NCBI GenBank assembly: GCA_001780955.1
Contig: MFJR01000007.1
Coordinates: forward strand, 449,482-494,776
Origin: Candidatus Gottesmanbacteria bacterium RIFCSPLOWO2_01_FULL_39_12b
GTDB lineage: Bacteria; Patescibacteriota; Microgenomatia; 2-02-FULL-39-11
Length of the DNA: 45,295 nucleotides
Reading direction: 5' to 3'
Shown here: piece after piece, positions 1 to 45,295 of the stretch
Layout: each line of letters begins with the position of its first letter
Position numbering within the stretch: position 1 is the stretch's first letter
Notes under the pieces: generated by a model
What the model saw: only the letters and a program-made list of their open reading frames with translations
The model's database searches: none
What the model was told of the DNA's origin: nothing
Made by a program: the position numbers and the translations under genes

Positions 1-2
1 AG

Positions 3-191
3 TGGATCAGAAATAACTTTGAAAGACTGGTAGAAAAACATGCCGGGGAATATATTGCCGTATCAAACGGCCATATAGCTTTTGGTAAATCCAGGAAAGA
101 AGTGGAGGAAAAACTAAAAAAAAGTGCAAAAAATATTTTGCCCTCTGTAATGCAAATACCTCATCAGGAATCTCTTACATGCGCGTTATAA
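3..191 (+). CDS. DUF5678-like small protein, 3' part, truncated at window edge
   Basis: Manual translation WIRNNFERLVEKHAGEYIAVSNGHIAFGKSRKEVEEKLKKSAKNILPSVMQIPHQESLTCAL*; not in the ORF track because it is partial. Confidence 0.6.
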   Translation, partial: WIRNNFERLVEKHAGEYIAVSNGHIAFGKSRKEVEEKLKKSAKNILPSVMQIPHQESLTCAL

Positions 192-573
192 AGTTCCTTA
201 TACTATCCACAAAGGTCTTGCCATTCCTTATATACCGTTGTCTCTAAAAATAAATAAAGTCTGGAGACGTTTTTGGGGATTTGTCGATAGTGGCGCTACT
301 TTCAGTATATTTAAGGACTCAGAGATAGGAGATCTAGATTTTAACTATAAGAGTGGCAGGTTAGTAAACGTCCAAGTAGGTGACGGAGGTTTCATACCCG
401 TTTATCTTCATAAACTTGAAATATCTTTAGATGACTTTACATTTCCGATTACAATCGGGTTTTCCAATAGATTGGGTGTGGAATTTAACCTTCTAGGAAG
501 AAAAAGCTTATTTGAAAAATTTGATGTGACATTCAGCGATTCCAAAGGTGAACTCACGTTTACCAAGACATAA
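178..573 (+). CDS. Single-domain retropepsin-like aspartyl protease (no clear in-frame start for the conserved N-terminus)
   Basis: GFVDSGATFSIF catalytic motif and NLLGRKSLFEKFDVTF near the C-terminus; in-frame N-terminal extension HARYKVPYTIHKGLAIPYIPL precedes the TTG at 238. Confidence 0.7.
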   Translation, partial: HARYKVPYTIHKGLAIPYIPLSLKINKVWRRFWGFVDSGATFSIFKDSEIGDLDFNYKSGRLVNVQVGDGGFIPVYLHKLEISLDDFTFPITIGFSNRLGVEFNLLGRKSLFEKFDVTFSDSKGELTFTKT

Positions 574-695
574 TCCACAATGTTTTAATCATCGGCCCCG
601 ACGAAGCAAAAAATAAAAAAGTCACCGTCAAAAACATGACCTCGCAGCAACAAACTACTATTCCTCAAAACGAAGTTATCAAACTTCTTCAATAA
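573..695 (+). pseudogene. 3' fragment of histidyl-tRNA synthetase (anticodon-binding domain end)
   Basis: Manual translation NVLIIGPDEAKNKKVTVKNMTSQQQTTIPQNEVIKLLQ* resembles the HisRS C-terminus; no start codon or upstream domain. Confidence 0.55.
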
Positions 696-939
696 GCCTT
701 AAACCCAACGACCTTTTTTTATCTAGGTCCCTCTATTTGCCCCCCACTATGAAATCTTTGGTTAAGAAATAGTCTAAAGCTCTCATGGAATCTCATTTTA
801 TCAATCACATCAATACCGCCTTCTCTTAATCTTGCCACCTCCTCTCTCACATTACTATGACGTATATTATATCAAGTGTATCCAAATTTTTGTTCCGGCG
901 TATGTACTTTCTATCAGAAATTTAGTATAATCTTATTTC

Positions 940-1248
940 ATGAAAGCCAGTATTCATCCCCAATATTATCCCGAGGCGCAGGTGGTTTGTGCCTGCGGGA
1001 ACATGTTTACGGTTGGCTCTACCAAGCAGTCTATACATGTAGAAATCTGTCATAAATGCCATCCTTTTTATACAGGAGAGTTGAAATTCGTCGATACCCT
1101 TGGACGGGTAGAAAAATTCCAGAAGAAACAAAAGCAGGCTCAAACTACAGCCGGTGTCTATATTTCCAACAAGAAAAAGAAACAGGCTCAACAAAAAGAG
1201 GAATACAAACCCAAAACTCTACGGGAGATGCTTTTAGGAACCTCTTAA
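940..1248 (+). CDS. rpmE: 50S ribosomal protein bL31 with Lys-rich C-terminal extension
   Basis: [28 protein letters not shown]...[10 protein letters not shown]. Confidence 0.95.
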
Positions 1249-1267
1249 ATTAATTTTCAATTTTAAA

Positions 1268-1969
1268 ATGAATTTAGATACTATTATTTTAGAATTCAGA
1301 CCGGGAACAGGTGGTAACGAGGCTAAAATATGGGCTAATGATCTTCTGCGAATGTATCAGAGATTTGCCGCCTTTCAGAGCTGGAAAGTTGAATACATTA
1401 CTGATAATGCCATCAGGATAAAAGGGGCTGAGGTATTTAATAAGCTTCAGCATGAAGCAGGTACCCACCGGGTGCAAAGAATTCCGGAAACAGAAAGGTC
1501 CGGCCGGATTCACACTTCAACTGCCACCGTGGCAGTTTTGCCTGAAATACCGGAAACAGAAATTTATATAAGACCGGAAGATCTGGAGTGGGAATTCTAC
1601 CGAAGCGGTGGAAAGGGCGGTCAGAACGTCAATAAAGTCTCTTCAGCGGCCCGGGTAAGACACAAACCGACCGGTCTTATAGCAAGCGCGCAAACGGAAA
1701 GAGACCAATCTCAAAATAGACGTGTGGCTTTATCAATTCTAAGATCTAAACTCTGGGAAGCGGAGGAGATAAAAAGAAGTACCCAAATAGGAAGCATTAG
1801 AAGTATTATCGGTCGGGGGATGAGAGCGGAAAAAATAAGGACCTACAATTTTCCTCAAAACCGGGTTACAGATCACAGAATTAACAAAAGCTGGCACAAT
1901 CTTGAGGATATTGTAGAGGGGAAATTGGAGAAAATAATAAGTTACTTAGGTAACTTAGGTAACTTATAA
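1268..1969 (+). CDS. prfA: Peptide chain release factor 1, lacking N-terminal domain 1
   Basis: EFRPGTGGNEA, HRVQRIPETERSGRIHTSTATVAVLPE (PxT motif), GGKGGQNVNKV (GGQ), RTYNFPQNRVTDHRIN; begins about 110 residues into the usual RF1. Confidence 0.9.
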   Translation: MNLDTIILEFRPGTGGNEAKIWANDLLRMYQRFAAFQSWKVEYITDNAIRIKGAEVFNKLQHEAGTHRVQRIPETERSGRIHTSTATVAVLPEIPETEIYIRPEDLEWEFYRSGGKGGQNVNKVSSAARVRHKPTGLIASAQTERDQSQNRRVALSILRSKLWEAEEIKRSTQIGSIRSIIGRGMRAEKIRTYNFPQNRVTDHRINKSWHNLEDIVEGKLEKIISYLGNLGNL

Positions 1970-1974
1970 GACCA

Positions 1975-3132
1975 TCATTCCCCGCTAAACTCCCCAACGG
2001 TCACGGATAACTGTTTGGTTTGATCGTCTCTCCAGACCTCAATATTAACTTTATCCCCAATCTTTTTATCGGAGATAATTTTGGCCAGTCCACCGTCTTT
2101 ATCGGTGACTTTTTTCCCGTCTATCTTGGTAATTATATCTTCGGTTTTAATTCCTCCATTTTCGGCCGGAGAGTTATTAATCACTTCCTGAACATATGCT
2201 CCTTCGGGTACTTCATTAATCAAAGCAAGGTCACGGGTGATCATTTTATACTTCACGCCTAAATAGGGTCTCTGGAATTTCCCGCTTGTATTAAACTGAT
2301 TGAGGGCTTCTTTTATTGTGTTGATGGGAAGAGCAAAACCTATATTTTGACCCTCAGAAGAAACTGCGGTATTAACTCCGATCACCTGGCCGGCTGAATT
2401 TAAAAGCGGCCCGCCTGAATTTCCCGGATTGATAGCGGCGTCTGTCTGAATTACATTATCTAACCTCTCAGCGAAACCTTCAAAAGGACTACCGGCGGTA
2501 ATACCCCGCCCAAGACCGGAAATAACTCCTACTGTAACAGTGTTTCGAAATTCGCCCAGAGCCGTACCGATCGCAATGGCCAGCTGCCCGACTTTTATCT
2601 TTGACGAGTCTCCCAAGGTTACCGGTTTTAGATCATTTGCTTCTATTTTGAGTATCGCCAAATCATTTACCGGGTCCCGATAAATTTTTTGAATATCATA
2701 AGTCTTATCATCGTTTGTAACTACCTTATATTTAGCTTCAGTATCGGAAACGACATGTTTATTGGTCGCAATCAAGCCTTCGGCATCAATGATAAAACCG
2801 GTACCAATATCCTGCTCGACTTTCTGGTCTCTGCTTCCTTGTTTTGGTCTAAATATATCAAAAGGATCATAAGGATTAATCTCAAACATTCTGCCTATAG
2901 ATTTGGTTTTACTGATAGAAACTGTAACCACGGAAGCAGAAACCTTGTCAACGACTTCGGTGATAAGCGACTCTTCATTGACTATTTTAACTTTTTCGGT
3001 AACGTTATTGGCGGTTTGTGACTGTTTCGGAAGATACTTATCCAAAAAGCTTAAATCGAAACGAAGGCCATTTTGTGAACCTAGAAACAGCAATACTACG
3101 AGCAGTATAAAAAGTATAAGGATTCTTCTCAT
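1975..3132 (-). CDS. HtrA/DegP-family S1C serine protease with PDZ domain
   Basis: IGTGFIIDAEGLIATNKHVV, NDLAILKI, DAAINPGNSGGPLLN, C-terminal PDZ, N-terminal TM. Confidence 0.93.
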   Translation of the reverse strand: MRRILILFILLVVLLFLGSQNGLRFDLSFLDKYLPKQSQTANNVTEKVKIVNEESLITEVVDKVSASVVTVSISKTKSIGRMFEINPYDPFDIFRPKQGSRDQKVEQDIGTGFIIDAEGLIATNKHVVSDTEAKYKVVTNDDKTYDIQKIYRDPVNDLAILKIEANDLKPVTLGDSSKIKVGQLAIAIGTALGEFRNTVTVGVISGLGRGITAGSPFEGFAERLDNVIQTDAAINPGNSGGPLLNSAGQVIGVNTAVSSEGQNIGFALPINTIKEALNQFNTSGKFQRPYLGVKYKMITRDLALINEVPEGAYVQEVINNSPAENGGIKTEDIITKIDGKKVTDKDGGLAKIISDKKIGDKVNIEVWRDDQTKQLSVTVGEFSGE

Positions 3133-3183
3133 AAAATAATTATCTGATTTCTAGAATATAATATAAATTTAACTGAAAATCAA

Positions 3184-3207
3184 TCCGCCAGTTGGCGGAT
3201 GGCGGAT
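3184..3207. repeat. Copy of 16-bp palindrome TCCGCCAGYTGGCGGA family (intergenic)
   Basis: tccgccagttggcggatggcggat. Confidence 0.8.
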
Positions 3208-3214
3208 AAAAATC

Positions 3215-4486
3215 TTATTTTAATAAAGTTTCTATTCCTTTTTCAAGTTGTAAATCTTCCTCAGGTTTAGCCTCATCATTCTCAATCTTTACATCTGGTA
3301 TAACACCTGTACCATTAATCCAAATACCTGAAGGAAGTAGCCATTTAGCGGTAGTAATGTGAATTCCGGCTCCCCCTGGAAGTTCTTGAGGTTCCTGAAT
3401 AGTCCCTTTTCCAAATGAAGTTTCTCCAACTAATTTGGCCCGTCCCCTATCCTGAAGCGATCCAGCCACAATTTCAGAGGCAGAGGCTGATCCTTTATTG
3501 ATTAAAACAACTAAAGGAATTTTGAGCAAATCACCTTTTCTATTAACTTTATATTGCTGTTGCGACTGATTTACCGATTCCTGTATCACGACAATTCCGT
3601 CAGAAAGAAATTCTGAGGCAATATAGACGGAAGCAGATAAATAACCTCCCGGATTATTACGTAAGTCTAAAATCATTCCTTTAATCTCTGAGGGCGATTT
3701 TTGTAACTCTTTACCTATTTCAGCTATCGCTTTTTTCCATTCATCTGTGGTCTGATCACCGAATTTTCCCAATTGAAGATAGACTATTTTACGGCAAGAG
3801 GCACAGGATTCTTTGATAATCTGGCAATTTTCGTTGAGATTTTGACATTTAACATTATTCATGTACCAGTCAACAGAGGCAACTTTAATATCATCGCGAA
3901 CGACTTCCAGATCGGCTGATTTGCTTGAATCTTTATGCATAATGTTCAAAAGAACTTTTGAATTTTTTGGGCCCCTGATTTTTGAAACAGTTTCAGGCAA
4001 AGTCCAGTTAAAAGTTTCTTTACCGTCAACTTTTATAATCCAATCTCCCGGTTTTAAACCCGCCTTGTCTGCCGGAGTCCCTTTCAAAGGAGCGACCACC
4101 ACGATTTTCTTATCTTTTATTCCTAACTGGGCGCCTATCCCTTCAAACTTCCCCCCTAAATCATCTTTGGCTTCTTTGTTCTGATCTGGTGGTAAAAAGA
4201 CGGTATAAGGATCACCTAAAGAGGCAACCATTCCGCTGATGGCTCCAAAAACCATTTTCTAAGGGTCAAGGTTTTTCTTATCTATATAAGTTCTGGAAAG
4301 CCTGTCCCAAACGTCCCAAAATAAAGTAAAATCTACGCTTTTGGGCACCGAAGAAGTTTTCCCAATAAAATTGGTGTTTTTGAAAGACTCAAAATCAAGA
4401 TTTTTAGCTCCTAATTTATACCCTATGCCAAAAGAGAGAATGAGAAAAGAGATGGCGATTATCAGATTTCGGATTGTTTTGAGCAT
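3215..4486 (-). pseudogene. S41 C-terminal processing protease with PDZ domain, interrupted by one in-frame TAG at 4259-4261
   Basis: ORF 4259..4486 and ORF 3215..4255 are in the same frame, separated by TAG-AAA: ...SRTYIDKKNLDP*K MVFGAISGMVASLGDPYTVF...; KGSASASEI catalytic region present. Confidence 0.85.
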
Positions 4487-4497
4487 TATTTGTTTAT

Positions 4498-5226
4498 TTA
4501 TTCGATAACGACAATTTGTTTTATTTTAGGCCAGAGTAAGATTGTTTTCCCGGCATATTCGGTCAATTTTGAAAAAACCTCTTCAGAGATCTGGATCCAG
4601 GGGATTGGAATATCATCAAGTTTTTTTTTCAAAATAATTCCTTTTGCTTCTAAGACGTCTAATTTAACAATACCTTCTTCGTATAGTCCCTGACATAAAA
4701 CAATTTTTTTAGAAACCTCGTGGTTAATATCTAAGGCGCTCAAATTTTCACCTGGTAGGTAGACTAACTCTCCCAGGCAGTCTTGCCCACTCCCATCTTT
4801 ACCCTTAAATACCTCTCCGTCAATAGATATCGATAAATTCGCTTTTTCGATAACTGCAACTCTTCCGGAAACAGGCGAATACAATTTGTTGATCTCTTTA
4901 GATTCCCGGTCTATGAGTGTCATCGTACCAGCTTTAAGATCTATTTCTTTTATTTTACCGGTCAAAGGACTTTTAATAATGTAGTTTGAAAACAAGCCCT
5001 TTTTTTGAGCAATAATCTCTCCTTCATTGACTTCGTCCCCGATTATTTTCACCAAATATTTAGGAATTTGATCAGCTTTGATATTCAAAAGTTTGGAAAG
5101 TTGAATCATCTTATTTTGGTCAGAGGTTTTTATTTCCGCCAAAACGGTGTTTATATCGATCTTATCTCCTTCCGAAACTAATATTTTCATTCCGGAAGTT
5201 ATAGGCAGTTGTATCGATGATTTCAT
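4498..5226 (-). CDS. Biotinyl/lipoyl-like beta-barrel domain protein, function unknown
   Basis: SGMKILVSEGDKI, KSPLTGKIKEIDLKAG, YSPVSGRVAVIEK repeats of barrel-sandwich hybrid type. Confidence 0.5.
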   Translation of the reverse strand: MKSSIQLPITSGMKILVSEGDKIDINTVLAEIKTSDQNKMIQLSKLLNIKADQIPKYLVKIIGDEVNEGEIIAQKKGLFSNYIIKSPLTGKIKEIDLKAGTMTLIDRESKEINKLYSPVSGRVAVIEKANLSISIDGEVFKGKDGSGQDCLGELVYLPGENLSALDINHEVSKKIVLCQGLYEEGIVKLDVLEAKGIILKKKLDDIPIPWIQISEEVFSKLTEYAGKTILLWPKIKQIVVIE

Positions 5227-5472
5227 TTATGAGGGCTTGACAATAAACGGAAGAAGCGCTAAAAATCTCGCTCGTTTTATTGATTTCATTAATTTTTTTT
5301 GATGTTTTCGACAGATACCATTATGCATTCGTGGGGTAATCTTGCCCCTCTCAGATAAAAAGTGTTTTAGAGCTTCTATCTCTTTGTAGTCAGGTTCTAA
5401 TTTTTGTTTACAAAAAAAACACTCCTTTGGCCGTTGAATTCTACGTTTAAAATTTCTAATAATTTTTCGCAT
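5227..5472 (-). CDS. rpsR: 30S ribosomal protein bS18
   Basis: KHFLSERGKITPRMHNGICRKHQKKLMKSIKRARFLALLPF; adjacent to ssb and rpsF. Confidence 0.93.
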   Translation of the reverse strand: MRKIIRNFKRRIQRPKECFFCKQKLEPDYKEIEALKHFLSERGKITPRMHNGICRKHQKKLMKSIKRARFLALLPFIVKPS

Positions 5473-5474
5473 AA

Positions 5475-6026
5475 TTAAAATGGTATGTCATCCGGAGTAA
5501 TATCTTCGTTTTTAACTTCAGAAGAAGTTACGACTTCCTCATCTTTCTTTTTTTCACTAAGGTCTTCTTTTACCGAAAGTTTCGGCGGTGATTTTTTGGT
5601 TGAGGTAGATTTATCCGTCAAATCGGAATCATCCGCCAGCTGGCGGACCTCAGCCGGTTTCGATTCTGAACTTTCTTCTTTAATTACTCTTTTGGAATCT
5701 AAGATGATCATATCTTCTATCACGATTTCTGTTGAACTTCGCTGCCCTCCATCCTGACCAATCCAGCTATGAGTTGCCAGCCTTCCCTCTACGTATACTT
5801 TCCTTCCTTTTGCCAAAAGCTGGGAACATAATTCACCTAGTTTATTCCAGGCTACAATCCGGTGAAATTCTGTTTCTTCCTTTGTTTCGCCCGTTTGAGT
5901 CGTCCAGCTTCTATTTGTAGCTAAACCAAAGGTACAGACCGCAGTGCCCGCGGGCGTGAACCGTAACTCAGGATCTCGTGTCAGGTTGCCTATTAATGTA
6001 ACTTTATTCAAAGAACGTGCAGACAT
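5475..6026 (-). CDS. ssb: Single-stranded DNA-binding protein
   Basis: SLNKVTLIGNLTRDPELRFTPAGTAVCTFGLATNR, acidic DDIPF tail. Confidence 0.95.
   Translation of the reverse strand: MSARSLNKVTLIGNLTRDPELRFTPAGTAVCTFGLATNRSWTTQTGETKEETEFHRIVAWNKLGELCSQLLAKGRKVYVEGRLATHSWIGQDGGQRSSTEIVIEDMIILDSKRVIKEESSESKPAEVRQLADDSDLTDKSTSTKKSPPKLSVKEDLSEKKKDEEVVTSSEVKNEDITPDDIPF
5632..5647. repeat. 16-bp palindrome TCCGCCAGCTGGCGGA inside ssb (encodes RQLAD in the linker)
   Basis: exact tccgccagctggcgga. Confidence 0.9.
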
Positions 6027-6037
6027 ATTTTTCTCCT

Positions 6038-6331
6038 TTAATTTGATTTCTTAATTTGTTTAATTTGTAAATATCTTAAAACAAGCTCATTCATTTTTAA
6101 TATATTATTAACGCTCTTGGCCTCCTTTCCATCTGCATGGAAATTTAATAACCAGTAAATCCCTTCTGTCTGCTTTTTTATGGAATAAGATAAGTTTTTT
6201 TTACCAAAAAGAGAAGAGCTTAAAATTTTCCCCTTTCCTATAGATTGACCGATCTTGTCAAAAACTTTTTTAATCTCATTATCGGAAGCGGTAGAATTGA
6301 ATATGATCATCAGTTCATAAGAATTAAGCAT
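6038..6331 (-). CDS. rpsF: 30S ribosomal protein bS6
   Basis: MLNSYELMIIFNSTASDNEIKKVFDKIG...; conserved position before ssb. Confidence 0.9.
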   Translation of the reverse strand: MLNSYELMIIFNSTASDNEIKKVFDKIGQSIGKGKILSSSLFGKKNLSYSIKKQTEGIYWLLNFHADGKEAKSVNNILKMNELVLRYLQIKQIKKSN

Positions 6332-6375
6332 GTTGCAAGTATAGCAAAAATGGTCTAAAAATAAAATAGCATCAT

Positions 6376-7377
6376 ATGACCAAGCGTAAAATAGTTATTT
6401 TTACCATAACATTGGCAATTCTGATATTGATTATCTACGTAAAGTATAACTTCCCCAAAAGGGGAATTATAAGCCCCTTGGGAGAAAATTCGTCTGTCAC
6501 AGAGCCAAAACCGCTGGATAAATATTCTTTTGAGAATTTAAGAGAGAGACAGTTTGAAGACAGTCAAATAACCTTCGGTAAAGTGCTGAAAGAGGAAAAT
6601 AGGTTTTTTTCAAGGGTATTTTATTACACAAGCGATGGCAAAAAAGTCAGCGGGTTAGCCAATATTCCTAAAATAACCGGCAAACTTCCGGTAATCGTCA
6701 TGCTTCGGGGTTTTGTCGATCAAGAAATATATACCGTTGGAGAAGGTACCAGACGATCAGGAGAAGTTTTTGCAGAAAACGGCTTTTTGACTTTAGCCCC
6801 TGATTTTTTGGGCTATGGTCAGTCGTCGTCACCCTCTGCCAATCCGATCGAAGAACGTTTTGAAACATACACCACTGCTTTAAATTTGCTTACTTCAATC
6901 AAGACCCTTGATATGGCAGATTTCCCGAGAATCGGTATCTGGGGACATAGTAACGGAGGACATATTGCTCTATCCATATTGGCCATAACCGGACAAGCTT
7001 ATCCTACGGTTCTCTGGGCTCCAGTCTCCAAACCCTTCCCCTACTCAATACTCTATTTTACAGACGAGTTTGAAGATCACGGCAAAAAATTAAGAAAAGT
7101 CGTTTCCGACTTTGAGAAAGACTATGATGTTGAAAAATATACTTTTACTAATTATTTAGACTGGATAAGCGCTCCAATCCAACTTCATCAGGGAAGTGAA
7201 GACGAGGCTGTTCCGCAAAAATGGTCTGACCAGTTTGTAGATGAGATGAGAAAACTAAAAAAAGATATAACCTATTATACATATCCCGGAGACGATCATA
7301 ATTTTGCCAAAGGAAGTTGGAATCTGGTGGTTCTGCGAAACATCTCTTTTTTCAGAAATCACCTAAACCGTCTATAA
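6376..7377 (+). CDS. Alpha/beta hydrolase (prolyl oligopeptidase/dienelactone hydrolase type), membrane-anchored
   Basis: N-terminal TM; IGIWGHSNGGHIAL nucleophile elbow; QGSEDEAVP; DDHNF. Confidence 0.85.
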   Translation: MTKRKIVIFTITLAILILIIYVKYNFPKRGIISPLGENSSVTEPKPLDKYSFENLRERQFEDSQITFGKVLKEENRFFSRVFYYTSDGKKVSGLANIPKITGKLPVIVMLRGFVDQEIYTVGEGTRRSGEVFAENGFLTLAPDFLGYGQSSSPSANPIEERFETYTTALNLLTSIKTLDMADFPRIGIWGHSNGGHIALSILAITGQAYPTVLWAPVSKPFPYSILYFTDEFEDHGKKLRKVVSDFEKDYDVEKYTFTNYLDWISAPIQLHQGSEDEAVPQKWSDQFVDEMRKLKKDITYYTYPGDDHNFAKGSWNLVVLRNISFFRNHLNRL

Positions 7378-7433
7378 ATCAAAGTATATTCATCATTTCT
7401 ATGCATATGCGATAATGTGATGAGTACAGATTT

Positions 7434-8060
7434 TCAATTTAAGTCAAAATGAGATTTAAGAGAATCGTCGTCCTCTATTTTTTGAGCAAGTATATATTTA
7501 ACCGTAAAGGAAACTCCATATAGTTCTCTTAGAAACTCTACCTCATCAAAACAAGGATAAGGTGAGACGTAAACGCTTTTTTGAAATTGATACAACCCTA
7601 ATTGTTTCAGTCTCATTCTAAAAACATCTCTGACCCGGGAGTGTTTATTGGAAATATCAAAAATTACGATTCTCCACTTACCGTCCCATCTTCTTTGTGT
7701 TTTTATCTCCATATCGTTAAGTTGGTACGACAGTGCTTTAGTCATTCCGTTTTCGGTTATTTTTACTCTTACACTACCATCATCCAAATATTCAACCGAA
7801 ATGTACTTTCGTTTCTTCAGCTGGTTTACAACCTGCCTGGTTTGCCACCTTGGATAGGAACGTCCTCCAAAAACTAACAATCCTAATGCGGGAGCAGCAC
7901 TCGGAAATGCAAATATCAAACCTATCGCTCCGGCTGCTGCAAGGATTTTTAATACGTCCTTCACTCTCGGTAGCGAACCTGAATCCTTTCTCTTTTCTAT
8001 CGGCTTTTGAAAAAGTACTGCCGCTTTCTGCCAATCTATATTTGCATATGGATTAGTCAT
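7434..8060 (-). CDS. PaaX-like regulator with Cas2-like C-terminal ferredoxin fold and hydrophobic segment
   Basis: WDGKWRIVIFDISNKHSRVRDVFRMRLKQLGLYQFQKSVYVSPYPC; wHTH-like middle; hydrophobic stretch ILAAAGAIGLIFAFPSAAPALGLLVFGG. Confidence 0.7.
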   Translation of the reverse strand: MTNPYANIDWQKAAVLFQKPIEKRKDSGSLPRVKDVLKILAAAGAIGLIFAFPSAAPALGLLVFGGRSYPRWQTRQVVNQLKKRKYISVEYLDDGSVRVKITENGMTKALSYQLNDMEIKTQRRWDGKWRIVIFDISNKHSRVRDVFRMRLKQLGLYQFQKSVYVSPYPCFDEVEFLRELYGVSFTVKYILAQKIEDDDSLKSHFDLN

Positions 8061-8143
8061 AAAAATACTTTACTCTGCTGATTCATCAAAATCAAGCATA
8101 TGCGGTAAAAGGATGAATCGATCGCTTGATATATAGATATTTA

Positions 8144-8616
8144 TCAATTAGATTTAATTAAAAAATAAACGTTGTGAAATTGTGGTATTACAAACCATTG
8201 ATGATCACGATGGTATTGTGATGCTTCTACTCTATACCCTAGCGATTTGAAAAAAGTTTTCCAGTCCTCGTCTCGACCATATGAATTCCAATAAAATCTT
8301 GGTTGTAAATTACCTATTTTGGATCTGGAGTGTGATGAAGAACCATCAATAGGAGCGAGGTGTTAAATGATTGATCTGGAAACGGTAGACGTTTTCCGTC
8401 ATATATTATCGGATCGATTGCGCTAATCCAGCTCTTGTTGGAAATATCAACCGGAGTGATTTTCTTTCCGTGCTTTGTTATTAGATGAGCTACGTGTCCC
8501 GTTCCGCAACCAATATCGATAATTCTTTTAGCATATTTTATATACGGAAGAACTCTACCAACAACCAACTCTGCTCTTTTTTGCGCGATCGTTTCAATAA
8601 CTTCCGGTATTTTCAT
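8144..8616 (-). pseudogene. SAM-dependent methyltransferase with internal deletion and frameshift
   Basis: N-terminal ORF with IIDIGCGTGHVAHLI ends at LHHTPDPK*; the C-terminal piece NLQPRFYWNSYGRDEDWKTFFKSLGYRVEASQYHRDHQWFVIPQFHNVYFLIKSN* is in another frame directly downstream. Confidence 0.75.
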
Positions 8617-8669
8617 TTTGTTGTAATATCGGTTTTATCTTAGAGCGTCTTTGAAAACTCGGGACTATC

Positions 8670-8764
8670 GTCATTGCGATCCCGACTCAGTCGGAACAAG
8701 CAATCCCGTTCGGGCATACTGCTATTCTGCGGGATCGCCACGCTCGTTCCTCGCTCGCGATGAC
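8670..8764. repeat. Imperfect inverted-repeat element (GTCATTGCGA...TCGCGATGAC), MITE/REP-like
   Basis: terminal inverted repeats gtcattgcga / tcgcgatgac, internal caatcccg/cgggatcg. Confidence 0.7.
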
Positions 8765-8855
8765 ATTTATCATGAGTTTCCAGACAGGCTCTTAGTAAAA
8801 TTATATCAGTTTTTAGCTCGAACCGGAATAGATTTTTTCCTGAGGCTTTACGCCT

Positions 8856-10316
8856 TCACCTTCGGCTGATTTTTGTTCCCTCTGGAGTATCTTCTATAGT
8901 AAAACCTGATTTTTCAATTTGCTGCCTGATCTGATCTCCTTCATCCCATTTCTTTCCCTGTCTTAATTTTTCTCTTTTCTCAACTAGTTCTTTTATCTCT
9001 TCAGATACTTTTGACTTTTCACTTTTCACTTTTAACTTATTCAAGTCTAATCCCAAAACTTCATCAAACAAAAGAATCAAATCGTATTTATCCCCGGGAG
9101 GAATATTACTTTTGACCACCTCCCATAAAACTGCCAAAGCGGAAGGTATATTTAAATCGTTATTTATAGAGTCGGTAAATTCTTGCCTGAATTTATTTAC
9201 TTTTTTTAATTTTTCTTCAGAAAGATTAGTTCTTGTTGTTATTTGATCCGCCAGCTGGCGGATTTGCGCTTGAAGATTTTTATACGCTGTTTGGGCTCCT
9301 TTCAAAGATTCCCAGGTAAAGTTCATCGACTTGCGGTAAGAAGAAGTCAAAAACAGATACCGAAGAACCATTGGAGAAAATCCCTTTTTCTCGATATCGT
9401 AGACCCGATAAAAGTTACCAAGGGACTTACTCATCTTTTCTCCTTCAACCAGTAAATGATCCGCATGGAGCCAATACTTGACGAAACTTTTGCCCGTTGC
9501 TGCCTCGCTTTGGGCAATTTCGTTGGTGTGATGGATGGGAATATGATCGACTCCTCCGGTATGGATATCGAAAGTCTCACTCAAGTACTCCATACTCATG
9601 GCAGAACACTCTATGTGCCAGCCGGGAAATCCTCTACCCCATCGACTATTCCACTCCATTTGACGTTGCTTTGCAACGTCATCCTGAGCGGAGTCGAAGG
9701 ATCTTCCCCCGGAATACGAAAATTTCCAGAGGGCAAAATCAGTGGAGTGTTTTTTACCGGAAACGACCTCGACTCTGGCTCCGGCTTTGAGAGATTTCTG
9801 CAATTTATCAAATGGTTGCCCGGTTAACTTGCCGTAATCTGATAATTTAGAAGTGTCAAAATAAACCCCATCGGTAATCTTATAGGTAAAACCCTTTTTT
9901 TCCAAAAGTTCGATGATTCGAATCATCGAACTAATGTGATCTGTGGCGCGACAGATAATTTCAGGCTTTTTTATATTTAATTTAACAAGCATTTCCATAA
10001 AATCATCTGTATAAAACTTGGCGATCTCCCAAACCGATTTTTTTTCTCGTCTTGCCCCCTTTTCCATCTTATCTTCCCCGGAGTCAGAATCTGAAGTCAG
10101 ATGACCAACGTCGGTAATGTTCATGACTCTTTTGACATCAAACCCGTTAAACTCCAAAACCCGCTGTAAAATATCGGCAAAAATAAAAGTCCGGGCATGT
10201 CCGATGTGCGCAAAATCATAGACGGTTGGACCGCAGGAGTAAAAACATACAATAGGAGGATTAAGAGGTTTAAAATCTTCGGTTTTTTTAGTTAAGGTAT
10301 TATATAATCGCAACAT
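8856..10316 (-). CDS. cysS: Cysteinyl-tRNA synthetase with repeat-derived insertions
   Basis: [57 protein letters not shown]. Confidence 0.97.
9007..9038. repeat. ACTTTT(G/C)ACTTTT-type short repeat within cysS (encodes [11 protein letters not shown])
   Basis: acttttgacttttcacttttcacttttaactt. Confidence 0.75.
9247..9262. repeat. 16-bp palindrome TCCGCCAGCTGGCGGA in cysS (encodes RQLAD)
   Basis: exact tccgccagctggcgga. Confidence 0.9.
9661..9704. repeat. Palindromic repeat within cysS encoding [15 protein letters not shown]
   Basis: gacgttgc-ttt-gcaacgtc hairpin followed by atcctgagcggagtcgaaggatc. Confidence 0.85.
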
Positions 10317-10318
10317 TT

Positions 10319-10810
10319 TCAGCCTATTTTAACATTTTGTTTAGTCTCAAAACCGGAAGAAGGTGTCCTTTTTTGAGGCCCAAGTTTCCCTTGGATCGGT
10401 TTGCTGGTTGGAGTTGCCAAAGGCCGCGGTTGTTGCTTTCGCGCTTCAACAGCCTGAGCTTTCTTCTGTTCCTCTTCCTGAAGTAGTACTTCATATGGCC
10501 TGGCAGCTGTCGGTGTTTGAGGTAACATCATATGCTTAGGCGTTGTTTGCCGCAATACTTTCCGTGTCTCTTCTAACTCTTTCTGATCGGAAGCTCCTAA
10601 CTCTTCCTCTTTCTTCTTTAACTGTTCTTTGGATAAATTGGGCCCGAGATTTTTGAGATACTTACTGAATTCATCTTCACTTTGTAATGATTTGGATCCG
10701 ATTGCCTGTTCAATAAGTTTTCCCGGACTGACCGTACTGGCAACCTGTCTTGCTGAATCTTTGGCCGCTTCAATACTACCCGTGATGATTTTTTTCAGTT
10801 TGCTCGACAT
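10319..10810 (-). CDS. Conserved hypothetical protein, Lys/Gln-rich, possibly coiled-coil
   Basis: ORF of 163 aa between cysS and a DUF59 gene; no recognised motif. Confidence 0.5.
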   Translation of the reverse strand: MSSKLKKIITGSIEAAKDSARQVASTVSPGKLIEQAIGSKSLQSEDEFSKYLKNLGPNLSKEQLKKKEEELGASDQKELEETRKVLRQTTPKHMMLPQTPTAARPYEVLLQEEEQKKAQAVEARKQQPRPLATPTSKPIQGKLGPQKRTPSSGFETKQNVKIG

Positions 10811-10839
10811 AAGTTACCTAAGTTACTTAAGTTACTTAA
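10811..10839. repeat. AAGTTACYTA short tandem repeat, same family as the prfA 3' end (1939-1966)
   Basis: aagttacctaagttacttaagttacttaa. Confidence 0.75.
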
Positions 10840-10848
10840 ATAATAAAA

Positions 10849-11151
10849 TTAAAAAAATCCTAACTTTATTTTGGCTTCTTTAGACATTTTTTCTACACTC
10901 CATGGCGGATCAAAAGTGAGATCAACGGTCACGTCGACAACTCCCTTTATTTTTTTTAGTTCGTCCCTTATGGGATTGGCAATTAAATCAAATAAAGGAC
11001 AGCCCATGGTGGTCAAAGTCATAACCACGGTCACCTTGCCCTTTTTATCTGATTTAACATCATAAACTAAACCCAAATCCACAATGGAAATACCAAGTTC
11101 CGGATCGGGAACGCTTCGTAACTGATTAAGAAGTATTTTTTTTGATAACAT
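10849..11151 (-). CDS. MIP18/SufT-like DUF59 iron-sulfur assembly protein
   Basis: VPDPELGISIVDLGLVYDV, MTLTTMGCPLFDLI. Confidence 0.85.
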   Translation of the reverse strand: MLSKKILLNQLRSVPDPELGISIVDLGLVYDVKSDKKGKVTVVMTLTTMGCPLFDLIANPIRDELKKIKGVVDVTVDLTFDPPWSVEKMSKEAKIKLGFF

Positions 11152-11152
11152 A

Positions 11153-11758
11153 TCAAAACTCCGTCCTCCCCTCCAGGGCTTTGGATAAAGTCACTTCATC
11201 GGCATATTCCAAATCACCTCCAACCGGAAGTCCATGGGCAAGCCTGGTAACTTTACATTTTGTATTTTGCATGTTCAACTCTCTTCTGATATACATGGCT
11301 GTTGCCTCTCCTTCCATACTGGCGTTGGTGGCCAGAATCACCTCTTTAATTTTACCTGATTTTACCCTTAAGAGAAGCTCGGCGATATGAATTTCATCAG
11401 GACCGATGTTGTTAAGGGGATTGATCGCACCATGAAGAACATGATAAACACCATTATACTTACCTGTTTTTTCTAAGGATAAAATATCAATCGGCTGTTC
11501 GACAACACAAATAGATGTTTCATCACGCTCGAGACTTTCACAGATAACACAGGGATTGTTTTCACCGATATTAAGACACTTTGAGCAATAAACAGTTGAG
11601 GTTTTTAGAGTCGTAAGAGCCTCACTAAATTCGTCCAGTTGACCCTGGGGCACATGAAGAAGGTAAAAAGTCAGACGTGAGGCGGTTTTTGGACCGATCC
11701 CCGGCAGTTTCTCGAACGATTCAATTAACTTCTCTATAGAACGGGGTAAGATTTTCAT
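11153..11758 (-). CDS. recR: Recombination protein RecR
   Basis: SFEKLPGIGPKTASRLTFYLL, C4 zinc motif, Toprim EVILATNASMEGEATAMYI. Confidence 0.97.
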   Translation of the reverse strand: MKILPRSIEKLIESFEKLPGIGPKTASRLTFYLLHVPQGQLDEFSEALTTLKTSTVYCSKCLNIGENNPCVICESLERDETSICVVEQPIDILSLEKTGKYNGVYHVLHGAINPLNNIGPDEIHIAELLLRVKSGKIKEVILATNASMEGEATAMYIRRELNMQNTKCKVTRLAHGLPVGGDLEYADEVTLSKALEGRTEF

Positions 11759-11762
11759 CTTC

Positions 11763-12671
11763 TCATTTTATCATCTTATTTATTTGAGAAGCGATAGTGG
11801 AAGCGATCGATAAAATTTTCAGTTTGGGAAACTGCAACTCTTGGGCAACCGGAATAGTATCAGTGACCCAAACTTTATCAACCGGTGAGTCCTGTAAAAT
11901 TTTATCGGCACCCCCGACAAAATCCGCGTGAGTCGCGCAAGCGATCACCTGTTTGGCTCCCTTTTGTTTTAAAAGATGAGCGGCGTTTACAAGCGTTCCA
12001 CCGGTCACAATAACGTCATCAACGATAATGGCGGTTTTGTTTGTGACGTCACCGACAACCCTCATCGAAACAATTTTGTGCGGGTGGTCCAGATCTCTTT
12101 TCTTTTCAATCAGGGCCAGAGGCATATCCAGTCCTTCAGCAAATTTCTGTGATCTTTTGAGAGCTCCCGCATCCGGCGTAACTATGACGACGTCATTTTT
12201 AATTTCTTCAACCAGTGGTCTAAAAATAGATAAGCCTGAAAGGTGAATGACCGGTATCTTGAAAAAACCCAATATATTTTCGTTATGAAGTTCCACCGTA
12301 ATCAATTTGTCGATTCCTACCGATTCGATTAATTTGGCTACAACTGCAGAAGACAAACATTCTCCCTCGCGATGAATCCTGTCCTGTCTGGCATAACCGT
12401 GATAAGGTAAAACCGCGATAATCTTTCTGGCTTCTCCCCTTTTAACAGCGTCGCCCATCAAAAGGAGTTCCATCAGGTGTTCATCAACAGGATCACTTAA
12501 TGATTGAATTAGAAAGACATCCTTTTCTTCTACCTCTTCTTCTACCCTGACCCGGCATTCGGAATCGGCAAAGCGGACAATCTCAACTTTACCCAAACTT
12601 TTTCCAAGATTCTGGGCTATTTCAGCTGCTAATTTCGGATTAGCATTACCGGAAAGAATAAGCGGTACCAT
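11763..12671 (-). CDS. prs: Ribose-phosphate pyrophosphokinase
   Basis: VLPYHGYARQDR, VTPDAGALKRSQ, AIIVDDVIVTGGTL. Confidence 0.95.
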   Translation of the reverse strand: MVPLILSGNANPKLAAEIAQNLGKSLGKVEIVRFADSECRVRVEEEVEEKDVFLIQSLSDPVDEHLMELLLMGDAVKRGEARKIIAVLPYHGYARQDRIHREGECLSSAVVAKLIESVGIDKLITVELHNENILGFFKIPVIHLSGLSIFRPLVEEIKNDVVIVTPDAGALKRSQKFAEGLDMPLALIEKKRDLDHPHKIVSMRVVGDVTNKTAIIVDDVIVTGGTLVNAAHLLKQKGAKQVIACATHADFVGGADKILQDSPVDKVWVTDTIPVAQELQFPKLKILSIASTIASQINKMIK

Positions 12672-12795
12672 CTAAACAGTATTATGAGATGTTTGGTAAA
12701 TTTTTTCAAGTATATCAAACTGAGCCATAATTTACTTGACAATAATAATGAGATGATATAAACTCCCTAAAAGCTATCATACTTTTTCATACAAA

Positions 12796-14592
12796 ATGCT
12801 TACAGAAGTTCCGCAAGCCATCAGTGAAGCAATAAAAATTGCTCCAGTTGATCCTCAGTATTATGGACCAGATGATGATCGCGTAACACGATTCGTTGAC
12901 CAAACTATAGACACCTGGTCTAATGCTGAACCAGAACTAGCAGGCGGTTTAAACCAACTAAAAGATCTTTTAACACCACTAGAACAGGAAGCGTTAACGT
13001 TCTATCTTGCCTCAACTGCGTTTGCGATTGCTGATGCTGCTCCTCCACTTGAAAAACCTCAACAAGAAATAAAGGAAAGAGCAACCGGTGTGACACTGTT
13101 TAAGAATCTTACCTCAGGTGAAATAGAATCTGAAAGAGATGCGTTTAGAACTACCTGGCAGACAGTATATCCAGAAAACCTTTCTTTTGCAGCTACTGCT
13201 ACTTTCACAAGAGAAACGGTTCTTTCTCAACCAGAAATACCTGATTTAGACGCTAAATTAGCACAACTAAAAGCTGATTTTGCAGCAGAAATGCAAACCT
13301 GGAAAGATGCTGGTAAAACTCCAGAAATGCGCGATATGTTAAGCATGAAACTTAAACTTGAAAGTAAATATCCTAACTTAAAAGATTATATGTTTGACTT
13401 AACCATAGGAGATGTCGATCTGGTTTCAAATCCAGTTGAACCGGAATATAGCGATGTGCCTGAACGAATGGGTTTCACAGGTGAAAAACTATGGCGGATA
13501 GATCAAAGAGCCAAAGAGTATCAAAGGCTATTAAGACGAGCTGGAGTAAATATTACTGGTTATCAGCCGATACCACTGGGATGGAATGCCCTTATAACAA
13601 GAGGGCTTGATTATCTTGGGCATTATGGAATGAATGGTTACCAGAATGAAGGATGCTTTATGGACTACGGTGGTTCATATGCTATGGATAGAGCATTTCT
13701 TTTAGCAAAAAGAACTTTATCGGAAGAAGGGGTAACTTCGCCCACTGCTCTATTCCCGACACCAGGATTTATGATGATGAAAGATGTTGCCGAAAATACG
13801 GGCTTAAAGACAATGGAATTAGTTACTAAACCTGAAGACCACTTTCTACCTACTCCAGACAAACTAAAAGAAATACTTTTAGCCCACCCTGAAATAAAAA
13901 TTCTTGTCCTTACTCCCATCAATAATCCCGGATCGCATGTTGCCGAAGCAGAACGAATTAAACAAATATTAGATATGCTTGAGGGAGAACAACAATTTAA
14001 GGATATAATTGTCATAAATGACTTGGCTTATTTAGGAACCGGAGATAAAGATCAAAATACGCAGCTTGGGAAAACTTTAAACCAAAGGAGACGAAGAATC
14101 GATGTACTGGCCTGGACAAAATTATTGGGAAGACCAGGTTTGCGCTGCGCCACCGCCGGTACCCCTGATCCGGAGATTGCCAAATGGGTTAAACCAGTCG
14201 CAAGAAACGTAACATTGGCTATTTCTTATCCAATGCAGGCAGAAACCCTGGCTGTACTGGATTTTGTGAAATTGGAGGATATGGAAAGATTATACCAGCT
14301 TTACAGACACCGACAAGAGAAAATGATCGAAACATTAAAATTACGGCCTGATTTATTTGATATATATCACGCTCTTGTAACAACCTGGGACGCCGCGCTC
14401 TATGCATTTGTACCTTTAGCAAACGGTGTTGATCCTTTGGATATCATGCCCCAGACAGGTCTTTTTGGCACTTCTGCAAGAGCATTTTATGCTAGCGTTT
14501 TCCCTGATATTCCTAATTACATCAGGTTTGCTTTGGGAAAACAACCGATCACAGAACAAACTATCGATAGAATGAGAAAGATGATGTCTTAA
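12796..14592 (+). CDS. PLP-dependent aminotransferase (class I/II fold) with long N-terminal extension
   Basis: ILVLTPINNPGSH, INDLAYLGTGD, LAWTKLLGRPGLRCA (PLP lysine context). Confidence 0.75.
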   Translation: MLTEVPQAISEAIKIAPVDPQYYGPDDDRVTRFVDQTIDTWSNAEPELAGGLNQLKDLLTPLEQEALTFYLASTAFAIADAAPPLEKPQQEIKERATGVTLFKNLTSGEIESERDAFRTTWQTVYPENLSFAATATFTRETVLSQPEIPDLDAKLAQLKADFAAEMQTWKDAGKTPEMRDMLSMKLKLESKYPNLKDYMFDLTIGDVDLVSNPVEPEYSDVPERMGFTGEKLWRIDQRAKEYQRLLRRAGVNITGYQPIPLGWNALITRGLDYLGHYGMNGYQNEGCFMDYGGSYAMDRAFLLAKRTLSEEGVTSPTALFPTPGFMMMKDVAENTGLKTMELVTKPEDHFLPTPDKLKEILLAHPEIKILVLTPINNPGSHVAEAERIKQILDMLEGEQQFKDIIVINDLAYLGTGDKDQNTQLGKTLNQRRRRIDVLAWTKLLGRPGLRCATAGTPDPEIAKWVKPVARNVTLAISYPMQAETLAVLDFVKLEDMERLYQLYRHRQEKMIETLKLRPDLFDIYHALVTTWDAALYAFVPLANGVDPLDIMPQTGLFGTSARAFYASVFPDIPNYIRFALGKQPITEQTIDRMRKMMS

Positions 14593-14596
14593 GTTT

Positions 14597-15856
14597 TTAC
14601 CTCGTCCCCTCTTGCCACGAGGAAAGATATTTTTTTTGGACAGAAGTCAACGAATCTATTTTTATCCCCATCGCTTCAAGCTTAAGCAAGGCAATCTTTT
14701 GCTCGTCTTCCTTGGAAAATTCATAAACTCCGGGTTTGAGATCCTTATGGTTTCTGACAATAAAAAGCGAGGCTAAAGCCTGGGTAGAAAAACTCATATC
14801 CATCACCTCACTCGGGTGTCCTTCAGCAGAAGACAGATTAACCAGTCGCCCTTCTGACAATAAATACAATCTTTTCCCATGTGCTAAAGTATATTCAACA
14901 CAATTTGGTCTAATTGTTCTTTTTTTCCTGGATAATTTTTCAAGAGAGATCACGTCTATCTCGATATTAAAATGTCCTGCGTTTGCCAAAATTGCACCAG
15001 TTTTCATCAATTTAAAGTGTTCTTCTGCAATCACATATTTGTTTCCCGTAGCGGTCACAAAAATATCGCCGATTTTGGCCGCTTCAAAGATCGGCATGAC
15101 CATAAATCCGTCCATTCGGGCCTCAAGGGCGGCGATTGGTTCAACCTCTGTGATTACCACATTTGCCCCAAAACCTTTGGCTCTGGCGGAAATACCCCTA
15201 CCGCACCAGCCGTATCCAACCACGACCACAGTTTTGCCGGCAATTAGAATATTGGTAGCCCTCAGTATCCCGTCAAAAGACGATTGGCCGGTACCGTATC
15301 GATTATCAAAAAGGTGCTTGGTCCGGGCACTGTTTACGGCAATCACCGGATACTTTAAAACTCCTTCACCTTCCATGATTTTAAGCCTTTTGACGCCGCT
15401 GGTAGTTTCTTCACAACCGCCTTTTATATTTGGCAACAATTCCTGGCGTTTGGTATGGGCCGTAAAAATCAGATCACAGGCATCATCGATCGTAATATCC
15501 GGTTTCAAATCCAGCGTTATCTCAATATTTTCGTAATATTCGTTATTGTTTAGTCCCCTCCACCCATAGACATAAAAACCTTCAAGTGCCAGGGAAGCGG
15601 CTATATCATCCTGAGTCGATAACGGATTACAGGCAGTAATGGCAATTTGCGCACCTCCAGCAGCTAAAGTTCTTACCAAAACGGCTGTTTCCTTGGTGAT
15701 GTGAAGGCAGGCGGCAATTCTCCAGTTTTTAAATGGTTTTTCGCCAGAAAACTTTTGACGCAACTTCATCAAAACCGGCATGTGAGCTTCTGCCCAATCG
15801 ATTTTGAGCGCACCTTCTTTGGCAAGCGATATATCTTTAATACGGGATTTTTTCAT
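14597..15856 (-). CDS. ahcY: S-adenosylhomocysteine hydrolase
   Basis: ACLHITKETAVLVRTLAAGGAQIAITACNPLSTQDD, VVVVGYGWCGRGISARAKGFGANVVITEVEP, NAGHFNIEID. Confidence 0.96.
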   Translation of the reverse strand: MKKSRIKDISLAKEGALKIDWAEAHMPVLMKLRQKFSGEKPFKNWRIAACLHITKETAVLVRTLAAGGAQIAITACNPLSTQDDIAASLALEGFYVYGWRGLNNNEYYENIEITLDLKPDITIDDACDLIFTAHTKRQELLPNIKGGCEETTSGVKRLKIMEGEGVLKYPVIAVNSARTKHLFDNRYGTGQSSFDGILRATNILIAGKTVVVVGYGWCGRGISARAKGFGANVVITEVEPIAALEARMDGFMVMPIFEAAKIGDIFVTATGNKYVIAEEHFKLMKTGAILANAGHFNIEIDVISLEKLSRKKRTIRPNCVEYTLAHGKRLYLLSEGRLVNLSSAEGHPSEVMDMSFSTQALASLFIVRNHKDLKPGVYEFSKEDEQKIALLKLEAMGIKIDSLTSVQKKYLSSWQEGTR

Positions 15857-15884
15857 GGTTACGTGTTAGCGCTTTTTGTTAATG

Positions 15885-15975
15885 TTAAGCCAATCTCACG
15901 CGGGTCCTGCCGCTCAGGTATCCCATACTACGATACATCTCCGTATGGGACCCCTCCTTCGCGTCACCCGCTGTC
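15885..15975 (-). other. Potential structured RNA/palindromic element between the CBS-CGL fusion and ahcY
   Basis: On the minus strand: GCGGGT...ACCCGC outer pairing, CCCATAC...GTATGGG, CCTG-AGCGG-CAGG. Confidence 0.4.
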
Positions 15976-18122
15976 TATATATTATTCAAGGCCTGGTCTA
16001 AATCGGCAATTAAATCTTCGCTATCTTCTATCCCGACTGACAAACGGATAAGACCGTCACTGATTCCAGCCTTCAGGCGATCCTCTTTAGGAATGACCTT
16101 ATGCGTCATACTGGCCGGATGATTAACCAGGCTTTCAACCGCCCCTAAACTGACGGACAGGGAAAATAATTTCAAATTATTGACCAATTTCTTTCCCTTT
16201 TCCACCCCGCCCTTGACTTCAAACGAAACAATGCCCCCCATACCATTCATCTGCGTTCTGGCAAGATCGTGTTGCGGATGGGACAAAAGGCCGGGATAAT
16301 GGACCATTTTAACTTTAAGATGATTTGAAAGATACTTGGCAATTGCTTGGGCGTTACGGCAGTGTCTTTCCATCCTAAGGGCCAAAGTTTTAATCCCCCG
16401 CAAGACCAGCCATGCCGATTGCGCATCTATGACTGCGCCTGTGACAAAGAGCGTGCCCCAAAGCTTCATGATAAGGTCCTGATTATTTGAAATTACTATC
16501 CCGCCCATCGCATCGCTGTGTCCACTAAGATATTTTGTGGTTGACTCAATCACGACATCTGCTCCGAGTTTAAGAGGCTGTTGTAGATAGGGAGAGGCAA
16601 AAGTATTATCAACTGCAAAAAGAATCTTTTTCCCGTGGGCTATTTCAGCAAGCTTCTCAATATCGGCAATGGATAAAAGTGGATTGGTTGGGGTTTCGGT
16701 ATAAAGAATTTTCGTATTTGGAGTTATAGATTTTTTCACCATTTCCAGATCGGTAATATCTACAAACCTGGTCTTTACGCCCCATTTTTCCATTAGTTTA
16801 CCGAACAAATGGAAGGTGTCTCCGTAAAGAATATTTGACGCCACCACTTCATCCCCCTGCTCCAATACAGTTTGGGAAAAAGCGGTAATTGCGGCCATGC
16901 CGGACGCAAAAGCCACACTGTCTGTGCCACCTTCCAGATCGGTAATGATTTCTTCCAGTTGCCGCTGGTTAGGATGATTTCCCCTGGCGTAGACGTATTT
17001 ACTGCGGTTCTCTTTTGCCCAGTTGCTTCCTTCAAAAATTCTCCCTGCTTCCTCTACATTTTTAAAAGTATAAAGGGCGGATCTGGCTATTGGAGGAACC
17101 AGTTCGTTTCGCGCCCGATATTCTTTTGTATGGGAATGAATGGCGTTGGTTGAAAAACTTCTTTTTGTTTCCAATTTTGTCGCCAAAGGAACCTCAAAGT
17201 CATCCTCATAAAGATAATCGAGATACCGCTCACCCGAGTCGGGTAAAATGGTCACTATCGTCTGCTTTTCTCCCCCCTTTATTAGCCTTTTGGCAATTTC
17301 TATGGCCGCGTATATGGCAGCACCTGAGGAAGGTCCGGCCAGTATTCCTTCATATTTTGTAAGCTCTCTGGCCATTTTTATAGCAGACTGGCTTTCAAGT
17401 CTTATAAATTCATCAACCATTTCAAGATGCACGTTTTGAGGTATAAAGATATGACCGATACCTTCCACCAGAAAAGGACCAAGCTTCCCGCTGTAAATAG
17501 AACCGATGGGATCGGGAGCGATAAATTTTATTTTTGGGTTTTTTTCTTTGAGATATTTAACCACTCCGGTGGCTGTTCCTCCGGTACCGATTCCAATAAC
17601 AATATAGTCAATTTTTCCGTCCGTATCCTTCCAAATTTCAGGACCGGTGGTGTCATAATGAGCTTTGGGATTAGCCGGATTACTGTACTGATCCGTAAGA
17701 TAGGCTTTCTTTTTTTGGGCAATCTCCCGTGCCTTACTCTTGTAACTTTTAGAGTCATCTATGGAAACCCGGGTTGGGGTATTAACGATTTCCGCTCCGA
17801 AGGCTTCCATGATTCTCTTTTTTCCTTTACTCATCAAGTCCGGCTGGGTGAAAATACACTTGTAACCTTTGACGGCCGAAACCATGGCGAGGCCGATACC
17901 GGTGTTTCCAGAAGTTGCCTCAACAATCGTTCCTCCGTTTTTAAGGTACCCTTTTTTCTCCCCGTACTCAACCACGGATAATGCCATCCTGTCTTTTATC
18001 GATCCTCCGGGATTAAGATATTCCAGTTTGGCAAGAATAGTAACTCGCGGGTTTGGGTTGAGCTTATTTATTTTTACCAGAGGAGTGTTTCCGATCAGGT
18101 CAAGAACATTATCGTAATACAT
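15975..18122 (-). CDS. Fusion: cystathionine beta-synthase-like (N) plus cystathionine gamma-lyase/synthase-like (C)
   Basis: N: LIGNTPLVKIN, GGSIKDRMA, EATSGNTGIGLAM, GIGTGGTATGV, LPDSGERYLDYLY; C: GGTDSVAFASGMAAI, YTETPTNPLLSIADI, VDNTFASPYLQQPL, ESTTKYLSGHSDAMGG. Confidence 0.93.
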   Translation of the reverse strand: MYYDNVLDLIGNTPLVKINKLNPNPRVTILAKLEYLNPGGSIKDRMALSVVEYGEKKGYLKNGGTIVEATSGNTGIGLAMVSAVKGYKCIFTQPDLMSKGKKRIMEAFGAEIVNTPTRVSIDDSKSYKSKAREIAQKKKAYLTDQYSNPANPKAHYDTTGPEIWKDTDGKIDYIVIGIGTGGTATGVVKYLKEKNPKIKFIAPDPIGSIYSGKLGPFLVEGIGHIFIPQNVHLEMVDEFIRLESQSAIKMARELTKYEGILAGPSSGAAIYAAIEIAKRLIKGGEKQTIVTILPDSGERYLDYLYEDDFEVPLATKLETKRSFSTNAIHSHTKEYRARNELVPPIARSALYTFKNVEEAGRIFEGSNWAKENRSKYVYARGNHPNQRQLEEIITDLEGGTDSVAFASGMAAITAFSQTVLEQGDEVVASNILYGDTFHLFGKLMEKWGVKTRFVDITDLEMVKKSITPNTKILYTETPTNPLLSIADIEKLAEIAHGKKILFAVDNTFASPYLQQPLKLGADVVIESTTKYLSGHSDAMGGIVISNNQDLIMKLWGTLFVTGAVIDAQSAWLVLRGIKTLALRMERHCRNAQAIAKYLSNHLKVKMVHYPGLLSHPQHDLARTQMNGMGGIVSFEVKGGVEKGKKLVNNLKLFSLSVSLGAVESLVNHPASMTHKVIPKEDRLKAGISDGLIRLSVGIEDSEDLIADLDQALNNI

Positions 18123-18124
18123 AA

Positions 18125-19036
18125 CTATATCTTCACCGGCTCGATAACGATCGGCTCCATATCGTCAATCGGGCCATCTATTTTAAAATCATCACAAGCT
18201 CTTGCCTGCAACCGGACAAATTCTAAATAATTTCCCAGTCTGCCTCCTGAAGATCCCTGAAACATGCACAGGTCATAGATTTTTCCGTTGACGTTATCTA
18301 TCAGCGTATTCAGGGCAAAATGTGAATATCCGTTGATCGTGACACGGATAATTTTTGACTTGAGTACTGTTTCGCTCAAATGACTTTTTTTTATCGTTGT
18401 TTTCAGATTGCCATATCCGTCTACTGAAGCCAACTTAAACTCTGGAATATCGATAATTTTTGATAATTGAATTTCTTTACCAATTCTCGAAAAGTCACCT
18501 CTTAAAATGGCCATGGTTGCCTCAGGGTAGTAATCACGGGAGCGGAATTGGGTTCCTTCATTGGGACAAATGACTTCCCAAAGTCCCCGAAGACGGTCTT
18601 TAACGAAGGAAAGGTTGTAGCCTGCGTTTACGGCAAAAATCGGAATGTTATTATCGAGAATTCCGCAAACAAAAGACTGCCGTTCTTCGCCGTGCCATTT
18701 GATATCACCTCGCGGGGCGGTATTGGAAAATATGACCAAATCAGAATGTTCGCTGTGTAAACCTTCCTGTGCGATCCAAAAACCGGTTTCGATAGTTGAA
18801 AAAGCATAAACCGGATGAGTGGTAAGAGTTCTCATTTTTTGCTCACGATCGAAGCGGTAAAAGTGATTTCTGACTTCATTGAAAGCATGATCGGTAGAAT
18901 GACCCCCGCCGTAATCGGCTATCACTTCTATATGAAGACTGCGCTGTTTTATCTTCTCTGGCGCTCTAAATGTCCATTTGGAAGGTTTTTTATTTAAGCC
19001 TGCCATATCTTGATTATATAGTCGATTTTTACCCAA
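18125..19036 (-). CDS. Divergent SAM hydrolase / SAM hydroxide adenosyltransferase (DUF62-like)
   Basis: LHIEVIADYGGGHSTDHAF, IFAVNAGYNLSF, GTQFRSRDYYPEATMAILRGD, VDGYGNLKTTI. Confidence 0.7.
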   Translation of the reverse strand: MGKNRLYNQDMAGLNKKPSKWTFRAPEKIKQRSLHIEVIADYGGGHSTDHAFNEVRNHFYRFDREQKMRTLTTHPVYAFSTIETGFWIAQEGLHSEHSDLVIFSNTAPRGDIKWHGEERQSFVCGILDNNIPIFAVNAGYNLSFVKDRLRGLWEVICPNEGTQFRSRDYYPEATMAILRGDFSRIGKEIQLSKIIDIPEFKLASVDGYGNLKTTIKKSHLSETVLKSKIIRVTINGYSHFALNTLIDNVNGKIYDLCMFQGSSGGRLGNYLEFVRLQARACDDFKIDGPIDDMEPIVIEPVKI

Positions 19037-19047
19037 AAAGCAAGAGT

Positions 19048-20004
19048 TTAAATTTTGATCTCTTCGCTAAAACTTTCTTTATATCTCCTGCAGAACTCAC
19101 TTGCCGTAAAATGATGGGTAGTGGTACCATATTTTTCTACGGAATAAGAAGCGGCCAGAGAACCCATCTGTCCGCAAGTTAAGAGAGAAAATTTTCGCAT
19201 ATACCCGGCTACAAATCCGGCCCGATAGGCATCGCCGGCTCCGGCAGGATCATCTACGTTTCTAGCTTTTGCCGCCCTTACATTGATGACTTCCGACTTA
19301 AAACAAATTCGCGACCCCTGATCACCTAAGGTCGTAATGATCATTTTCCCGTTTTGAGCCAATGAATTTAAATTTTTTATTCCGGTCTTTTTTTCCATCA
19401 GGCTCACTTCATAATCGTTACCGATTATTATATTTGCCTTTTTAAAAGCACGATTAAGATCGTCTCCGGTCAGCCACGGCAATTGCATTCCCGGATCAAA
19501 AATAAATGGTATGCCTGACCTGTAATATTCATCAGCAAATTTCAGCATCGAAGTAGGTTTTTGGGGCGCGATTATACCGAAATCAATTTTTTCTTTTACA
19601 GAAAGCACTGTCAGATTGTCCGACAGTTTATCAGCCCCGGGATAAAAACCCCAGATATTGTTATCGTTCTTATCAGTAATACCAAAAGCGGTGGAACTCA
19701 AAATATTATTTATCCGGGTGATATATTTAGTCTCTATTTCATTTTTTTCTAAAAATTTCTGATAAGAACCAAAATCCTCCCCTACCAGCCCCAGTATGGC
19801 GGCCTTTATCCCCAAAAGAGAAAGTGTGTAGGCGATATTTCCGGCACAACCCCCGAAACTTTTACGCATATCCGAAACCATAAAAGAAACGTTTAACTGG
19901 TGTATCTTATCCGCTAAAATATGATCGGAAAACGTACCCGGAAAATTAAAAAGATGGTCAAACGCCAGGGAACCGGTAACGAGAATCATGAGAATAAATA
20001 ACAA
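19048..20004 (-). CDS. PfkB-family kinase, probable adenosine kinase
   Basis: GSLAFDHLFNFPGTFSDHILADKIHQLNVSFMVSDMRKSFGGCAGNIAYTL and DDPAGAGDAYRAGFVAGY; resembles mycobacterial AdoK-type kinases. Confidence 0.8.
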   Translation of the reverse strand: MLFILMILVTGSLAFDHLFNFPGTFSDHILADKIHQLNVSFMVSDMRKSFGGCAGNIAYTLSLLGIKAAILGLVGEDFGSYQKFLEKNEIETKYITRINNILSSTAFGITDKNDNNIWGFYPGADKLSDNLTVLSVKEKIDFGIIAPQKPTSMLKFADEYYRSGIPFIFDPGMQLPWLTGDDLNRAFKKANIIIGNDYEVSLMEKKTGIKNLNSLAQNGKMIITTLGDQGSRICFKSEVINVRAAKARNVDDPAGAGDAYRAGFVAGYMRKFSLLTCGQMGSLAASYSVEKYGTTTHHFTASEFCRRYKESFSEEIKI

Positions 20005-20011
20005 ATTACAA

Positions 20012-20100
20012 AATCCAAATTACAAATAAATATCAAAATCCAAATATCAAAAATATTTAGTCATTTGAATTTGGGATTTGATTTGACATTTGAGCTTTGA
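20012..20100. repeat. AAATCCAAAT/ATTTGGGATTTG-type inverted low-complexity repeat
   Basis: caaattacaaaatccaaattacaaataaatatcaaaatccaaat...catttgaatttgggatttgatttgacatttgag. Confidence 0.65.
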
Positions 20101-20102
20101 GT

Positions 20103-20390
20103 TTACTTTTGTCCCCCGCCAAGCAATCCCTGTAAACCTCCGCTCATTTCGGTAAGTTTGTGAGCGGCAATTTCCTGGGATTTTTTGATCGCTTCGGCAA
20201 TGGCTTCCTTAATTCTCCAATCTTCCTGCCCGTCAATGGTCAGTTCTTTAATTTTTTGATCACCACTCATAACCACTCGTACGCCACTGCGCTCTACCAC
20301 CACTTCCTCAGAAGCCAGAGCTTGCTGCATCTTAATGGCTTGATCACGCATGGACTTAAGATCACCCATCGTTTTAAAAGGGTTAAACAT
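20103..20390 (-). CDS. YbaB/EbfC nucleoid-associated protein
   Basis: LKSMRDQAIKMQQALASEEVVVERSGVRVVMSGDQKIKELTID. Confidence 0.85.
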   Translation of the reverse strand: MFNPFKTMGDLKSMRDQAIKMQQALASEEVVVERSGVRVVMSGDQKIKELTIDGQEDWRIKEAIAEAIKKSQEIAAHKLTEMSGGLQGLLGGGQK

Positions 20391-20407
20391 TATTTCTCTC
20401 CTTTATA

Positions 20408-21451
20408 TTAATTTTTATAACTGCTCTCGCACCACTCCACAACCAGTACTTCCAGCGGCAGATATACGTAACTTGCGTATTTCATATCGAGATAGGCTTT
20501 GGAAAATAATTTGATGAGAAGCGTAGCCTGATTTATCTTTAAGAGTTGATCGTTATCATCTGTCTTTTCTTCTATGATTCCGTGTTGAGAAAGCAAAATT
20601 TTATGAAGTAAAAGTAAAATTTCAGTCACAAAAATACGGAAATCAGTCCCTCTTTTTAACATTTGAAGAATCAGATTCAACAGTTCTTTCTCCTTCTTCT
20701 CACTTAACATCAACAAAAATTCTTTTACTACTCCTGTCTCGCTGCCTAAAAGGGTCATAATTTTTTCCTCGGTTAAAGCATTTTCCGAAATAGCCTGTTC
20801 CAAAATTTTTGTCGCATCTCGAAAAGAACCTTCTGCTACTTTGGCAATTTTTTCAAGTACCGGCCTACTAACCTTCACTTTTTCTCCCTCTGCCACTCTA
20901 TTTAGAGAATGAAGCACTTCCGAAAGCATTGCCTTATTAAAATTAAACCTGATACAGCGGGAGATAATGGTTCCTGGAAGTTTTTCAGGTTCAGTAGTGG
21001 CCAGTAAAAAAACAGCGTGCCGGGGCGGTTCTTCTAAAGTTTTTAAAAGAGCGTTAAAGGCTTCATTTGTCAACATATGGACTTCATCTATAATATAGAC
21101 TTTAGCTCTCCCTGAAACCGGAGCCAGTTTAATCATCTGCCGCAAATCTCTAATTTCTTCTATTCCGCGATTACTGGCAGCATCAATTTCAAACACGTCT
21201 AAATGTCTTCCCTCTCTAATGGCTATACATGAATCGCATGAATTACAAGGTTCAATACTTTTTCTTTTTTCGCAGTTAAGAACTTTAGCCACAATTCTTG
21301 CGGCCGAGGTTTTACCCGTTCCTTTCGGACCGGCAAAAAGCAGAGCGTGAAAGGAATATGGCGAACCAAGAATCCGGGTTAAACGTGTCCTAATCTCCCC
21401 GTTATCCAGTTCAGATAATAATTGCGGTCTGTATTTACGATAAAGAGCCAT
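20408..21451 (-). CDS. dnaX: DNA polymerase III gamma subunit (short form)
   Basis: LYRKYRPQLLSEL, FAGPKGTGKTSAARI, YIIDEVHMLTNEAFNALLKTLEEPP. Confidence 0.95.
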   Translation of the reverse strand: MALYRKYRPQLLSELDNGEIRTRLTRILGSPYSFHALLFAGPKGTGKTSAARIVAKVLNCEKRKSIEPCNSCDSCIAIREGRHLDVFEIDAASNRGIEEIRDLRQMIKLAPVSGRAKVYIIDEVHMLTNEAFNALLKTLEEPPRHAVFLLATTEPEKLPGTIISRCIRFNFNKAMLSEVLHSLNRVAEGEKVKVSRPVLEKIAKVAEGSFRDATKILEQAISENALTEEKIMTLLGSETGVVKEFLLMLSEKKEKELLNLILQMLKRGTDFRIFVTEILLLLHKILLSQHGIIEEKTDDNDQLLKINQATLLIKLFSKAYLDMKYASYVYLPLEVLVVEWCESSYKN

Positions 21452-21457
21452 ATATAT

Positions 21458-21853
21458 TTATTGGTGGTGATTTCCAAATAAATGGGTCATAGCGTGTCTT
21501 ACCAATTCATCAATCTTGTCATCAACCAGCTTATTCTCCTCAATGGCTTCTTCTACTGCTTGAGGATAAGAGATGACAATATCTCCTAGACGAAGTACAC
21601 TATCCGGCGAATCCAGAAAAGGTTGTGTCTTATCAGTTTCTTCTGATAAAGGAAATGATAAAACATCAGTCGATTCATCTATATTTCTATATTTATAATT
21701 CAATTGCCTCATCATCCGGTCTCCGATTATACTAACACTGACTTCAATTTTTCCCTTTGCCTTCCGCTCAAGAATGCAATTCTCGATGATTTTTCTGATC
21801 CTGTCACGGTTTACCCGGTAATGCGAATCAGTTTTAATAAGAATATTTAGCAT
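21458..21853 (-). CDS. ybeY: Endoribonuclease YbeY
   Basis: NYKYRNIDESTDVLSFP, LGDIVISYPQA, LVRHAMTHLFGNHH. Confidence 0.9.
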   Translation of the reverse strand: MLNILIKTDSHYRVNRDRIRKIIENCILERKAKGKIEVSVSIIGDRMMRQLNYKYRNIDESTDVLSFPLSEETDKTQPFLDSPDSVLRLGDIVISYPQAVEEAIEENKLVDDKIDELVRHAMTHLFGNHHQ

Positions 21854-22070
21854 TAGTTTGTCGATTTCTATTTCTGTTACTTCTGTTTCTTTTTCTGGCT
21901 TTTATCCTTCTTTCAACCTCTTTTTTAGCTTCCTTCCTGACTTCTGCCGGTTTCTGGTAGAATTCTTTTTTTTTAAATTCTAATAGTAATCCTTCCGCGA
22001 TAACCTTGCGGGTAAATTTTCGTATCACAGAATCAGTGGTATCTCCCGGAGCTGCTTTAACATAAATCAT
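21834..22070 (-). CDS. rpsU: 30S ribosomal protein bS21
   Basis: SVIRKFTRKVIAEGLLLEFKKKEFYQKPAEVRKEAKKEVERRI. Confidence 0.88.
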   Translation of the reverse strand: MIYVKAAPGDTTDSVIRKFTRKVIAEGLLLEFKKKEFYQKPAEVRKEAKKEVERRIKARKRNRSNRNRNRQTNAKYSY

Positions 22071-22107
22071 AAATGATTAATAACACCCCCCTTCGCCAAA
22101 CTTTTTT

Positions 22108-22452
22108 TTACACCTGCCAGTGCGGCGTCTCATGCCAGCCACCCAGTAAATGCATGTGCAGGTGAAATACAACCTGGCCGGAACCTTTTCCATTATTGAT
22201 GATAACTTTATATCCGGATTTATCAAGACCCAATTTATTGGCAACTTTAACCACAACAAGCGTCATTTCGGCCAGCAAATTTTTATCATTAAACGAAATA
22301 TTTATCAGGGATTCGATATGTTTAATAGGCATTACTAAGAGATGTATAGGGCTTTTAGGCCTGATATCGAAAAAAGCAACCACATTTTTATCCCGATAGA
22401 CAAATTTACCGGGAATTTCCCCGTTTATGATTTTACAAAAAATGCAATCCAT
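22108..22452 (-). CDS. HIT family hydrolase
   Basis: DCIFCKIINGEIPGKFVYRD, GSGQVVFHLHMHLLGGW. Confidence 0.95.
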   Translation of the reverse strand: MDCIFCKIINGEIPGKFVYRDKNVVAFFDIRPKSPIHLLVMPIKHIESLINISFNDKNLLAEMTLVVVKVANKLGLDKSGYKVIINNGKGSGQVVFHLHMHLLGGWHETPHWQV

Positions 22453-22454
22453 GA

Positions 22455-23348
22455 TTAGTTTTTCTTTAATACTTCAATAATCTCCCGAAGGGTCAACTTT
22501 GTCGGTTTACTTTCCGGATTTTTAATCGAGCCGTTTAAGAGCATTTTCCGGCTGGCATGCAAAAACCAAGTCGCTTCGCCATCTTTTTTCTTATATATAT
22601 TGTAACACGAAGTTAAATCCACAGCTGAATCTGGCATCGCTTTTATCCTGACGTAATCTTTTTTGGGGTCTTTCCTTACCGCAAGTATATATCCTTGTCT
22701 TTGAGCTACCCTTACCACTTCGTCGTTAACGGTATCGACTCCTATTCCTTTTCCCCATTTAGTCTTAAACTCTACTCCGTTTTCTTTCAATTCGTTTTCA
22801 GCCCAGACTTTATTCTGAAAAGATTTATAGATACCGTCAAGATTAAGCATGCCCAAATTAAGAATTTTTATATTGTCTTCGGAATATAGCAGTTTCCAGC
22901 CGTCAAGAATGGCCACCAACCCAAAATCATAGAAATCGGCCATGGGATTGGGGAAAGAACTTTCCCGGAAATGATCGATGTCATTGACTACATCCACCAA
23001 ACGTTCCAAGGCCTCATCTGGAAAACTATGATTTTTCTTCGTTCTCTGTTTTATGTTCCGCCGGCTGGCGGATGTTGTCTGTTCTCTGATGTACTCCATA
23101 GTTCTTTTTGCCGCACAGGTGTCCTCATCCGTCTGATGATGATCAAGCATCCCCATCCCGGTGTCAACATGCAGGATTTCCGGATCATGATCAGCCGGTT
23201 CATTATTAAGAGTTTTTCCCGCCGGGACGAATTTTACCTCAGCCTCTTTCCAGTCAGGCAAAAATCGCATCAAGAGCCAAACTGAGGTAATGGCATCAAC
23301 ATCGGGAGCAAGATGAGTAATGATAGTTTTCATGTGTTTATCAATCAA
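22455..23348 (-). CDS. MYG1/DHH-like phosphoesterase-type protein
   Basis: THLAPDVDAITSVWLLMRFLPDW, LHVDTGMGMLDHHQTDEDT, VVNDIDHF. Confidence 0.65.
   Translation of the reverse strand: MIDKHMKTIITHLAPDVDAITSVWLLMRFLPDWKEAEVKFVPAGKTLNNEPADHDPEILHVDTGMGMLDHHQTDEDTCAAKRTMEYIREQTTSASRRNIKQRTKKNHSFPDEALERLVDVVNDIDHFRESSFPNPMADFYDFGLVAILDGWKLLYSEDNIKILNLGMLNLDGIYKSFQNKVWAENELKENGVEFKTKWGKGIGVDTVNDEVVRVAQRQGYILAVRKDPKKDYVRIKAMPDSAVDLTSCYNIYKKKDGEATWFLHASRKMLLNGSIKNPESKPTKLTLREIIEVLKKN
23057..23072. repeat. Variant of 16-bp palindrome (TCCGCCGGCTGGCGGA) inside CDS
   Basis: tccgccggctggcgga; falls at TTSASRRN in the 22455-23348 protein. Confidence 0.8.
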
Positions 23349-24784
23349 TACGCCTGGGCAAAAAGCCAGCGATGGATAGCCTGTTTACCGCAATAAATAC
23401 ATTTTCCTTTCTCGTCTTTGGTTTCAAGGGGCAAGACGCGAGTAGAAGCTTTCGTTTCGTCTTTAATCTTCTTCTCACATAGAGCATCTTCACACCACAT
23501 TGCTTTGATAAACCCGCGGGTAGTACTCATAATTTTTTTGAATTCTTCATAAGAATTAACCGTATGCGTATTTTCTTCCGTGAATTTCTTTTGCTTTAAA
23601 AACATCTCTTTTTGTATTTCGTCTAATAATTTTATTATTTTATCCGGCAGATGACGATTCTCATTTTTAATGTTTAATTTTTCATTTTTATCTCTTCGAA
23701 ATACAGTCAATTCTCCGCTTTTAATCTCTTTCTCTCCGACTTCAATACGAACCGGAACTCCCTTTAACTCCCACTCATTAAATTTCCACCCTACTGTCTT
23801 TTCTTCTCTGTCATCTATTTTTACTCGGATACCAACCTCCTCCAACTCCGTTTTTAACTGATCACAAAATCGCGCTATTGCACTATTTTGTGATATGGGG
23901 ATTATGATAACCTGAACCGGAGCAATTCTTGGCGGAAGTACTAAACCCTGATCATCTCCGTGAGCCATAATTAAAGCACCGATCACGCGAGTAGTCTCTG
24001 CCCAACTGGTTTGCCATACATATTGTCGTTCACCTTTTTTATCCAAATATTGTATATTGAACGCCCTGGCAAAATTATCTCCCAGATGATGAGAAGTACC
24101 CATCTGAATCACTTTGCCATCCGGCATCAATGACTCCAATGAATAAGTAATGGCAGCTCCGGGAAACTTTTCGCTCTGGGATTTACGGCCTATAACCACA
24201 GGAATTGCCAATAGCTCTTCGTCAAATACCCGATAAATCTCGAGTATCTTACGGGCAAAATTATCAGCGTCTTCAAAAGTGGCATGAGCGGTATGTCCTT
24301 CCTGCCATAAAAATTCAGTGGTTCGCAAAAAAAGATATGTCCTTTTTTCCCATCTCACAACATTGTTCCAGATGTTTAAAAGCAGCGGCAAATCCCTCCA
24401 GCTCTCAATCCATCGGGAATAGGAATCGTACATGATGGTTTCTGAGGTTGGTCTGACAACCAGCGGTTCGGCTAATTTCTCTCCTCCTGCGATAGTCACT
24501 ACCGCCATTTGGGGTGAAAATCCTTCAACATGCTCCTTTTCCTTTTTCAAAAAACTGTTGGGAATAAAAAGCGGGAAATAGGCATTTTGGACACCGATTT
24601 CTTTGAATTTCTTATCCAGGTAATTTTGAATTATCTCCCAGACAGCGTAACCATTGGGCCTTATGATCATGCAACCTTTGACCGGAGAATAATCGGCCAT
24701 TTCAGACTTCAAAATGACATCCGTATACCAGCGGTCTGAATCAACTGACTTTTTGACTATTTGTTTTTTTTGGAAACCAGTCAT
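23345..24784 (-). CDS. proS: Prolyl-tRNA synthetase, archaeal/eukaryotic-like (type 3)
   Basis: ADYSPVKGCMIIRPNGYAVWEIIQNYLD, VRPTSETIMYDSYSRWIESWRDLPLL, TTEFLWQEGHTAHAT. Confidence 0.95.
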   Translation of the reverse strand: MTGFQKKQIVKKSVDSDRWYTDVILKSEMADYSPVKGCMIIRPNGYAVWEIIQNYLDKKFKEIGVQNAYFPLFIPNSFLKKEKEHVEGFSPQMAVVTIAGGEKLAEPLVVRPTSETIMYDSYSRWIESWRDLPLLLNIWNNVVRWEKRTYLFLRTTEFLWQEGHTAHATFEDADNFARKILEIYRVFDEELLAIPVVIGRKSQSEKFPGAAITYSLESLMPDGKVIQMGTSHHLGDNFARAFNIQYLDKKGERQYVWQTSWAETTRVIGALIMAHGDDQGLVLPPRIAPVQVIIIPISQNSAIARFCDQLKTELEEVGIRVKIDDREEKTVGWKFNEWELKGVPVRIEVGEKEIKSGELTVFRRDKNEKLNIKNENRHLPDKIIKLLDEIQKEMFLKQKKFTEENTHTVNSYEEFKKIMSTTRGFIKAMWCEDALCEKKIKDETKASTRVLPLETKDEKGKCIYCGKQAIHRWLFAQAY

Positions 24785-24844
24785 AGATGCTTTCTACTTA
24801 AATTATATATTAATGAGTCCGCGGCCGCGAAAAAATAATATTAA

Positions 24845-25171
24845 TTAAAATATTCGTTTGCCGAGTTTTGCATCAGGGTCGGGTCGCAAAAGCTCATAAC
24901 CGCCTTCGTCGCGCTCTGCTCCGAGGGTTAAAACTTCGGAAACAAACGGACCGATCTGTTTGGGCGCGAAATTGACGACACAGATCACTTGTCTTCCAAC
25001 TAAATCTTCTTTTTTGTAATTGGTGATCTGGGCACTTGATTGCTTGATACCAAGCGGTCCGAAATCAATATAAAGTTTGAAAGCAGGTTTAAGGGCCTGC
25101 GGAAAATCTTCCACTTTCACAATCTTTCCAACCCGCATATCTATTTTGGCAAAATCATCGTAGGTTATCAT
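24845..25171 (-). CDS. tRNA-binding domain protein (CsaA / MetRS C-terminal type OB fold)
   Basis: FAKIDMRVGKIVKVEDFPQALKPAFKLYIDFG, VNFAPKQIGPFVSEVLTLG. Confidence 0.9.
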   Translation of the reverse strand: MITYDDFAKIDMRVGKIVKVEDFPQALKPAFKLYIDFGPLGIKQSSAQITNYKKEDLVGRQVICVVNFAPKQIGPFVSEVLTLGAERDEGGYELLRPDPDAKLGKRIF

Positions 25172-25974
25172 AATTCCCCTATTTTATCATACCCTTTTTT
25201 AACTGATTCGGAAAAGAGCTTAGAAAATCCCCCTTCCTCCATACTCTTTAACACCTCTTCCGTAATTCCGCCTTTTGTGGCAACGGCAGAAGTTAATTTC
25301 TCTGGAGATTCACCCGTTTCCGACAAATGCTTTACAGTTCCGGTAAATGTGTTCAGTACGATCTTTGACACATCGTCTTCGTTTAACCCATACGACTTTG
25401 CGATCTTCTCCAAATTCTTCATAAAATAGGCAACGTATCCGATACCGCAGCCTGAGATCATACTTAACTTATCCAGGGTTTTTTCATCCTTACACTCAAT
25501 AATTAGCCCGAGCGGCTTTAAAAGTGACTTAACCAAAGTTTTATCTTGAACGGTTAAATAATCTCCCACCCAGCCAACTACACCCAACCCGTAAGCAACC
25601 GGAATATTGGGTATTACTTTGACCAGCTTAATCTCCTTTGCCGAAAAATATTTATGAAGTAAGTCAAAAGTTACACCGGCTGCGATTGAAATAATCAACG
25701 CGTCAGATTTTAGGTGAGTTTTAATTCCTCCAGCTACTTTTTCAACAACTTTAGGCCGGACGCCGATAAAAACTATTTCGGCATTTTTAACCGCTTCGAT
25801 ATTATTAGTGGTTGTCTTAAGACCATACTTCTTCCCCAGATCATTAAATCTCTCTAAATGGGGACCGGAAAGAATTATTTTGTCTTTGTCAACGGTTTTT
25901 GCTTTCAACAGGCCGTCAATAATTGCATGACTGATATGACCAACACCGATAAAAGTGATGTTTTTATTTATCAT
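25168..25974 (-). CDS. proC: Pyrroline-5-carboxylate reductase
   Basis: ITFIGVGHISHAIIDGLL, IFIGVRPKVV, SIAAGVTFDLL, VIPNIPVAYGLGVVGW. Confidence 0.92.
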   Translation of the reverse strand: MINKNITFIGVGHISHAIIDGLLKAKTVDKDKIILSGPHLERFNDLGKKYGLKTTTNNIEAVKNAEIVFIGVRPKVVEKVAGGIKTHLKSDALIISIAAGVTFDLLHKYFSAKEIKLVKVIPNIPVAYGLGVVGWVGDYLTVQDKTLVKSLLKPLGLIIECKDEKTLDKLSMISGCGIGYVAYFMKNLEKIAKSYGLNEDDVSKIVLNTFTGTVKHLSETGESPEKLTSAVATKGGITEEVLKSMEEGGFSKLFSESVKKGYDKIGEL

Positions 25975-26025
25975 ACTTACAGAACTTTTTTTATTTTACC
26001 AAATTCGAGGTCTATTTGTCTTTAC

Positions 26026-26077
26026 AAAAAAAACCTCATCTTTATCCCGAACATTCTTGTTCGTGGACAAGGACGAG
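26026..26077 (-). terminator. Intrinsic terminator of the T-box
   Basis: Minus strand CTCGTCCTTGTCC-aCGAACA-AGAA-TGTTCG-GGATAAAGATGAG-G-TTTTTTTT. Confidence 0.88.
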
Positions 26078-26103
26078 ATTTCGTCGTGGTACCACCTTGC
26101 TTT

Positions 26104-26119
26104 TCCGCCAGCTGGCGGA
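26104..26119. repeat. 16-bp palindrome TCCGCCAGCTGGCGGA inside the T-box leader
   Basis: exact tccgccagctggcgga just 5' of the antiterminator. Confidence 0.9.
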
Positions 26120-26267
26120 CTTAATTTATCGAGCTCCGTTTATAACGACACTCGTGCTTTCTTTTTACGGTTTCGCCTCCGTCATACTTGTCGTATGCAA
26201 CTCATCTGGCGGTAAAGAACGTTTAACGTTCAAACCAGACTAGTAACGCTTTTATTTATCTTTTTTT

Positions 26268-26295
26268 ATTATACCAAAGAAATCTTGTCTGTCAA
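26268..26295 (-). promoter_or_regulatory. Consensus sigma70-type promoter for the T-box transcript
   Basis: Minus strand TTGACA (26290-26295), 16-nt spacer, TATAAT (26268-26273). Confidence 0.8.
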
Positions 26296-26360
26296 ACTAT
26301 CGTTTAGCCGTAACTGTTCACACTCGCTAACATAATCATATCAAACTATGTTATGGTTCT

Positions 26361-26951
26361 TTGTCAAAGGATTCTATGTCATCATGCTATACTGATTTTG
26401 TGGAAGCAAATAATTCTTCTGCTGGATATAAATATCTTTTGACTTATCAGTATTCCTGTGTAATCTATGATTTTACAGTCGAATTTTGCAACAGATTTCT
26501 TCCTGGAAGAGAACTGTTGAGACAACGAGATCAAATGACTCAAGCAGCAAGAAGCGGGAAACAGAATATTGTTGAAGGGTACGAACTACAAAGTCTGGAA
26601 AGCTACATAAAATTTCTGGGGATAGCGAAAGGCTCTATAAAAGAGCTTCTGGAAGATTATGAGGACTTCCTTAGGCAAAGAAAACTGAATCTTTGGGACA
26701 AAGATGAACTAAAGATGAGGGAATTGCGGGATTTGAGGGTTTTGAGGGAACCTCAACCCCACATCCCACAAATCCCCCACATCCCTTACGACCCAGTAGC
26801 TGCGGCAAATTTTATGGTGATGTTATGCCAGAAAACCACCTACCTTCTGGAAAAACAAATCGAATCGCTTAGAGAGAAGTTCATAAACGAAGGCGGTTTC
26901 CGGGAAAATCTTTTTAAAGAAAGGTTAAAAAGAAAATATACTATAAAATAG
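26361..26951 (+). CDS. Four-helix bundle protein (S23/23S rRNA intervening-sequence-protein family); start uncertain
   Basis: YDFTVEFCNRFLPGRELLRQRDQMTQAARSGKQNIVEGYE, LEDYEDFLRQ, TTYLLEKQIESLREKFINEGGFRENLFKERL. Confidence 0.9.
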   Translation: MSKDSMSSCYTDFVEANNSSAGYKYLLTYQYSCVIYDFTVEFCNRFLPGRELLRQRDQMTQAARSGKQNIVEGYELQSLESYIKFLGIAKGSIKELLEDYEDFLRQRKLNLWDKDELKMRELRDLRVLREPQPHIPQIPHIPYDPVAAANFMVMLCQKTTYLLEKQIESLREKFINEGGFRENLFKERLKRKYTIK

Positions 26952-26955
26952 ACGA

Positions 26956-28410
26956 TTATATCTTCACCAGATATATTCCCACATACTCACTATCCAAAGG
27001 TTTTTTGAAACGGATTTTTTCGGTCAGCCTGTTTTCCAGACCGGAAAGCTGGTTGCCCCTTGAAACATAATAAAACTCGACGTCCGGTATTTTTGACTCT
27101 TTAATTTGCTTTATCACGCTGCCTAAATATCTTACCGGAACTACTTTAATATTTTTCTCTTTTCGAAGGTAAACTAACAGCGCATCATCCGGATTACCGC
27201 TGTTCAGACGCAAAAATACAACCAGTGTTTTCTCTTTCGCCGAGGCTTTTAACCAATCCACCGTCTCTTTGACTCCGTATCCTGACGGCCAACCAACCAC
27301 GTATTGGGAAAAATCTCCCCTTATTGGGGGAAAATAGCTCAAATAAGTTGAGTAGTATCTTAAGGGTGAAACGATTAACACCGAGCTCATAAAAACAGAA
27401 ACTGCAAAGATACCAGCAAAACTTGCTTTAAACCATCTATGAGGTAAAGTTTCCAGACCGAAAGCGGTAATCAATAAGTAGGCAGGTAAAATAATGACTA
27501 AATAACGCGAATCAAACCCCTTGAAAAAAATTATTTCTGAAAGTAGTGGCACGGCAAAAAAAATAAGAGGGATGATGATCTTTCTTTTTTGCAAACCCGA
27601 AATTACTCCCCAGATAAATAACAAAAAAACCGCTGGCGTTGTGTGGGCAAACAATAAAAGTGTCGCTGATCTGAGATTGCTCAACCAAAGGCTGAGGGGA
27701 AACCTGATCATTTCCTTAAAACTTACCAGTCTATGCCCCTCTTCAAAGGGCCACCTCCAGTACCCGGGATTAAGAAGCAGCGGCAAAATTAGTGCCAAAA
27801 AGCTGAAAAGAAATATAAAATTTAACCATAACAGTCTTAATACCTTCGCACGTTTATTGATCGCTTGAATAAAGAAAACCAGGAAAACCGCAGGAATGAT
27901 CAGAATTACCGTCGATTTGAACCACCAGCCGGCTCCCGTAACTATTCCCAAAAAAATCGCTTTTCGGGTTTTTGGATTTTCTAAAATTGTCAAGGTAATC
28001 AGCAGGCTTAATGAAAATACCGCCGTCATGATGCTTTCGCCGGTCATCAGACGATCAAAAAAAAGCAGGTAGGGGCAAAATATCATCAATAACGATAACG
28101 GGTAAAGGGAGGATTTGGGAAATAATTTTTGGAAAATAGCGCGGACGGTGATAAAAGTGATCAGGGAGAATGTCACACTCATAACTCTTGCCAGTATTAA
28201 AGGGTCAAAAGGAAAAAGTTGAATTAACCCCAGAAAAAAAGGCAAGGCCGCCTGTTTTCCGTCAATACTTACCGGAGATATGCCCCGTCCAAAATATTCA
28301 ATAAAATCCTGCCCCCAGCGAAGATAAATCCCTTCGTCGTTGAAGATCGGTAAACGGCTTAGAAAACTCAGCCGGGATATCAGAAAAAGTAAAACTAGAC
28401 TAAACATCAA
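26956..28410 (-). CDS. PMT/ArnT-like membrane glycosyltransferase
   Basis: Many TM segments; LPIFNDEGIYLRWGQDF luminal acidic motif. Confidence 0.75.
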   Translation of the reverse strand: MMFSLVLLFLISRLSFLSRLPIFNDEGIYLRWGQDFIEYFGRGISPVSIDGKQAALPFFLGLIQLFPFDPLILARVMSVTFSLITFITVRAIFQKLFPKSSLYPLSLLMIFCPYLLFFDRLMTGESIMTAVFSLSLLITLTILENPKTRKAIFLGIVTGAGWWFKSTVILIIPAVFLVFFIQAINKRAKVLRLLWLNFIFLFSFLALILPLLLNPGYWRWPFEEGHRLVSFKEMIRFPLSLWLSNLRSATLLLFAHTTPAVFLLFIWGVISGLQKRKIIIPLIFFAVPLLSEIIFFKGFDSRYLVIILPAYLLITAFGLETLPHRWFKASFAGIFAVSVFMSSVLIVSPLRYYSTYLSYFPPIRGDFSQYVVGWPSGYGVKETVDWLKASAKEKTLVVFLRLNSGNPDDALLVYLRKEKNIKVVPVRYLGSVIKQIKESKIPDVEFYYVSRGNQLSGLENRLTEKIRFKKPLDSEYVGIYLVKI

Positions 28411-28424
28411 TTAGAGTATTGTAT

Positions 28425-29669
28425 CTATTGGGATATTATTCTCATCAGATCATTGACGGTGACTAAGACGATCAGAGTTAGAAGTATGACCATACCGATT
28501 TGATGAATATAGCGTTCCCAAGTCAACTTAACTCTTTTACCCGATATTCCCTCAATCAGAATAAAAAGCAATCGGCCTCCATCAAGAGCGGGAAAAGGTA
28601 AAATATTGACGATGGCCAGATTCAATGAAAGAAGACCCAGCAGTTCCAAAACCGCTTTTTTACCCAGTGTGATCGCCATTCCTGTAAATTGAGCAATCCC
28701 AATCGGTCCGGCAATATCTTTACTCACCGGCTGTAAAGAGATCAACTTCCAGATTGTCACCGCAATTCCTTTACCTAATTCTAAAGACCGCGTAACCGAC
28801 TCGAACAACCCAACAAACGGCGCCCGTAGAGGTGAATAAGTAATCGTCTCAGATTGAGATATAACTACTCCTATCGGACCCTCCTTGAGAGGTTTACTCA
28901 CCTCCGGTTCTTTGATATTTAAAAGTTTTCTGACAGTTTTTTTAATAACGGTAAAATTACTGTTTTCATTTAACGGAGGTAGATATTTCTCCGGAGGATC
29001 TTTGCGGGGAACAAGGGTAATATTTAAGACCTCACAGGAAGGACAAGCCTCATCCAGTTGCTGGTAATGCTCCAAATTAGCTCCCCGTAACACAGTCAAC
29101 GTCACTTCTTCTCCTAAATGATCGTTTGTCTTTTTGATAAATTCTTCCCGATCCAGAAGCTTAATTTTGTTAAATTCTAAGAGCACGTCATATCTTTTCA
29201 ATCCCCCAAGCTCTGCCGGAGAATCCTTCTCGACCATCTCAATATGGACTCTCCTGGTATCAATCGGCACTCCCTGAGTATATAAAAAAGAGATAATAAA
29301 AACGGCTAAGATAAAGTTCATGACTACTCCAGCCACGATAACGATGGTTCTTTGTAAGAGCGGACGGGCGTAAAAAGCACGGTCAATATTTTTTATTTTA
29401 ACCCCCCCATCTTCTTCACTTTCCTCACCGAACAATCTGACAAAACCACCAATGGGTAACCAGTTAATTGAATATATGGTTTCCCCGATTTTTTTGCCCC
29501 ATACCCTGGGAGGCAAACCAAAACCGAATTCTTCCACCCTGATGCCAAATTTTTTAGCGGCGATAAAATGTCCAAATTCATGAATAAGAACCAGTACTGA
29601 AAGGATGAGGAAAAAAACGACGAGTGTTATAAACATAACAAATTCAGTATAAATGACCGGAAAATACAA
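28425..29669 (-). CDS. rseP: Site-2 metalloprotease RseP
   Basis: VLIHEFGHFIAAKKFGIRVEEFGFGLPPR, PDZ region, NILPFPALDGGRLLFILIEGI. Confidence 0.96.
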   Translation of the reverse strand: MYFPVIYTEFVMFITLVVFFLILSVLVLIHEFGHFIAAKKFGIRVEEFGFGLPPRVWGKKIGETIYSINWLPIGGFVRLFGEESEEDGGVKIKNIDRAFYARPLLQRTIVIVAGVVMNFILAVFIISFLYTQGVPIDTRRVHIEMVEKDSPAELGGLKRYDVLLEFNKIKLLDREEFIKKTNDHLGEEVTLTVLRGANLEHYQQLDEACPSCEVLNITLVPRKDPPEKYLPPLNENSNFTVIKKTVRKLLNIKEPEVSKPLKEGPIGVVISQSETITYSPLRAPFVGLFESVTRSLELGKGIAVTIWKLISLQPVSKDIAGPIGIAQFTGMAITLGKKAVLELLGLLSLNLAIVNILPFPALDGGRLLFILIEGISGKRVKLTWERYIHQIGMVILLTLIVLVTVNDLMRIISQ

Positions 29670-29686
29670 TTCAATGAGGGAAAATG

Positions 29687-30250
29687 TCAGATGTTATTGA
29701 GTTCTTGTTCTTTATGCTCGCGAAGTACTTCGATTTCCGTCATCATCTCGTCTGTGATAGTCTGGATTTCTTTCTCTAATCTTTCTTTGTCATCCTCGGA
29801 AATCTCTTTCTTTTCAAATCTGTGTTTAAGATCGTTCATTACTTCATGCCGCACCTGTCTTAGCATCACTCTTCCACCTTCCAGCTTGCTATGGGCCAGT
29901 TTAACAAACTCATCCCTTCTTTCGGCGGTCAAAGCCGGGATGCTGATCCTGATAATATTCCCGTCTGTGCTTGCGGAAAATCCTAAATTGGCGCTGTTGA
30001 TCCCTTTTTCTAAATCCCCGATAACAGAGGGATCAAAGGGAGCGATAATAATCATGCGCGGGCCATCGGTAGTAATGGTGGCCATCTCTCTAATTTTGAG
30101 GTGTTGGGTTCCTTCATAGGCGGTCACAACCACGTTTTCTACCAAAGCCGGACTTGCCCTGCCGGTTCTGATGGTAGCCAGATCATCGCGCACGACCTGC
30201 AAGGTCTTCTGCATCTTCTGTTTGAGTAATCCTAAAATCTCCTGATCCAT
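29687..30250 (-). CDS. frr: Ribosome recycling factor
   Basis: LATIRTGRASPALVENVVVTAYEG, RRDEFVKLAHSKLEGGRVMLRQVR. Confidence 0.97.
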   Translation of the reverse strand: MDQEILGLLKQKMQKTLQVVRDDLATIRTGRASPALVENVVVTAYEGTQHLKIREMATITTDGPRMIIIAPFDPSVIGDLEKGINSANLGFSASTDGNIIRISIPALTAERRDEFVKLAHSKLEGGRVMLRQVRHEVMNDLKHRFEKKEISEDDKERLEKEIQTITDEMMTEIEVLREHKEQELNNI

Positions 30251-30337
30251 ATCTAGCCCTATACTAATTCATGAAAAAAAATATGTCAATGGCTGGTAGG
30301 TTGGGAAAAAAAGTATAAAAAAGTAAACAAGAAAATT

Positions 30338-30877
30338 TTATGGAGCGGGGGTTCCACCTACTGGAGGTGATAGCGTCGAGGTTAATCCAGCCTGTGCTGT
30401 TTCAGTACCTGCCATAATACCAGATAAAACAGCATCTTGTGTTGCATCTATACTCCATGCGGCTTGTGTAGCATTATAATCTGGCTTTGGAGCTAAAGCG
30501 GTCTTAACTTCTTCTAACAAATTACAATCTGGTCTCGATTTCGCAACCTCTGTAACTTGGGCTTCAATTGTCCCGGCCATAGAAGGAGAGGTAGCTTCAA
30601 TTGTTGCTAAACTTACGTGTAATCTACCTCGATCTTCATATGAAACGCAGTTACTACTATTAGGACCGCAGGCGGAAGCTAAAAGAGCAACTAAAAGTAT
30701 TGCTGCTCCAGCAATCATAGCCGCGCTTCTTTTTTCAGCTGTAAAAAATACAGCAGATCGTCTGAATACACCGACTCCCTCTTTATCGGCAAATTCTAAA
30801 TTAGCCGTCTGTCCGATAAAAGGGGATTTATTATTACGCGCACCCGCTCTACGCTCAATTGGTAAAGATAATAACAT
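30338..30877 (-). CDS. Putative lipoprotein with cytoplasmic N-terminal leader
   Basis: Hydrophobic segment plus lipobox LLASACG; PP/TP-rich C-terminus. Confidence 0.5.
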   Translation of the reverse strand: MLLSLPIERRAGARNNKSPFIGQTANLEFADKEGVGVFRRSAVFFTAEKRSAAMIAGAAILLVALLASACGPNSSNCVSYEDRGRLHVSLATIEATSPSMAGTIEAQVTEVAKSRPDCNLLEEVKTALAPKPDYNATQAAWSIDATQDAVLSGIMAGTETAQAGLTSTLSPPVGGTPAP

Positions 30878-31027
30878 ATTTTTTATGAATAAAAAAAATG
30901 GCCCAGCGAGTGGTCATTTATTTATCTTATAGTATAGCACATTTAGTTTAATTAAGCTACGTCAAGCCTATAGTGTTAAAGAGCGGCATCGAATGACAAA
31001 TTGGGGTGGATCATTTATACTTTTATT

Positions 31028-33211
31028 ATGGCAAGTGAAGAAAAAGTAATACTTGAAGTCAGGACGCCAAAGACGGCTGAGGAAACGCCCGAGAGTATGG
31101 CGCAGGTATTTGCCGCCCTTTTTTCCGGAGGCCACATCCCCCACTGGAAAAGACTGTGGATCAAGGTAAGAACGCTTTCTTTTGAAATCGCCAACTACAA
31201 CCAGACGGTCCATTTCTATACGGTGGTACCGTCTTCCTTCAAAACATTTATGGAAAGCCAGCTGACCAGCCAGTACCCTAAAATTTTGATTTCCCAAATC
31301 CCTGAATATCTTTCTAATATCACCAAAAAACCTTATCTGGCCATCGGTAATTTACAACTGGCCAATGCGTTTTATTACCCGATTAAATCTTACAAGGAAT
31401 TTAAAGAAATTGATCCGCTTTCTTCTATCCTCGGTGTCTTGTCTAAATTTAGCGTTAACGAAACCGGACTTATCCAGATCGTGATCGAACCGCCCCATTT
31501 CAACTGGCAGGGAATGGTGGAAAGAATGGTTACCCGGGGCATGCCGGACCCCACACCGCGCGCCCCTGATAGGACTAAACAATTTCCCCACGCAAGGATG
31601 ATTGAGGAAAAAATAAATCAAACCGGATTTCGGGCCTACGTGCGGCTTTTAATCGGAGCTAATGATAACAAACAGGCGCTATCTCTGATGTTTAATCTGG
31701 CTGGAGCATTTGGGGCCTTTGCTCAAGGTGAAGGTAACAGGCTGATTCTCAAACGGCCAAGATTTATTTTTAAAAAGATCACTTTGGATAAAATCATCAA
31801 ACGCGAGAAAAATCATTTCCCCCGCCATCAGATTTTAAATACCATGGAACTGGCAACGCTCTGGCATCCTCCGACTCAACTTCTTTCCGGTATCAAAAAT
31901 ATTTCCTGGGGAAGAAGCCTGGTCGGTGAACCGCCTCAAAATCTACCCATCGCCCAGGAATTAACCGACGAAGAAAAATCCCATATCAACTTCTTTGCCA
32001 AGGCAGAATTTAAGAATTCACTGACTACTTTTGGGATCAAAAAAGAAGACCGTAGAAAACATATGTATATCATCGGTAAAACCGGAACCGGAAAAACCAC
32101 CCTGATTGCTAACATGGCCATAAACGATATGAGAAACCGGGAAGGAGTGGCGGTAATCGACCCGCACGGAGATTTGTCTGAAATACTTTTGAATTATGTG
32201 CCATCATACCGAATTAACGACGTTGTCTACCTTGAGCCTTTTAATCTTGATTATCCTTTCTGGCTTAACGTTTTGGAAGTAAAAAATCCGGTACACAAGG
32301 AGCTGGTATCATCCGGAATTGTGGCCATATTTTCCAAACTCTATTCGCACTCCTGGGGGCCGAGACTGGAATATATTTTGCGTAACGTAATCCTGACGCT
32401 CTTGGAATATCCCAACGCAACACTGACTATGGTACCGGATTTACTAGCTGACCAGAATTTCCGGCAGGACGTTTTAACCAAAGTCAAAGACAAAATACTG
32501 CAGAATTTTTGGCATAATGAATACGATAAAATGCATCCCAGACTCAAAAGTGAGGCAATTGCTCCAATACAAAACAAAGTCGGCCAGTTTGTCGCTTCCC
32601 CCACCATCCGCGAAATCATCGGTCATCCTACTTCAACAATTGATCTGGAAGAAATCATGAATAACGGGAAAATTTTAATACTCAACCTTTCCCAGGGAAA
32701 ATTGGGCGAGGATAATGCGGCACTCCTCGGAGCCATGTTTATCACCAAGATGCAGCTTGCAGCCATGAACAGGGTTAATATACCGGAAGAAACGAGACGC
32801 GATTTTTATCTGTATGTTGACGAGTTTCAGAACTTTGCCACCACTTCCTTCATAAAAATACTCTCTGAGGCGAGGAAATACCGGCTTGATCTTATCCTCG
32901 CGAATCAATACGTCGCTCAAGTGGAAGAAGACGTACAAAAAGCGATTTTTGGCAATGCAGGCTCTTTAATTTCATTTGTCATCGGCGCCCAAGACGCTCA
33001 CCACCTTTCCCGCGAGTTTGGCCAGTGGTATAAGGAGGAGGATCTGGTCAATCTGGGAAGCTACCAAATCGTCATTAAACTGGCTATAGACAATCTGACT
33101 TCACTTCCCTTTCACGCATTGACTTTACCCTTGCCCAAGTCAAAGAATCTTAATCGGGAAAAAGTAATCACGGTATCAAGGGAGAGGTATACCAAAAAGG
33201 TCAAAGTTTAA
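31028..33211 (+). CDS. TraG/TraD/VirB4-like type IV secretion/conjugation ATPase (DUF87-type)
   Basis: MYIIGKTGTGKTTLIANMAINDMRNREGVAVIDPHGDLSE; YLYVDEFQNFATTSFIKILSEARKYRLDLILANQYV. Confidence 0.9.
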   Translation: MASEEKVILEVRTPKTAEETPESMAQVFAALFSGGHIPHWKRLWIKVRTLSFEIANYNQTVHFYTVVPSSFKTFMESQLTSQYPKILISQIPEYLSNITKKPYLAIGNLQLANAFYYPIKSYKEFKEIDPLSSILGVLSKFSVNETGLIQIVIEPPHFNWQGMVERMVTRGMPDPTPRAPDRTKQFPHARMIEEKINQTGFRAYVRLLIGANDNKQALSLMFNLAGAFGAFAQGEGNRLILKRPRFIFKKITLDKIIKREKNHFPRHQILNTMELATLWHPPTQLLSGIKNISWGRSLVGEPPQNLPIAQELTDEEKSHINFFAKAEFKNSLTTFGIKKEDRRKHMYIIGKTGTGKTTLIANMAINDMRNREGVAVIDPHGDLSEILLNYVPSYRINDVVYLEPFNLDYPFWLNVLEVKNPVHKELVSSGIVAIFSKLYSHSWGPRLEYILRNVILTLLEYPNATLTMVPDLLADQNFRQDVLTKVKDKILQNFWHNEYDKMHPRLKSEAIAPIQNKVGQFVASPTIREIIGHPTSTIDLEEIMNNGKILILNLSQGKLGEDNAALLGAMFITKMQLAAMNRVNIPEETRRDFYLYVDEFQNFATTSFIKILSEARKYRLDLILANQYVAQVEEDVQKAIFGNAGSLISFVIGAQDAHHLSREFGQWYKEEDLVNLGSYQIVIKLAIDNLTSLPFHALTLPLPKSKNLNREKVITVSRERYTKKVKV

Positions 33212-33272
33212 AGCGAAAAGTTCAAAGTTCAACTTTACAACCTATATTTATTAAATAATATACATTTAAAAC

Positions 33273-34151
33273 ATGCCCAGGAGAAGTTTAGGAAGATTTC
33301 AAAGAAATTCACTATATAAATCAGTTAAAAATAAAGGGTCGCTCTCTTTTGCAGCATTTGTCCTTGTTCTTTTTCTTATCGGGGCACTCATAATCACTAT
33401 TTTATCATCAAAAACTCCTCAAATCATGAGAGGACAGGCTACGGTAATATCACCCAAACCAATTTATCCTTTTGAACCTCCAAATTGTATTCCATGCGAT
33501 AAACAACCAGTTAATACAGATATTTTGAAATGTCTCATTAACTGTAAGTTATCAACTGATACCACTTGTCGAACTTATTTGAAAAATGTAAGAAAAGATG
33601 GAGATTATTACCAAAATACTGTATCAAAAGATGGCAGATTTGTATCGACATCTGATCCTGTTGACCGGTATTGTTCAAAACAACCATACTGGAATCCTCC
33701 TTTACCCACAATTACACCTACTCCAATTCCGTCACCCACTTCTATCCTAATGAGATTAGACGTCCCTCCGGAAGCTGTATATATTAGTAACTATAACGGT
33801 GATGCTCATTTCGATTTCTATCTGGGTAATGTCAAAAAGTATTATGGATTCTTTTCTGCAGAGAGTTCCCCAAAAAGATATAATAATCCCTGCCAAGAAG
33901 GCTATGGACCAAAAGTTTATATCGGTGAGACAATTGAAATTCCTACTGTTGATGGTATTGAATTTTATTTTAAGTCAACAAGAACAAACGCGGGAATTGT
34001 ACTTTCATTTATTTATGGACAAAAGGAGCATCAGATTTTTCAACTACCGATTGATGCAGATACAATTATAATAACTCTAACTAATTCAAATCTAGTTCAG
34101 AAAGCAGGAGCATTTCGTTTTCTTCAGCTAGCTTGTCTTAAAGACTCTTAA
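33273..34151 (+). CDS. Membrane-anchored, Cys-containing surface protein
   Basis: Basic N-terminus, one TM, RGQAT motif, Pro/Thr linker TITPTPIPSPTS. Confidence 0.6.
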   Translation: MPRRSLGRFQRNSLYKSVKNKGSLSFAAFVLVLFLIGALIITILSSKTPQIMRGQATVISPKPIYPFEPPNCIPCDKQPVNTDILKCLINCKLSTDTTCRTYLKNVRKDGDYYQNTVSKDGRFVSTSDPVDRYCSKQPYWNPPLPTITPTPIPSPTSILMRLDVPPEAVYISNYNGDAHFDFYLGNVKKYYGFFSAESSPKRYNNPCQEGYGPKVYIGETIEIPTVDGIEFYFKSTRTNAGIVLSFIYGQKEHQIFQLPIDADTIIITLTNSNLVQKAGAFRFLQLACLKDS

Positions 34152-34211
34152 GAGTAGTTGAATATAAGAAACAAAAAATCCTTCTAGTTATAAGATATTT
34201 ACTATAATACT

Positions 34212-34228
34212 CCCATGCCGGGCATGGG
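34212..34228. repeat. REP-like hairpin upstream of transposase
   Basis: CCCATGCC-G-GGCATGGG; related cctggcatggg downstream at 34982-34992. Confidence 0.65.
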
Positions 34229-34268
34229 ATGAATTAACATATAAGGATTTCTTTGTTAGGCTTTAAAT

Positions 34269-34937
34269 ATGCCGTACCGCCATACGCTTATTGTTCCCAA
34301 CCAGATCTATCACGTCTTTAACCGTTCTATCGCAAGACAACCTTGCTTTCTCAACTCTCGTGACTATGAACGATTTCTCAATGTAATAGATTATTATCGA
34401 TTTCAAAAACCATCACTCCGATTTTCTCATTTTAGCAGACTACCCTTTGAACTGCGTACCGCGTATGAAAACAACCTCAAGCAAAAGGGTGTCAAACAAG
34501 TAGATATATTTGCCTACTGTATCATGCCTAATCATATCCATTTTTTACTCAGAGAATGCACACCCAAAGGAATTGCTACCTTCATGAAAAATATTCAAGA
34601 GAGCTATGCAAAATACTACAACATAAAACGTGAACGTACAGGAAGTCTTTTCCAATCAATGTTCAGAGCAGTCAGAATTGAGACAGACGATCAACTCCTT
34701 CATGTAAGCCGCTATATCCATCTCAATCCCTATACTTCATTCATAGTAAAAACAAAAGAAGAACTGCTCATCTACCCTTGGACATCTCTTTCTGAATACC
34801 TTACTCACTCATCGATAACAACCAGAGAAATCATTCTTCAGCACTTTTCAACCGTAGAAAAATTCAAAATATTTACTCTCGATCAAGCAGATTACCAAAG
34901 AGAACTTGAGGAAATCAAACATCTCATCTTTGAGTAG
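34269..34937 (+). mobile_element. REP-associated tyrosine transposase (Y1_Tnp/IS200-like, RAYT)
   Basis: IYHVFNRSIARQPCF, AYCIMPNHIHFLLRE, RTGSLFQSMFRAVRIETDDQLLHVSRYIHLNP. Confidence 0.93.
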
Positions 34938-35027
34938 CATAAGTAGAACCTGGGAAACCAGACATGTCTAGCCAACACATACCTGGCATGGGAAAAGTAC
35001 AGCACTCTTCCCAAATCCATAAATTAA

Positions 35028-35084
35028 AATAAGGAGAAGGTGATAAAAGTGTCGAGGGAGAGGTATACAAAGAAAGTCAGGTAA
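35028..35084 (+). pseudogene. Remnant 3' end of a second TraG/VirB4-like ATPase gene copy
   Basis: Translation NKEKVIKVSRERYTKKVR* vs the intact gene's C-terminus NREKVITVSRERYTKKVKV*. Confidence 0.8.
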
Positions 35085-35469
35085 TTCCCCTGCTGTGTTT
35101 TCGCAGCCAGGAGGAAATTTTGACTATCGACGGCTTCGAATTATCCACATAAACCATAAAATCAGCCGCTTCTTTTCTCTCTGCTTTCAGGTGGTAACCA
35201 TTCAAATGAAGAAACCGTTTAGCTGTTAACCATGACGTTCTTTTATTGGCGTCGGTGAAAGGATGATTCAGACATATTGATTGAAGTAAGCTTGCGGCTT
35301 TAAGAAAAACAGTCGGGTATAAGTCTACTCCAGAAAAAGTAGCTTTTGGTCTTTCTACTGCGGAATGAAGTAAAGCGAAATCACGAACAGCTGCCTTAGT
35401 TCCGGCGTATTTAACAATCGCCTGATGAATAAGGCAGACTTCTTCTATATCAACGTACAGCCAGTTCAT
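35077..35469 (-). CDS. Doc-like (Fic fold) toxin
   Basis: ICLNHPFTDANKRTSWLTAKRFLHLNGY. Confidence 0.92.
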   Translation of the reverse strand: MNWLYVDIEEVCLIHQAIVKYAGTKAAVRDFALLHSAVERPKATFSGVDLYPTVFLKAASLLQSICLNHPFTDANKRTSWLTAKRFLHLNGYHLKAERKEAADFMVYVDNSKPSIVKISSWLRKHSRGIT

Positions 35470-35713
35470 CTAGTATTTCAGAATCTTCTTTTATAACGTT
35501 AGAAAGCCATTTTTTAAATTCTGTACTTGAGGATACTTTGGCTTTGGTTTTTGTACGAGTTTTATTAACTTTTTTTATAACAATCGCTTCACCATCCGGA
35601 GCTTTTTCTACAATAACTTTCTGGCCTTTTTTCAGATTTAATTCTTTAGCTAAATATTTGGGTATGGCCACGACTTCACTGTTACCGGCCTGAAATATTG
35701 TTTGCGTTTGCAT
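35450..35713 (-). CDS. AbrB/MazE (SpoVT)-type antitoxin paired with Doc
   Basis: QTIFQAGNSEVVAIPKYLAKELNLKKGQKVIVEKAPDGEAIVI; overlaps toxin start. Confidence 0.85.
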   Translation of the reverse strand: MQTQTIFQAGNSEVVAIPKYLAKELNLKKGQKVIVEKAPDGEAIVIKKVNKTRTKTKAKVSSSTEFKKWLSNVIKEDSEILDELAVR

Positions 35714-35756
35714 TGTACTTACAATGTTATAACAAAATTAGGGGAATGTCAAGCGG

Positions 35757-36209
35757 TCAGCCACCAAGCTGATATCTGGTGAAGCGGGAAACAGTGATGT
35801 TTTCTCCGAGTTTACCGATGGTCTGCTTAATCAAATCTCTGATAATAATCTTCGGGTCGCGGATGTATTCCTGAGATTCAAGTGTTTTGACATCTTTGGG
35901 ATTCATTGAGGCTATCTGCAAACAAAGTTCATGGGAAAGATTCTTGAAGTCATCGGTCTTGGCAACGAAGTCTGTCTCACAAAGAAGTTCCAGCATCACC
36001 CCTACTTTCCCTCCGTGTATATAGGAATCAATTATTCCTGCTTTGGTTTGCCGGTCAGCCTTTTTTTCTGACTTTTCAATTCCCCATTTTTGGAGCAGAT
36101 CTTCTGCTTTTTTCTCGTCTCCCTTAGTTTCTTCCAATGCTTTACGGCAATCCATGACACCGGCACCGGTCTTTTGTCTAAGTTTTTTAAGTTGATCTAT
36201 GGAAATCAT
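35757..36209 (-). CDS. tsf: Elongation factor Ts (short form)
   Basis: LRQKTGAGVMDCRKALEETKGD, ELLCETDFVAKTDDFKNL. Confidence 0.95.
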   Translation of the reverse strand: MISIDQLKKLRQKTGAGVMDCRKALEETKGDEKKAEDLLQKWGIEKSEKKADRQTKAGIIDSYIHGGKVGVMLELLCETDFVAKTDDFKNLSHELCLQIASMNPKDVKTLESQEYIRDPKIIIRDLIKQTIGKLGENITVSRFTRYQLGG

Positions 36210-37027
36210 TTTTTCTTAGGACGGCCTCGTTTCTTTTCTTCTTTGCTCTTCTCTTCAACTTTCACTTCCTTAACTTTTTCTTCTTTTTGTTCTGCCAAGA
36301 TTGCTTTTTCTTGCCTTTTAGCCAGTTTTCCTTCCTTTTTCTCAACCACCTTTTTTCCCTCCAGAAAGCTTTCGACCAGATGATTTACAATGATCTGGAT
36401 ACTTCCAACAGCGTCGTCGTTGGCAGGGATGGGATAATCTATTTTACTTGAATCCGTATTGGTATCAACAATGGCCACCGTTTTTACATTTCGACGGATG
36501 GCTTCTTTGAAACAACTTTCCTCTTTTTTAATATCAACAATAAATACCGCATCGGGAACGTTTGTCAGATTGACGACCCCGGCATAAACTACTTCAAGTT
36601 TCTTCAGGTGTTTGCCTAACTTCACCTGTTCGTGTTTGGGGAACTTTTTCCAGGTTCCGTCTAGACTTTCCTGACGGAGTTTTTTAATCTTTTCGATATT
36701 CTTTTTCACTTCTTCCCAGTTGGTAAAAAATCCGCCTATCCAGCGGTTGGTCAGATAAAAAATTCCTCCTCTTTTGGCTGCCTCGGAAACTACACCCTTT
36801 GCCTGTCTTTTGGTTCCTACAAAAAGAAGCGATTTATTGTTTAGGGCAAGGTCTTTAATATATTCAGAAGCCTTTTTGAGTCCGTCACGGGTTTTGACAA
36901 GATCTATGATGTGAATGCCTTCACGGGGTTGATAAATAAAACTGGCCGCTTTCGGATGCCAGCGCTCGACCCGATGGCCGAAGTGGCAACCTGCTTCAAG
37001 CAGTTCTTTTAAAGAAATGTCTTTCAT
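36206..37027 (-). CDS. rpsB: 30S ribosomal protein uS2
   Basis: LLEAGCHFGHRVERWHPKAASFIYQPREGIHIIDLVKT, NRWIGGFFTNW. Confidence 0.96.
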   Translation of the reverse strand: MKDISLKELLEAGCHFGHRVERWHPKAASFIYQPREGIHIIDLVKTRDGLKKASEYIKDLALNNKSLLFVGTKRQAKGVVSEAAKRGGIFYLTNRWIGGFFTNWEEVKKNIEKIKKLRQESLDGTWKKFPKHEQVKLGKHLKKLEVVYAGVVNLTNVPDAVFIVDIKKEESCFKEAIRRNVKTVAIVDTNTDSSKIDYPIPANDDAVGSIQIIVNHLVESFLEGKKVVEKKEGKLAKRQEKAILAEQKEEKVKEVKVEEKSKEEKKRGRPKKK

Positions 37028-37039
37028 AGATTACATCTT

Positions 37040-37073
37040 GTCATTCCGGGCTTGCCGAGGAATCTCGGATGAC
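37040..37073. repeat. GTCATTCCGGG...CTCGGATGAC palindromic repeat in the rpsB leader
   Basis: gtcattccgggcttgccgaggaatctcggatgac. Confidence 0.6.
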
Positions 37074-37276
37074 ATAATAAACAAATAGCAGAGACAATTC
37101 TCTGCTTAAGAAAACTATCTCCTTCTTCGTCCGCCGTAGCTTTATGCGAAGGCGGAACCCGCCATCTGAATATATTTTTGATCAGGAGATTTATTCAGAT
37201 GTGTGTGATTAAATGTATCTTAGCAAAGATAACTCGTAGTTGCAAGAATCAAATAAAAGAAAGTTTTTTGAGAAAA

Positions 37277-38335
37277 TTAACGACGACGACGAAAAATACG
37301 AATAGGGTAAGTTACTTTTATTTTTGCTCGATTGAATAATTTCATTCTTTTTCTAAGCCAACCACCCGAATCGGGTGTATTTTCCACCGCAATTGCAGCC
37401 ACAGCAGAAATCTCATCATCGTCTGGCAGACGTAATTCATCTGGTGGATTTCTTAAATTAACTTCTACATCTCCATATTGTGAACGAGCAACCTCATCTC
37501 TACCCGGATCGACTGGAATAAGTCCTCTCCTTGCTTGATTTACGAGTCTTTTTGCTGGTCCTTGTATTCCTTTATCATCGGTAAATTCTGATACTCGTCT
37601 ATTTTCACTTAATACTCTATTTGCAGTAAATACAATTTTCTGTCTTCTTTCTTTTTTTTCTAACTTTTTCTTTTCATTGCGTTCGTTCAAAACGTTTATG
37701 ATCTTACCTCCTACCCTTAAACCACCATCAATGATTTGACGCATCCCAATAAATCCTATACCAATCATTGCTCCATAAGTTATATAGTCAATCGGTAAAA
37801 GTTCTGTTTGAAAAACACCTGCCTTATAGGCCTCTATAAAATTGTCTAATATTGCAGGGGTAACTACAGCCGCAAAAGCGCTTACTCCCTGCCAGAATCC
37901 TCCGGCAATATTTGGACTCTCACGTACATTATCTTGCTCCGACATGGAGTCAACTAGCAATAATCCTAGTATTGCTGCTCCAGCAAGAGCGTCGACAGTA
38001 TGATGAATATTTTTAACCTGTTCACAAACGCTGTTTACATGCCGAAGAGCTTGCATTGATGCTTCATGAATTGCCTCTCTATAAGCTGCTAATTGATCAG
38101 GAGTGAAATTCGGAGAAAAAGCTGGAACCATCCGAGAATAATAATCACTAGCAGCGTCAACTTTTTGACCTATCCCTGGATTATTACAATAAGGATCTAT
38201 TATTTTTTGGGGGTCTTCAAAAGCTCTACCTGCCAAATATCCAGCAGGTGCAACACCGCCAAAAAACCTCTGGGCAACCTCGATAATATTTGCCATACAG
38301 GAGAGAAATATACTACTTTTAACTCTAATATGCAA
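37277..38335 (-). CDS. Orphan membrane protein; start may be internal ATG at 38294-38296
   Basis: Two or more hydrophobic segments; charged C-terminal tail ending IFRRRR. Confidence 0.5.
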   Translation of the reverse strand: MHIRVKSSIFLSCMANIIEVAQRFFGGVAPAGYLAGRAFEDPQKIIDPYCNNPGIGQKVDAASDYYSRMVPAFSPNFTPDQLAAYREAIHEASMQALRHVNSVCEQVKNIHHTVDALAGAAILGLLLVDSMSEQDNVRESPNIAGGFWQGVSAFAAVVTPAILDNFIEAYKAGVFQTELLPIDYITYGAMIGIGFIGMRQIIDGGLRVGGKIINVLNERNEKKKLEKKERRQKIVFTANRVLSENRRVSEFTDDKGIQGPAKRLVNQARRGLIPVDPGRDEVARSQYGDVEVNLRNPPDELRLPDDDEISAVAAIAVENTPDSGGWLRKRMKLFNRAKIKVTYPIRIFRRRR

Positions 38336-38367
38336 GTTATAGGCTGTTAGAACTGAGTGAAGAGGTG

Positions 38368-38616
38368 TTATTGAGAGTCTCTTTTATCAAGTTTCTCTAA
38401 GAATTCTTGTATGGCTTTTTCGTAGTTACTGCTGGTTAACTCTTTTTCATTTTTTAAAGATTTTTGCCAAGAAAGGAAAAAAGTGGTTGACAATTCCAAT
38501 ATATCTTTTTCAGAAAAACTCCTTTTTCTTAACTCATTTACAAAATAATTCTGTAAGACTGTATAACTGGGCAAATCAAACTTATCCATAAATAACATTC
38601 TATGGGAAAACCACAT
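38368..38616 (-). CDS. Hypothetical protein
   Basis: 82-aa ORF with helical, charged character. Confidence 0.4.
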   Translation of the reverse strand: MWFSHRMLFMDKFDLPSYTVLQNYFVNELRKRSFSEKDILELSTTFFLSWQKSLKNEKELTSSNYEKAIQEFLEKLDKRDSQ

Positions 38617-39031
38617 TAACTAATCGGGCCAAACCCGGACCTGCTGCTGCACCAACACTTGCTCCAAAAGTGCCATAAATGAAACCATGAGCTATACATT
38701 CCCACGCATTTTCTCTACGTCTAACTCCATCAATTATACCTGCCACAGCGCCACCAGCACCGCCTACCAGAACACCAATACATAAACCCAACCATACCCC
38801 TGATTGATCACCACTATTACTTGCTCTATGTAAAGCATCAACTGCTGCTATTTTTATGTTACTTCCTAATGATGCTGTTATTTGTCTTACACCATCAATA
38901 ATTCCAGGAATGTTTGTTGTAGGAAACATTTCTTGCATTGCACCTAAGGCTCGATTAAAACCCAGATTTTTTGAACCTTCAGCTAATCGTTCGATCATGA
39001 CCATATAAGAAATTATACAACTATTGTGCAA
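38600..39031 (-). CDS. Gly-rich (glycine-zipper-like) small membrane protein
   Basis: GLCIGVLVGGAGGAVAGIIDGVRRRENAWECIAHGFIYGTFGASVGAAAGPGLA. Confidence 0.5.
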   Translation of the reverse strand: MHNSCIISYMVMIERLAEGSKNLGFNRALGAMQEMFPTTNIPGIIDGVRQITASLGSNIKIAAVDALHRASNSGDQSGVWLGLCIGVLVGGAGGAVAGIIDGVRRRENAWECIAHGFIYGTFGASVGAAAGPGLARLVNVVFP

Positions 39032-39090
39032 ATTTAGAGCGTTAATACCCGACGGATGATAATTACCGATGCTGTTTTTTACTGGGGGAA

Positions 39091-39513
39091 TTATTTCTTT
39101 TTTTCTTTAATTAATTTTTGGAGAAATTCTTTTGGAGAGACGATTTTAATATTTTCGTATTTTTTGATGGTCAAAAGATCGCGGTCTCCGGTTATCAGAA
39201 ACTCTGCTTGAGACGCCACCGCAACCTCTAAAAATCTATTATCATCTTCATCTCGACAGATTGTTACCTTTTCAGTAGGGTAAATAAACCGCCCGTATTT
39301 TTGAATATGTTTTTTATATTTGAAATATACCTCTATCCTCACAAACTTCTGTCCGTATAACTTAACTTTATCATCCCATTCTTTTAAAGTATCAGGAGAA
39401 AAACATGCAGTGATTTCTTCTTTTTCCAGCCAGTCAATTACTTTAGAGGTTAATCCTCCCCAATACAATCCAGAAATCCAGACGTTGGTATCTATGACTA
39501 CTAAACGACTCAT
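39091..39513 (-). CDS. PIN-domain toxin
   Basis: LVVIDTNVWISGLYWGG, CRDEDDNRFLEVAVASQAEFLITGDRDLL. Confidence 0.9.
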   Translation of the reverse strand: MSRLVVIDTNVWISGLYWGGLTSKVIDWLEKEEITACFSPDTLKEWDDKVKLYGQKFVRIEVYFKYKKHIQKYGRFIYPTEKVTICRDEDDNRFLEVAVASQAEFLITGDRDLLTIKKYENIKIVSPKEFLQKLIKEKKK

Positions 39514-39836
39514 TGATTTGCAATACTCTGCAAGATTTTTTCTGCTTCTTCATCGGTCATTTTATCCGGATTGTAACCCTTCTTAATAAGGTATTCTCTG
39601 AAACCCTGCTGAAGTTGCTTGTGTAATTCTCTCATTTCCGCAAAATCCAATTTTCTCTGCAAATCCATAAGATACTCAACGTCAATAATAGCAGCTTTTG
39701 CCTTACCCTGACGTGAAATGACGAAGAAGTTATTCCCTTCTGCGTCTGAAACCAGATTGTCAAGCTTGGCGCGGGCTTCCGTAATGGGAATGATGTTTTT
39801 GGGATTAATCTGCAACATAAACGTAGTATAACACAT
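39510..39836 (-). CDS. Phd/YefM-family antitoxin
   Basis: IIPITEARAKLDNLVSDAEGNNFFVISRQGKAKAAIIDVEYL; overlaps the PIN gene start. Confidence 0.9.
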   Translation of the reverse strand: MCYTTFMLQINPKNIIPITEARAKLDNLVSDAEGNNFFVISRQGKAKAAIIDVEYLMDLQRKLDFAEMRELHKQLQQGFREYLIKKGYNPDKMTDEEAEKILQSIANQ

Positions 39837-40024
39837 ATATGAATTATGTCAAGTATTATGTACAGAATTAATTACAACCTTTAGAATAAGACGGAGATAA
39901 ATTCTTTGACAAACCACTGTTGAAATATCAGCGATTTAGTTTACATAATCGCACTTTCAAAAAGAAACGACCTTCTGGTACAAGCATTGACAAAATAACG
40001 AAAATGCGGTATTTTGGCAACAAT

Positions 40025-40108
40025 TTACAGCTGACTCTTTAAATCATCTCTGAAAGAAAAACCTTCCAGCGTCACCGGATCCACTTGATGGTTGCAACCC
40101 TGACTCAT
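40025..40108 (-). pseudogene. Short coding remnant MSQGCNHQVDPVTLEGFSFRDDLKSQL*
   Basis: Coherent translated segment in an otherwise ORF-poor 450-bp gap; family not recognised. Confidence 0.35.
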
Positions 40109-40295
40109 ATGTTTTTTTATTTTAGCCTCGTATTAGCTAAATCGCAAAGTGCAGGCGGGTCAGGATTTTTGATGATTGATTTTTGAAGAGACTACAGGAA
40201 AAATTCCCAAAGGGAAGTTTTAACTACTGCCTACCACGAAGCGCGTGTTAATAAATGCTTTAGGTACTATAACGAAGTCGTTTTGGATCAGGATA

Positions 40296-40916
40296 TCAGA
40301 ATTTTTCTTTTATAATACTCCAAATTTTTTGCGATACTTCTTCGATTGATTTTGAGCTGTCGATGACGATGATTCTCTCTTTATATTTCTCTGGTAATAT
40401 TTTATAACCGTTATAAACTCTTTCATAAAAATCCTGCTGTTGCAGATCCAGCCTATCTATTTTGACAGTTTCGTTCCTTCTGGCAAAACCAATCTTCGGA
40501 GTTACATCCAGAAAAAAAGTTACGCTGGGGATAACTTTATCAATGGCTAAATTATTTAATTTCCAAATCGTTTCTTCCCCCAAATCCCGGCCGTAACCCT
40601 GGTAGGCCAGCGAGGAATCTATGAAGCGATCGGCAATCACTATTTTGCCGTTTTTAAGAGCCGGCTTGATAATTTCCCGAACCAGTTGGGCCCGGGAGGC
40701 AGCCATAAGATAGCTTTCGGAAACGGCTGTCAAATCCACGTTTTGCCGGCCGTTTGTAATATCACGAATTAGCTCCCCAATCCTGGTTCCTCCCGGTTCC
40801 CGAACTACAACAATTTCCTTTTTTTCTTCCCGAAGGCGACTTGCCAATAGTCCCACCTGGGTGGACTTGCCGCTTCCTTCCAATCCTTCAAAAGAAATAA
40901 AAAGAGGGTTCTTCAT
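40296..40916 (-). CDS. tmk: Thymidylate kinase
   Basis: ISFEGLEGSGKSTQVGLLASRLREE, REPGGTRIGELIR, DRFIDSSLAYQGYGR. Confidence 0.97.
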   Translation of the reverse strand: MKNPLFISFEGLEGSGKSTQVGLLASRLREEKKEIVVVREPGGTRIGELIRDITNGRQNVDLTAVSESYLMAASRAQLVREIIKPALKNGKIVIADRFIDSSLAYQGYGRDLGEETIWKLNNLAIDKVIPSVTFFLDVTPKIGFARRNETVKIDRLDLQQQDFYERVYNGYKILPEKYKERIIVIDSSKSIEEVSQKIWSIIKEKF

Positions 40917-40964
40917 AAAAATATCAATAATATATTTTACAGGAAAAATTAAGAAAATGGAAAA

Positions 40965-42386
40965 TTAGTTGTTGGATCCAGGAATTTCCACAATAAAATC
41001 TGCGCTACCGGAATCCTTGGGACTGAAAACACAAGTATTTTCCAGTTTAGTCCCTCCGAAACAGGCTGTTACCACCGTTCCGATGGGTCTTTGATCTTTT
41101 ATAATTTGCACCGAGACACCATATCTGTAACCGGGATTCAATCCGGTGAAACTAAATGGTCGATTATAAGTTGCTTCATGTTTGCCCAATGAAAGACTTT
41201 GATCCCCAACCCAGGAATTAGAGTTATTAACACTCTTATCGTGATATAAGTAAACATAAACGTCATAGAGTAGAGCTTGATTAGGGGATTTGACCGTAAT
41301 AGTTCCACTAATCGCTCTTCCAACTTGGCTGTCTATCACTGGAGCTGGGGTTGACTGTTGACACTGGCTATAATTTTTATAATATGTTGTTGGTATGACG
41401 CTACCCCACCTCCCATCCCAGGAACCATAACAGATATAACAAGTGTCATTTATTATTTGCGGACCACGCAGTTTACCGTAACACGGATCGGAAGGGACGG
41501 AAGTCGGTGACACATCCGGATTTATCCTATTAAAGGGAGGATTAGGACTGCTACCACAATCTGTAAGCGTACCATTACAGGAGTTAGGCCGGCAATCTTT
41601 CTCCAAGACCAACGCCACATGAGGCTTATCACCTTTGCTGCTGCAAGTGATTTGCTTCACAAACCCTGAGTTATCACTCCCTGTCATATAAAAACAGAAT
41701 TGCTTATCTATTTCACAAGTACCACTTATCAGATTATTATTAGTTCCCTGCCCCGCCCAAGAACAAAAACTTTTATAATTTGCGCAACTTTCTCTACATC
41801 CCGCCCAAGTTTGACCTTTATCATCGGTTATATCATTAAAAAGTTTTTCGTCTGGCGCTGTTTCGCTTGAGACACAAACATCTTGCCCGCAGCCTATCAT
41901 TTTACTTACATTTCCATTTTCCCTAAGCTGAGTAATAGTATTTCCATCACAATAAACTTTCACTACCGGTGAAGATGGAACATTTGTAGGAACTGTCTTA
42001 GGACAAAGTTGGCCGCAATAATTGACTTTAAGACCAAGACCATCACGAAAACACTGATCAGCGCCCCCCCTCCATATACAACCTGCTCCCAACTGTCCAC
42101 AACCATTTCTTGATACTGCTACATTACCGTTGCATTGAGCAACCCTCCGATCATCCCAGGGAGTGCAGAAGCCGTTACAAGAACTCTCATTGATTACCTC
42201 ATAACCCGCTTGCACTTGCATATTATTTAACCGCAATGTATCCGTTGCAGCCTCTCCTCTCCAGATCATTGGTTTAGAGAGATTTATAATTGTTAAACCT
42301 ATAACGATAATAAGGAACATGAGAATAATTATATTGGGGGTTAAAAACCAATTATGTTTAGGTTTGTGGGTGTATGATTTTTTCAT
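40965..42386 (-). CDS. Cys-rich membrane-anchored extracellular protein
   Basis: N-terminal TM followed by RGEAAT, many Cys, C-terminal beta-sandwich-like region. Confidence 0.65.
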   Translation of the reverse strand: MKKSYTHKPKHNWFLTPNIIILMFLIIVIGLTIINLSKPMIWRGEAATDTLRLNNMQVQAGYEVINESSCNGFCTPWDDRRVAQCNGNVAVSRNGCGQLGAGCIWRGGADQCFRDGLGLKVNYCGQLCPKTVPTNVPSSPVVKVYCDGNTITQLRENGNVSKMIGCGQDVCVSSETAPDEKLFNDITDDKGQTWAGCRESCANYKSFCSWAGQGTNNNLISGTCEIDKQFCFYMTGSDNSGFVKQITCSSKGDKPHVALVLEKDCRPNSCNGTLTDCGSSPNPPFNRINPDVSPTSVPSDPCYGKLRGPQIINDTCYICYGSWDGRWGSVIPTTYYKNYSQCQQSTPAPVIDSQVGRAISGTITVKSPNQALLYDVYVYLYHDKSVNNSNSWVGDQSLSLGKHEATYNRPFSFTGLNPGYRYGVSVQIIKDQRPIGTVVTACFGGTKLENTCVFSPKDSGSADFIVEIPGSNN

Positions 42387-42491
42387 TTAATCGTAAGAGA
42401 AAAAATTACTGAGTACATTTTTAGAGTAACAGGAACCAAAACCTGATGTCAAGGCTCAGAGCTATTCCACTCCCGGAGTGGAAGAAGATAA

Positions 42492-44357
42492 TTATTTTTT
42501 AACAGAAAATATTGATGTAGGAGACGGAGGAGATGGAAGTGAAATACATGATTTACTAAACAGTGCTAAATCTGTATCTCCATTAAAGTAAGCTATGTTA
42601 ACTTGTGTTATATCTAACCAAAAAAAGCAATTTTTATTTTGCGCTTCTATTAAAAACAAATAAATGGAGTGTTTTGAAAAAAGATTTCCCTCGATTTCTA
42701 TTTGGCCAGAAGAGTTTACATTAATATCTTGAATACTTTCACTATAAATATTTTGCTCTCCATAAATAGGAGAATTACTTCCCATTTTATCTGTACTGTA
42801 ATACATTTTTACTTTAGAAACAGAATTAAGTTTATACTCATTATTAGTGTCTAACACATCGATCAGTATTTTTTTGGGAATTCTACCCCATGGATACATA
42901 TCGTCAGAGAGTGGAATTTTAGCATTTTGAGTAATTTTCATAGCCCACTGTCTGCTAGAAGAATTTTTATCTTCTAAATTAAAATCCATATCATAATACA
43001 TGTCACCATGCCAGGGATATCCAATTCCAGGTAAAACAGAATTTTGATCGTCAGGAACCCACGGCGTGTGTTCTTGACCAAATAAATGACCAATTTCATG
43101 GGTTACTGTTTTCTGCGGTATCCACTCGGATCTTGGATTTTTCCAAGAATCCAAGTTACCATTATTAAACCTTGAAGGAGCTACGTATCTGATAGATGTT
43201 ATCCAAAAAGCTGCTTCGCCTCCTGAACTATCTACATCCTTAACATATAATGCAGAGATATATATGGTATCTTTATTATGATTACATTCCATTTTTGATA
43301 ATGTCTGTCCTCCAGTTGCACGACCACATCCCTGTTCAATCGTCTGGTCCCAAGGTTCATCAAATCCTGAAAAGGTAAACGTTTTTAGAGTCCCCTCAAA
43401 TTTCTGCCTCATTATATTTAGATCTCTTATTGCCAAATCTTCAACTAACTTACACCTATTCGTTAGAGGATTTATTACGGTATCAGAAGTACTCTCATCG
43501 CAATGGTTTGCTATAACTTGCCAAGAAATGCCGATAGTTACCGGAATCGTCTGACTGACACCAGAAGAAACAGATTCCGGCTGTATTTTTATTGAATTTA
43601 AGGAGATATCTGAACTTGTAGATAAAGCTCGCGGGGTACTGTTTGAATCAAAATGCTCTTCAAGCATCTTTCCTGCATTTATACTCATATCCAATTCTCT
43701 CAACTCCACTTGATCAACGAGGAAGGTAGAATATGATGTACCTGAAGTGATGCTTACTTCCAGTTTGTCACTAACTGAACTCCCTGAAGAAAGCATATTT
43801 ACTTTCTGCCATTGGGTATTTGTTAATGTTCTCTTGTGCGAACCAATTCCCACAGATACCGAACCCTGTAGCACCTTAACATAAGCAGAGTAAACAAAAG
43901 GTACGCCTCGAGGAGGGATGACAGTTTGAGAAATACCTTCACCTGCGTCTGCGCTACTAATTTTCTGACTTTGTGTACCAGAGATTTTATCCTGCGAGTC
44001 ATATGAAAATGAGATTTGGCTAGTTGGAGTCCTTTTTATCCGGGTCCAACCTGAACTTATAGTTTGAGAAAAAACTAGAGATTTAATAGTGCTTGAAATA
44101 TTTGTACTTTCAAAATCTCCATCTTTTAAAAGATTTAAATATTTAGTTGAGGCAGCGTATGGAATAATAGTTTGTTTGTTTTTTAGGTTAAAGATGATTC
44201 CAAACAAAGATGTAAATAAAATAATAATAAAGATAGAAGATATGAATGTAAACTTAAATTTAGATTTTACTTCATTCCTGTAACCATTTATTCTTTTTCT
44301 TTTGGCAATTCTTTTTGGCATTAATATATTATTAGTAGATTTGGGAGGGAAAGGCAA
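42492..44357 (-). CDS. Membrane-anchored zincin metalloprotease
   Basis: VTHEIGHLFGQEHTPW (HExxHxxGxxH); basic N-terminus and one TM; carbohydrate-binding-like N-terminal region. Confidence 0.8.
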   Translation of the reverse strand: MPFPPKSTNNILMPKRIAKRKRINGYRNEVKSKFKFTFISSIFIIILFTSLFGIIFNLKNKQTIIPYAASTKYLNLLKDGDFESTNISSTIKSLVFSQTISSGWTRIKRTPTSQISFSYDSQDKISGTQSQKISSADAGEGISQTVIPPRGVPFVYSAYVKVLQGSVSVGIGSHKRTLTNTQWQKVNMLSSGSSVSDKLEVSITSGTSYSTFLVDQVELRELDMSINAGKMLEEHFDSNSTPRALSTSSDISLNSIKIQPESVSSGVSQTIPVTIGISWQVIANHCDESTSDTVINPLTNRCKLVEDLAIRDLNIMRQKFEGTLKTFTFSGFDEPWDQTIEQGCGRATGGQTLSKMECNHNKDTIYISALYVKDVDSSGGEAAFWITSIRYVAPSRFNNGNLDSWKNPRSEWIPQKTVTHEIGHLFGQEHTPWVPDDQNSVLPGIGYPWHGDMYYDMDFNLEDKNSSSRQWAMKITQNAKIPLSDDMYPWGRIPKKILIDVLDTNNEYKLNSVSKVKMYYSTDKMGSNSPIYGEQNIYSESIQDINVNSSGQIEIEGNLFSKHSIYLFLIEAQNKNCFFWLDITQVNIAYFNGDTDLALFSKSCISLPSPPSPTSIFSVKK

Positions 44358-44407
44358 GCATATTCTTGACTGATAACTTTTTAAGTTCTATATTTATATT
44401 AGATCTA

Positions 44408-45295
44408 ATGCTTAAAAAAGCTGCCTCCCCTTATACTTACGGAAATAAATATCTGATCATTATTTTGATTGTTTTAATTATCCTTACGCTTGGAGCAATT
44501 CGAGATAAATTTAATCTGATCGGACGGGCAACTGAAGAAATACAATGCACCAGTTATCAAATAGAGAATAATAAATCTATCTGCCACGGTGTAAAATGGC
44601 CTAATGGTGATATTACATATAACTCCATCCATTGCGGTATAACAGGTTATCCTGAAAAATGTCCTTACGGTTGTAATAATATAACCGGTTTATGTAAAAG
44701 ACCTGTTATTTCTCCAACTCTAACGTCTACCGTCAACAACTCAACACCAACTTTGACGAATAAATATAATCTTGTTAAAGTTCCCCACGTCGCCCAAACA
44801 CCTTTAACTTATATAGAAAAAAGTTACGGGGGTGATACTTCTTACGGAATAATAGTAGGCTCACCAGAAACTGGACTATTCTCTTTGACCTTTTATTCGT
44901 GGTCTAACGAGGGTTTAAACGCGTTTAATACGATTAACAACAAACCGCCACCGATACAAAATTATAATCGCTTAGGATTTACCACTATTGAGTTATTGGA
45001 TGATGGCAAATTGTATACGGATCCAGAAAATAATGAACCATTTTTTAGACGGGTAAAAATAACTGCAACAATCAATGGAATAGAATATATTTTTTACGCT
45101 AATGTAGGAAACGATATTTATATTACGCATCCAAGATACGGTTCCTATTATGAGAGAATCCCATTAGTCTATCAAGATGATTCCTATACTCAACTGGCGG
45201 GTTATCTGCCCGATGGAAGAAAAATCATGATACAGGAAGATAAATTATTAACAGCCATCAATACCGATCCTGCTAAAAAATATACGATTTATCAT
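44408..45295 (+). CDS. Membrane-anchored surface protein, runs off window end
   Basis: Manual translation MLKKAASPYTYGNKYLIIILIVLIILTLGAIRDKFNLIGRATEEIQCTSYQIENNKSICHGVKW...; open to 45295, not in the ORF track. Confidence 0.75.
   Translation, partial: MLKKAASPYTYGNKYLIIILIVLIILTLGAIRDKFNLIGRATEEIQCTSYQIENNKSICHGVKWPNGDITYNSIHCGITGYPEKCPYGCNNITGLCKRPVISPTLTSTVNNSTPTLTNKYNLVKVPHVAQTPLTYIEKSYGGDTSYGIIVGSPETGLFSLTFYSWSNEGLNAFNTINNKPPPIQNYNRLGFTTIELLDDGKLYTDPENNEPFFRRVKITATINGIEYIFYANVGNDIYITHPRYGSYYERIPLVYQDDSYTQLAGYLPDGRKIMIQEDKLLTAINTDPAKKYTIYH

Follow-up and report, generated by a model that had tools for sequence, protein, structure and literature searches.

What controls the expression of the proline genes at this locus? 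The window, that is, the whole stretch of 45,295 nucleotides that was analysed, carries three such genes in a row on its minus strand. They are proC (25168..25974), encoding a pyrroline-5-carboxylate reductase of 268 aa with a TIGR00112 score of 193 bits, just below the cut-off of 196.75; a gene for a CsaA-like tRNA-binding OB-fold protein of 108 aa (24845..25171); and proS (23345..24784), encoding a family I prolyl-tRNA synthetase that scores above the cut-off of TIGR00408 (proS_fam_I). A proB-type kinase was sought in the same genome and none was recognised in the assembly, which is 84% complete. A scan of named genomes with the ProC protein recovered distant relatives only, in Bacteroidota and Ignavibacteria. 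Upstream of proC, a leader occupies positions 26026-26295 of the minus strand from its promoter to a U8 tract. The promoter joins a -35 hexamer TTGACA (26290..26295) to an extended -10 hexamer TATAAT preceded by TG (26268..26273) through a spacer of 16 nt, and it matches the sigma-70 consensus at 12 of 12 positions. The functional RNA begins near 26262 and ends at 26026, and the U8 tract ends about 50 nt upstream of the proC start. The segment 26015-26262 folds more stably than its shuffles (z = -4.7). The initial annotation had described this promoter and this gene order, and both were upheld, the genes by profiles and sequence. It had proposed a T-box riboswitch that controls a proline operon, and it named no specifier and did not mention the unusual form of Stem I and of Stem II reported below.

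Our main conclusion is that the leader most probably acts as a transcriptional T-box riboswitch that couples the expression of proC-csaA-proS to the charging of tRNA-Pro; we put the probability of this reading at about 90%. A permissive covariance search with the Rfam model RF00230 matched 26066-26255 over the whole model (1-219 of 219) at 37.5 bits and an E-value of 5.2e-7. The Rfam search at the gathering threshold, which is 93 bits for RF00230, found nothing in the window. Most T-boxes of the taxonomic class to which this bacterium belongs also score below that cut-off. In addition, the window contains the pattern of antiterminator plus terminator a single time, and none of 400 simulated strands of 45 kb contains it; without the terminator, the antiterminator pattern was present in 30 of the 400. 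Three further RF00230 matches lie in the same genome, upstream of alaS (specifier GCC), a purU-like gene (GGC) and serA (UCC). The gene names given for T-boxes come from sequence inspection and are profile-based only for proC, the csaA-like gene and proS.

The 5' half of the leader is compact. The whole of Stem I comprises 37 nt (26204..26240), and the fold and the alignment give it a lower helix GUCUGG/CCAGAU without a long distal arm. Its specifier loop includes a small distal hairpin of 15 nt, GAACGU-UAA-ACGUUC (26217..26231), which is seen in the fold, the alignment and the sequence and is missing from all six orthologues described below. Stem II is a 5-bp hairpin, CAUAC-GACAA-GUAUG (26183..26197), placed by the alignment. 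Stem IIA has the form ACGG-loop-CCGU (26167..26182) in both the RF00230 match and the alignment. Pairing of the IIA loop with a short stretch immediately 3' of IIA forms the IIB pseudoknot, which has 2 bp only (GC/GC) in the window leader. Between IIA/B and Stem III, the alignment places an extra clade-specific hairpin with a conserved UGUC/GGAG internal motif (26130..26154). Its flanking pairs covary, and it is not in the RF00230 consensus as printed. The same hairpin is present in about 27 T-boxes of the taxonomic class, with Stem I short or long; it accompanies Pro, Trp, Tyr, Asn and some Arg genes, and none was observed at Gly, Ala or Ser genes. Stem III, UCCGCCAGCUGGCGGA, is followed by AA (26104..26119) and is supported by the RF00230 match and the fold.

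The 3' half of the leader contains two structures that compete for one strand. The antiterminator (26068..26099), located by the RF00230 match, the alignment and the sequence, consists of A1 (CAAGG/CCUUG), the 7-nt T-box bulge UGGUACC (26088-26094) and A2 (ACGA/UCGU). The bulge is conserved across the seven orthologous leaders. A2 is closed by A-U in the window leader, and known structures have G-U there. The intrinsic terminator hairpin CUCGUCCUUGUCC...GGAUAAAGAUGAG (26035..26077) overlaps the 3' strands of A1 and A2, has the CCUUG strand in common with the antiterminator and is followed by the U8 tract (26026..26033). The initial annotation had listed these antiterminator elements and the alternative pairing of CCUUG in a terminator, and all of them were located. 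Left to fold freely, the 3' part forms the terminator at -40.6 kcal/mol, and the value with the antiterminator enforced is -27.4 kcal/mol. The terminator is favoured by 13 kcal/mol, and therefore antitermination would need a ligand. The sequence elements and the two competing folds, like the covariation and the conserved gene context that follow, were computed here. At least 80 of the 94 T-boxes of the taxonomic class have a terminator that overlaps the antiterminator strand and ends in a U-tract. The automatic terminator test was negative for 14 leaders, in which inspection by eye found mostly short terminators outside its distance limits. By eye, a few leaders, L079 and L033 among them, resemble sequestrators of the ribosome site.

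An orthologous leader was found upstream of proline genes in six other genomes among 15 of the order, all from one family. It precedes proB-proA in G012, ornithine cyclodeaminase in G008 and G011, proB in G002, proB-proA-proC-csaA-proS in G007 and proB-proA-proC-proS, with no csaA between proC and proS, in G006. In G010 and G014, proC is truncated by a contig end. We counted helix changes on hand-aligned strands of the seven leaders because MAFFT misplaced the inserted hairpin of the window leader. Compensatory changes occur at 4 of 6 pairs in Stem I, at all 5 pairs in Stem II, at 2 of 4 pairs in the outer stem of the extra hairpin and at 2 of 4 pairs in A2. Stem I pairs completely in 6 of the 7 leaders; that of G002 pairs poorly and retains UUUCCCG. 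A1 and most of IIA are invariant. The IIB pairing varies among the orthologues yet stays complementary (GUUU/AAAC, GCUU/AAGC, GAA/UUC and GGA/UCC). The initial annotation had named the lack of a covariance match, and of a conserved bulge or terminator in related genomes, as grounds against a T-box; the match was found, below the gathering cut-off, and both bulge and terminator are conserved in the relatives.

We then considered which tRNA the leader would recognise. The specifier loop of the window leader reads UUUACCG, which offers two candidates. The usual frame gives ACC (26211-26213; Thr), and the frame one nucleotide on gives CCG (26210-26212; Pro). The norm of the taxonomic class is the codon, one nucleotide and then the lower helix, with a codon that usually ends in C. 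The specifiers include GCC at alaS, UCC at serA, AAC at an aspartate aminotransferase-like gene, UUC at pheS, AUC at an Ile-type synthetase, GGC at glycine genes and UGG at trp genes. Automatic detection of Stem I could be trusted only for compact hairpins, many long ones being given false helices, and therefore only clear loops were used. The six Pro orthologues have UUUCCCG at the specifier site, and therefore their specifier is CCC or CCG. CCG makes up 10% of the Pro specifiers in TBDB (PMC7778990). In the window leader, the CCG frame puts C, not a purine, after the codon. A pyrimidine is tolerated there: C follows UCC in the serA T-box of this genome, and C or U follows UAC in Tyr T-boxes.

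The initial annotation had expected UGGU to pair with a tRNA ending in ACCA. The genome has tRNA-Pro(cgg) and tRNA-Pro(ggg), both with A73, and one detected tRNA-Thr, with U73. An ARAGORN call of 'Pyl(cta)' in the same genome is, by its anticodon loop, more likely tRNA-Arg(UCU). Across the taxonomic class, the bulge base agrees with the expected discriminator: UGGA accompanies Gly and Thr genes, UGGC accompanies Arg, Ser and Trp genes, and UGGU accompanies Pro, Ala, Phe, Tyr and Ile genes. One exception was noted, the serA leader L003 with UGGU. We favour CCG as the probable specifier because UGGU fits A73, which both tRNA-Pro genes have, but not U73 of the detected tRNA-Thr, with UGGA being the form for Thr and Gly, and because the Pro leader L094, before csaA-proS, has the loop CUCCGAA, in which CCG is the only Pro codon. 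The main alternative to CCG is a base error or partial decay. The proline control proposed in the initial annotation agrees with this bulge base and with the proline genes behind the six orthologous leaders. The specifier frame, tRNA binding and the direction of control are what we infer from comparative evidence.

The same data bear on three other explanations. A working T-box with the specifier ACC would sense tRNA-Thr while controlling proline genes. Such a specifier would stand in the usual frame, end in C like most of the taxonomic class and be followed by a purine. However, UGGU would be left unpaired with U73 of the detected tRNA-Thr, the bulge of the sole thrS T-box observed (L071) is UGGA, the 84% complete assembly yielded no tRNA-Thr(GGU), and every gene of the operon concerns proline. 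We consider this explanation very unlikely. Alternatively, the T-box may be decaying or contain a misread base, so that the inserted hairpin and an A as the first specifier base weaken tRNA recognition and leave mostly a plain attenuator. The window leader is known from a single draft assembly, and therefore a one-base error is possible. Among the seven Pro leaders, only this one deviates from UUUCCCG and has a hairpin in the specifier loop, and its IIB is short. The promoter, the lower helix of Stem I, Stem II, the antiterminator, the bulge and the terminator are nevertheless intact, and other T-boxes, for example that of alaS (L001), have comparable distal mini-hairpins. Decay or error is thus an unlikely account.

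An ordinary attenuator, or a leader bound by a protein, could resemble a T-box by chance. The operon itself encodes a candidate ligand of this kind, the small CsaA-like protein with its tRNA-binding fold. This explanation is hardly credible in view of the full covariance match, the covariation of T-box-specific elements and the agreement of specifier with gene and of bulge with discriminator in many leaders. Furthermore, the orthologous leaders stand before proB or ornithine cyclodeaminase, and the G006 operon has proC and proS without csaA between them.

If the leader is a T-box for tRNA-Pro, as we favour, the tRNA-Pro anticodon would bind the specifier in the short Stem I of the nascent leader, most likely CCG with tRNA-Pro(CGG). 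The ACCA end of an uncharged tRNA would pair with UGGU and hold A1 and A2 together, and the polymerase would read through. With a proline-charged tRNA, the bulge would stay unpaired, CCUUG would join the more stable terminator, and transcription would stop at U8.

Four T-box classes have been defined, and tRNA binding is reinforced by an IDTM, an S-turn or both (PMC10482949). Transcriptional T-boxes generally need a long Stem I (PMC7583486). A long Stem I with an IDTM, the tip that binds the elbow, is absent from all Pro leaders. Visual judgement recognised no K-turn-like GA pair at the base of Stem I in these leaders, and no Stem II S-turn (GAA/AGUA) was recognisable by eye, a test that a divergent form could escape. 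The Pro leaders therefore appear to fit neither published statement. The window leader resembles Class I (B. subtilis tyrS type, RF00230) in its UGGNACC bulge, competing terminator, IIA/B, Stem III and amino-acid operon. It differs from Class I in lacking the long, IDTM-bearing Stem I, a K-turn-like GA pair and a recognisable Stem II S-turn, and in carrying the UGUC/GGAG hairpin before Stem III. The orthologues resemble Class III (Nocardia farcinica ileS, ultrashort Stem I), with the specifier in a 7-nt apical loop on a 6-bp Stem I without IDTM. Class III is mostly translational and requires a Stem II with S-turn (PMC10482949), but the Pro leaders end in a terminator and U-tract, and their Stem II has 5 bp. 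The window leader is like Class IV (Actinomyces odontolyticus ileS, intermediate Stem I) in that two Stem I helices flank the side loop that holds its specifier, and in having no IDTM. Unlike the mostly translational Class IV, it has a terminator and no recognisable Stem II S-turn.

The combination of a terminator and a short Stem I, with no IDTM and no recognisable K-turn or S-turn, appears to fit none of the four classes. We tentatively suggest, at somewhat less than even odds, that this family's Pro T-boxes constitute an additional structural class, one that terminates transcription without an IDTM or S-turn hold on the tRNA. Perhaps the UGUC/GGAG hairpin or the small loop of Stem II takes the place of the IDTM at the elbow or the S-turn at the codon-anticodon helix. 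The combination runs counter to the generalisation that a T-box acting on transcription depends on a long Stem I, and the Pro leaders are small natural constructs for probing the minimal requirements of a T-box.

The middle of the window leader has a different affinity. Its IIA/B and extra hairpin (26130-26182) are 80-88% identical to those of the Trp T-boxes L018, L030 and L087 and 48-72% identical to those of the other Pro leaders. These Trp T-boxes, from the same family, have the bulge UGGC, whereas Stem I, Stem II and UGGU of the window leader are of the Pro type. This suggests that the window leader may be a mosaic whose middle module was exchanged with a Trp-type T-box.

Other T-boxes of the taxonomic class also showed unusual arrangements. 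Five leaders lie upstream of tRNA genes of the same specificity: L005 (G056:C10:25328-25600), L007 (G003:C27), L015 (G028:C9:14468-14800), L053 (G028:C9:7976-8261) and L064 (G053:C29). A UAC specifier precedes tRNA-Tyr(GUA) in four genomes. An ORF and tyrS come after the tRNA-Tyr(GUA) gene in L005, and in L064 another ORF separates the T-box from the tRNA, which lies at a distance of about 550 nt. L053 lies upstream of tRNA-Phe(GAA) and pheS. In such an arrangement, uncharged tRNA would activate its own gene, and we found no description in the literature of a T-box controlling a tRNA gene of the same specificity. L020 and L079 (G016:C3:25376-25700) are tandem T-boxes upstream of one gene, and the second seems to conceal a ribosome-binding site instead of forming a terminator. 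L054, L058, L083 and L052 precede PEP-carboxylase-like genes, with the specifiers Asp (GAC) in L054 and Asn (AAC) in L058, and would tie a central carbon enzyme to tRNA charging.

Finally, we determined how widely T-boxes occur. RF00230 matches at E <= 0.001 were found in 36 of 59 relatives, mostly incomplete genomes, and, at reduced sensitivity, in 98 of 294 genomes across the phylum. Among the 14 control genomes, five matched (Bacillus, Lactococcus, Corynebacterium, Thermus and Deinobacterium), and E. coli and the remaining controls gave no RF00230 match. Ribosomal protein L30 was absent in 40 of 40 relatives tested and L9 in 39 of 40. The absence of both is a signature of Microgenomates within the CPR, and together with the small genomes it agrees with the CPR-like character given in the initial annotation. 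T-box surveys list mainly Firmicutes and Actinobacteria, with a few Chloroflexi, Deinococcus-Thermus and Proteobacteria (PMC2494555). The initial annotation knew of no T-box description in Patescibacteria, and our search for T-boxes in Patescibacteria, CPR, Microgenomates or Parcubacteria likewise found none in a literature that left most subscription journals outside. The full alignments of TBDB or Rfam may already contain such sequences, unremarked. T-boxes that control amino-acid genes and synthetases are thus common in this phylum of small genomes, in about one third of those sampled, and therefore these bacteria probably sense amino-acid starvation with RNA.
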